Part shown: positions 1 through 42,372 of the stretch, in pieces
How positions within the stretch are numbered: the first letter of the stretch is position 1
How the letters are laid out: each line of letters begins with the position of its first letter
NCBI GenBank assembly: GCA_945862125.1
Contig: CAMAYC010000034.1
Span: forward strand, 1-42,372
Source of the DNA: Reyranella massiliensis 521
GTDB taxonomy: Bacteria > Pseudomonadota > Alphaproteobacteria > Reyranellales > Reyranellaceae
Reading direction: 5' to 3'
Length of the DNA stretch: 42,372 bases
Translations under genes and position numbers: made by a program
The notes under the pieces: generated by a model
Database searches by the model: none
What the model was told of the DNA's origin: nothing
What the model saw: the letters and a program-made list of their open reading frames with translations, nothing else

Positions 1-1
1 C

Positions 2-241
2 ATCCTCGAAGGCTGGGTCGAGCGCGACGGCAAGTTGCCGGTCAACGTCTCGGGCGGGCTCAAGGCAAAGGGCCATCCTGTCGGCGCGACGGGCGTTTCC
101 ATGCACGTCATGTCGGCCATGCAGCTCTCGGGCAGCGCGCCCGAAGGCCTGCAGCTGCCGAAAGCCAAAATCGGCGGCGTGTTCAACATGGGCGGCGCCG
201 CCGTCGCAAACTATGTGAGCATCCTCGAACCGTTGCGCTGA
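2..241 (+). CDS. SCP2-type thiolase family protein, C-terminal end (partial)
   Basis: Only the last 79 codons lie in the window; the gene is open at the left edge and ends in TGA. The visible part carries the thiolase motif KGHPVGATG, whose His activates the catalytic Cys in thiolases. The last conserved block, where classical thiolases have a second active-site Cys in a CxG motif, reads [10 protein letters not shown] and has no Cys. That is typical of the sterol-carrier/SCP2-like branch, often annotated acetyl-CoA acetyltransferase. Substrate cannot be judged. The next gene starts 4 bases after the stop, so the two are probably cotranscribed. Confidence 0.85.
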
Positions 242-245
242 GCGG

Positions 246-1202
246 ATGCGGGCCGTCAGCCATCGCGAGAGCGACGCCATCCTGGGCGCGATGCGCCAGG
301 TGGCATTGGCGGGCGGGCGCGCGCTGAGCCACGCCGATACGGCGAGCATCCTGGCCGCCGGGCACTATCTGCTGCGCCGGCCCGATCTCACCGACATCAG
401 CAGCTTGCCCGCCATGGAGCCCGCCGACCTCGTCGCAATCCTGAAGAACCGCGAGGTGGCAGCCGAAGCCGTGAAATACCTCGCCATCATGGCCATGGTC
501 GACGGCACGCTCGACGCCGGCAAGCTGAAGCGGGTGCTGGAGTATTCCCGGGCGCTCGATATCGAGGCCGACTACCTCACCGATCTCGTCGAGGCAGCCT
601 CGGGCCATCTCGCTTGGGCCACGGCGGATATGTGGCGCAAGAACTTCGACAGCATCATCAGCCGCTCCTCCGAGGGCCTCGATCCGGGGATCTGGATCAG
701 GCCGTACGAGGGAGCAAACGCCGATCCCGCCCTGGTCGCCCGCTACGAGGCCCTGGGCAGGCTGCCGCAAAATACCTTCGGCAAGGCGCTATGGGACTTC
801 GACAAGAAGAACGGCTACCCGTTTCCCGGCGACCCCGCGGCCCTCAACGCCGCGTTCGGCACGGCACACGACTCCACGCACGTGATCTCCGGCTACGATA
901 CCAGCGCGCGCGGCGAGCTGCTCGTCTCCACCTTCACCGCCGGCATGCATCCCATCAACCCGATGAGCGGCCACATCCTTCCGGTGATCTTCTTCTTTCA
1001 CTTCGGCGAGCAGCTGAACGACGTCGGTCACGCCGGCAAGGGCGGACTCGACCCCGACGAGTTCTGGCATGCCTGGGCACGCGGCGAGGCGATGACAGTC
1101 GACATTTTCGATCCGAAATGGAACCTCTGGGACTGGATCGAGCGCGACCTGGAAGAACTGCGGCGCGACTGGAACGTCGCGCCGCCGGGCCACAGACTCT
1201 AG
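246..1202 (+). CDS. TerB-like / Coq4-like fusion protein
   Basis: A 318-residue soluble protein. Residues 208-224 give HDSTH followed by exactly 11 residues and Glu224, the HDxxH-x11-E zinc-site signature of Coq4, the ubiquinone-biosynthesis scaffold and decarboxylase. The region around it (about 150-310) also has Coq4 flavour, including an FHFGEQLNDVGH stretch. Residues 65-125 look like a TerB-type helical domain (MAMVDGTLDAGKLKRVLEY), unlike stand-alone Coq4. The start at 246 is the only ATG near the thiolase stop; spacing to a Shine-Dalgarno is poor, suggesting translational coupling. Role is inferred: quinone or other lipid handling coupled to the upstream thiolase. Coq4 family membership is fairly secure; the TerB assignment is by eye. 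Confidence 0.8.
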   Translation: MRAVSHRESDAILGAMRQVALAGGRALSHADTASILAAGHYLLRRPDLTDISSLPAMEPADLVAILKNREVAAEAVKYLAIMAMVDGTLDAGKLKRVLEYSRALDIEADYLTDLVEAASGHLAWATADMWRKNFDSIISRSSEGLDPGIWIRPYEGANADPALVARYEALGRLPQNTFGKALWDFDKKNGYPFPGDPAALNAAFGTAHDSTHVISGYDTSARGELLVSTFTAGMHPINPMSGHILPVIFFFHFGEQLNDVGHAGKGGLDPDEFWHAWARGEAMTVDIFDPKWNLWDWIERDLEELRRDWNVAPPGHRL

Positions 1203-1218
1203 GTCCGAAGGCTCTAGA

Positions 1219-2016
1219 TCAGACCACCGGGCTGGCGCCGCCGTCGACGTTGATGGCAACGCCGGTGATGAACGAACCCGCATCCGAGCACAGGAAGCAG
1301 GCCATGCGCGCGAATTCCTCGGCCTTGCCCATGCGGCCGAGCGGGATGCGGCCCTTGGCCATGCCGGCCAGGAATTCCTCGTAAGTCTTGCCCTCGCCGG
1401 CCGCTGTCTTGTGGCGGCGCTGCCACTGGTCGCTCTCGATCAGACCCACCAGCATGGCATTCACCAGCACGCCATGCTGGGCGTTCTCCTGGCTCATCGC
1501 CTTCGTGAGCGCGAGGCCCGCGGCGCGGCTGACGCTGGTCGGCGTCGAGTTGGCGCCGGGCGCCTTGGCGCCGATGTTGAGCACGTTGACGATGCGGCCC
1601 CACTTCCGCTCGCGCATGCCAGGCAGCACCAGACGGGCGAGGCGGATGGCCGCGAACAATTTCAGGTCAAGATCGCCCTGCCAGTCCTCGTCGGTCACGG
1701 TGTCGAACGGCTTGGCGTGGCTGATGCCGGCATTGTTCACCAGGATGTCGACCTTGCCGAAGTCGGCCACGACCTTCTTGATCGTATCGGCGATCGGCGC
1801 GGCCTTGGAGACGTCGCAGGAATAGGCCTCGATCTTGATGTTGGCCTTGCCGGCCGCCTTCTGGACCTCGGCCTTGGCGGCACTGAGTGCGTCGGCCTTG
1901 CGTGCGAGGATTGCCACCGAACCGCCAGAGGCTGCGAATTCCTTGGCCATGGCAAGGCCAAGACCGGTGCTCGCGCCCGTGATCACGGCCACGCGGCCGT
2001 CCATACGTACGTCCAT
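1219..2016 (-). CDS. SDR family protein with replaced catalytic residues
   Basis: A 265-residue short-chain dehydrogenase/reductase fold. The cofactor motif TGASTGLG (13-20) and NNAG (94-97) are intact. The classical catalytic Asn-Ser-Tyr-Lys set is not: by alignment the positions are Lys119, Asn147, Thr160 and Arg164 (APGANSTPTSVSR). This looks like a conserved divergent SDR subgroup rather than decay, because the surrounding sequence is clean. It starts 28 bp after xdhB with a strong GGAGGAG 8 bases before ATG 2016, so it is the third gene of the xdhA-xdhB operon. Substrate unknown. Confidence 0.85.
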   Translation of the reverse strand: MDVRMDGRVAVITGASTGLGLAMAKEFAASGGSVAILARKADALSAAKAEVQKAAGKANIKIEAYSCDVSKAAPIADTIKKVVADFGKVDILVNNAGISHAKPFDTVTDEDWQGDLDLKLFAAIRLARLVLPGMRERKWGRIVNVLNIGAKAPGANSTPTSVSRAAGLALTKAMSQENAQHGVLVNAMLVGLIESDQWQRRHKTAAGEGKTYEEFLAGMAKGRIPLGRMGKAEEFARMACFLCSDAGSFITGVAINVDGGASPVV

Positions 2017-2044
2017 AGAAGTCTCCTCCGTTCAGACTTTCACT

Positions 2045-4342
2045 CTATGCCTTCACTGTAGCGATTGCCGCGAGCACACGCTCGGGCGTCGCCGGCGCGT
2101 CGAGCCGCACTGCGGTCTTGCCGTTACCCGCCGCTGCGATGGCGTCCTTAAGGGCGGTCCATACCGCCGTCGCCAGCAGCAGCGGCGGCTCGCCCACCGC
2201 CTTGGAACGGAAGATCGTCGCCTCGCGCGAGGGCGCGTTCGCGAGCATCTTAACGTTGAACACCTGGGGCACGTCGCGGCTGCCGGGGATCTTGTAGGTC
2301 GAGGGGCCGACGGTGCGCAGCTTCCCGTTCTTGTCCCACCACAGCTCCTCACAGGTGAACCAGCCCTGGCCCTGCACGAAGGCGCCCTCGATCTGGCCGA
2401 GATCGATGGCAGGGTTCAGCGACTCGCCGCAATCCTGCACCAGGTCGGCGCGAAGCACGCGGGTCTCGCCGGTCAGCGTATCGATCGCGACCTCCGCCAT
2501 CGCCGCGCCAAAGGAGAAATAGAAGAACGGCCGGCCGCGCATCGCCGCGGCGTCCCAGTGGATCTTTGGCGTCTTGTAGAAGCCAGTCGCCGACAGCGAC
2601 ACGCGGCCCAGCCAGCAGAGTTTCGCAAGCTCGCCAAAGCTCACGACCTGGTTGCTGCCGGGTTTGACGATGCGCACGTTGCCGTCGGCGAACTCGATCT
2701 CGCTTTCGGCCGCGCCGAAATGCTCCGACGCAAAGGCGATCATGCGCGTCTTGATGGTGTTGGCTGCCTCCCACGCGGCCCAGCCGTTCAGGTCCGAGCC
2801 GGTGGAGGCCGCCGTCGGCGAGGTGTTGGGCACCTCGGCCGTCGACGTGGCGCTGGGCCGGATGCGGTCGACCTCGACCCCAAAAACCTCGGCCACGATC
2901 TGCGCCACCTTGATGAACAGCCCCTGCCCCATCTCGGTGCCGCCGTGGTTCAGGCGGATCGAGCCGTCGATGTAGACATGCACCAGCGCGCCGGCCTGGT
3001 TCATGTGCGGCAGGTTGAAGGAGATGCCGAACTTCAGCGGGAAAAGTCCCAGCCCGCGCTTCAGGATCGGGCTCGTCCTGTTGAAGGCATCGACCTCGGC
3101 CCGGCGGCGTTCCCAGTCTCCGCCCTGCTTCACGTCGGCCCAGCAGCGGGCGAGATGGTTCTCGTCGACCTTTTGGCCGTAGGGCGTCTCGTCGCCGCCT
3201 GCGCCATAGAAGTTGAGCACCCGCACCTCATTGGCGTCGCGGCCGAGATGGTGCGCGATGCGATCGAGCGCGTCCTCCATGATCACCACACCCTGCGGCC
3301 CGCCGAAGCCGCGGAAGGCGGTATTGGACTGTTTGTTGGTCTTGCAGGGGTAGCCAGCTGCACGGAAGTGCGGAATCCAGTAGGCGTTGTCGGTGTGGGT
3401 GAGCGCGCGCGCCATCACGCCGGGCGTGAGATCGAGGCTGAAACCCGCATCGGCCGCCAGCATCGCATCGAGTGCCAGCACCCTGCCGTCATCGTCGAAA
3501 CCAACGGTGTAGCGATAGAGGAAAGGATGGCGCTTGCCGGTGGCGATCATGTCGATCTCGCGCGGCAGGCGGAGTTTCACCGGCCGGCCGGTCGCGTTGG
3601 CCGCCACCGCCGCGGCGCCCGCGACCCACGACGCGTTGCTCTCCTTGCCACCGAAGCCGCCGCCCAGCCGGCGCACCACTGCGGTGATGCGATTGTAGTC
3701 GCAGCCCAGCAGGCGCGCGCAGATGTGCTGCACCTCGGTCGGATGTTGCGTCGAGGAATGGACGACGATGTCGCCGTCCTCGCCGGGCAGGGCGAAGGCG
3801 ATCTGGCCTTCGAGATAGAAATGCTCCTGGCCGCCGACGCTGAACTCCGCGCTCAGCCGGTGCGGTGCGTTCTTGAGCGCGGTATCGGGATCGCCGCGCA
3901 GGAGGGTCGTCGGCGTCTGGACATAGGACTTCCGGGCAAGCGCGGTCTCGATATCGAGGATCGGTTCGTCCGCCTCGATGTCGGCCTTCACCCGTTCGGC
4001 CGCGCGCCGCGCAGCGTCCAGCGATGTCGCCACGACCATCGCCAGGGGCTGGCCCGCGAACTCGACACATTCCTCGGCGAAAAGAGGCTCGCCATGATGG
4101 CCCGCCGCAACATCGTTCTTGCCCGGAATGTCGCCGGCGCCCAGCACGGCAACCACACCCGGCATCGCCGTGGCGGCGGCAAGATCGAGCTTGCGCAGGC
4201 GGCCGCTCGCCACGGGGCTCAGCACCAGGGCGACATGCAGCGTGCCCGGCGGCTCGGGCATGTCGTCGATGTAGAGCGCCTGGCCCGTCACATGCTTCAG
4301 GGCGCTGTCGTGGCGCTGGGCGCTATGGACCGCGCCCTTCAT
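2045..4342 (-). CDS. xdhB: Xanthine dehydrogenase, molybdopterin-binding subunit
   Basis: A 765-residue molybdenum hydroxylase large subunit. It oxidises hypoxanthine and xanthine to urate with the FAD/2Fe-2S subunit XdhA. The molybdopterin glycine loop GGGFGGKE ends in Glu234. Arg312 (VMARALTH) lies 78 residues on and Arg344 (AFRGFGGPQG) 110 residues on, the same spacings as bovine Glu802, Arg880 and Arg912, which supports true purine specificity. The catalytic base lies in KAVGEPP near the C-terminus. The open frame extends far upstream of ATG 4342, but this start overlaps the xdhA stop by ATGA and gives the family length. No xdhC chaperone gene is visible in the window. Confidence 0.93.
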   Translation of the reverse strand: MKGAVHSAQRHDSALKHVTGQALYIDDMPEPPGTLHVALVLSPVASGRLRKLDLAAATAMPGVVAVLGAGDIPGKNDVAAGHHGEPLFAEECVEFAGQPLAMVVATSLDAARRAAERVKADIEADEPILDIETALARKSYVQTPTTLLRGDPDTALKNAPHRLSAEFSVGGQEHFYLEGQIAFALPGEDGDIVVHSSTQHPTEVQHICARLLGCDYNRITAVVRRLGGGFGGKESNASWVAGAAAVAANATGRPVKLRLPREIDMIATGKRHPFLYRYTVGFDDDGRVLALDAMLAADAGFSLDLTPGVMARALTHTDNAYWIPHFRAAGYPCKTNKQSNTAFRGFGGPQGVVIMEDALDRIAHHLGRDANEVRVLNFYGAGGDETPYGQKVDENHLARCWADVKQGGDWERRRAEVDAFNRTSPILKRGLGLFPLKFGISFNLPHMNQAGALVHVYIDGSIRLNHGGTEMGQGLFIKVAQIVAEVFGVEVDRIRPSATSTAEVPNTSPTAASTGSDLNGWAAWEAANTIKTRMIAFASEHFGAAESEIEFADGNVRIVKPGSNQVVSFGELAKLCWLGRVSLSATGFYKTPKIHWDAAAMRGRPFFYFSFGAAMAEVAIDTLTGETRVLRADLVQDCGESLNPAIDLGQIEGAFVQGQGWFTCEELWWDKNGKLRTVGPSTYKIPGSRDVPQVFNVKMLANAPSREATIFRSKAVGEPPLLLATAVWTALKDAIAAAGNGKTAVRLDAPATPERVLAAIATVKA

Positions 4343-5736
4343 AGCGCCCCGACCTCGACGGCGCGTCCCGGCTCGGCGATCCGCCAATAAAGCCGGCGCA
4401 GCAGGTTGGCGGCGATGGTCAGGCGATAGGCAGCCGAGCCGCGCCAATCGTCGATCGGCTGGAAATCCTTTGGCACCTGATGCGCGGCGGCCTCGAAGGT
4501 CGCCGCGGAAAAGGATTGGCCCTTCAGCGCCAGCTCGACATTGCGCGCCCGCGCGGGCGTCGCCGCCAGGCCGCCGAAGCCCGTGCGTACATCCTCGATC
4601 GTGCCGTTCTTGATCCTGAGTCGATAGGCGCCGGCGACCGTGGAAATATCCTGGTCGCGGCGCTTGCTCACCTTGTCGCAGAAGAAGACCTCGCCCGGCC
4701 ACAGGCGTGGGATCGAGAGGCTCTGGATCACCTCGTCGGGCGCCAGCGCGGTCTTGCGGTAGCCGAGGAAGAATTCTTCCAGCGGCAGGTCGCGCGCACC
4801 ACGGACGGAGACCAGTTTCAGGCTTGCCTCCAGCGCCAGCAGCACCGGCGGCATGTCGCCGATCGGCGAGGCCGTGCCGATGTTGCCGCCGATCGTGCCC
4901 AACGAGCGGATCTGCCGCGACCCAAGCCGCGCAAGATAGGTTTTCAGCGCCGGGTACGCCGCGATCAGAGTCGGCATCGCGTCGGCATAGGTTGCGGCGG
5001 CACCGATCGTGACCTGTTCCTTGTCTTCCGCGATGGCCGTCAGCTCCGGCACGTGCGCCACATGAATTACCGCGGCCGGCGGCTTGCGCGATCGGCTGGC
5101 CAGCAAGCCGAGGTCGGTGGCGCCCGCCAGCAGCAGCGCCTCGGAGTACTGTGCCCTCAACGTCAGCAGATCGGCCAGCGAGCGCGGCGCGAAGAAGCGG
5201 CCGTCGAAAGCCGCCGACTGCTCGCGTGCCAGCGCGGAAGGAGCCGGCCCGACTGGCAGGCCCGCCACCTTGGTCATGGCCTCGACGATCGGCCGATAGC
5301 CGGTGCAGCGGCAGAGATTGCCGGCCAGCGCGTCGTGTATGATTTCCAGATCCGCCGCCTCGCCACCGGCGGCAAAGGCGTAGGCCGACATCACGAAGCC
5401 CGGGGTGCAGAAGCCGCATTGCGTGGCGTCCGATTCGGCCATCGCCACCTGCACGGGGTGTGCCGCCCCTTCCGTTCCGCGCAGTCCCTCGACCGTGCGC
5501 ACAGACAGACCGTCGACCTGGCCCAGCAGCGCGATACAGGAGTTAACCGCCTCGCGGCGTCCATCGCTGCGCTCCAGCACCACGGTGCAGGCGCCGCAGT
5601 CGCCCTCGGCGCAGCCCTCCTTGGTGCCTTTCAGCCCGCGCTGCTCGCGCAGCCAGTCGAGCAGGGTCGTCATCGGCGAGACGCCGACGAGCTCGACCGG
5701 ACCGTCGTTGAGCGTGAAGCGAATGTTATCCGCCAT
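4339..5736 (-). CDS. xdhA: Xanthine dehydrogenase, FAD/iron-sulfur subunit
   Basis: A 465-residue subunit that passes electrons from the molybdenum centre to NAD+. The N-terminal ferredoxin-like 2Fe-2S domain has Cys42, 47, 50 and 67 (GCAEGDCGAC). The second 2Fe-2S domain has Cys107, 110, 142 and 144 (QCGFCTP and NLCRCTGYRP). The FAD-binding domain follows from about residue 170, with ATDLG and a TIGGNIGTASPIGD loop. I chose ATG 5736 (MADNIRF) over an in-frame start at 5814 because it matches the family N-terminus. First gene of the operon, divergent from the PuuE-like gene with 76 bp between the starts. Confidence 0.93.
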   Translation of the reverse strand: MADNIRFTLNDGPVELVGVSPMTTLLDWLREQRGLKGTKEGCAEGDCGACTVVLERSDGRREAVNSCIALLGQVDGLSVRTVEGLRGTEGAAHPVQVAMAESDATQCGFCTPGFVMSAYAFAAGGEAADLEIIHDALAGNLCRCTGYRPIVEAMTKVAGLPVGPAPSALAREQSAAFDGRFFAPRSLADLLTLRAQYSEALLLAGATDLGLLASRSRKPPAAVIHVAHVPELTAIAEDKEQVTIGAAATYADAMPTLIAAYPALKTYLARLGSRQIRSLGTIGGNIGTASPIGDMPPVLLALEASLKLVSVRGARDLPLEEFFLGYRKTALAPDEVIQSLSIPRLWPGEVFFCDKVSKRRDQDISTVAGAYRLRIKNGTIEDVRTGFGGLAATPARARNVELALKGQSFSAATFEAAAHQVPKDFQPIDDWRGSAAYRLTIAANLLRRLYWRIAEPGRAVEVGAL

Positions 5737-5812
5737 GCGAACAGGATGCGGGGCGTTGAAGTGGAGCGCAACCCGTGATGCACTCGACATGCCAAACAAA
5801 GAAAGAGATCGC

Positions 5813-6712
5813 ATGGATCCGTACCGCTACGGCTATTCTCCCGTCGTCGAGCGCCCGAAGCTTTCCTGGCCCAACGGCGCGCGTGTCGCGGTCTGGGTCT
5901 GCCCCAATATCGAGCATTACGAATACATCCCGGCCGAGGTCCGTGTGCGCAATCCCTGGCCGCGCATGCCGCATCCCGACGTGCTGGGCTACGGCGGCCG
6001 GGACTATGGCAACCGCGTCGGCCTGTGGCGGATGTTCGAGGTCCTGGACAAGCACAGCGTGCGCTGCACGGTCTCCCTCTCGATGTCGGTCATCGAAATG
6101 TTCCCCGAGATCCTCGAGGCCATGGAGGCCCGGCGCTGGGAATACATGAGCCACGGCTATCTCAACACACGCTACCACTGGGGTTATAGCGAGGACGAGG
6201 AGCGCGCGGTCATCGAGCACAGCAAGGCCACCCACCTGCGCCTGACCGGCCGCAAGCTGCGCGGCTGGTTCTCGCCCGCCATCTCCAACACCTTCAACAC
6301 GCCCGACCTCGTGAAGGAGGCGGGCCTAGAATACATCTGCGACTTCTATCATGACGACCAGCCGACGCCGCTCGCGACGAAGCACGGCCCGCTGATCCAC
6401 GTGCCCTACACGATGGATCTCAACGACGCGCTGATCTACCGCCAGCCGGTCGAGGCCGAGGAATTCGCGCAGATGATCATCGACCATTTCGACACGGTCT
6501 ATCGCGAGGGCAACGAGAACGGCCGCGTCATGTGCATTGCGCTCCACCCCTACATGATGGGGGCGCCGCATCGCGTGAAACACCTCGACCGTGCGCTCGC
6601 CTACATCCGCAAGCACAAGGACGCCTGGGTCTGCACCGCCGAGGAGATCCTCGATCACTATGTGGCCAACGGGCTGAAACCCTATCAACAGCACCTCGGG
6701 AAGGAGGCGTGA
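5813..6712 (+). CDS. PuuE-like polysaccharide deacetylase-fold protein (paralogue 1)
   Basis: A 299-residue NodB/polysaccharide deacetylase-fold protein. It resembles the PuuE branch (metal-independent allantoinases): the usual metal-binding HxxxH is replaced by SHGYLNTRY, followed by a GWFSPAISNT segment, a DFYHDDQPTP turn, and VPYTMDLND, which all have counterparts in PuuE. The start at 5813 has GAAAGAGA 5-12 bases upstream and aligns with the MDNPWYDYSP part of the downstream paralogue; an in-frame ATG at 5789 is possible. The position beside xdhAB suggests ring opening in purine or related amide catabolism, but this is inference. It could act on another cyclic amide. Confidence 0.8.
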   Translation: MDPYRYGYSPVVERPKLSWPNGARVAVWVCPNIEHYEYIPAEVRVRNPWPRMPHPDVLGYGGRDYGNRVGLWRMFEVLDKHSVRCTVSLSMSVIEMFPEILEAMEARRWEYMSHGYLNTRYHWGYSEDEERAVIEHSKATHLRLTGRKLRGWFSPAISNTFNTPDLVKEAGLEYICDFYHDDQPTPLATKHGPLIHVPYTMDLNDALIYRQPVEAEEFAQMIIDHFDTVYREGNENGRVMCIALHPYMMGAPHRVKHLDRALAYIRKHKDAWVCTAEEILDHYVANGLKPYQQHLGKEA

Positions 6713-6713
6713 G

Positions 6714-7634
6714 ATGACCGCTCCCGTTTCCAAGAATCCGCCGCCGCTGCCGGCCGGGATGGACAATCCCTGGTACGACTATTCGCCCTATCCGAAACGC
6801 CCGCTGCTCGCCTGGCCAAAGAACGCTCGGGTCGGCTGGTTCGTGCTGCTGCACCTCGAATACTGGGAGCTCGTCCCCGACGAGACGAGCCTCAAGGACC
6901 CGCGCCACGTCGGCGAACTCGGCAGCTACACGCCCGATTACCGCACCTGGACCCAGCGCGACTTCGGCAACCGAGTCGGCATCTTCCGCGTGCTCGACGT
7001 GCTCGACCGCTACCAGATCCGGGCCGGCGTGGCCGTGAACGCGCTGGCGGCCGAGCGCTATCCCTACCTGATCGAGCAGTTCAAGAAGCGGAAGTACGAG
7101 TTCATCGCCCACGGCCATTCGGCCAATCGCATGATCTCCTCCAGGATGACCGAGGCCGAGGAGAAAGCCGAGATCGCCTCATCGATCGCCGCGGTCGAAA
7201 AGGCGGCCGGCATCCGGCCGACCGGCTGGCTGGGACAGGACTATGGCGAGAGCCAGCGCACGCCGCAGCTCCTGGCCGACGCCGGCCTCGACTATGTGCT
7301 CGACTGGCCGAACGACGACCAGCCCTACCCGATGAAGGTCGGCAAGAAGTTCGTCTCCATGCCCAACCAGCCGGAATGGGACGACGTCCAGCAGCTCATG
7401 ATGCGTCGCATCAGCACCACGCGCTATCCCGACCTCGTGGCCGATGCCTTCGAACTCCTGCACCGGGAGGGCGGCCAGGTGTTCAACCTCTCGATCCATC
7501 CCTGGCTGATGGGCATGGCGCACCGCATAAAATATCTCGACGAGGCGCTGCGCCGGATCGAGCGCTTCGGCAACAGCTGGCAGGCAACGCCCGGCGAAAT
7601 CGCCCGACACTACAGCGACACGATGATGGGCTGA
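6714..7634 (+). CDS. PuuE-like polysaccharide deacetylase-fold protein (paralogue 2)
   Basis: A 306-residue paralogue of the preceding protein, starting one base after its stop, so clearly cotranscribed. Conserved landmarks are RDFGNRVGIFRVLDVLDRY, AHGHSANRM, GWLGQDYGES, DWPNDDQPYP and the C-terminal SIHPWLMGMAHRIKYLDEAL, each matching the first copy. It differs in the stretch after the DDQPYP turn: the VPYTMDLND segment becomes SMPNQPEWDD, so substrate pockets probably differ. The two proteins may form a heteromer or act on successive substrates; neither is shown by the sequence. Confidence 0.8.
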   Translation: MTAPVSKNPPPLPAGMDNPWYDYSPYPKRPLLAWPKNARVGWFVLLHLEYWELVPDETSLKDPRHVGELGSYTPDYRTWTQRDFGNRVGIFRVLDVLDRYQIRAGVAVNALAAERYPYLIEQFKKRKYEFIAHGHSANRMISSRMTEAEEKAEIASSIAAVEKAAGIRPTGWLGQDYGESQRTPQLLADAGLDYVLDWPNDDQPYPMKVGKKFVSMPNQPEWDDVQQLMMRRISTTRYPDLVADAFELLHREGGQVFNLSIHPWLMGMAHRIKYLDEALRRIERFGNSWQATPGEIARHYSDTMMG

Positions 7635-7649
7635 GGGGTAGCGAGACCG

Positions 7650-8813
7650 ATGATGTCATCCCCCCGTCCCTTCACCTTTCATGTCCCCGATGAGGACATC
7701 GCCGACCTCCGCGCGCGGTTGGCCAGGACCCGCTTTCCTGACCAGGTGCCCGAGGCACCGTGGACCTATGGCGCGGACCTTGCCTACATGCGGAAGCTGG
7801 TCGCCTACTGGCGCGAAAAGTTCGACTGGCGCGCCCAGGAAGCCCGGCTGAACGCGTTCCCGCAGTTCAAGGTCGCCCTGCACGGCATCGACTTGCACTA
7901 CCTGCAGGTGCCCGGTCAGGGTCCCTCGCCGAAGCCGCTGCTCCTGCTCCATGGCTGGCCGGGGTCGCTGTTCGAATTCATCGACCTGATCCCGCGCCTG
8001 ACCGACCCCGAGCGCTTCGGCGGCGACGCGCGCGACGCCGTGACGGTCATCGCGCCGTCCCTGCCGGGCTATGGGCTCTCCTTCCAGCCCGGCCAGAAGC
8101 GCTTCGGCGTTGCGGCCATCGCCGATTGCCTGGCCGACCTCATGACCGACGTTCTGGGATTCAAGAAGTTCATCTCTCAAGGCGGCGACTGGGGCGCGCA
8201 CATCAGTTCCAGCATGGCGGTCCGCCATCCCGACAGGCTGGCGGGCATTCATCTCAACATGCTGACCGTCAATCCGGCCCTGCCGCCGCCCGCGAGCCCG
8301 ACGGCGGAGGAGCAGCGGTACGTCGACGAAATGCGCGAATGGGCCAAGGAAGAAACCGGTTACATCCAGATCCAGGGGACCCGTCCGCAGACCCTGGCTT
8401 ACGGGCTCACCGACTCACCCGTGGGGATCGCTGCCTGGATCGCCGAGAAGTTCCATACCTGGACGGATCACACGGGCGACTTTGAAACCGTCGTCGACCG
8501 CGACCGTCTGCTCGCCAATATCTCATTCTATTGGTTCACCGCCGCCATCGGCTCCTCGTTCTTTCCCTACTACGATCGTCTGCACGGCGAGTGGCCCATA
8601 CCCGATGGCACGGCGGTCGACGTGCCGACTGGCTACGCCGCCTTCCCACGAGAGATCCGGCGGCCGCCCAGATCGGTCGCCGAGCAAAGCTACAAGGACA
8701 TCAGGCGCTGGACGGCGATGCCGAAGGGCGGCCATTTCGCGGCGATGGAGCAACCGGAAGCACTGGCCAAGGACGTTCTTGAATTCGTGCGCCCGCTGCG
8801 TGGCTCGTTCTAG
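7650..8813 (+). CDS. Epoxide hydrolase family alpha/beta hydrolase
   Basis: A 387-residue protein with the EHN N-terminal domain (residues about 5-115: FTFHVPDEDIADLRARL) and an alpha/beta-hydrolase core. The oxyanion motif HGWPGS is at 101-106, the nucleophile Asp180 is in QGGDWGAH, and the catalytic His is His362 in KGGHFAAMEQP. This is the microsomal-type epoxide hydrolase family, converting epoxides to vicinal diols. ATG 7650 follows the previous stop by 15 bp with GAGGGG upstream, so it probably belongs to the same operon. Physiological substrate unknown; related proteins include juvenile-hormone-type and limonene-type hydrolases. Confidence 0.88.
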   Translation: MMSSPRPFTFHVPDEDIADLRARLARTRFPDQVPEAPWTYGADLAYMRKLVAYWREKFDWRAQEARLNAFPQFKVALHGIDLHYLQVPGQGPSPKPLLLLHGWPGSLFEFIDLIPRLTDPERFGGDARDAVTVIAPSLPGYGLSFQPGQKRFGVAAIADCLADLMTDVLGFKKFISQGGDWGAHISSSMAVRHPDRLAGIHLNMLTVNPALPPPASPTAEEQRYVDEMREWAKEETGYIQIQGTRPQTLAYGLTDSPVGIAAWIAEKFHTWTDHTGDFETVVDRDRLLANISFYWFTAAIGSSFFPYYDRLHGEWPIPDGTAVDVPTGYAAFPREIRRPPRSVAEQSYKDIRRWTAMPKGGHFAAMEQPEALAKDVLEFVRPLRGSF

Positions 8814-8827
8814 AGCCAAACACCGCC

Positions 8828-9598
8828 TCAGAATTTGGGCGCACGCTTCTCCAGGAACGCCGCCGTGCCCTCGTGGTAGTCGGGGCCGAAATAGACGTCC
8901 CGGCGCAGTCCATGGAGATACTCGTAGGTGGCCGGGTTGATCGAAACCGATTCACTCAGCACGCGCATCGCCTCCTTGGAGGCGGCGATCGCCCTGGAGG
9001 AACGCGACGCGATCGTCTTGGCCATCGCATAGGTTTCCGCCTCGAGCGCGGCTGCCGGCACGACCCGATTGACGATGCCGACGCGCTCGGCCCGGTCGGC
9101 CGGAATGAGATTCGCCGAGAAGAACATCTCCTTCGCCACGGTGAGCGGCAGGCGACTCATGAAGTTGAGAATGCCGGCGACGTTGTACGGCAAGCCGAGC
9201 TTGGCGGGCGTGATGGCGAAGGCACAGGTCTCGTCGCCCATCACGATGTCGCAGGCCATGACCAGATCGCACGCGCCGCCCCACGCCGACCCGTGAACCA
9301 TGGCGATCACCGGGGCCGGGAACGCCTTGACCGCCCGTAGCAACTGTTCCAGCGGATCGCTGTAAGGCAGCGGATCGACGTCCGCCCTCGGCAGCTCGCC
9401 GACGTCGTGACCGGCCGACCAGACCTTGCCACCGGAGGCGCTGCGCAGCACCACCACTCGCACGCCATCGGTCTTGAAGGACTCCAGGGCCGCAATCATC
9501 TCGGCGATCAGGTCGGCGCCGAGGGCGTTGCGCTTGTCGTCGTGGTCGAAGGCGATGGTGCCGATCTTGTCGGCAAGCGTGGTCTTGATCAGCGGCAT
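8828..9598 (-). CDS. scpB: Methylmalonyl-CoA decarboxylase-like crotonase
   Basis: A 256-residue crotonase-fold enzyme. It aligns through its length with E. coli ScpB (YgfG), which decarboxylates (R)-methylmalonyl-CoA to propionyl-CoA: KVWSAGHDVGELP, DPLPYSDPLEQ, MVHGSAWGGACDLVM, TPAKLGLPYNVAGI and the C-terminal DYHEGTAAFLEKRAPKF all have close counterparts. His64 and Tyr138 fall where the active-site pair of the E. coli enzyme is placed, from memory. I chose ATG 9598 over the longer frame because it gives family length and sits 11 bp after the CoA-transferase stop. The pairing with a CoA-transferase mirrors scpB-scpC. A generic enoyl-CoA hydratase is the alternative. Confidence 0.82.
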   Translation of the reverse strand: MPLIKTTLADKIGTIAFDHDDKRNALGADLIAEMIAALESFKTDGVRVVVLRSASGGKVWSAGHDVGELPRADVDPLPYSDPLEQLLRAVKAFPAPVIAMVHGSAWGGACDLVMACDIVMGDETCAFAITPAKLGLPYNVAGILNFMSRLPLTVAKEMFFSANLIPADRAERVGIVNRVVPAAALEAETYAMAKTIASRSSRAIAASKEAMRVLSESVSINPATYEYLHGLRRDVYFGPDYHEGTAAFLEKRAPKF

Positions 9599-9609
9599 GC
9601 GATCGATCC

Positions 9610-10929
9610 TCAGATCAACGTGACTTTGCGGGCCGCCGACATCAACTCGTCGCGAAAGGCCGGATGGGCAATCCCGATCAGCGCGAGCGCCCGTTCCTTG
9701 GTCGACTTGCCCCGCAGGTTCACCGCACCATGCTCGGTGACCACCCATTCGACGTCCATGCGCAGGTCGGTCACCATCGCGACCTTCGGCACGATGCTGG
9801 AGATCGTTCCCTTCCGCGCCGTCGACTGGATCGCGATGATCGACTTGCCGCGCTTCGCCAGCGAGGCGCCCTTGACGAAGTCGAACTGGCCACCCGACCC
9901 GCTGTACTCGTGCTCGCCGATGAACTCGGCGTTGACCTGCCCATAGAGGTCGATCTCGATCGCGGTATTGACCGAGATGAAGTCGTCGTGCTGCGCGATC
10001 GTGCGGATGTCGTTGACGTAGGACGAGGCGTAGCTCTCGAAAGCGCTGTTGTCGTTCATGAAGGCGTAGGACTCGGTCGTGCCGAAGGCCACGGTGAAGA
10101 CGTGCTTGCCGGGGTGAAGTGCCTTGCGCGCACCGGTGATGACGCCCTTCTGGACCAGGTCGGCCATGGCCGGCGAGAACAGCTCGGTGTGGATGCCGAG
10201 GTCCGAATGCTTCTCCAGGGCCATGGCAACGCCTGAGGGTATCTTGCCGATACCGAGCTGGATCGTGGCGCCATTCGGCACCATGGGCGCGACCAGGGCG
10301 CCGATGGCACGCCCCTCGGGCGATGGCTCGGCGACACCGGCCTCGATCAGCGGGATATGGTTTTCGACGATCGCCGTCACTTCGCTCACGTGAATTTGCG
10401 ACTGTCCGAACACCCGGGGCATGTTGCGATTGACCTCAACGATCAGGCGCTTGCACCGCCGCGCGGCGGTCGAGGCGAAATCGTTGTTCGTGCCCAGCGA
10501 GAAAAATCCGCCCCCGTCCATCGGCGAGACGGTCACGATGAAGGTGTCGAGTGCGATCAATTCCTCGAACAGGCGGGGGATCTGGCTGAAGTTGACGGGA
10601 ACGAAGCTCAGCAGCTTCTTGCCGGTCTTGACCTGACGCTTGATGATCTCGTGATCGGGGCCGCCGATGAAGAAACTGTGGGCATCGACCTTCTCGATGA
10701 CATCCTCGGCCAGCAGCGACTTGGCCAGCGGCTCCATGGCGATCTTGTAATAGAGCCGGATCTGCTTGAGATCGTTCGACCGCAGCCGGCCACCGAGCGC
10801 CGCCAGCAAGGCCGGCGGTTGGCCGATCGCCATGCCGAGGGAAACCGTGGCACCATCGGGTACGCCTGAAACCGCCTTCTCGGCGGTCGTAAGTTTGGCC
10901 GCGTATAAGTCAGCGTACCTGGTTGCCAT
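9610..10929 (-). CDS. Acetyl-CoA hydrolase / CoA-transferase family protein
   Basis: A 439-residue class I CoA-transferase resembling 4-hydroxybutyrate CoA-transferase and, more distantly, ScpC, the propionyl-CoA:succinate CoA-transferase that is longer in E. coli. The nucleotide-binding glycine segment is GSGGQFDFVKGAS, and the likely catalytic glutamate is Glu249 in GIHTELFS. ATG 10929 was chosen over an overlapping TTG at 10932 because GAGGGAG lies just upstream. Together with the following scpB-like gene it could turn methylmalonyl-CoA into propionyl-CoA and recycle the CoA moiety. No mutase gene is nearby. Confidence 0.82.
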   Translation of the reverse strand: MATRYADLYAAKLTTAEKAVSGVPDGATVSLGMAIGQPPALLAALGGRLRSNDLKQIRLYYKIAMEPLAKSLLAEDVIEKVDAHSFFIGGPDHEIIKRQVKTGKKLLSFVPVNFSQIPRLFEELIALDTFIVTVSPMDGGGFFSLGTNNDFASTAARRCKRLIVEVNRNMPRVFGQSQIHVSEVTAIVENHIPLIEAGVAEPSPEGRAIGALVAPMVPNGATIQLGIGKIPSGVAMALEKHSDLGIHTELFSPAMADLVQKGVITGARKALHPGKHVFTVAFGTTESYAFMNDNSAFESYASSYVNDIRTIAQHDDFISVNTAIEIDLYGQVNAEFIGEHEYSGSGGQFDFVKGASLAKRGKSIIAIQSTARKGTISSIVPKVAMVTDLRMDVEWVVTEHGAVNLRGKSTKERALALIGIAHPAFRDELMSAARKVTLI

Positions 10930-10972
10930 CAATTCACTCCCTCAAGCGGCGTCTCGCCAACTCAGCGGCGCA

Positions 10973-11001
10973 GTTGACCTGACATGACTACCACGGTCAA
11001 C
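10973..11001. repeat. Inverted repeat GTTGACC-N15-GGTCAAC
   Basis: Two perfect 7-base arms, 10973-10979 and 10995-11001, lie 44-72 bp upstream of the CoA-transferase start in the gap after the BaiN-type gene. The position and symmetry suit a dimeric repressor operator (for example GntR or TetR type), but no regulator gene is nearby and the assignment is speculative. Confidence 0.35.
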
Positions 11002-11009
11002 GATCCTGC

Positions 11010-12167
11010 CTACATCGCCTCGCCCGCGACCCAGCCGCTCGACCAGGCCCACTGGAAATTGTAGCCACCGAGCCAACCGGTGACGTCGACCGCCTCGCCG
11101 ATGGCGTAGAGGCCGGGGACCTTCTTGGCTTCCATCGTCTTCGACGAGAGTTCGTTGGTGTCGATGCCGCCCACCGTCACTTCGGCCTTGGCATAGCCTT
11201 CGGTGCCGGTGGGCGTCACGTGCCAGCGCTTCAGCTCCGCGGCCAGCGCCTCGAGATCCTTGTCGCGCCGCTCGCCGATCACACCTTCCGGCGCCAGCGC
11301 CTGCGCGAGGCGATCGGGCATCAGGTCGCCCACGATGTTGCGCAGCTCGGCCTTGGGCCTGAGCCGCTTGCGTCCTTTCAGGAAAACCGCAGGGTCATCG
11401 CTGTCGGGCAGCAGGTCGACCGCGATCTCCTGTCCGGCGCGCCAGTAGGACGAAATCTGCAGGATTGCCGGCCCCGAGAGGCCGCGATGGGTGAACAGCA
11501 TGGCCTCGCGGAAGCGCGTGCGGCCGACGCTGGCTACGACGTCGAGCGAGACGCCGGCGATGTCCGGCACGCGCGCGGTGAAGGGCACCAGGCCCGGCCG
11601 GGTCTCCGTGAGTTTGAGGCCGAAGCGGCGCGCGGTATCGTGCGCAAAGCCCGAGGCGCCCATCTTGGGAATGGAAAGCCCGCCGGTCGCCAGCACGACC
11701 GAGGCCGCGGTGAAGTCGCCGTGATCGGTGCGCACCGTGAAGCGGTCGGACTTCTCGAGGCCGGTGATATTGTGCGCCACGCGGACGTCGACATCGACCG
11801 CCGAACATTCGGCCAGCAGCATCGCAACGATCTGCCGCGCCGAGCCGTCGCAGAAGAGCTGGCCCAGCGTCTTCTCGTGCCAGGCAATACCGTGCTTTTC
11901 CACGAGTGCGATGAAGTCGTGCTGCGTGTAGCGGGCCAGCGCCGACTTGGCGAAATGCGGATTGTCCGAAAGGAACGCCTCGGGCCGGCTGTCGGTGTTG
12001 GTGAAGTTGCAGCGCCCGCCGCCCGAGATCAGGATCTTCTTGCCGACCTTCTCGGCATGATCGAGCAGCAGCACGCGGCGTCCGCGCTGGCCGGCGCGCA
12101 TCGCGCACATCAGGCCGGCGGCGCCGGCGCCCAGGACGACGACGTCGAACGTCTGTGCCCGGCTCAC
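11010..12167 (-). CDS. HI0933/BaiN-type NAD(P)/FAD-dependent oxidoreductase
   Basis: A 385-residue flavoprotein of the HI0933-like family (YhiN/BaiN). The N-terminal FAD motif is VVLGAGAAGL (13-18 core), followed by KILISGGGRCNFTN, the family signature. The C-terminal block VGGIDTNELSSKTMEAK and the final AIGEAVDVTGWLGGYN complete the fold. Some relatives act on bile-acid or other enone substrates; the function of most is unknown. The start is GTG 12167, fixed by the GTGA overlap with the crcB stop; the upstream open frame has no other good start. Last gene of the overlapping chain that begins at 14815. Confidence 0.88.
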   Translation of the reverse strand: MSRAQTFDVVVLGAGAAGLMCAMRAGQRGRRVLLLDHAEKVGKKILISGGGRCNFTNTDSRPEAFLSDNPHFAKSALARYTQHDFIALVEKHGIAWHEKTLGQLFCDGSARQIVAMLLAECSAVDVDVRVAHNITGLEKSDRFTVRTDHGDFTAASVVLATGGLSIPKMGASGFAHDTARRFGLKLTETRPGLVPFTARVPDIAGVSLDVVASVGRTRFREAMLFTHRGLSGPAILQISSYWRAGQEIAVDLLPDSDDPAVFLKGRKRLRPKAELRNIVGDLMPDRLAQALAPEGVIGERRDKDLEALAAELKRWHVTPTGTEGYAKAEVTVGGIDTNELSSKTMEAKKVPGLYAIGEAVDVTGWLGGYNFQWAWSSGWVAGEAM

Positions 12168-12544
12168 GCCAGTGCCTTGCCCATGATCCAGAGCGCCACG
12201 GCGAGGCCGGCGATCGCGCCCGCCACCGAGCCGCCGACATAGAGCGCCGCCATCAGATACTCGTGCCGCTCCCACAGCAGCACGGCGTCGAGCGAGAAGG
12301 CCGAGAAGGTGGTGAAGCCGCCCATGATGCCCGTCGCCAGGAACAGCCGCAGATGGCCCGCCGCGCCCAGCCGCTCGGCGAACCAGCCGGTGATGATGCC
12401 CATCACGATCGAGCCCAGGATGTTGATCGCGAGCGTGTGCCAGGGGAAGTGCGTGCCCATCAGGCGCGCGACCCAGATGTTCATGCCGTGCCGCGCCGCA
12501 CCTCCGATGCCGGCGCCGACAAACACCACCAGATAGGACAACAT
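12164..12544 (-). CDS. crcB: Fluoride exporter CrcB/Fluc
   Basis: A 126-residue membrane protein with four predicted helices, the usual size of a Fluc subunit, which works as an antiparallel dimer to leak fluoride out of the cell. Family marks are GGAARHG (14-20), Asn41 in LAINILGS, and GGFTTFSAFSLD (75-86) with its pore-lining Phe and Ser/Thr residues. Start ATG 12544 has GGGGGAG about 10 bases upstream. Only 23 bp separate it from the cytochrome gene, leaving no room for the fluoride riboswitch often found upstream of crcB. It overlaps the next gene by GTGA. Confidence 0.93.
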   Translation of the reverse strand: MLSYLVVFVGAGIGGAARHGMNIWVARLMGTHFPWHTLAINILGSIVMGIITGWFAERLGAAGHLRLFLATGIMGGFTTFSAFSLDAVLLWERHEYLMAALYVGGSVAGAIAGLAVALWIMGKALA

Positions 12545-12567
12545 GCGCCGAACTCCCCCGATTTGCG

Positions 12568-13029
12568 CTACGGTCTGGTGACGCGGAATTCCTGGTTCGG
12601 AAAGGCCGACGCGTCCGGCACCTTGATCACGATGGCGGGCAGGTTGGCGCTGCGATGGCAGGCATTGCAGGCCTCGGTCACCTGCCGGTACGCGGCATCG
12701 AAGGCCACTGCGTTCTTCGCCTTCACCGCCTTCTCGACCTCCTCGAGCGGCTGCTTCACGGTCGCCGCCATGAGCTGGCCGATATCGAGGTTCCGCCACT
12801 TGGGAATATGCTTCTCGACGGTTTCGAGCGCTTCCTCGAGTTCGTGCTGGGCATAGTCGGCGTAGTCCCAGTTGCGGGCCTGGCCGGCGAGCCCGAGCTT
12901 GAGATGCCGGGGCTGCACGATCGTGACCATGAGATCACCCATGCCGGGCTGGTAGGGCGGCGGCGTCTGGGCAATCGCGACCGTCGATGCGGAGACGGCC
13001 AATGCCAGGACGACAAGTGTCGATTTCAT
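12568..13029 (-). CDS. Periplasmic c-type cytochrome, single heme
   Basis: A 153-residue exported protein. The signal peptide is residues 1-20 (cleavage likely after AIA-Q). The mature part is helical, resembling a four-helix cytochrome c-prime-like bundle, with one heme-attachment motif CNACH at 121-125 and a trailing PNQEF near the C-terminus. It probably carries one covalent heme in the periplasm as an electron carrier or gas/redox sensor; partner unknown. It overlaps the P1 peptidase stop by ATGA, so it is cotranslated with it. No distal Met ligand could be assigned by eye. Confidence 0.8.
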   Translation of the reverse strand: MKSTLVVLALAVSASTVAIAQTPPPYQPGMGDLMVTIVQPRHLKLGLAGQARNWDYADYAQHELEEALETVEKHIPKWRNLDIGQLMAATVKQPLEEVEKAVKAKNAVAFDAAYRQVTEACNACHRSANLPAIVIKVPDASAFPNQEFRVTRP

Positions 13030-14057
13030 TTCCTCGATCCTCCCCGATGCTCGCCGAAGCGGGATCGCCAGTCCGGTACGGCACCGGCGAACGGCAGCGC
13101 CGTCGCCTCGTAGACGCCGCGCGCGACGGCGCGGGCCAGGCAGTCGGCGGCCACGGTGCCGAGTTCGGTCAGCACGGGCGGATCGCCGCCGCGTGCGCCC
13201 TTGCCCGTCGCGGCGGCAAACACCGTGTCACCGTCGTTGGGGGCATGCACCGGGCGCAGCGCCTTGGACAGACCGTCGTTGGCCATGATGGCGAGCCGCT
13301 TGCACTCGGCCTTGGTGAGGGCCGCGTCGGTCGCCACCAGCGCGATGGTGGTCGCCGTCGCCGGCAGCGGCTGTCCCTTGAAGCGGATCTTTAGCGCATC
13401 ATCGGGCAGCTTCGCGGGCCAGCCCAACCCACCGAACTCGTTGCCGCGCTCGTAGGCGCCGGCCCAGAAATGCGGGCCCGTGCCGATCGTGGCCGAGCCC
13501 ACGGCATTCACCGCGACCAGCGCGCCGACAGTAAAGCCCTGGCTCGTCTTCGCGCTGGTCGAGCCCAGCCCGCCCTTGAGGCCGGCCGTCGTGGCGCCGA
13601 CGCCGGCACCCGCCGTGCCCAGGGCGAAGTCGTGCGCCGCCACGAGGGCGGCATCGCGTCCGAGATCCCAATAGGGTGGCCTCATGGTGACCGGCGCGCG
13701 CATCCAGTCCTTCTCGCCGCCATTGATCAGGTCGAACAGGATCGCCTGCACCGCCACCGGAATGGCCAGCCCACCGAAGGTGCGGCCCTGGCCGCGCTGG
13801 CAGAGGACCGCCGAGGCGCCGCCCGCCGCGTCGAGGCCGTAGACCGAGCCTCCCGACAGCACGACCGCGTCGATCATCTGGCCCACCATCTCGGGCTCGA
13901 GCGACGTCACCATGCGGTCGCCCGGCGCGCCGCCCAATGTCGCCACGCTCGCAACCGCGCCCTGCTCGAAGATCGCAACCGTCGCGCCGGTCGCCGCGCG
14001 CATGTCCTGGGCGTTGCCGACCAGCACGCCCGGCACGTCGGTGATCAGGTTCCTCAC
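13026..14057 (-). CDS. P1 family peptidase (DmpA-type)
   Basis: A 343-residue N-terminal-nucleophile hydrolase of the L-aminopeptidase/D-esterase family. Family blocks are ITDVPGVLVGN at the start, GGSVYGLDAAGG (69-80), GAGVGATTAGLKGGLG (150-165) and TVGALVAVNAVGSATIG. The Gly187-Ser188 junction is the likely autocleavage site that releases the catalytic Ser. The family cleaves N-terminal residues from peptides or beta-peptides. Start GTG 14057 is chosen because it overlaps the preceding SDR stop as GTGA and gives the family N-terminus. No signal peptide is seen, so a cytoplasmic location is likely. Confidence 0.87.
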   Translation of the reverse strand: MRNLITDVPGVLVGNAQDMRAATGATVAIFEQGAVASVATLGGAPGDRMVTSLEPEMVGQMIDAVVLSGGSVYGLDAAGGASAVLCQRGQGRTFGGLAIPVAVQAILFDLINGGEKDWMRAPVTMRPPYWDLGRDAALVAAHDFALGTAGAGVGATTAGLKGGLGSTSAKTSQGFTVGALVAVNAVGSATIGTGPHFWAGAYERGNEFGGLGWPAKLPDDALKIRFKGQPLPATATTIALVATDAALTKAECKRLAIMANDGLSKALRPVHAPNDGDTVFAAATGKGARGGDPPVLTELGTVAADCLARAVARGVYEATALPFAGAVPDWRSRFGEHRGGSRK

Positions 14058-14815
14058 GTCAGGAATTCTCCGCCGTTCACATGGATCGTCTGGCCGGTGA
14101 TGAAAGTGCCCTCCGGTCCGGCCAGCAGCCGCACCATGGCGGCGATCTCGTCGACCGTGCCGAAGCGCTTCAGCGGGATCGGCCGGTTCCCCACCGGACG
14201 CGGTCCGGCCGCCGCGCCGCGGGCGGTGTCGATGGCGCCAGGCGCCAGCGCATTGCAGGTGATCCTGTGCGGCGCCAGTTCGACGGCGAGCGCGCGCATC
14301 AGGCCTTCGAGACCCGACTTGGAGGCCGAGACGTGGCAGCGATTGGGCGTGCCGACGTGGGTCGAGACGCCGGAGAGGGCCACGAAAGCGCCGCCGCCGC
14401 GCGCCACCATCTGCGGCACGATCGCCTTGCCCAGCAGGAAGGCGCCATCGAGCGCCACCGACATGATCTCGCGCCATTCGTCGAACGACATGTCGAGAAA
14501 CGACGTCTGGCGCCGCAGCCCGGCGTTGCTGACCAGGATGTCGACGCCGCCGAATTTAGCCGCGGCCTCGGCCGCCAGCCTGGGCGGCACCGCGGGATCG
14601 GAGACGTCGCCCATGGCGGCCATCGCCCGGCCGCCCGCCGCCTCGATCTCGCCCACCACCGCATCGACCGCCGCCTTGTCGGCGCGGCCGTTCACCACAA
14701 TGGCGGCGCCGTCGCGGGCGAGCGCCAGCGCGATGCCGCGGCCGATGTTCCTGCCGGCGCCGGTAACGAGCGCGACCTTGCCGTGCAGTGCCTTGTCCTC
14801 AGTCCCCACCTGCAT
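14054..14815 (-). CDS. SDR family protein lacking the catalytic tetrad
   Basis: A 253-residue protein with a good SDR fold: TGAGRNIGRG (18-27), SNAG (96-99), and a C-terminal ITGQTIHVNGGEFLT. At the catalytic positions Asn is Ala121, Ser is Gly149, Tyr is Val162 (RCHVSASK) and only Lys166 remains. His161 lies next to the missing Tyr and could substitute, or the protein may bind a nucleotide or ligand without redox activity. ATG 14815 has GGGGGAT close upstream. It is the first gene of a five-gene minus-strand chain and overlaps the P1 peptidase by four bases. Confidence 0.87.
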   Translation of the reverse strand: MQVGTEDKALHGKVALVTGAGRNIGRGIALALARDGAAIVVNGRADKAAVDAVVGEIEAAGGRAMAAMGDVSDPAVPPRLAAEAAAKFGGVDILVSNAGLRRQTSFLDMSFDEWREIMSVALDGAFLLGKAIVPQMVARGGGAFVALSGVSTHVGTPNRCHVSASKSGLEGLMRALAVELAPHRITCNALAPGAIDTARGAAAGPRPVGNRPIPLKRFGTVDEIAAMVRLLAGPEGTFITGQTIHVNGGEFLT

Positions 14816-14831
14816 ATCCCCCGCGTGAGCC

Positions 14832-15569
14832 CTAGTACGGCCTACCTCTAACACCAAAGCTGCATTCCTTCTCGGTCGCCATGACCGCCGCCACGCGGTC
14901 GCGCTGCCGGAAACAGCCGTTCTTCCATAGTCCGGCGTAAGTGCTGCCGTCGGCTTCCTTGTAGGTGCCAAAGCCATTGGGCCTGTCATCGGCGAACTCG
15001 CCCTCGTAGCGGTCGCCTGCCTTGGTCGTGAACACGCCCCAGCCGCTCATCTTGCCGCGGTGAAAATCGCCCTCGTAGCGGCTGCCGTCGGCGAAGGTCT
15101 TCTCGCCGCGGGTCGCGCCTGCTTCCCGGGGCTCGGCCTCAGGCATGTCGCGGTCGGAGGTCACCGTCTCGCCCTGCACCGGTTGGCCGTCGCGGAACAA
15201 GCCGCTGTAGCGGGGGCCGCCGGCGCGACTGAGCGTGCCGTAGCCATTCGGCTTGTCGTCGCGGAATTCACCGTCGTAGCGATCGCCGTTGCGATACTCG
15301 AAGACACCCCGGCCGCTCATGCGGCCATTGTCATACTCGCCCACGAAGCGGCCGCTCGGAGAGCCGTTCACGTACCACTGCATCATCCCGGGCCCGTCCG
15401 CGACGTTGTTGGAACAGTTTCCGGACCAATTGAACGTCACGCCGCTTTCGGGACGGGAATTCCAGACGTGGCATCCGGTCAGATCGTTCCGAAGCCATCC
15501 GCCCGACGATTGCGCGGACGCGGACGACATGAGCAGAAGAAGCACGAACAGGACGACCGGGGACCGCAT
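14832..15569 (-). CDS. Secreted MORN-repeat protein
   Basis: A 245-residue exported protein. The signal peptide covers about residues 1-20 (SSASAQ). At least five MORN-type units follow, recognisable by Y-x-G-E/D-F and G-x-G: FVGEYDNGRMSGRG, YDGEFRDDKPNGYG, YEGDFHRGKMSGWG, YEGEFADDRPNGFG and a final YAGLW. MORN repeats form extended beta sheets that bind lipids or proteins. ATG 15569 with AGGAG upstream is preferred over a TTG at 15584. Cys residues near both ends could form disulfides in the periplasm. Partner unknown. Confidence 0.85.
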   Translation of the reverse strand: MRSPVVLFVLLLLMSSASAQSSGGWLRNDLTGCHVWNSRPESGVTFNWSGNCSNNVADGPGMMQWYVNGSPSGRFVGEYDNGRMSGRGVFEYRNGDRYDGEFRDDKPNGYGTLSRAGGPRYSGLFRDGQPVQGETVTSDRDMPEAEPREAGATRGEKTFADGSRYEGDFHRGKMSGWGVFTTKAGDRYEGEFADDRPNGFGTYKEADGSTYAGLWKNGCFRQRDRVAAVMATEKECSFGVRGRPY

Positions 15570-15594
15570 TCCATCTCCTGCCAAATGACGACAC

Positions 15595-16488
15595 TCAGTC
15601 CGGGAAATCGAAGTCTTCGTTGCCGGGCTTCACGCCGGCCTTCTCGAACCAGTCGGGTCCAAGCAGGCTGATCGGCTCTTCCTGGCACTTGAGCGTGGCC
15701 AGCGGCTTGCCGGCATGTTCGATATGCAGCCCCGACTTGGTGCGCTTCTCGCCCTTCGGGCCCCAGTTCCCGATGCCGGTATAGACCGTGTAGGTGAACT
15801 GGCCCTTGCGGAAACGAAGCCAGGCGCCGCCGCCGCCGGAGAAGGGCACGCTCTCGCCGTTCGCCGCCCGCGCCGCGGCGACCTGGCCGCCTTCCGGCAG
15901 CACCTGCTCCAGCGGCTCGCTGCCGTCGAGCTTGCCGAAGCGATACTGCAGATAGGCTTTCGGGCCGCTGTCCCTCGACGCGCAGACCGAGGCCATCTTC
16001 GCGCCGGTGCGGCAGGCGAAGACGACTGTCTCCGCCGGCGTGCAGAACGATGTCCGCCGGGTGGCCGGCTTGGCGCCGGTGCCTGTCGTGCTACCGGCGG
16101 TGATGACGCGCGCAGCGGTGACCAGGGCCACGGTACGAGTCTTCTTGCAGGCCGGATCGCCCTGGCACTCGTCGGACATCACCTTCTGCAACGAGTAGGT
16201 GAGCGTCACCCGCTTGCCCTTGAGCGGCGGCTTCTGGTCACAAATCTCGAAATCCGCCATCTCCTCGAAGACGACGCCGCGATCGTCCTTGAGCGTGAGG
16301 TAACAGGCGATGTCGCCGCTGTTCGTGGCAGTGACGGTCCCGACCGTTCTCTTGGTGACCTGGCCGATCTTGACGGTCGGCACTTCCTGCGCACGCGCCA
16401 TCAACGGAGCCGCCACCAGAGTCGCGAGCAGGAGGACGCCTGCCATACGCTTCGCAACTGACTGGGCCGGCATGACGCGAACTTTCAT
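15595..16488 (-). CDS. Unknown exported protein
   Basis: A 297-residue protein with an N-terminal signal peptide (about 1-34, ending LMARAQ) and no recognised domain. The mature region has many cysteines (for example DECQGDPACKK, SFCTPAETVVFACR, SVCAS), suggesting disulfides in the periplasm. A glycine-rich GGGGAW and a YTVYTGIGNWG segment lie in the second half. It is followed by the MORN gene after 25 bp, so the two probably form a transcription unit. An alternative ATG at 16473 would shorten the signal peptide. No function is proposed. Confidence 0.7.
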   Translation of the reverse strand: MKVRVMPAQSVAKRMAGVLLLATLVAAPLMARAQEVPTVKIGQVTKRTVGTVTATNSGDIACYLTLKDDRGVVFEEMADFEICDQKPPLKGKRVTLTYSLQKVMSDECQGDPACKKTRTVALVTAARVITAGSTTGTGAKPATRRTSFCTPAETVVFACRTGAKMASVCASRDSGPKAYLQYRFGKLDGSEPLEQVLPEGGQVAAARAANGESVPFSGGGGAWLRFRKGQFTYTVYTGIGNWGPKGEKRTKSGLHIEHAGKPLATLKCQEEPISLLGPDWFEKAGVKPGNEDFDFPD

Positions 16489-16579
16489 GAAAGATGAACG
16501 GCGATTTCATCTCCGTTACCGCAAACAGGCAGCGAAAAAAACTGCTGACTTGACGCTTGCCGGCGGGCAGATTCTCACG

Positions 16580-16963
16580 ATGCCGCTCGAATGGACGATC
16601 TCTCACGCGTGCAGGACGGTGGAAGCTGTCGCCAGCGGGCATGTCAGTCTGCAGGAGATCGAACGGTATCTCGATGACGTCATGGTCTCGGATGCCTTGC
16701 CGTATCGCAAGCTGTTCGATGCTTCGCAGGCCGTGGCGGCGCCTGTCGACGGGGAGATGATGCTGCTCGGCGCACGCCTCAGCGCCTACACCAGCCTGGG
16801 GCCGCTGGGGCCGCTCGCCATCGTGGCGCCGGCAACAACCATTCGCCAGCAGGCCGAGCTGTTCGCGGCCCTGGCCCCGGCAGATCGGCCGCTGAAGATC
16901 TTCAAAGCCGTCGAGGCCGCGCGCAACTGGCTGGCGACCGCGACCCAAGACGTCCCGACTTAG
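16580..16963 (+). CDS. Small unknown protein (STAS/SpoIIAA-like layout)
   Basis: A 127-residue soluble protein. The pattern of a short strand, then a helix ASGHVSLQEIERYLDDVM, PYRKLFDAS, and later helices resembles small bacterial proteins with a SpoIIAA/STAS-like fold, but this is judged by eye. ATG 16580 gives the family-like MPLEW start; the frame is open back to an ATG at 16487 that overlaps the start of the divergent exported-protein gene, so a longer form is possible. A TTGACG at 16552 may be a -35 element, without a convincing -10. Confidence 0.6.
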   Translation: MPLEWTISHACRTVEAVASGHVSLQEIERYLDDVMVSDALPYRKLFDASQAVAAPVDGEMMLLGARLSAYTSLGPLGPLAIVAPATTIRQQAELFAALAPADRPLKIFKAVEAARNWLATATQDVPT

Positions 16964-17391
16964 CCCGCGACGATGTAGGCTTTCAGCGCCTCGGCCTCGT
17001 GCCGGGTTTCCTCAAGCCGCCATTTGACCACGTCGCCGATCGACACGAGGCCGAGCAGTTCGCCGTGACGCACCACCGGCAGGTGGCGGAAACGGCCGCG
17101 GGTCATGGTCGCCATCACCTGGTCGATCGAATCGTCGGGATCGCAGGTCACGACATCGCGGGTCATGACCTGCCGGGCCGCGAGTTCGAGGGCCTTGTTG
17201 CCGTGGGTGGCCAGTGCACGCACCAAGTCACGTTCGGACACGATGCCAGCAATCGCGCCTTCCTGGTCGAGGACCAGCACCGAGCCGATGCGGCGGACGC
17301 TCAACTGCTGGGCGACCTGGGCGATCGACGTACCGGCCGTTACCGTGAAAACAAAACCGCCCTTCTGCGAAAGAATATCGGAGACGAACAT
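16960..17391 (-). CDS. CBS domain protein
   Basis: A 143-residue protein made of one CBS pair. The first CBS motif spans about residues 12-62 (VTAGTSIAQVAQQL, GIVSERDLVRAL) and the second 74-127 (MTRDVVTCDPDDSIDQVM, LLGLVSIGDVVKWRL). Such stand-alone pairs bind adenine nucleotides or NADH and sense energy or redox state. The start at 17391 has GAGGGGGG upstream. The stop overlaps the convergent small gene by four bases. Target protein unknown. Confidence 0.9.
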   Translation of the reverse strand: MFVSDILSQKGGFVFTVTAGTSIAQVAQQLSVRRIGSVLVLDQEGAIAGIVSERDLVRALATHGNKALELAARQVMTRDVVTCDPDDSIDQVMATMTRGRFRHLPVVRHGELLGLVSIGDVVKWRLEETRHEAEALKAYIVAG

Positions 17392-17473
17392 GGTTCCCCC
17401 CTCTTTTGGCAAATGATCAGGCAAGCAAGGCAACGCTGTGGCGCGGAGAAAGGTTGCGGGCCATAAAGCCCTG

Positions 17474-18199
17474 ATGAACGATGCCCCAATCAACTCGGCG
17501 GCGGCCCTCGTCCTCTTCTCCGGTGGCCAGGATTCCACCACTTGTCTGGCCTGGGCGCTAGAACGATTTGCGCATGTCGAGACGATCGCTTTCGACTATC
17601 GCCAGCGGCACAGAATCGAGCTGGATCAACGGCTTGTGGTTCTGGACGAGGTCCGGCGGCGCTTCCCGCAGTGGGCAAGTCGCCTGGGCGAGGACCACTT
17701 CATCGACATGGGCGTGCTCGGCCAGATCAGCGAGACCTCGCTCACGCGCAATGTCGCCTTCGAGGTGGAAAGGGATGGGCTGCCCAACACCTTCGTGCCG
17801 GGCCGCAATCTCCTGTTCTTCACCTTCGCCGCAGCCGTCGCCTGGCGGCGCGGGATCCGCAACCTGGTGGGCGGCATGTGCGAGACGGACTTCTCCGGCT
17901 ATCCGGACTGCCGCGACAACACCATCAAGGCGCTGCAGGTCACACTCAATCTCGGCATGGACAGGAGCTTCGTGCTGCACACGCCCCTGATGTGGCTCGA
18001 CAAGTCCGAGACCTGGGGGCTGGCCCAGAAGCTGGGTGGCACGCCCCTGGTCGACATCATCCTGGAACACACCCACACCTGCTATCAGAGCGAGCGCGGG
18101 CCACGCCATGACTGGGGCCGAGGGTGCGGCGAATGCCCCGCCTGCGCGTTGCGCAAGCGGGGCTATGTCGCGTGGCGCGAGGGCCGCAAGGTCGCCTAG
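17474..18199 (+). CDS. queC: 7-cyano-7-deazaguanine synthase QueC
   Basis: A 241-residue PP-loop ATPase that converts 7-carboxy-7-deazaguanine to preQ0, a precursor of queuosine in tRNA. The pyrophosphate loop SGGQDS is at 16-21. The VPGRNLLFF and [14 protein letters not shown] blocks and the C-terminal zinc site (HTCYQS then GCGECPAC) are complete. ATG 17474 fits the family N-terminus; a GTG at 17438 would add 12 residues. No queD, queE or queF is in the window. No preQ1 riboswitch could be seen in the 82-bp upstream gap. Confidence 0.95.
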
Positions 18200-18732
18200 G
18201 AGCGGCCGCCGGCCATACGCTTGGCAACTTCGAGCTGTTCCTTGACCTTGGGGAATTGTGCCTGGGCGTAACGGCGCAAGGTGCCGTTGTCGCCGTTCTG
18301 CGAGTAGGCACCGAGCTGGTCCGCCGCATTCATGTGGCTGCCGACCTCGGCGTTGGCATAGGCGGTGTCGAACGCCGGTCCCTGGAGTCCATTCAGGCGC
18401 TGCAGCACGGCCACCGTATCGGGATAGGCCGCGGGATCCGGCGCATAGGACACGCCGGCCTCGGAGCGCGACTTCACCAGAATCTCGGCCGCTTCGCTGT
18501 GTTCGGCGATCATGCGGGTCGCGAAACCGCGCACGATCTCGTTGCCCGACTTTGCAAGCGCCATGCGGCCGGCGGCGATTTCGTAGTCGTTGAAGTTCTG
18601 GGCCCAGCCGACAAAGCGAGCGTCTGGCAGGGCATCGACGGCGTGGGCACTCGACACGAAGGCGGTCGAGACATAGGCGGCCGGAACGGCCGTCAGGGCG
18701 AATTTCAGGGCAGCGCGGCGAGCGATCAGCAT
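18196..18732 (-). CDS. DUF4142 family exported protein
   Basis: A 178-residue protein with a possible Tat-type signal ([15 protein letters not shown], cleavage near SAHA-V). The mature part is a helical DUF4142 domain: [36 protein letters not shown], and a C-terminal amphipathic helix. These proteins look ferritin-like but usually lack a proven metal site. Its stop overlaps the queC stop by four bases on the opposite strand (convergent). Function unknown; relatives are often stress-induced. Confidence 0.82.
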
Positions 18733-18820
18733 CTTGGGAATCTCCTAAAGGTGTGCCCTGATAACGCCCGCGGCCGGACCGGGTTCCCGACCGGCATAAG
18801 ACCTGCTAGGAGCGCCGAAT

Positions 18821-19402
18821 ATGACGACGTTCCGAAAGAAGGCCGAGGCCCTCGCCTATTTCCTGGCGTTCATCGCCTGCATTCCCATTGCCAACTGGAT
18901 GATCGGCAACGTCGGCACGGTCTGCGTGGCGCAAGGACCCTGTCTGGTGCCGGTGTGGCCGTGGGGCCCTGGCGGGCATCAGCTGATGGCGCCCTCGGGG
19001 GTGCTGATAATCGGCCTTGCCCTGGTGCTGCGCGACCTCGTGCAGCGCCGGCTCGGCCGTTCGGTGGCGATCACCGCGATCGTGGCCGGAGCGGCGCTGT
19101 CGGGCGCCGTCGCGCCGCCGCAGCTGATCGTGGCGTCGGCGGCGGCCTTCCTGCTCTCGGAACTGGCCGACTTTGCCGTCTACACGCCCCTGCAATCGCG
19201 TGGCCTGGTGCTGGCCGTGCTGGCGAGCAGCGTGGTGGGCCTCGTCGTCGACAGCGTGCTCTTCCTGTGGCTGGCCTTCGGCAGCCTCGACTATGTCGCG
19301 GGCCAGATTCTCGGCAAACTATGGATGGTGCTGCTGGCGCTGCCGGTCGTGCACTGGATCCGCAAGCGCGAGATCGCCAGCAAGACCGTCGTCCTGCAGT
19401 AG
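18821..19402 (+). CDS. VUT family queuosine-precursor transporter
   Basis: A 193-residue membrane protein with about six helices and family marks GLALVLRDLVQRRLGR, AAAFLLSELADFAVYTPLQ and VVDSVLFLWLAFGSL. This is the COG1738/VUT (YhhQ) family, which imports preQ0 or preQ1 for queuosine synthesis. AGGAG lies 7-11 bases before ATG 18821. It sits about 620 bp downstream of queC, separated by the convergent DUF4142 gene, so synthesis and salvage of the same precursor are neighbours. Confidence 0.88.
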   Translation: MTTFRKKAEALAYFLAFIACIPIANWMIGNVGTVCVAQGPCLVPVWPWGPGGHQLMAPSGVLIIGLALVLRDLVQRRLGRSVAITAIVAGAALSGAVAPPQLIVASAAAFLLSELADFAVYTPLQSRGLVLAVLASSVVGLVVDSVLFLWLAFGSLDYVAGQILGKLWMVLLALPVVHWIRKREIASKTVVLQ

Positions 19403-19409
19403 GCCTCCG

Positions 19410-19856
19410 ATGTCCGCCGCCCTGCTCTCCCTCGACGACCGCGTCGCGGTCGCCGGCCAGCTCAAGCCGGACGACATGGCCGAGATCGCCGCCGCAGGCT
19501 ATGTCGCGGTGGTGAACAACCGGCCCGACGACGAGGCCCTGTTCGGCCAGCCACGGACCGCCGACCTCCGCCAAGCCGCCGAAGCGGCGGGACTCGTATT
19601 CCTCGACCTGCCCTTCTCCGGTCCGCGCGCCACGCCCGCGCAGGTACGCGCCTTCGCCGGGCTGCTCGCCGAACGGCCGGGCCGTGTCGTGGCCTTCTGC
19701 AAGAGCGGCATGCGATCGGCCCTGTTGTGGGGCGCCGCCGCGATCGCCTCAGGCCGGTCGCTCGACGAGGTCCTGGCCGCCGCCATGCGGGCGGGGCAGA
19801 ACCTCGAGCCCCTCGGCGACACGATGGTGGCACTAGCCCAATCCTCGAACGCCTGA
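19410..19856 (+). CDS. DUF442/TIGR01244 phosphatase- or sulfurtransferase-like protein
   Basis: A 148-residue protein with a dual-specificity-phosphatase-like fold. The active loop is FCKSGMRSALLW with Cys97 and Arg102, the C-x4-R form of the TIGR01244 family found next to beta-lactamase-like sulfur dioxygenases. Upstream landmarks are VAGQLKPDDM and VVNNRPDDEA. It starts 7 bp after the transporter stop and is probably cotranscribed. Roles proposed for the family include sulfide or persulfide handling; none is shown here. Confidence 0.87.
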   Translation: MSAALLSLDDRVAVAGQLKPDDMAEIAAAGYVAVVNNRPDDEALFGQPRTADLRQAAEAAGLVFLDLPFSGPRATPAQVRAFAGLLAERPGRVVAFCKSGMRSALLWGAAAIASGRSLDEVLAAAMRAGQNLEPLGDTMVALAQSSNA

Positions 19857-19948
19857 GGGCGGCACGCGCCTGACGAAAGTCTCGGCTTGCACGCCGGACG
19901 CCTCCGCCCCTTAATCGCCCGTCTATTTGCCCTCTGGGAGAGTCCGCG

Positions 19949-20779
19949 ATGATCAAGTCCGTTCTGGCCGTGTCCGAAGGCGGTCCCGATGCCACCATGT
20001 CGTTCCGCCTGGCCGTCCGCGTGGCTGCCAACTTCGACGGAACCGTGGACGCGCTTCACCTGCCGGTCGGTCCCGCGGGCGGCATGGTCGGCGGCCTGGC
20101 CATGAGCGGCGAGGCGATGCCGCTGCTGATCGATGTCGACGACGAGCGGCTGGAGGAGCGCGCCAAGGAATCCGAGCGCGCCTACAAGGAGATCGTGGCC
20201 CCGACCAAGGGCGCCACCTATACCGCGGCCAAGACCGCCACCCTCGATACGCTGGTGGCGATGGGCCGTTGCTCGGACATCGTGGTGCTGGGCCGCCCCG
20301 GCGCCGATCCCGAGAACGTGGCGCCGGCGACCGTCGAGGCCGCCATCTACGAATGCGCCCGCGCCGTCATGATCGCGCCGCCCACGGCCGCGACGGGCGT
20401 ATTCGGCTCGGTGATCGTGGCGTGGAACGGCAGCTTCCAGGCCGCGCGCGCCGTCGAATACGCCCTGCCGTTCCTCAAGGCCGCGTCCAAGGTCACGATC
20501 CTGGTGGCGGGCAGCAAGCCCGACGATGTCGGCGCCTCCTACCTCGCGCGCAATCTCGGCCGGCACGGGATCACCTCGACCATCGACGCCATCGATCCCG
20601 GCATCGTGTCGGGCCGTGCCCGCGGCCGCGCCCTGCTCGACTACACGCACGGCAAGGGCGCCGACCTGCTGGTCATGGGCGCCTATGGCCGCGGCCAGGT
20701 GTTGAGCTTCCTCGGTCTCGGCGGCGCCACCGGCAAGGTGATCTCGTCCTGCCGCGTGCCCCTGCTGATGGCGCACTAA
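19949..20779 (+). CDS. Tandem universal stress protein
   Basis: A 276-residue protein with two Usp domains (about 1-145 and 150-276). The second half keeps the ATP-binding pattern GAYGRGQVLSFLGLGGAT, while the first has a degenerate site (VLGRPGADPENVAPAT). Usp proteins are induced by starvation, hypoxia or other stresses in many bacteria. It has its own leader with GGGAG before ATG 19949. No FixK-type box was seen in the upstream 90 bp, unlike the stress module downstream. Confidence 0.9.
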   Translation: MIKSVLAVSEGGPDATMSFRLAVRVAANFDGTVDALHLPVGPAGGMVGGLAMSGEAMPLLIDVDDERLEERAKESERAYKEIVAPTKGATYTAAKTATLDTLVAMGRCSDIVVLGRPGADPENVAPATVEAAIYECARAVMIAPPTAATGVFGSVIVAWNGSFQAARAVEYALPFLKAASKVTILVAGSKPDDVGASYLARNLGRHGITSTIDAIDPGIVSGRARGRALLDYTHGKGADLLVMGAYGRGQVLSFLGLGGATGKVISSCRVPLLMAH

Positions 20780-20783
20780 GCCT

Positions 20784-22202
20784 TCAGGGACAGGCGCCGG
20801 CTTCCTGAGTCACCACGTCGGCGTCGGCACAGGCGCTGCAGGCATTGCCGTAGGTCTTGCGGCTGCCGTCACGGCGCAGCCCGCAGGCGGGCCGGTAGTC
20901 GCGGGTGCACATCTGCGGCCGCGGATCGGCACAGCGCCCGCCAGCGACGGGCAGCGATTCCGGCGCGAGCTCGGCCCGTGTCATCAGAAACGTGAACGGC
21001 TGGGCGCGATAGTCGCTCAACGTGCCGACGATGGAGATGCCGGAGCCGACGGCGGGCAGCGGGCTGAGCGGACGTGCCATCATCACAACGAGGTCGGCGG
21101 TGTTGGCAGCCTGGCTTTCATCGGTGATCGCCGCCTCGAGGCGGTCGGGCGTGGCCGAAATCACCTTCACCGGAATCTTGAGGCGCGTGCCGCTGCCCTT
21201 CTGCCTGTCGAGGATCGCCTGCCAGACCTTCTCCGCCGCCACCTTGTTGGCGGCCGTCGTGTCGCGATGGCGCAGCACCAGCGCCCAATTGGCAAAGGAC
21301 AGCGTCGCGGGATCGTTGTCCTCGACCAGCACCAGCGCGGCCTCGGGCGGCGTCAGCATGCGTGGGATCGACTTGGCGAAACCGTCCGGCGGCGCACGCT
21401 CGCCGGCCACGACGCGCGCGACCAGCTCGGCCCAGCCCTCTTCACTGCCGCGATAGACGCGATAGCGGGAGCGGACATAGCGGTCGATGTCGTTGGCCGC
21501 CGCATCGTTCTTCGTTGCGCGCGCAATCGCGATCGCGCGCGCCGCGTACCAGAAGCCCGTGGCGTCGAGGGGCGTGCCCTCGAGTTGCGCGACCGCGAGC
21601 TGATAGACGTCCTGGAGATTGTCGGGCTCGGCCGCGACCGATTGGCGATAGTGGCGTCGCGCCCTGTCGTAGTCCTTGGCCTGCAGCGCCACGAACCCCA
21701 GGGTGCCGTGGAAGACTCCCGCCATCTGCTCCTTGGTTCGCGCGAAGGCTGCATCGGTGAGCGCGATTGGCTTCTGCCACTTGGGCAGCACCGCCAGGCC
21801 GCGCTCGGCCGCGGCGACCGCCGGCGCAAGCGCCGCGGCATCGCCCGATGCGGCGCGCATGCGCCCGGCATAGGCCCGGTTGCCCAGTGCCCGCACATTG
21901 TCGGGATCGAACTGCAGCAGCTTGGCCGCGACGAAATCGGCCTTGGCCGGCTGGCCAGCGGCATGCCAGGCGGCGATCGCCTGCTCGTGGGCTTCGGTCT
22001 TGAGGATGGTGTTGGGGTACCACGCGATGAAGACCTCCATCGCCGTGGCGCGCTTGGCGGCATCGCGCGTGTTGAGCGCCGTCATGTAGGAGTCGTATTC
22101 GGCGGGATTGGCGAAGCTGTTCCGCGTCTGGGCGGAAAGACCCGGGGCCGCAAAGGCGAGCGCCAGCGCCAGAATAAGACAAAACCAGCGCCTCACTGCC
22201 AT
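20784..22202 (-). CDS. Secreted TPR-like protein with C-terminal Kazal-type domain
   Basis: A 472-residue exported protein with a signal peptide of about 24 residues (ending GLSAQ). The middle (about 30-250) is helical with TPR-like units such as AKLLQFDPDNVRALGNRAY and AKDYDRARRHYRQSVAAEPDN. The last 49 residues (424-472) hold six cysteines at 424, 432, 440, 455, 458 and 471, with CTRDYRPACG and TYGNAC, the Kazal pattern of serine protease inhibitors. It is convergent with the Usp gene and divergent from the efflux operon. Protease inhibition in the periplasm is inference. Confidence 0.82.
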   Translation of the reverse strand: MAVRRWFCLILALALAFAAPGLSAQTRNSFANPAEYDSYMTALNTRDAAKRATAMEVFIAWYPNTILKTEAHEQAIAAWHAAGQPAKADFVAAKLLQFDPDNVRALGNRAYAGRMRAASGDAAALAPAVAAAERGLAVLPKWQKPIALTDAAFARTKEQMAGVFHGTLGFVALQAKDYDRARRHYRQSVAAEPDNLQDVYQLAVAQLEGTPLDATGFWYAARAIAIARATKNDAAANDIDRYVRSRYRVYRGSEEGWAELVARVVAGERAPPDGFAKSIPRMLTPPEAALVLVEDNDPATLSFANWALVLRHRDTTAANKVAAEKVWQAILDRQKGSGTRLKIPVKVISATPDRLEAAITDESQAANTADLVVMMARPLSPLPAVGSGISIVGTLSDYRAQPFTFLMTRAELAPESLPVAGGRCADPRPQMCTRDYRPACGLRRDGSRKTYGNACSACADADVVTQEAGACP

Positions 22203-22287
22203 TACACCCCTCCTTTCCCGCCCGGAAATACAGTGACCGTTTTGTCGAATTAAGGCAGTGTCCCGACGTTACGGACGACTGGGGGCG

Positions 22288-23436
22288 ATGACAATGCGAG
22301 AGCAGCGTTTACGGGTTTTGGCGCTTCTCGGGGCAGCTCTGGGGGCAGCTCTGGGGGCGGCACTTCTCGGCCTGCCGGCTGGCGCCCAGCAGGGTGCCCC
22401 TCCTCCCGCCGTGCTGGTCCAGCCCGCCGAGCTGAAGCCGATCGCCGATCAGGCCGAGTTCATCGGCCGGGCCGCCGCGGTCGACAAGGTCGAGCTGCGC
22501 GCCCGGGTCAAAGGTTTCCTCGGCCCTCGCAAGTTCAGCGACGGCGACCTGGTGAAGGAAGGCCAGGTCCTGTTCACCATCGAGCCCGAGCCCTACCAGG
22601 CCGCGGTCGACCAGAAGGTGGCTCAGCGCGACGCCGCCAAGGCCGCTCTCGCCAACGCCGAGGTCCAACTCACGCGCGCCGAAGAGCTGCTGCGCAGCCG
22701 GACCGGCACCCAGGTAACCTACGACCAGCGCCTGTCGGAACAGCTCCAGGCCAAGGCCCAGCTGGAAGACGCCGCAGCCCAGCTGCGCGACGCCCAGATC
22801 CAGCTCTCCTACACCGAGATCAAGTCGCCGATCGCCGGCCGCGTCGGCCGTGCCGCGGTCTCGCCGGGCAACATCGTCGGCCCCGATTCGGGCGTGCTCG
22901 CCACGGTGGTCAGCGAGAGCCCGATCCGCGTGCTGTTCTCCATCACCCAGCGCGAATTGCTCGATGCCCGGCGCGACTCGGGAACATCGGGCGATGGGCT
23001 CGTCGTGCGGCTGCGGCTGGCGGACGGCAGCCTCTACAAGGACAAGGGCAAGCTCGACTTCATCGACGTCACTGCCGACGCCAAGACCGACGGCCAAGTG
23101 GTGCGCGCAGTATTCGACAACAAGGAAGGCCTGCTGACCGACGGCCAGACGGTGCGCGTGATCGTCGAAGGCGAGAAGGTCCCGACCGTGGTCGCCGTGC
23201 CGCAGGCCGCGATCGCCCAGGACCAGAGCGGTCCTTATCTCTTCATCGTCAACGACAAGAACGTGGCGGAGCAGAAGCGCATCAAGGTCGGCGTTGCGCG
23301 CGACGGGCTGGTTGCCGTCACCGAGGGGCTGAAGGCCGGCGAGCGTGTCATCGTCCAGGGCCAGCAGCGCGTCCGGCCGGGCATGACGGTCAATCCCAGC
23401 GTGGCACCGCCCTCGGCCTCGACGCAGAAGCAGTAA
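22288..23436 (+). CDS. RND efflux periplasmic adaptor subunit
   Basis: A 382-residue membrane fusion protein of the AcrA/MexA family, linking the inner-membrane pump to an outer-membrane channel. It has a signal peptide with a repetitive GAAL core, then a lipoyl half-motif (RARVKGFLGPRKFSDGDLV), a coiled-coil hairpin (about 110-180), the second lipoyl half (TEIKSPIAGRVGRAAVSPGN) and beta-barrel and proximal domains. No lipobox Cys is seen at the cleavage site. ATG 22288 has GGGGG just upstream; ATG 22294 is a close alternative. The permease starts 3 bp after its stop. Confidence 0.92.
   Translation: MTMREQRLRVLALLGAALGAALGAALLGLPAGAQQGAPPPAVLVQPAELKPIADQAEFIGRAAAVDKVELRARVKGFLGPRKFSDGDLVKEGQVLFTIEPEPYQAAVDQKVAQRDAAKAALANAEVQLTRAEELLRSRTGTQVTYDQRLSEQLQAKAQLEDAAAQLRDAQIQLSYTEIKSPIAGRVGRAAVSPGNIVGPDSGVLATVVSESPIRVLFSITQRELLDARRDSGTSGDGLVVRLRLADGSLYKDKGKLDFIDVTADAKTDGQVVRAVFDNKEGLLTDGQTVRVIVEGEKVPTVVAVPQAAIAQDQSGPYLFIVNDKNVAEQKRIKVGVARDGLVAVTEGLKAGERVIVQGQQRVRPGMTVNPSVAPPSASTQKQ
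22330..22365 (+). repeat. 12-bp in-frame tandem repeat in signal-peptide region
   Basis: GGGGCAGCTCTG occurs twice exactly (22330-22341 and 22342-22353) followed by a decayed third copy (22354-22365). It encodes repeated Gly-Ala-Ala-Leu in the hydrophobic core of the adaptor's signal peptide. Slippage would change core length by four residues without a frameshift. Confidence 0.7.
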
Positions 23437-23439
23437 GTC

Positions 23440-26400
23440 ATGACGATCTCGTCGCTGTTCATTCGCCGGCCGCGGCTGGCTTTCGTCGTCTCCACCGTCA
23501 TCACCATCGCCGGCATCATCGCCATGACGGCGATGCCGGTGGCGCAGTTCCCCGACATCGTGCCGCCGCAGGTCCGCGTCACCGCGACCTATCCCGGCGC
23601 CTCGGCCCAGGCGGTCGAGGAAAGCGTGGCGCAGGTGATCGAGGCCCAGGTGAACGGCGTCGAGCGCATGCTCTACATGAAATCGACGTCGGGCGGCGAC
23701 GGCAGCTACACGCTCACCGTCAGCTTCGAGGTCGGCTCCAATCCCGACATCAACACCGTCAACGTCAACAACCGCGTCAACCAGGCGATAGCCCTGCTGC
23801 CGCCCGAAGTGCAGCGGCTGGGCGTCACCACCAAGAAGCAATCCTCGGCGCTCCTGCAGGTGGTTGCGGTCTATTCGCCCAAGGGCACACGCGACGAGCT
23901 GTTCCTGTCGAACTTCTCGACCATCACGCTGCTCGACACGCTGCGCCGCGTGCCCGGCGTCGGCGACGCCACGCTGTTCGGCGCGCTCGACTATTCGATG
24001 CGCGTCTGGCTCAACCTCGACCGCATGTCGAGCCTCGACATCACGCCCGACGACGTGGTCAAGGCGGTCCAGGCGCAGAACGTCCAGGCCGCCGTCGGCC
24101 TGGTCGGCGCGGCACCACTGCTCGACGACGTCGGCTTCCAGATCAACATCACCACCCAGGGCCGCCTGACGACGGTCGAGGAATTCGAGAACATCGTGGT
24201 GCGCGCCATCTCCACGGGTGCGCTGGTCAGGGTCAAGGACATTGCCCGGGTCGAACTCGGGGCCAAAACCAGGGACCAGATCGGCCGCTACAACGGCAAG
24301 CCGGCCTCGGGCATCCAGATCTACCAGCTGCCCGGCGCCAATGCGCTGGCCACCGCCAAGGGCGTGCGCGACGCCATCAAGGCGCTGGAGCCGCGCTTTC
24401 CCGACGATGTCGCCTACAACGTCATGTACGACACGACGGTGTTCGTGGCCGCCACGATCGAGAGCGTGATCCACACGCTGATCGAGGCCTTCGTGCTGGT
24501 GGCCATCGTCGTCTTCATCTTCCTCGGCAACCTGCGCGCCACGATCATTCCCATCATCGCCGTGCCGGTGGCCCTGGTCGGCACCTTCGCCGTCATGCTG
24601 GCGCTGGGCATGTCGGCCAATACCGTCTCCCTGCTGGCGCTGGTGCTGGCGATCGGCATCGTGGTCGACGACGCCATCGTCGTGGTCGAGGCGGTCGAGC
24701 ACATCCTCGAGCACGAGCCCAACCTCACGGTGGCCGAAGCCACCGAGAAGGCGATGACCCAGGTCACCGGGCCGATCATCGCCATCACCCTGGTGCTGCT
24801 GTCGGTCTTCATCCCGACCGCCTTCATCCCCGGCATCTCCGGCCAGCTCTATTCCCAGTTTGCCGTGGCCGTTTCGGTCTCGATGGTGATCTCGGCGATC
24901 AATGCGCTGTCGCTGTCGCCGGCGCTGTGCTCGCTGATCCTGCGCCACCGCAAGAAGCCGCGCGGCGTGATGGCCTGGCTCCAGAATGGCATCGACAAGA
25001 GCCGCGACGGCTATGTCCGTGTGGTCACCCCGATTGCCCGCCGCGGCTTCATCGCCCTGCTGCTGGTCGGTGGCTTCGTCGTGGCGACCGGCGGCATCGG
25101 CAGCCTGGTGCCGAGCGGCTTCCTGCCCGACGAGGACCAGGGCGCCTTCATGGCCGAGCTGCAGCTGCCCGACGCTGCCTCGACCAACCGCACGCTGGCC
25201 TCTCTGGAGGAGGTCGAGAAGACCATCGCCGGCCGGCCATGGATGCGGAGCATGTTCACGGTCAGCGGCTACAGCCTGATCGACGGCCTCGCCCTTCCCA
25301 ACCGCGCACTGGTCGTGGTCGAGCTGAAACCCTTTGCCGAGCGCAAGGACCCCAGCCTGTCCGTGTTCCAGGCGCTGAAGGAACTCAACATCGCGTTCAG
25401 CCAGATCGCCTCGGCCAACGTCTTCGCCTTCAACCTGCCGCCGATCATGGGGCTGGGCAATTCGTCGGGGTTCGAATTCGTGGTCCAGTCGCTGGCCGGC
25501 GCCACGGCAACCGATCTCGCGGCCGTGTCCCGCGGCCTGATGATCTCGGCGGCGGAAGTGCCGACGCTCACCGGCGTCTACACGACCTTCGGCGCCTCGA
25601 CGCCGCAAATCAACCTCAAGCTCGACCGCGAACGCGCCCAGGCGCTGGGCGTCAACATCGCCGACATCTTCTCGTCGATGCAGACGGCATTGGGCGGCAC
25701 CTATTCCAACGACTTCAACCTGTTCGGCCGCACCTGGCAGGTGAAGGTCCAGGCCGACGCCGCCGACCGCGGCACGATCAACGACGTCTTCCGGGTGCGC
25801 GTGCGCTCGTCGAACGGCGAATTGGTACCGCTGCAGGCGGTCGCCAACATCGAGCTGGTGACCGCGCCCAGTTCGATCGTGCGCTACAACAACCTGCGCT
25901 CGGTGGTGATGAACGGCGCGCCGGCGCCGGGCTATTCCTCCGGCGACGCCATTGCCGCCATGGAGAACCTCGCCAAGGCCACGCTCCCTGCCGGCTACGG
26001 CTACGAATGGACGGGCACGGCGCTGCAGGAAAAGGCGGCCAGCGGCCAGACCGGCTTCATCCTGGGTCTCGCCGTGGTCTTCGCCTACCTCTTCCTGGTC
26101 GGCCTCTACGAGAGCACGGCCATCCCGGTCGCCGCCCTTCTGTCGGTGACGGTCGGCCTGTTCGGCGCCATGGCGGCACTGTTCGTGAGCGGTCTCGACA
26201 ACAACATCTTCGCCCAGATCGGTATCGTCGTCCTGATCGCGCTCGCCGCCAAGAACGCCATCCTGATCATCGAGTTCGCCATGGCCGAGCGCGCCAGCGG
26301 CAAGGACATCGTGACGGCGGCAACCACTGCCGCGGCGCTGCGATTCCGCGCCGTGATGATGACCTCCTTCGCCTTCATCCTGGGCCTGGTGCCGCTGGTG

Positions 26401-26598
26401 ATCGCCTCGGGCGCGGGTGCGGCCACCCAGCGCGCCGTCGGCACCGCGGTGTTCGGCGGCATGATCGCAGCCTCGTTCCTCGGCATCTTCGTGATCCCCG
26501 GTCTTTACGTGGCCTTCCAGACGGGACGCGAGAAGATCAAGGGCATGATGGGTCAGGCGCCGGCGCCGGTGTCCAAGCCGACGGAACCGACGCACTGA
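23440..26598 (+). CDS. RND multidrug efflux permease (HAE1 family)
   Basis: A 1052-residue inner-membrane proton antiporter of the AcrB/MexB type with 12 helices and two large periplasmic loops. The start MTISSLFIRRPRLAFVV is typical of the family. The proton-relay Asp pair is in GIVVDDAIVVVE (TM4) and the Lys is in ALAAKNAILIIEFA (TM10). The porter-domain motif FPDIVPPQV and the HAE1 block TAFIPGISGQLYSQFAV are present. It is cotranscribed with the adaptor. No outer-membrane channel gene follows, so the pump must use one encoded elsewhere. Substrates cannot be deduced. Confidence 0.95.
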   Translation: MTISSLFIRRPRLAFVVSTVITIAGIIAMTAMPVAQFPDIVPPQVRVTATYPGASAQAVEESVAQVIEAQVNGVERMLYMKSTSGGDGSYTLTVSFEVGSNPDINTVNVNNRVNQAIALLPPEVQRLGVTTKKQSSALLQVVAVYSPKGTRDELFLSNFSTITLLDTLRRVPGVGDATLFGALDYSMRVWLNLDRMSSLDITPDDVVKAVQAQNVQAAVGLVGAAPLLDDVGFQINITTQGRLTTVEEFENIVVRAISTGALVRVKDIARVELGAKTRDQIGRYNGKPASGIQIYQLPGANALATAKGVRDAIKALEPRFPDDVAYNVMYDTTVFVAATIESVIHTLIEAFVLVAIVVFIFLGNLRATIIPIIAVPVALVGTFAVMLALGMSANTVSLLALVLAIGIVVDDAIVVVEAVEHILEHEPNLTVAEATEKAMTQVTGPIIAITLVLLSVFIPTAFIPGISGQLYSQFAVAVSVSMVISAINALSLSPALCSLILRHRKKPRGVMAWLQNGIDKSRDGYVRVVTPIARRGFIALLLVGGFVVATGGIGSLVPSGFLPDEDQGAFMAELQLPDAASTNRTLASLEEVEKTIAGRPWMRSMFTVSGYSLIDGLALPNRALVVVELKPFAERKDPSLSVFQALKELNIAFSQIASANVFAFNLPPIMGLGNSSGFEFVVQSLAGATATDLAAVSRGLMISAAEVPTLTGVYTTFGASTPQINLKLDRERAQALGVNIADIFSSMQTALGGTYSNDFNLFGRTWQVKVQADAADRGTINDVFRVRVRSSNGELVPLQAVANIELVTAPSSIVRYNNLRSVVMNGAPAPGYSSGDAIAAMENLAKATLPAGYGYEWTGTALQEKAASGQTGFILGLAVVFAYLFLVGLYESTAIPVAALLSVTVGLFGAMAALFVSGLDNNIFAQIGIVVLIALAAKNAILIIEFAMAERASGKDIVTAATTAAALRFRAVMMTSFAFILGLVPLVIASGAGAATQRAVGTAVFGGMIAASFLGIFVIPGLYVAFQTGREKIKGMMGQAPAPVSKPTEPTH

Positions 26599-26709
26599 AC
26601 CTGACAAAAGGGCTCGCCGACCCGGTGGAATGAACAGCTTTTCACGTTCAATTCACCCCAAACACGTCGTTTCAAAATCAGGCCGTTCAAAAACGCCGAT
26701 AAATCGGGC

Positions 26710-26783
26710 CTTTCGGGCACGCCTGAAAGGACACGGCTTGTCCGGAGTTGCTCAAAATTATGCGGAGTTGTTCGCCGTGTCCG
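26710..26783. repeat. Two nested or adjoining inverted repeats
   Basis: CCTTTC (26710-26715) pairs with GAAAGG (26726-26731) across 10 bases. Starting inside it, GGACACGGC (26730-26738) pairs perfectly with GCCGTGTCC (26775-26783) across 36 bases. The second loop contains two GCGGAGTTG-like direct repeats in an AT-richer stretch. It lies 110 bp after the efflux permease and covers the end of the broken HTH gene. A terminator without a T-run, or a remnant of a mobile element end, are both possible. Confidence 0.5.
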
Positions 26784-27262
26784 ACCGGCGCCGATGCCCC
26801 GGACCCGTCCTTGAAAGCTTTGGCACCCGGCGCCCATAGACCTCCGGCCGCACCGCACGCAGCAGGAACATCAGCAGGCGGATGTCGCCGTCGAGGGCGT
26901 GGGTGATGGCGGCGTCTCGAAGCGCCTCGACCGCCATCCCGACCGCATTCGCGGCCGATGGCGGTGCGCTCGGCGGCGAGGCTCACCGAGCCACACTCCT
27001 CGAGGTGGCGCAGGAACGTCGCGAGCTTTTCGGGCGTAGGCGACGCGACGGCGGCAGATGGGTCGGGGCGTGGCCTGGGCCATAGGTGAATGAGCGAGTC
27101 ATCCCGATCTCTATGCCGCTTCCATACTCTTTGGCTTGCACGTCGGGCCGTGTCATGCAGACGCTGGCCTGCTGCGATGAGAGCGCTTTCCGGCACGCAA
27201 TGCGCCGCGCTTTGGGCTTCCGGTACGTCGGTGCGGGGTGGCAGCTTCGTCATGTGGCTCAT
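26759..27262 (-). pseudogene. Frameshifted small HTH-type gene remnant
   Basis: From ATG 27262 (AGGA 6 bases upstream) one frame reads through TPEKLATFLRHLEECGSVSLAAERTAIGRECG, the start of a small family of alphaproteobacterial HTH-like proteins. Near 26935-26945 the matching frame changes by one base and continues as MAVEALRDAAITHALDGDIRLLMFLLRAVRPEVYG, also family-like, ending in TAA at 26759-26761. Neither frame alone gives a sensible protein: the first frame becomes Arg-rich after the break. The N-terminal 60 residues are not recognised and may not belong. A sequencing error is the alternative to real decay. This is the only gene-like content of the 769-bp stretch 26599-27367. Confidence 0.6.
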
Positions 27263-27334
27263 GACGTCCTTCAGGCCAGCGCCGGCCGACCAGCGGCACG
27301 TTCAGACTTATCAGGCAACCCAAGGCGGGACATG

Positions 27335-27348
27335 TTGACCTGCATCAA
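27335..27348. promoter_or_regulatory. FixK/FNR-type box TTGACCTGCATCAA
   Basis: A perfect TTGA-N6-TCAA palindrome 20 bp past the marC stop. On the minus strand a GATAAG hexamer at 27307-27312 sits where the -10 of a class II FNR promoter would be (box at -41.5). The only thing downstream is the broken HTH gene, whose ATG is at 27262, so this may be the old promoter of that gene. Confidence 0.6.
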
Positions 27349-27367
27349 GCCTCGCCGGCCCGGCGGA

Positions 27368-28084
27368 TCAATTGCTGGGTGGGCTGAAGGCGCCCTGCTC
27401 GATCAGGCCGGAGACGCCACCGAGGATCAGTTGAAGGCCGAGCGCAACCTGATTGACCCCGAGGACGACGCCAAGGAGCAGCAGAAGCGGGCCCAGCCAG
27501 CGCACGATGACGTGGGCACCCAGCATGGCGATCCAGTCCAGGAACAGGATGGAGTAGACGGCCCCGGCTACCATCAGCGCGATCTCGGTGGTGGGTGCGA
27601 GCGTCACCAGGATGGTGACGGCGGCGATGCCGTAGGGTGTGACGATGGTGGGAAAGGCAAGAGGTGAAAACGCCGTGGCCATGGTTGGCTGCTCGCTGCG
27701 CTCGGTCGCGCGGGCCGCACTGTACTGCTGCATGACTGCCTGAAGGGCGACCAGGAAGAGAATCACGCCGGCGGCGATCTGCAGCACCTGCACTGGGATG
27801 GCGAAGTTGTCGAGCATGCGCTTGCCGAGAGCGGCGGCGATCGTGACGGCTGCAACAGCATACAGGAAGGCGCGGGTAGCGAGACGGAGGCGGAAGGTGC
27901 GGTCGCAGTCCTTGGTGGCAGCGGCAAACAGGCCGAGAAGCCTGATCGGGCCGAGCATGAGGAACAGCAGGGCGAAGATCATCCCCCATGTCACCGGCCG
28001 TTTGGTGGCGAGCACGCTGCTGGTCTGTGCGGCGGCTGCAAGCGGCACGAAGATCAGCATCAGTGTTGCTGCGAGGCGTTTCAT
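27368..28084 (-). CDS. MarC family membrane protein
   Basis: A 238-residue integral membrane protein of the MarC/NAAT family with about six helices (for example GMIFALLFLMLGPIRLLGLF, FPTIVTPYGIAAVTILV, WLGPLLLLLGVVLGVNQVALGLQLI). The conserved first-helix region and the PTIVTPYGIAA segment after the central loop mark the family, whose physiological role is unsettled. It carries an extra N-terminal stretch (MKRLAATLMLIFVPLAAAAQ) that looks like a cleavable signal peptide. ATG 28084 has GAGGGATCA upstream; the frame continues to 28144 without a better start. A FixK-type box is centred 53 bp upstream. Confidence 0.85.
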   Translation of the reverse strand: MKRLAATLMLIFVPLAAAAQTSSVLATKRPVTWGMIFALLFLMLGPIRLLGLFAAATKDCDRTFRLRLATRAFLYAVAAVTIAAALGKRMLDNFAIPVQVLQIAAGVILFLVALQAVMQQYSAARATERSEQPTMATAFSPLAFPTIVTPYGIAAVTILVTLAPTTEIALMVAGAVYSILFLDWIAMLGAHVIVRWLGPLLLLLGVVLGVNQVALGLQLILGGVSGLIEQGAFSPPSN

Positions 28085-28130
28085 TGATCCCTCATGCCGA
28101 GCAGTTTCGCGTGAGCAGGGGCTGACTCGA

Positions 28131-28144
28131 TTGACGTGGATCAA
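28131..28144. promoter_or_regulatory. FixK/FNR-type box TTGACGTGGATCAA
   Basis: Perfect TTGA-N6-TCAA palindrome centred 53 bp upstream of the marC-family start codon. A class II geometry would place the -10 at 28103-28108, where the minus strand reads GAAACT, a weak match. It lies in the 222-bp gap 28085-28306, in which nothing else was seen. Confidence 0.65.
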
Positions 28145-28306
28145 CGGCCGAGGATCGCCGTCGGTCCACTATAGATGACAGGCAAAATGGCCCCCCGTCG
28201 CACCGAGTGGCTTGAAAAGACTCCCGGGCGAAAGTGCCTTTTTGAAACGCAGAAGTGACCCAACCCGCAACGGCGGCGTCGCGACTCGCCGATCTCGCGA
28301 GCCAGT

Positions 28307-28744
28307 TCAGCCCCAGCTAAGGGTCACGCCGACATCGCCGGGCATGCCGTGCGGATAGTCCACGATCTCGTAGCGGAGATGGTAGCCCAACGGCTTCAAT
28401 CGGCGCACCCAGAATTCGTAGAGTTCCTTCGGGCGGCCGGTGAGCGTCTTTTCCCAACCCTCTTCCGCCTGGTTGATCGCGCGCCCGTTGTCAGAACACA
28501 GATGGTTGGGAAAACGCATTACCTGGACCGAAGTGCGCCCGTCTTCGACGGCGCGGGTCACGATGATTCCGGCCTTCTCGATCACTTCGTCGTCGGAGAG
28601 CCCCGAAGGGCTGAGGAGCTTCGCCAGCAATGCCTCCTTCTCCGCCTCCGCCGCCGCGTGGATGCGCGCCGCCGCCGAGGCCTTGGCACCCTCGATCTCG
28701 GCGATCTTCATTTGTAGATCCTTCGCACTCGGCAGCTTTGCCAT
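28307..28744 (-). CDS. Unknown protein downstream of ppk2
   Basis: A 145-residue soluble protein, not recognised. The first half is a charged, Ala-rich helix likely to be coiled coil (MKIAEIEGAKASAAARIHAA through EKEALLAKLL). The second half contains RFPNHLCSDNGRAINQ, KELYEFWVRRLKPLGYHLRYEIVDYP and ends VGVTLSWG. ATG 28744 has GGAGA upstream. It begins 30 bp after the ppk2 stop and is probably cotranscribed with it, and so under the same FixK-type box. No function is proposed. Confidence 0.75.
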   Translation of the reverse strand: MAKLPSAKDLQMKIAEIEGAKASAAARIHAAAEAEKEALLAKLLSPSGLSDDEVIEKAGIIVTRAVEDGRTSVQVMRFPNHLCSDNGRAINQAEEGWEKTLTGRPKELYEFWVRRLKPLGYHLRYEIVDYPHGMPGDVGVTLSWG

Positions 28745-28773
28745 GTCGGCTCTCCGTTCGTGTTTGACCAATA

Positions 28774-29568
28774 TCAGTATCTCTGCTCGACGAAGCGTCG
28801 CCCCTTCAGGGACGCTTGATCGTCGTACCTCTTGCCTTCCTTGCGGGCCGGCAGCTTCACCTTCTCCCGCTGGATCTTCTTGTAGGGAATCCGCGAGAGG
28901 ATGTGCGAAATGACGTTAAGGCGCGCGCGCTTCTTGTCGTTGGAGTCGACGATGTGCCATGGCGCATGCTTGCTGTCGGTTCGTTCCAGCATCAGGTCAC
29001 GGGCCTTCGAAAAAGCAAACCAGCGCTTGTAGGATTCGAGGTCCATTGGGCTCAGCTTCCATTGCCGCAACGGATCCTCGATCCGGGCGCGGAAGCGCTT
29101 CTCCTGCTCTTCCTGGCCGACCTCGAGCCAGATCTTGATCAGGCGTATGCCGCCGTCGACGATGAATTTCTCGACCGGCGGGCACAGTTCGAGAAAATTT
29201 TCGTGCTGCTCAGGCGTGCAGAAGCCCATGACGTGCTCGACGCCCGCGCGGTTGTACCAGCTGCGATCGAAGATCACCAATTCGCCACCCGCCGGAAAGT
29301 GCTCGACGTAGCGCTGGATATACATCTGGCTCTTCTCGCGATCCGACGGCGCTGGCAGCGCCACGACACGAAAGACGCGCGGGCTGACCCGGGCGGTGAG
29401 CGCCTTGATGGTGCCACCCTTCCCGGCCGCATCACGCCCTTCAAGGACGACGATGACGCGTTCGCCGGTGGCCTTCAGCCAATCCTGCAGAAAGCACAGC
29501 TCGGTCTGGAGTTTCTTCAGCTCCTTTTCGTAGGGCTTGCGCTCGAACTTCGCCTTGTCTGCGGCCAT
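28774..29568 (-). CDS. ppk2: Polyphosphate kinase 2 family protein
   Basis: A 264-residue PPK2, which transfers phosphate between inorganic polyphosphate and nucleoside mono- or diphosphates. Walker A is GRDAAGKGG (44-52), Walker B is VIFDRSWYNRAGVE with Asp101, and the lid region follows (KRFRARIEDPLRQWKLSPMD). Length and sequence suit the class I, single-domain type that mainly converts NDP and NTP. ATG 29568 has GGGAGG upstream; a TTG at 29586 was rejected. A FixK-type box lies 56-69 bp upstream, pointing to induction at low oxygen, when polyphosphate could supply ATP or GTP. Confidence 0.93.
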   Translation of the reverse strand: MAADKAKFERKPYEKELKKLQTELCFLQDWLKATGERVIVVLEGRDAAGKGGTIKALTARVSPRVFRVVALPAPSDREKSQMYIQRYVEHFPAGGELVIFDRSWYNRAGVEHVMGFCTPEQHENFLELCPPVEKFIVDGGIRLIKIWLEVGQEEQEKRFRARIEDPLRQWKLSPMDLESYKRWFAFSKARDLMLERTDSKHAPWHIVDSNDKKRARLNVISHILSRIPYKKIQREKVKLPARKEGKRYDDQASLKGRRFVEQRY

Positions 29569-29623
29569 GGCGGCCTCCCGATCCAATTGAAGTGCAGGCT
29601 AGCGTGCCGGCCCTGTCGGTCCT

Positions 29624-29637
29624 TTGATCTTCGTCAA
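29624..29637. promoter_or_regulatory. FixK/FNR-type box TTGATCTTCGTCAA
   Basis: Perfect TTGA-N6-TCAA palindrome centred 62 bp upstream of the ppk2 start. The class II -10 position (29596-29601) reads TAGCCT on the minus strand. The box overlaps the end of ackA (stop at 29634-29636), so ppk2 has its own promoter in addition to possible read-through. Confidence 0.7.
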
Positions 29638-30815
29638 GAGGCCAGCGCTGCACGTGTGTATCGGGCGATCATCTGCTCCTCGTCGGTCGGCACGACCCAA
29701 GCCGACACCCGCGAGTTGTCGGCGCTGATACGGCCATTGCCGTCGCGGTTGCGGTCCTCGTCCAACAGAACGCCCAGCCAGCCGCAACCGGCTGCGATAT
29801 CAGCGCGGGTCGCCGCGTCGTTCTCACCGATACCGGCGGTGAAAACAATTCCGTCGACGCCGCCCATGGCGGCCGCCAGGGAGCCGATCTCCCGTACGAT
29901 GCGGTAGACGAACAGGGCGACCGCTTCGGCAGCCTCCGGCGCCGTCGATTTGCGAAGCGTCCGCATGTCTGAAGAAATGCCGGAAACGCCGAGCAGGCCC
30001 GATTTGCGATAGAGAAGGTCCTCGATCGCGGCGGCGTCGAGGCCGCGTTCCTGCATCAGGTAGAGCAGCACACCGGGATCGAGCGCGCCGCTGCGCGTGC
30101 CCATCATCAGCCCGTCGACGGCCGTGAAGCCCATGGTACTGGCCAGGCTGCGCCCGTCCCGCACGGCACAGAGGCTGGCGCCGTTGCCGAGATGGGCGAT
30201 GATCAGGCGAGCGCGCGCAAGCATGGGCGCGGTCTCGCGCAGCCGCGTGACGATGAAATCATATGACAGGCCATGGAAGCCGTAGCGCCGTACGCCGGCA
30301 GCCGTGAGGTCGCGCGGCAGCGCGAACTCCTGGGCGAGCACCGGCTGCGTGCGGTGAAAGGCGGCGTCAAAACAGGCGATTTGGGGCAGATGCGGAGCGG
30401 CTTCTGCGATCGCTGCGATCGGCGCCAGGTTGTGCGGCTGGTGCAATGGCGCGAGTGGCACGAGCCTGGAAAGCGCCGCCATCACCTGGGCATCGACCTT
30501 CACAGGGGCGGCGAATTCCGTGCCGCCGTGCACCACCCTGTGGCCGAACGCCAGCACCGGCCGAGCCCCAAGGAGCTCGCGTCCGAGTTTCAGGATTTCT
30601 GCCGTGGCGCCGCGATGGTCGAGGCTGCCCGTGGTCCAGTTCCGCTCAGCCACGATTTCGCCCGCAGCATTCGCCACCTTGAGGTGCGGCAACAGCCCGA
30701 TCTGCTCAACCTGACCACGAAACAGGAGAGGGCCGTCAGTGCCGGCCTCGTAGAGGGCGAACTTGATGCTGGACGAGCCAGCATTGAGAACGGCGATACA
30801 GCCTTGCGTCGACAT
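29634..30815 (-). CDS. ackA: Acetate kinase
   Basis: A 393-residue acetate kinase that makes ATP and acetate from acetyl phosphate. Active-site landmarks are LNAGSSSIKF with Asn11, GHRVVHGG, CFDAAFHRT, HLGNGASLCAV, MGTRSGALDPG and the C-terminal PTDEEQMIA Glu. ATG 30815 is preferred over a longer frame reaching 30911, because upstream codons overlap fabI and do not align. It follows fabI by 13 bp with a poor Shine-Dalgarno. It is the last gene of the DUF3141-pta-fabI-ackA operon and pairs with the phosphotransacetylase two genes upstream. A propionate or butyrate preference cannot be excluded. Confidence 0.94.
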   Translation of the reverse strand: MSTQGCIAVLNAGSSSIKFALYEAGTDGPLLFRGQVEQIGLLPHLKVANAAGEIVAERNWTTGSLDHRGATAEILKLGRELLGARPVLAFGHRVVHGGTEFAAPVKVDAQVMAALSRLVPLAPLHQPHNLAPIAAIAEAAPHLPQIACFDAAFHRTQPVLAQEFALPRDLTAAGVRRYGFHGLSYDFIVTRLRETAPMLARARLIIAHLGNGASLCAVRDGRSLASTMGFTAVDGLMMGTRSGALDPGVLLYLMQERGLDAAAIEDLLYRKSGLLGVSGISSDMRTLRKSTAPEAAEAVALFVYRIVREIGSLAAAMGGVDGIVFTAGIGENDAATRADIAAGCGWLGVLLDEDRNRDGNGRISADNSRVSAWVVPTDEEQMIARYTRAALAS

Positions 30816-30828
30816 GAGTGGGCTCGTG

Positions 30829-31608
30829 TCAGGCGACGATGTTGGCGCCGCCGTCGACATAGACCGTGCCTCCGGTGATGCGGTGGGCGAAGGGCGTGGC
30901 GAGGTAGGCACAGGCGTATCCCACGTCCATGATGTCGACCAGCTCTCCCAGCGGCGCCTTGTGCGCGGCCTCGTTCAACAGCAGCTCGAAGTCTTTCAGG
31001 CCCGATGCGGCGCGTGTCTTGAGTGGCCCGGGGGAGATAGCGTGCACGCGGATTCGACGTGGCCCGAGCTCGAAGGCCAGGTAGCGGCAGGAGGCTTCAA
31101 GGGCGGCTTTCACCGGGCCCATGACATTGTAGTTGGGCACGACGCGGTTGGCGCCGTAGTAGCTCATGGCGAACATCGTGCCACCATCCGTCATTAGCGG
31201 CGCGGCGAGCCGGGCCATGCGTATGAAGGAATGGCAGGAGACGTCCATCGCCTTGGCAAAGCCTTCGGCCGAGCAGTCGAGCAGCCCGCCACGGAGGTCT
31301 TCCAGCGGCGCAAAGGCGATCGAGTGCACCAGGATATCTAGCTTGCCCCAGCGCCTACCAATCTCGTCGAACACCGCCTCGAACTGGCCGGGAATGGAGA
31401 CGTCAAGCGGTGCCGCGATCGGCGCCTCGAGTTCTCGGGCGAGCGGCTCGACATGCGGCCGTGCCTTCTCGTTCAGCCAGGTGACGGCCACTTCCGCGCC
31501 AGCCGCTCGGAAGGCCTTGGCACAGCCGTAGGCGATCGACTGGTCGTTGGCGATACCCACGACCAAAGCCTTGTGTCCGGTCAGTACCGGCCTGATCTCG
31601 TCGGTCAT
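30829..31608 (-). CDS. fabI: Enoyl-ACP reductase FabI
   Basis: A 259-residue NADH-dependent enoyl-ACP reductase, last reductive step of fatty-acid elongation. It follows E. coli FabI closely: GIANDQSIAYG cofactor loop, SYYGANRVVPNYNVMG with Tyr150 and Tyr160, and Lys167, then AISPGPLKTRAASGLKDF. At the E. coli Gly93 position, known from triclosan resistance, this protein has Ala98 (HSIAFAP), a natural variant in many alphaproteobacteria. It starts 7 bp after the phosphotransacetylase stop. Its place inside a Pta-AckA operon suggests a condition-specific second FabI rather than the housekeeping copy. Confidence 0.93.
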   Translation of the reverse strand: MTDEIRPVLTGHKALVVGIANDQSIAYGCAKAFRAAGAEVAVTWLNEKARPHVEPLARELEAPIAAPLDVSIPGQFEAVFDEIGRRWGKLDILVHSIAFAPLEDLRGGLLDCSAEGFAKAMDVSCHSFIRMARLAAPLMTDGGTMFAMSYYGANRVVPNYNVMGPVKAALEASCRYLAFELGPRRIRVHAISPGPLKTRAASGLKDFELLLNEAAHKAPLGELVDIMDVGYACAYLATPFAHRITGGTVYVDGGANIVA

Positions 31609-31615
31609 GGGGTCC

Positions 31616-32581
31616 TCAGGTAATGGCGGTGGCGGCGCTCGCGCGCCGGGCGGCGGCGACCAGCACCGCCACGGCGCAGGAGGCGAGCCGGGTCAGCAGA
31701 GAGTCGGCACGGCTGGTCAGGATGATCGGCACGCGCGCACCGAGCACGATGCCGGCGGCATCGGCGCCTGCCAGAAACGACAGGCTCTTGGCCAGCATGT
31801 TGCCGGCCTCGAGATCGGGCACGATCAGGACATTGGCTCGGCCGGCCACGGGTGAGACGATATGCTTGATCGCGGCCGCTTCGGGGCTGATCGCATTGTC
31901 GAGCGCCAGGGGTCCGTCGAGTTCGGCGCCGGTGATCTGGCCGCGGTCGGCCATCTTGCAAAGCGCCGCAGCCTCCACGGTCGACAGCACGCGGGGATTG
32001 ACCGTTTCCATCGCGCTCAGGATCGCCACGCGCACCTTTTCGGTGCCAAGGGCGCGCGCGAGATCGATCGCGTTCTGGACGATGTCGACCTTCTCTTCAA
32101 GCGTGGGCGCGATGTTGACCGCAGCGTCGCTGATGATCAGGGCCTCGGGATGGCTCGGGACGTCCATGACGAAGCAGTGGCTGAGGCGCCGCGCCGTGCG
32201 GATGCCGGTGTCGCGCGCCACAACGGCGCCCATCAATTCGTCGGTGTGGAGACTGCCCTTCATCAGGGCCTCGGCACGGCCGGCGCGAACGAGTTCCACC
32301 GCCCTCGCCGCCGAATCGTGACTGTGCAGCGACTCGACCAGTTCGAAGCGTCCTATATCGAGCCCGGCCTGCGCCGCCACGTCCAGGATGCGCGCTCGCG
32401 GTCCGACCAGGATCGGCTTCAGCAGGCCCAGGCGCGCGCCTTCGACGGCGCTTTCCAGCGAGACCGTATCGCAGGGATGGGCAACCGCCGTCGCCATCGG
32501 CGGGTGCTTGCGCGCGACGGCGATCAGCCGATCGTACTTGTCGTGAGCGTGTTCGGTAGATCCCGGCGCTGCATCAGGCAT
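31616..32581 (-). CDS. Phosphate acetyl/butyryltransferase family protein
   Basis: A 321-residue phosphotransacetylase (PTA_PTB fold). It exchanges CoA for phosphate on acetyl-CoA or a longer acyl-CoA, feeding the kinase encoded two genes on. Landmarks are LKPILVGPRARI, LMKGSLHTDELMGAVV, ISDAAVNIAPTLEEKVDI, VAILSAMETVNPRVLST and NVLIVPDLEAGNMLAKSL. Homologues often carry an N-terminal MaoC-type hydratase domain, which is absent here. ATG 32581 overlaps the DUF3141 stop by eight bases. Acetyl specificity is inferred from ackA. Confidence 0.9.
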   Translation of the reverse strand: MPDAAPGSTEHAHDKYDRLIAVARKHPPMATAVAHPCDTVSLESAVEGARLGLLKPILVGPRARILDVAAQAGLDIGRFELVESLHSHDSAARAVELVRAGRAEALMKGSLHTDELMGAVVARDTGIRTARRLSHCFVMDVPSHPEALIISDAAVNIAPTLEEKVDIVQNAIDLARALGTEKVRVAILSAMETVNPRVLSTVEAAALCKMADRGQITGAELDGPLALDNAISPEAAAIKHIVSPVAGRANVLIVPDLEAGNMLAKSLSFLAGADAAGIVLGARVPIILTSRADSLLTRLASCAVAVLVAAARRASAATAIT

Positions 32582-34751
32582 GCGAGGTCTCGACAGTCGC
32601 CGTTTCGTGGGACGTGAGGCCGAAGAGCTTCTCAATTCGCCTCAGACGCTTCTGCCCTTCCTCGGGCAGCGCGCCCCGAGCGCCCAACACCTCGACCACC
32701 GCGTCGAACCCGGCACGGCGCATCTGCTCGCTTTCGGGTAGCAGTCGCGGGATAGCCCGCACGGCGCGCTCCTCGTCGAGGCGAACCAACAAGTACTGGT
32801 CGCGGAACAGCGTCTTGACCTCGTCCATGCTGAGGCGGCGGTTCGCCGGTTGCAGGCGGCGGATGGCCTGCAGCATGGCGAAGCCACGTTCGTCGACACT
32901 GCGCTGGGGCAGACGGATATGGATCAGCGCCCGCACGAGTGCCTCGGGCAGGCCGCCGACGTCGAAGCGTGTCTCCAGGTCGGCCTTCCACCGCGCCTCG
33001 ATGGCCTCGCGGGCGAGGTCGCGATCGATTCGCGGCCCGGCCGATGCCGTCTCAGTTCCGAGTCCCGCCATGGCCTGCACCACCGGCGAGCCGTAGGTTG
33101 CGAGAAACGTCGCCTCAGTCATGGCGTCACGCATCAAGCGATAACCGTCCAGCCAGGTGGAGATCCAGGTCGACGCCACATGCTCCATGGTGAGCAACGG
33201 ATTGTCAGGCGCCACAGGCTTGCGGTCGGCACGGACTGCCTCGGCCAGCGCCTTGACCGGCTTCATCGCCGGATTGCGATCGGAAAAGACAGCGAAGCGC
33301 AGCCGATTGGGGTTCATCTCGCGCAGTGCCTTCGCGGATTGCTCGGTTGCCAACGCCTGGACCGCAGGCTGCGCCAGCGCGCGATATAGACCGAGATTGA
33401 CGTCCGACAGTCGCGCCACGGCGGCGAAGCGCCTGTTGTCCTCGTCGCTGTTGCCGCCCAGCGCTCGGATATCGTCGAGCGTCCGCGTCTGCAGGCTGAA
33501 CAGGTACTTGCCGTGGATCAGCTGGGGATTCGACGTGTCCTCATTCACCTCGGTGATCACCGCCTCGTAGAGGCCAGGCGGCATGACGTTGATCATCTCC
33601 ATGCAGGCCGCGAACTCGGCGTGTTCCTTGGTCGCCACCTTGCCCGACACGAAGATTCCGAGATGGCCGATCGTCTGGTGCAGCGTGTAGACGATGGTCT
33701 GCCCGTTGGCGACGATATCGTCTTCGTGCGCGTAAAGATCGGTGACCCAGCCCAGCGCCTGCTGCGGCGGCGTAATGTTATCGCCCCAAGAGCACAGCAC
33801 GATGATCGGCGAGCGGATGTTGCGCAGGTCGACACGGACACCCGTCGACGTGTGTATCTGGCCTGAGGTCAGCTTGTTGCCGACGAAGAGATTGTCGGCG
33901 ATCCATTGCATCTCGACTGCATTCAGCAGGACGGGATTGCCCCACCAGGTTTCGAAGTCGAGGAAGCGATGAGCCTCGCTGTCGACCTTGGAATAGAGGT
34001 TGTAGCTCTTGTCCCAGTAGGTGTTGGCCAGGTTGAGCGATTCAAAGTTGGCGACGAGATTGGCGCCGTCGAACGTGCCGTTGCCGATGTCACCGGCCAG
34101 CGCCGTCAGCCACGTACCACCCAGCGTGCCGCCGGTGTAGCGCATCGGGTTCTTGCCGCGCACGCCCGCCCAGTACGACAGCGGCGAGCCCGCCAGCAGG
34201 ATCGGCCCGAACAGTTCCGGCCGGATGGCAGCCGTCATCATGATCTGCCATCCTGCCTGGCAGTTGCCGACGATCACCGGCTTGCCTTCCGCCTCGGGAT
34301 GCCGGGACGCGACTTCCTCGACGAAAGCCGCCTCGGCCATGCACACGTCCTCGATCGTCTGGCCGGGCATGGGTTCGGGGAAGAAGCCGATGAAGTAACA
34401 GGGATGACCAGCGGCCAGCGCCACGCCGATCTCGCTGTCCTGCTTCATGCCGCCGATGCCGGGACCGTGGCCGGCGCGCGGGTCGACAACAATGAAGGGC
34501 GGCTTGGTCGGATCGATCACAGTTCCCGACGGCGGCACGATCTGGACGAGGACATAATTGACCGGCCGGGGCAACGTGCGTCCATCGCGCACAGGCTCGA
34601 AGGCGAAGCTCAGCACGTTCGGAGCGTTCTTGGCGGCCTGCGCGAAATAGGTGTTGCCGCGTTCGCGCAGGGCATCGAGCGTCAGGATCGAGCGCTGCCC
34701 GGCGTCAAACCAGTATTCCTGGACGAAATTCAGGTTCTGAGGGGTGGACAT
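32574..34751 (-). CDS. DUF3141 alpha/beta-hydrolase (PHA synthase-like)
   Basis: A 725-residue protein of the DUF3141 family. The N-terminal 450 residues are an alpha/beta-hydrolase related to poly(3-hydroxyalkanoate) synthases, with VGNCQAGW placing a candidate nucleophile Cys164 where hydrolases have Ser, SWGDNITPPQQALGW as the Asp loop and TIGHLGIFVSG as the His loop. The C-terminal 150 residues are helical and look TerB-like (RLSMDEVKTLFRDQYLLVRL). No signal peptide. It is the first gene of the operon with pta, fabI and ackA, with a FixK-type box centred 72 bp upstream. True polymerase activity is unproven. Confidence 0.88.
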   Translation of the reverse strand: MSTPQNLNFVQEYWFDAGQRSILTLDALRERGNTYFAQAAKNAPNVLSFAFEPVRDGRTLPRPVNYVLVQIVPPSGTVIDPTKPPFIVVDPRAGHGPGIGGMKQDSEIGVALAAGHPCYFIGFFPEPMPGQTIEDVCMAEAAFVEEVASRHPEAEGKPVIVGNCQAGWQIMMTAAIRPELFGPILLAGSPLSYWAGVRGKNPMRYTGGTLGGTWLTALAGDIGNGTFDGANLVANFESLNLANTYWDKSYNLYSKVDSEAHRFLDFETWWGNPVLLNAVEMQWIADNLFVGNKLTSGQIHTSTGVRVDLRNIRSPIIVLCSWGDNITPPQQALGWVTDLYAHEDDIVANGQTIVYTLHQTIGHLGIFVSGKVATKEHAEFAACMEMINVMPPGLYEAVITEVNEDTSNPQLIHGKYLFSLQTRTLDDIRALGGNSDEDNRRFAAVARLSDVNLGLYRALAQPAVQALATEQSAKALREMNPNRLRFAVFSDRNPAMKPVKALAEAVRADRKPVAPDNPLLTMEHVASTWISTWLDGYRLMRDAMTEATFLATYGSPVVQAMAGLGTETASAGPRIDRDLAREAIEARWKADLETRFDVGGLPEALVRALIHIRLPQRSVDERGFAMLQAIRRLQPANRRLSMDEVKTLFRDQYLLVRLDEERAVRAIPRLLPESEQMRRAGFDAVVEVLGARGALPEEGQKRLRRIEKLFGLTSHETATVETSHA

Positions 34752-34816
34752 GCTGCACTTTCGACTGGAGGTGAGAATCTTGGCGGGCTCTATCGGCCCT
34801 TAAAGCCTGTGCTGCC

Positions 34817-34830
34817 TTGATTTCGCTCAA
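34817..34830. promoter_or_regulatory. FixK/FNR-type box TTGATTTCGCTCAA
   Basis: Perfect TTGA-N6-TCAA palindrome centred 72 bp upstream of the DUF3141 start, in the gap between it and the DUF2254 gene stop. The class II -10 position (34789-34794) reads GATAGA on the minus strand. It should drive the DUF3141-pta-fabI-ackA operon. Confidence 0.75.
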
Positions 34831-34894
34831 GCCCGCATTCCCGGCGGCAAGCTAAGGTAGCTACTGCTGGGTGTCGCGCAGGGGCATGCAGGCC

Positions 34895-36184
34895 CTAGAG
34901 GTCCGTCCGCAGCGACGAGCCTCCCAGCCCTTGAAAGTCGCCGGTGTTGGCGCGGCGGCGATCCTCGGCCTCGGGGAAGCAGTGCTCCACGTTGCGGGCC
35001 AGCAGATCGAGTTCACGCGCGAGCGCAGCAGCCCGCGCCGGCGGCAGCCGATCGACGAGATGCTCGAGCATCGCCCGCAGGCGGCGCGCGACCTGGGTGC
35101 TGGAGGCGCCGAACTGGCGCACTTCCGTTGTTGCGAGGGCCACGATGTCGTCCCAGTCGGGCGTGGGAAACACCAGGCGGAGGTTGCCGCCCAAATCGCG
35201 GATGTGGCCGCCGCCCAGGCTCTTGTTGCCGGCGTAGCGCAGCAGCCGGTGAACCTGGTCCAGTGCCAGGACTGCCGTCGTCGGATCGTTGACGGCCGGC
35301 GACAGCGCCCGCGAGGCGATGTCCACCATGATGCGGAAGCCGAACATCGGATCCTGGCGCATCGTGCGCTCCGGACCGAAGGCCGTCAGCGCATTGATCG
35401 TCGCCTCGTCGACGATCGCCCCCGGCGGATAGACGCGCGCGAGCGGATCGTCGGTCGAGACGAAGTCGCCGACCTGCGGGATCAGCTCGATGATGCATCC
35501 GGCCCGCGCCGCGAGCGCCGCCAGATCGCGGCTGCCGAAGGCGAGGAAGGTGCCCGACACCCCGACACGTCGCACGATCCGGCTTTCCTTGCCGGCGAGC
35601 TCGTCGACTTCGTTCACTTCGGGCACGGCGGCGTCGTAGGCGCCCTCGTAGACACTGTCCATCGCCTCCTTCGCCTGACCGAAGATATGCTGCAGCACGG
35701 CGACCGGGCGCAGCCCGAGCCCGACTTCCTGAACGAACCAGAAGAATACCGAGATCGAAGCGACGTTGCCGACGATCGCCAGGGCGATGAGCAGCGCATG
35801 GCGGGAGGTTTCGTTCGTGTTGGCGAGCGCCAGCATCGTGATGCCGAAGGCGAAGGTGAAGGCGCTGGTAGCGAACTTCATCTGCCAGCGGCCGAAGGTG
35901 ATGCGTATGAGGCGCGGCGTGGTCTGGCCGCTGGCGAGCTGCACGGCCAGCAGCAGTGCCGAAACGGCGTAGACGATGAAGGTGAGCATCGACGAGGCGA
36001 GAGCCGCCATCGACGTCCGGAGGCCATCGAGGTCGGCCTGTTCGTAGCGCGGCCAGCCGGGGTCAGGCACGAACGCCAGGATCAGTTTGCCCACGATCCA
36101 GGCCAGTACGATGGCGAGCGACGGGTAGAGCCAGAACGAGGAGTGAAGGAATTCCCGCAGGCGGTATCGCTGGTACCAGCTCAT
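34895..36184 (-). CDS. DUF2254 family membrane protein
   Basis: A 429-residue inner-membrane protein. Four N-terminal helices (about 17-37, 60-82, 103-121 and 130-152) are followed by a large soluble domain with the DUF2254 signatures DELAGKESRIVRRVG, YPPGAIVDEA, RTMRQDPMFGFRIMVDIASRALSPAVNDPTTA and LDQVHRLLRYAG. Function of the family is unknown. ATG 36184 has GGGGGAGAG upstream; an adjoining GTG at 36187 is less likely. It shares a FixK-type box with the divergent gene at 36325. Confidence 0.88.
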   Translation of the reverse strand: MSWYQRYRLREFLHSSFWLYPSLAIVLAWIVGKLILAFVPDPGWPRYEQADLDGLRTSMAALASSMLTFIVYAVSALLLAVQLASGQTTPRLIRITFGRWQMKFATSAFTFAFGITMLALANTNETSRHALLIALAIVGNVASISVFFWFVQEVGLGLRPVAVLQHIFGQAKEAMDSVYEGAYDAAVPEVNEVDELAGKESRIVRRVGVSGTFLAFGSRDLAALAARAGCIIELIPQVGDFVSTDDPLARVYPPGAIVDEATINALTAFGPERTMRQDPMFGFRIMVDIASRALSPAVNDPTTAVLALDQVHRLLRYAGNKSLGGGHIRDLGGNLRLVFPTPDWDDIVALATTEVRQFGASSTQVARRLRAMLEHLVDRLPPARAAALARELDLLARNVEHCFPEAEDRRRANTGDFQGLGGSSLRTDL

Positions 36185-36247
36185 CACTCTCCCCCGGCCC
36201 CACCCGCTGTCGGGCCCCTTTTGCTAGCAAGCACAGGGGCGTCCACG

Positions 36248-36261
36248 TTGACAAGAATCAA
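36248..36261. promoter_or_regulatory. Shared divergent FixK/FNR-type box TTGACAAGAATCAA
   Basis: Perfect TTGA-N6-TCAA palindrome midway between two divergent starts: its centre is 70 bp from ATG 36184 (minus) and 70 bp from ATG 36325 (plus). On the plus strand TACTCT at 36284-36289 is exactly at the class II -10 position. On the minus strand TAGCAA at 36221-36226 is within one base of it. Confidence 0.75.
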
Positions 36262-36324
36262 GCGCGGCCGCCCGGAAAGTGGCTACTCTTTCCCAAGGCG
36301 TCCGTTGTGCCGCCCGGGAGAGCA

Positions 36325-36699
36325 ATGAAACGGATCATCGCGGCGCTGGCGGTCCTGCTGCAGCCTGTGACCGACCACCAGGGCGGCGCGGACTCCCATA
36401 TCGATTTCGGCACGTCGTACGGCTTCAGCGACGCGTTCTACGTCGGCGCAGTCACCTACACCGACAACCAGATCAGCCCCGACAGCGGCGGCAGCCAGCG
36501 CCTCGACGACCTCGACTCGAAGGTCTCGGGGGCCGGCCCGCTGACCGGCCGGTCCTTTGCCCTGGGTGGCGCGTCAGTCGACCTCAACCTGCGCGGCTAC
36601 AAGGAGTTCGCCGCCCAGAACCGGCCGGAGGGCTGGAACGTCTACCTCACCCTGTCGTTGTCGGCGGCCCGGCCGAATGCGAAGAACGGACCGGCATGA
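36325..36699 (+). CDS. Small exported protein of unknown function
   Basis: A 124-residue protein, not recognised. The N-terminus MKRIIAALAVLLQP looks like a short signal peptide. The rest is Gly-, Asp- and aromatic-rich with alternating strands (FGTSYGFSDAFYVGAVTYTD, SVDLNLRGYKEF, WNVYLTLSLS), which would fit a small periplasmic or outer-membrane beta protein. ATG 36325 has GGGAGAG 5-11 bases upstream; a GTG at 36307 was rejected. It overlaps the next gene by ATGA and lies under the shared FixK-type box. Confidence 0.65.
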   Translation: MKRIIAALAVLLQPVTDHQGGADSHIDFGTSYGFSDAFYVGAVTYTDNQISPDSGGSQRLDDLDSKVSGAGPLTGRSFALGGASVDLNLRGYKEFAAQNRPEGWNVYLTLSLSAARPNAKNGPA

Positions 36700-37358
36700 T
36701 CGCGCGCTTCGTCCATCGTTACCTCGACCCGTCCGAGAGCCTGCTCGAGATCCTGTTCGGGCTGATCATGGCGCTCACAATGACGGCGGGCGCCCGCCTG
36801 CTGCAGGAACGCACTGAGATCAACGCCATCGAACTGGCTCTTGGGCTGGCCGGCTGCAACGTGGCCTGGGGGCTGATCGACGCGGTGTTCTATCTCTTCG
36901 GGACGAAGTTCAACCGCAACCGCCGCGTCCAGCTCGTGCGCCGGCTGCAAGCCACACAGGACAAGGCGGAAGCGTTCGCGCTCATCCAGGATGAATTCGG
37001 CCTGGAGGGCGAGCCGCCGATGCGCGAACAGGACCGGCTCGCGTTCCACCAGTCACTCCTGGAAATGTTGCGGCATGCCGGCACCGCGCGGGCGCACCTG
37101 CATGTCGACGACTACGTCGCCGCGGGCCTCGTCCTCGTCCTCGTCTCGCTGACGGCCGTGCCGGGGGTGCTCCCGCTGCTTCTGCTAGACGACCCGCACC
37201 TGGGCCTTCGCATCGCCAATGCCGGCCAGTTGCTGTTGTTGTTTCTCATCGGCTTTGGCTGGGCGAGCTACACCGGCGCGCCGCGCCTGCGAACCGGCGC
37301 GCTCATCGCCCTGCTGGGCGTTGTCCTGGTCCTGATTTCCGTGGCACTGGGCGGATGA
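36696..37358 (+). CDS. VIT-like integral membrane protein
   Basis: A 220-residue membrane protein. The opening YLDPSESLLEILFGLIMALTMT resembles the first helix of VIT/CCC1-type iron and manganese transporters, and about five helices follow, with a charged cytoplasmic stretch (FNRNRRVQLVRRLQATQDKAEAF) in the middle. It lacks a clear metal-binding Glu-rich domain between helices 2 and 3, so transport is not certain. Start ATG 36696 overlaps the previous stop as ATGA, indicating coupled translation. The pair is probably induced with the rest of the FixK-type module. Confidence 0.75.
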   Translation: MIARFVHRYLDPSESLLEILFGLIMALTMTAGARLLQERTEINAIELALGLAGCNVAWGLIDAVFYLFGTKFNRNRRVQLVRRLQATQDKAEAFALIQDEFGLEGEPPMREQDRLAFHQSLLEMLRHAGTARAHLHVDDYVAAGLVLVLVSLTAVPGVLPLLLLDDPHLGLRIANAGQLLLLFLIGFGWASYTGAPRLRTGALIALLGVVLVLISVALGG

Positions 37359-37493
37359 CTTTATTGTCCCGGTCTGCTGCCCAGGACTCCGATCACGAGC
37401 CCGGCCCGACCACGGCCAGAAGAACGCCGGACAGGATCGGCCACACGATCCTCAAGGTCGTCAAACGCCCTGCCAGGCCGGATGCTCACGTCA

Positions 37494-38102
37494 TCACCCG
37501 CCATCGGGCGTCTTCTGCCGCGGATGGATGTAGTCCTTGAAGTCGTCGAAGCCCTTCCAGGCGGGCTCCGGCGGCGCGTAGCCGGGCCTCGGCGCATATG
37601 TCGACGGATCCGCCGTGCCGGGCGTCACGATGTAGCGCGGGCAATTGGGGAAGATCGCCCGCACCTTGACCCGGACCAGGAGCTGCGCCCCGGCGAAGCG
37701 CTGCATCAGCGGATCGTCGCGAACGACGCGTGCGGTGCCGTTGACCCGGAGCCGCCGGGGCTTCTCGCCCATGTCGATGAACAGAAGACCGACCGAGGGA
37801 TTGACCACGACGTTGCCCAGGCTCTTGAACATGCCGTTGCCGTCGTAGTCGGGAAAAGCGAGCTCGTCGGTGCCGACGATCTTCACGAAGCCCGGCGTGC
37901 CGCCCTTGAAGGAGCAATCCGGCTGGCCGCGATCGTCCGAAGTCGCCAGAAAGAAGAACATTGCGCCCTCGATGAAGGCACGGTCGCCATCGGTGAATTC
38001 GAAGCGGGTGAGCTTTTCTTCCAGCCGGTCGGCAATGCGGCGGCTGTCGAACTGGTCCTGAAGTTGGCGATTGCCATCGTGGAACATCACGCTTGGGGGC
38101 AT
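37494..38102 (-). CDS. Pyridoxamine 5'-phosphate oxidase-like FMN-binding protein
   Basis: A 202-residue split-barrel flavoprotein of the PNPOx-like family. Landmarks are FIEGAMFFFLATSDDRGQPD, PGFVKIVGTDELAFPDYDGN, GNVVVNPSVGLLFIDMGE, RRLRVNGTARVV and a C-terminal FPNCPRYI. It has a longer N-terminal helix than typical PNPOx, as in the group often annotated as pyridoxamine 5'-phosphate oxidase family. It probably binds FMN or F420-like cofactor; the reaction is unknown. It follows the VOC gene by 9 bp. The 135-bp gap to the VIT-like gene shows no feature. Confidence 0.87.
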   Translation of the reverse strand: MPPSVMFHDGNRQLQDQFDSRRIADRLEEKLTRFEFTDGDRAFIEGAMFFFLATSDDRGQPDCSFKGGTPGFVKIVGTDELAFPDYDGNGMFKSLGNVVVNPSVGLLFIDMGEKPRRLRVNGTARVVRDDPLMQRFAGAQLLVRVKVRAIFPNCPRYIVTPGTADPSTYAPRPGYAPPEPAWKGFDDFKDYIHPRQKTPDGG

Positions 38103-38111
38103 GGGTCTCTC

Positions 38112-38669
38112 CTAGGGTCGGTCGGTTCCCGCTTCGAGGCGCGCACGCAGCGCCGCATCCTGCAGGGTCGTGTCCTGGCCCGGCGGCGCGATGCGCACGG
38201 CATCCTCCAGGCTCATGGTCTGGCGCCATTCCTCCCACGGCCGTGAACGGTCGTCGGCGCCGATCTGGTCGACGCCCCAGTAAAGTTCAAGGTGATGGCC
38301 GTCGGGATCGAGAAACTCCACCGCGACCTGGCAGCCGGCGCGGCGGCGGCCCTCAAAGGTAAGCCTGGCGCCGTGCTTCTTCAGGTGATCGCGGGCGCGG
38401 AAAACCTCGTCGAGGGTGGCGAGCTCGAAGGCGAGATGATGCAGGCTCTTGTCCTGGCCGGCGTCGGGCGCGCGGTTGCCCACCAGGGCGAGGCAATGGT
38501 GATCGCCGTTGCAGCGCAGGAACACCATGCCGCCCGGCATCATCGTGCCGGGATAGACGTCCGAGACCTTGAAGCCCAGCACCTCGGTATAGAAGCGCCT
38601 GGAACGCTCGAGGTCGCTCACGTAGACCACGGCGTGGCCGATCTTCTGGACGGCGAAGGGTGTGCTCAT
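38112..38669 (-). CDS. VOC family metalloenzyme (glyoxalase/dioxygenase-like)
   Basis: A 185-residue vicinal-oxygen-chelate protein. Two beta-alpha-beta-beta-beta modules carry the usual metal ligands: His12 in IGHAVVYV, His78 in LHHLAFE and Glu128 in HHLELYW. This arrangement fits a ferrous extradiol-type dioxygenase or a glyoxalase-like isomerase. The C-terminal 50 residues (SRPWEEWRQTMSLEDAV onward) are an extra helical tail. It is cotranscribed with the PNPOx-like gene and divergent from the amidase operon. Substrate unknown. Confidence 0.87.
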   Translation of the reverse strand: MSTPFAVQKIGHAVVYVSDLERSRRFYTEVLGFKVSDVYPGTMMPGGMVFLRCNGDHHCLALVGNRAPDAGQDKSLHHLAFELATLDEVFRARDHLKKHGARLTFEGRRRAGCQVAVEFLDPDGHHLELYWGVDQIGADDRSRPWEEWRQTMSLEDAVRIAPPGQDTTLQDAALRARLEAGTDRP

Positions 38670-38734
38670 GGGCTACCTTTCCAGTGGTCGCTCGGTCATC
38701 ATGCCTCCGACAACACCTCAGGGGGAAGATGCGC

Positions 38735-40009
38735 ATGGCGAAATCGCCCAACAAACTGTCGGCCAGCGAGGCCGTCCTGCGCATGTCCCAGAAGCGGCTG
38801 AAGGCGCGCGATCTCGTCGAAGCCTGCCTCGACCGCATCGAGCACCGCGAGGGCCAGGTTCATGCCTGGGAGGCGCTCGATGCCGAAGGAGCGCGGAAGC
38901 GCGCCGACATGCTCGACAAGCGCGCCAAACCCGTCGGCCCGCTGCACGGCATTCCGCTCGCCGTCAAAGACATCATCGCGACCCGAACGATGCCCACCAC
39001 CTGCGGCTCGCCAATCTACCGCGACCATGTCGTCGGCAAGGACGCCGCCTGCGTGACCCAGCTCGTGAACGCGGGCGCCATCGTGCTCGGCAAGTCCGTG
39101 ACCACCGAATTCGCCGGCGGCCATGCCGGCAAGACGCACAATCCGCATAATCTCCGGCACACGCCGGCCGGTTCCTCGTCGGGCTCGGCGGCGGCGGTCG
39201 CCGACTGCATGGTGCCCATCGGTTACGGCACCCAGACCTCGGGCTCGGTGATCCGCCCCGGCGCCTTCAACGGCATCGTGGCCTACAAGGGCACCTTCGG
39301 CTGGGCCGACACGACCGGCATAAAAACCTATGCGAGGAGCCTCGACACGCTGGGCTTCTTCACCCGGACCGCCAACGACCTGGCGCTGATCCGCGCCGCC
39401 TACGGCCACGCGCCGTCCGATCCGCCGCAACGTGCGCCGCGCATCGGCTTCTGCCGTACCCTGTGGTGGGACCAGTCCGAGCCCTACAACAGCAAGAACA
39501 TCGAGCTCGCTGCCCGCACGCTCCGCGCCAAGGGCGCCAAGGTGCGCGAGTGGGAGATGCCCGAGAGCTGGGGCCCGCTGATCAACGCGCATAACCGGGT
39601 GATGACCAAGGAGGCGACCCAGCACTACGCCCCGGAGCGCGCCCGCTTCCCGCATCTGCTGTCGCCTGGCCTGACGGCGGCCCTTGAAGTGGGCGACAGC
39701 GTCACCCGCGGCCAGCTCGCCGATGCGAAGAAGCGCAAACGCCGAGCGCTGTCCGATCTCGGCGCCGTGTGGGAGCGTTTCGACTTCCTGTTGGCCCCCA
39801 CAGCCCGCGGCGAAGCGCCGGCGGGTCTCGGCTACACCGGCGATCCCATCTTCAACCGCTTCTGGACCCTGCTCGGCACGCCCTGCGTGGCGCTGCCCTT
39901 CAACACCGGCCCGTTCGGCCTGCCCCTGTCGGTGCAGCTGATCGCGCCGCTGCGCAGCGACGACCAGCTCATCGCCTGGGCCCGCTGGGTGGAAGCAAGG
40001 TTGTCGTGA
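38735..40009 (+). CDS. Amidase signature family protein
   Basis: A 424-residue amidase. The Ser-cisSer-Lys triad is visible: Lys78 in LAVKDIIATR, the Ser-rich GSSSGSAAAVA loop (146-156, cis-Ser about 147) and nucleophile Ser171 in GTQTSGSVIRPG. It hydrolyses an amide to an acid and ammonia; substrate unknown. ATG 38735 is preferred over ATG 38729, because GGGGGAAG at 38721-38728 is well spaced only for the former. It overlaps the aspartate dehydrogenase gene as GTGA. The ammonia released could feed that enzyme, which is inference from order alone. Confidence 0.9.
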   Translation: MAKSPNKLSASEAVLRMSQKRLKARDLVEACLDRIEHREGQVHAWEALDAEGARKRADMLDKRAKPVGPLHGIPLAVKDIIATRTMPTTCGSPIYRDHVVGKDAACVTQLVNAGAIVLGKSVTTEFAGGHAGKTHNPHNLRHTPAGSSSGSAAAVADCMVPIGYGTQTSGSVIRPGAFNGIVAYKGTFGWADTTGIKTYARSLDTLGFFTRTANDLALIRAAYGHAPSDPPQRAPRIGFCRTLWWDQSEPYNSKNIELAARTLRAKGAKVREWEMPESWGPLINAHNRVMTKEATQHYAPERARFPHLLSPGLTAALEVGDSVTRGQLADAKKRKRRALSDLGAVWERFDFLLAPTARGEAPAGLGYTGDPIFNRFWTLLGTPCVALPFNTGPFGLPLSVQLIAPLRSDDQLIAWARWVEARLS

Positions 40010-40776
40010 AGATCGGCCTGATCGGCTATGGCGCCATCGGCAAGCATGTCGAAGCGGCCGGTCTCGAAAACATCGAACTGGTGTCCGTGCTGGTGCGCCG
40101 GCCGCGCGATGCCGGCGTTCTCACTCATCAGCCCGATCGGTTCTTTGCGCACAAGTTCGATGCGGTCGCCGAATGCGCCGGCCACGAGGCGGTGCGCGCG
40201 CACGGCCAGCGCGTTCTCGAAAGCGGCGCGGATTTTCTCGTCACCTCGGTCGGCGCCTTCACCGATACCGCGCTGTTCGACCGGCTGCTGGCAGCGGCCA
40301 AGGCGAGCGGCAAGCGGCTGATCCTGCCCTCGGCCGGCATCGGCGCGCTCGATATCCTGAGCAGCGCCGCAGTCGGCGGTCTGGAAAGCGTCACGGTTAC
40401 GGTGCGGAAAGATCCGTCGGCCTGGAAGGGCACGATCGCGGAAACGCTGGTCGATCTCGATTCGCTGAAAGTGCCGCACACCGTCTTCGACGGTCCCGTG
40501 CGCGAGGGCGCCAAACTCTATCCGCAGAACGTCAACATTTCCGCCGCCGCCGCCATCGCCGGCATCGGCCTCGACCGGACACGCGTGGTGATCGTGGCCG
40601 ATCCCACCATCACCACCCACATCGTCGAGTTGGAGGCCAAGGGCGCCTTCGGCCGTTTCACCTTCATGGAAGATGTGGCCGTCAGCGAAGAGAACCGCAA
40701 AACCGGCAAGCTGGTCGCCATGGCGATGGTGAAGTCGGTGCGGCAGTTGGCGTCGACCCTGGTGGTCGCGGCCTAA
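40006..40776 (+). CDS. nadX: Aspartate dehydrogenase-like protein (NadX)
   Basis: A 256-residue protein. The Rossmann motif is GLIGYGAIG (4-12), followed by AECAGHEAV, TSVGAFTD, LPSAGIGALD and, near the C-terminus, VIVADPTITTHIVELEAKGAFG with the active-site His of the L-aspartate dehydrogenase family. The family interconverts aspartate and iminoaspartate or oxaloacetate with NAD(P). Start GTG 40006 overlaps the amidase stop and gives the family N-terminus MKIGLIG. Aspartate as the actual substrate is likely but unproven. Confidence 0.88.
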   Translation: MKIGLIGYGAIGKHVEAAGLENIELVSVLVRRPRDAGVLTHQPDRFFAHKFDAVAECAGHEAVRAHGQRVLESGADFLVTSVGAFTDTALFDRLLAAAKASGKRLILPSAGIGALDILSSAAVGGLESVTVTVRKDPSAWKGTIAETLVDLDSLKVPHTVFDGPVREGAKLYPQNVNISAAAAIAGIGLDRTRVVIVADPTITTHIVELEAKGAFGRFTFMEDVAVSEENRKTGKLVAMAMVKSVRQLASTLVVAA

Positions 40777-40792
40777 TAAGGGGGAACGTCCG

Positions 40793-42372
40793 ATGGAAGA
40801 ATTCGACTACGTCATCGTCGGCGCCGGGGCGGCGGGGTGCGTTCTGGCCAACCGGCTTTCGGCCGACGGAAAAAACAGCGTTGCGGTGATCGAGGCCGGC
40901 GGCAACGACAATCACATCTGGATCAAGGTGCCGGCCGGCTTCAACAAGACGGTCTATAACGAGAGCCTCAACTGGGGTTATGAGACCGCGCCGGGCCCGC
41001 ACATCGACGGCCGCAAGATAAAGTTCCCGCGCGGCAAAGTGCTGGGCGGCTCGGGCTCGATCAACGGCCATCTCTACGTGCGCGGCCAGGCCGCCGACTA
41101 CGACACCTGGGCGCAGCTCGGCTGCCGCGGCTGGTCGTGGGACGACCTAGTCCCCTACTTCAAGCGCGCCGAGAGCCGCGAGGGCGGCGACGATGCCGTG
41201 CGCGGCCGTTCGGGTCCGCTCGTCATCGAGGACCAGCGCGATCCGCACGTGCTGAGCGACGCCTACATGGCCGCCAACGAGGCGCTCGGGCTGAAACGCA
41301 CCCCCGACTACAATTGCGGCGACCAGGAAGGCACGCTGCTCTACCAGAACATGATGCGGAACGGCCGGCGCTGGAGCCCGGTCGACGCCTACCTGAAGCC
41401 GGCGATGAAGCGTTCCAACGTGCGCGTGATCACCCGCGCCCTGGTCGAGCGGATCGATCTCGAAGGGAAGCGCGCCACCGGCATCACCTACCGCCACAAT
41501 GGCCAGTCGCACTCGATCAAGGCGCGGCGCGACGTGATCCTGGCCGGCGGCGCCATCAATACGCCGCAGCTCCTGCAGATCTCCGGCATCGGCCATCCTG
41601 ACGATCTCGCCGCGATCGGCGTGGCGGTGAAGCATGCGCTGCCCGGCGTCGGCCACAATTTCCGCGACCACTACGCCATCCGCGTCTCGGCCCTGGTGAA
41701 GGGCGCCCCGTCGCTCAACGAGAAGAGCCGCGGCCTGCGCCTTGTGGGTGAAGTCCTGCGCTACGCGATCAGCCGCAAGGGCCTGCTCACCGCCGCCCCC
41801 AGCCATGCCGGCGGCTACTTCAAGACACGGCCCGGCCTCGCCACGCCCGACATGCAGCTCTATTTCGCGCCGGCAAGCTATGGCGGCGGGCGCTACGGCA
41901 CCACCGAACTCGACACCGTGCCGGGCATGACGCTCGGCGCCGCACAACTTCGCCCCGAGAGCACCGGTCATGTGAAGGCGCTCTCCGCCGATCCCACGGC
42001 CAAGCCCGAGATCCAGCCGAATTACCTGGCCGATCAGATCGACCGTGACGCGCTGCTGGCGGCGATGAAATACCTGCGCAAGCTCTTGGCGACGCCGCCG
42101 CTCGCGAACTACGTGATCCGCGAGAACTTCCCCGGCCCCGACGTGCAGACCGACGAGCAATGGATGGCCCATGCCCGCGCCACCGGCTCGACGACCTATC
42201 ACCCGGTGGGCACCGCCAAGCTCGGCACCGATCCCAGGGCCGTGGTCGATCCACTCAGCATGCGCGTGATCGGCCTGCAGGGCCTTCGCGTTGCCGATGC
42301 TTCGTGCATGCCCACGATGGTGTCCGGCAATACCTACGCCGCCACCAACGTGATCGCAGAGAGGGGCGCCGA
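40793..42372 (+). CDS. GMC family oxidoreductase (choline dehydrogenase-like), partial
   Basis: At least 526 codons; the frame is open at the right edge. FAD-binding GAGAAGCVLANRLS is at the N-terminus, then the GMC signature 1 (GGSGSINGHLYVRGQ), signature 2 (GGAINTPQLLQISGIG) and the C-terminal catalytic His in TTYHPVGTAKLG. The second catalytic block reads SGNTYAATN. The family oxidises alcohols such as choline, glucose or polyethylene-glycol-type alcohols. GGGGAA lies 6-11 bases before ATG 40793. It follows the aspartate dehydrogenase by 16 bp and is probably in the same operon. About 10-20 residues are missing at the end. Confidence 0.93.
   Translation, partial: MEEFDYVIVGAGAAGCVLANRLSADGKNSVAVIEAGGNDNHIWIKVPAGFNKTVYNESLNWGYETAPGPHIDGRKIKFPRGKVLGGSGSINGHLYVRGQAADYDTWAQLGCRGWSWDDLVPYFKRAESREGGDDAVRGRSGPLVIEDQRDPHVLSDAYMAANEALGLKRTPDYNCGDQEGTLLYQNMMRNGRRWSPVDAYLKPAMKRSNVRVITRALVERIDLEGKRATGITYRHNGQSHSIKARRDVILAGGAINTPQLLQISGIGHPDDLAAIGVAVKHALPGVGHNFRDHYAIRVSALVKGAPSLNEKSRGLRLVGEVLRYAISRKGLLTAAPSHAGGYFKTRPGLATPDMQLYFAPASYGGGRYGTTELDTVPGMTLGAAQLRPESTGHVKALSADPTAKPEIQPNYLADQIDRDALLAAMKYLRKLLATPPLANYVIRENFPGPDVQTDEQWMAHARATGSTTYHPVGTAKLGTDPRAVVDPLSMRVIGLQGLRVADASCMPTMVSGNTYAATNVIAERGA

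Follow-up and report, generated by a model that had tools for sequence, protein, structure and literature searches.

A TerB-Coq4 fusion protein of Reyranella, possibly an accessory lipid-modifying enzyme

The chemistry of Coq4 was assigned recently and is still debated, the protein being viewed as a decarboxylase, an oxidative decarboxylase or a scaffold. A gene in Reyranella massiliensis 521 encodes a protein with the Coq4 metal motif behind a TerB-like segment, and raises two questions: is this a true union of the two families, and does it serve ubiquinone synthesis or something else? The gene lies at one end of the window, by which we mean the whole stretch of 42,372 nucleotides that was analysed. 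The features discussed are the following.

2..241, forward strand: 3' end of an SCP2-type thiolase gene (NF005704 / PRK07516), cut by the contig end
246..1202, forward strand: TerB-Coq4 fusion gene, an open reading frame of 318 amino acids plus stop, with orthologues 63-93% identical and Ka/Ks of 0.12-0.18
246..587, forward strand: TerB-fold domain, residues 1-114 (VIA-align to 2h5n and 2ou3; paralogue model; hhalign to a TerB profile)
567..1184, forward strand: Coq4-fold domain, residues ~108-313 (VIA-align to 6e12 and 3msq; profile match to PDB 6e12; hhalign to canonical Coq4)
867..917, forward strand: Coq4 metal motif HDSTH-x11-E, residues 208-224 (invariant in 51 of 51 members; aligns with HDxxH and GE of 6e12 and 3msq)
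1219..2016, reverse strand: SDR-family oxidoreductase gene, a convergent neighbour conserved across the genus

The fusion reading frame is a real gene under purifying selection. Its ATG start lies 4 nt behind the stop codon of the thiolase gene, and the orthologues, 63-93% identical, are held by Reyranella genomes. Ka/Ks between orthologues is 0.12-0.18 for the whole gene; the Coq4 half, at 0.07-0.15, stays below the N-terminal half, at 0.18-0.28. These ratios, together with a GC content at third codon positions (GC3) of 0.87, rule out a reading-frame artefact.

A Coq4 domain, strongly divergent yet complete, spans residues ~108-313. Searched as a single sequence, the protein matches Pfam model PF05019 only as a fragment, at 16.8 bits, and its C-terminal half alone reaches 18.9 bits, both below the cut-off of 22.9. 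A profile built from 29 members of the fusion family recovers both Coq4 homologues of known structure, 6e12 (E 9e-6) and 3msq (E 1e-3), and hhalign against 17 canonical alphaproteobacterial Coq4-like proteins returns 99.1% probability with E 8.5e-19 over columns 171-322. An AlphaFold2 model of the protein has a mean pLDDT of 86.5; VIA-align of its residues 105-313 gives Z 10.4 against 6e12 (156 residues) and Z 8.9 against 3msq. The resemblance to the family of human COQ4, yeast Coq4 and Nostoc Alr8543 (PDB 6e12, 3msq) thus extends over the fold at ~108-313 and HDxxH-x11-E, and also takes in an LPxxTxG stretch, a GE followed by F, and the C-terminal residues G280, R306 and N310. The fusion protein differs from that family in its sub-cut-off score as a single sequence, in its extra N-terminal domain, in being absent or decayed in some close relatives, and in coming from a genome with UbiD and UbiX. 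Canonical alphaproteobacterial Coq4-like proteins, 245-300 residues long, share the core and the C-terminal half with it but lack the TerB domain, and their motif is mostly preceded by R-x-R-D, where the fusion family has G-T-x or G-L-Y.

The motif that drew attention to the gene, HDSTH-x11-E, lies at residues 208-224 with exactly the COQ4 spacing, as the preliminary description had it. H208, D209, H212 and E224 are invariant in all 51 family members, as are Y217, T219, G223, G280 and R306, although those members fall into two groups only ~32% identical to each other. Among orthologues the region around the ligands is the most conserved part of the protein (92%), and the model places the motif residues on two consecutive helices, 207-215 and 221-234. 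No second motif of this kind occurs in any of the window's six frames. When the protein was shuffled, the motif arose in 575 of 300,000 cases (0.2%), which with the conservation in 51 of 51 members rules out a chance occurrence. The alignment and the helix positions of the model would bring the four residues together as a metal site, and this site is probably occupied; an active site is favoured because the ligands are intact and conservation is strongest around them. The motif need not mean catalysis, however, since Coq4 may itself be partly a scaffold.

The N-terminal half has the fold of TerB without, for the most part, its acidic signature. VIA-align of residues 1-114 gives Z 9.7 against 2h5n (rmsd 3.4 over 112 residues) and Z 8.7 against 2ou3, with the next unrelated chain at Z 4.9. 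A second model, built from the ~32%-identical paralogues alone, gives Z 10.2 and 9.5 for the same two structures and 5.5 for the next; its mean pLDDT is 58.9, and only its TerB half was used, the Coq4 half being set aside as too poor. Both structures are recognised as members of the TerB family by an independent profile of 31 alphaproteobacterial TerB domains. Helical folds may attain Z values of this size by chance arrangement; we call the fold TerB because of the gap to unrelated chains, because both matches belong to the TerB family, and because there is a sequence signal as well. That signal, E 3.7e-5 and 71% by hhalign of the N-terminal half against the TerB profile, comes from the second repeat only, ~57-114. 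Pfam TerB (PF05099) does not match the window protein, and the best family member, a paralogue, scores 21.0 bits against a cut-off of 24.4; searched by itself against PDB sequences, the N-terminal half found nothing significant (2ou3, E 1.2). The segment first delimited as TerB-like, residues 65-125, lies close to this second repeat; it is real but was drawn too small, the fold covering residues 1-114.

An N-terminal half that aligned as ordinary Coq4 sequence had been named beforehand as evidence against a fusion. It was not seen: the half has 0.1% probability against the Coq4 profile and 71% against TerB, and the TerB and Coq4 structural ranges scarcely overlap, which rules out an ordinary Coq4 N-terminus. 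The protein is thus almost certainly a two-domain fusion of TerB and Coq4, as first proposed, and both sequence profiles and structure comparison bear this out. A literature search returned no relevant paper joining the two.

The acidic tetrad D14/E21/D85/E92 is invariant in the 31 TerB sequences. In the fusion family, position 23 is mostly G or S, 31 is D in 34 of 51 members, 86 is D in all 51, and 93 is K, T or M; the first half of the tetrad was matched by eye, D31 with a one-residue shift. Because the tetrad is mostly lost, the initial view of the TerB part as a metal binder finds no support, and docking or dimerisation appears the likelier role for the fold. Compared with known TerB proteins (PF05099; PDB 2jxu, 2ou3, 2h5n), the fusion protein shares the helical fold over 1-114 and a recognisable second ADG-type repeat; it differs in keeping only D86 invariant, with D31 in 34 of 51, in scoring under the Pfam cut-off and in lying outside any ter operon.

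Of 65 Reyranella genomes searched with the family profile, 52 encode the full-length fusion, counting orthologue and paralogue alike. The 10 genomes searched from the family's other genera lack it, as does one further member of the order. Two overlapping samples, 385 genomes from the class and 398 from the phylum, which hold part of the sequenced species, gave no further case; the weak matches there are plain Coq4-type or plain TerB-type proteins. Within the sampled genomes, then, the fusion is confined to Reyranella. Plasmid records and viral contigs gave no match, which speaks against a plasmid or viral origin.

Thirteen of the 65 Reyranella genomes, near-complete ones among them, have no match to the fusion. 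Decayed copies occur beside an intact thiolase gene in two genomes: in one (G024, locus L215) only residues 1-83 and 280-315 are left, with a frame change, and in the other (G046, locus L216) the remains are scattered over several frames. Several further genomes have the thiolase and SDR genes with no fusion gene in between. Because these neighbours remain while copies of the fusion gene have decayed, the gene has been lost, or is absent, without loss of its neighbours; it is dispensable at the level of the genus.

The position directly downstream of an SCP2-type thiolase gene, part of the original description, was confirmed: the gene lies upstream on the same strand across the 4-nt gap, and its product has C84 and the HDCF and GHP motifs. 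A fragment on contig C242 of this genome is very probably the remainder of this thiolase gene. Of 45 genomes compared, 31 have no more than 75 nt between the thiolase and fusion genes, and in the other 14 the distance is 0.7-7.7 kb. The thiolase family is matched in all 65 Reyranella genomes (60 over cut-off). In the class sample, 21 of 96 genomes have a match over cut-off; most of these are other alphaproteobacteria, and in them inspection by eye for a constant thiolase partner, including a DUF35-type one, found no constant neighbour. The suggested tie to acyl-CoA metabolism consequently stands as circumstantial: close adjacency in 31 of 45 genomes speaks for it, while the wide gaps in 14 and the persistence of the thiolase in genomes without the fusion gene speak against it. 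A functional link between the two proteins is, on balance, rather doubtful. In the deep-branching genomes represented by L078 (L078:4118-5956) and similarly by L178 and L079, the thiolase and fusion genes are separated by a large gene of ~610 codons, monooxygenase-like by eye, and a similar gene stands beside the thiolase gene in a fusion-less genome.

What might the protein do? We tentatively propose an accessory metal-dependent enzyme that applies Coq4-like chemistry to a lipid other than ubiquinone, with the TerB fold as a docking or dimerising module. In the Coq4 domain, H208, D209, H212 and E224, carried by two adjacent helices, would be the ligands of a divalent metal (Zn or Mg), and the helical pocket would hold a long-chain lipid, as Coq4 homologues do. 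The Zn-dependent decarboxylation by COQ4, which requires this motif (PMC7615680), and the lipid and Mg present in 6e12 (PMC9774615) speak for this reading. Because the metal would activate a carboxylate or similar head group, the protein could modify lipids, most likely by decarboxylation or oxidative decarboxylation of some lipid that is not the ubiquinone precursor; such catalysis is a fair way short of assured. The TerB fold, with most of its acidic residues lost, would provide docking or dimerisation, possibly towards the SCP2-type thiolase; we infer substrate and partner alike. One might go on to suppose, with greater reserve, that this genus has turned a Coq4 scaffold away from ubiquinone synthesis and towards another lipid, thiolase-derived or not, reusing the TerB fold for docking.

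The protein could instead be a non-catalytic lipid-binding or scaffold protein, with an acyl or prenyl lipid bound in its Coq4 fold and the TerB fold docking it onto enzymes such as the thiolase. Coq4 homologues bind long-chain lipids, oleate or prenyl (PMC9774615); Coq4 was moreover long regarded as a scaffold (PMC11495197, PMC8969065). A TerB fold stripped of its acidic residues suits docking, and an SCP2-type thiolase gene adjoins in most genomes. Catalysis or a structural metal, however, fits better than a passive pocket with four ligands plus Y217, T219 and G223 invariant in 51 of 51 members across groups only ~32% identical, and we regard a purely passive protein as unlikely.

Still less likely is a ubiquinone factor, a Coq4 orthologue whose task is C1 (oxidative) decarboxylation, help with that step, or organisation of the Ubi enzymes. 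Animal COQ4 carries out a Zn-dependent C1 decarboxylation for which the motif is required (PMC7615680), a reaction alternatively described as oxidative decarboxylation (PMC11495197). Motif and fold are the same here. A canonical Coq4 over the Pfam cut-off occurs in one of 65 Reyranella genomes, leaving 64 without, and in relatives a haem-copper oxidase operon resembling cyo quinol oxidase lies divergently upstream of the thiolase gene, beside the locus. Against this, the usual bacterial route for ubiquinone C1 decarboxylation is UbiD with UbiX, and the window's genome has both: its UbiD reaches 747.9 bits against the equivalog model of the ubiquinone type, narrowly short of that model's cut-off (788), and is well above the one set for the UbiD family. 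The fusion protein is thus no substitute for a missing UbiD or UbiX. Thirteen of 65 genomes lack the fusion and two copies are decayed, though all these bacteria presumably need ubiquinone; no ubi gene was recognised beside the fusion gene, and its divergence from canonical alphaproteobacterial Coq4 is strong. The protein is probably not the ubiquinone C1 decarboxylase, and a main role in ubiquinone synthesis is unlikely because UbiD and UbiX are present and the gene is dispensable across the genus; a side role it may have. Where the preliminary description spoke of a variant lipid or quinone enzyme, the quinone part is weakened accordingly. A Ter-type metal or stress-response protein with the Coq4 half as effector is highly improbable despite the TerB-type fold, given the mostly lost tetrad, a neighbourhood in which no ter genes were seen, and an ordinary TerB that the genome encodes separately, with a J-like C-terminus.

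A precedent for a Coq4 paralogue outside ubiquinone synthesis, itself unproven, is a COQ4-like gene in the shikonin network of Lithospermum, proposed for a non-ubiquinone pathway by inference (PMC8969065); it belongs to the plant COQ4 family and a naphthoquinone pathway, and a TerB domain is not reported for it. If the proposal of an accessory lipid enzyme is right, the fusion would be an enzyme of the Coq4 family, from bacteria, that acts on something other than a quinone, and would open Coq4 chemistry to genetics in a dispensable system. A dispensable bacterial relative of Coq4 that keeps all ligands and probably acts on another substrate would separate the role of fold and metal from the needs of ubiquinone synthesis. 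The fusion also shows a TerB fold, with most of its acidic residues gone, in use outside Ter systems.

Many Reyranella genomes also carry the ~32%-identical TerB-Coq4 paralogue, absent from the window's own genome, behind TrmFO and before genes for a small acyl carrier protein and a MATE transporter (L064, L071, L073, L075 and L077; for example L071:5455-6417). In another group, L065-L068 (for example L067:5373-8842), the paralogue adjoins a divergent TetR-like regulator, a phospholipid N-methyltransferase-like gene and cysteine synthase, a context that is a further hint at lipid metabolism. Elsewhere in the window, positions 2048-7631 hold two genes for a xanthine-dehydrogenase-like molybdoenzyme next to two genes of the polysaccharide-deacetylase family (possibly of allantoinase type), a possible purine-degradation cluster. 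Genes of the enoyl-CoA hydratase and acetyl-CoA hydrolase/transferase families lie adjacent at 8831-10932 on the reverse strand.
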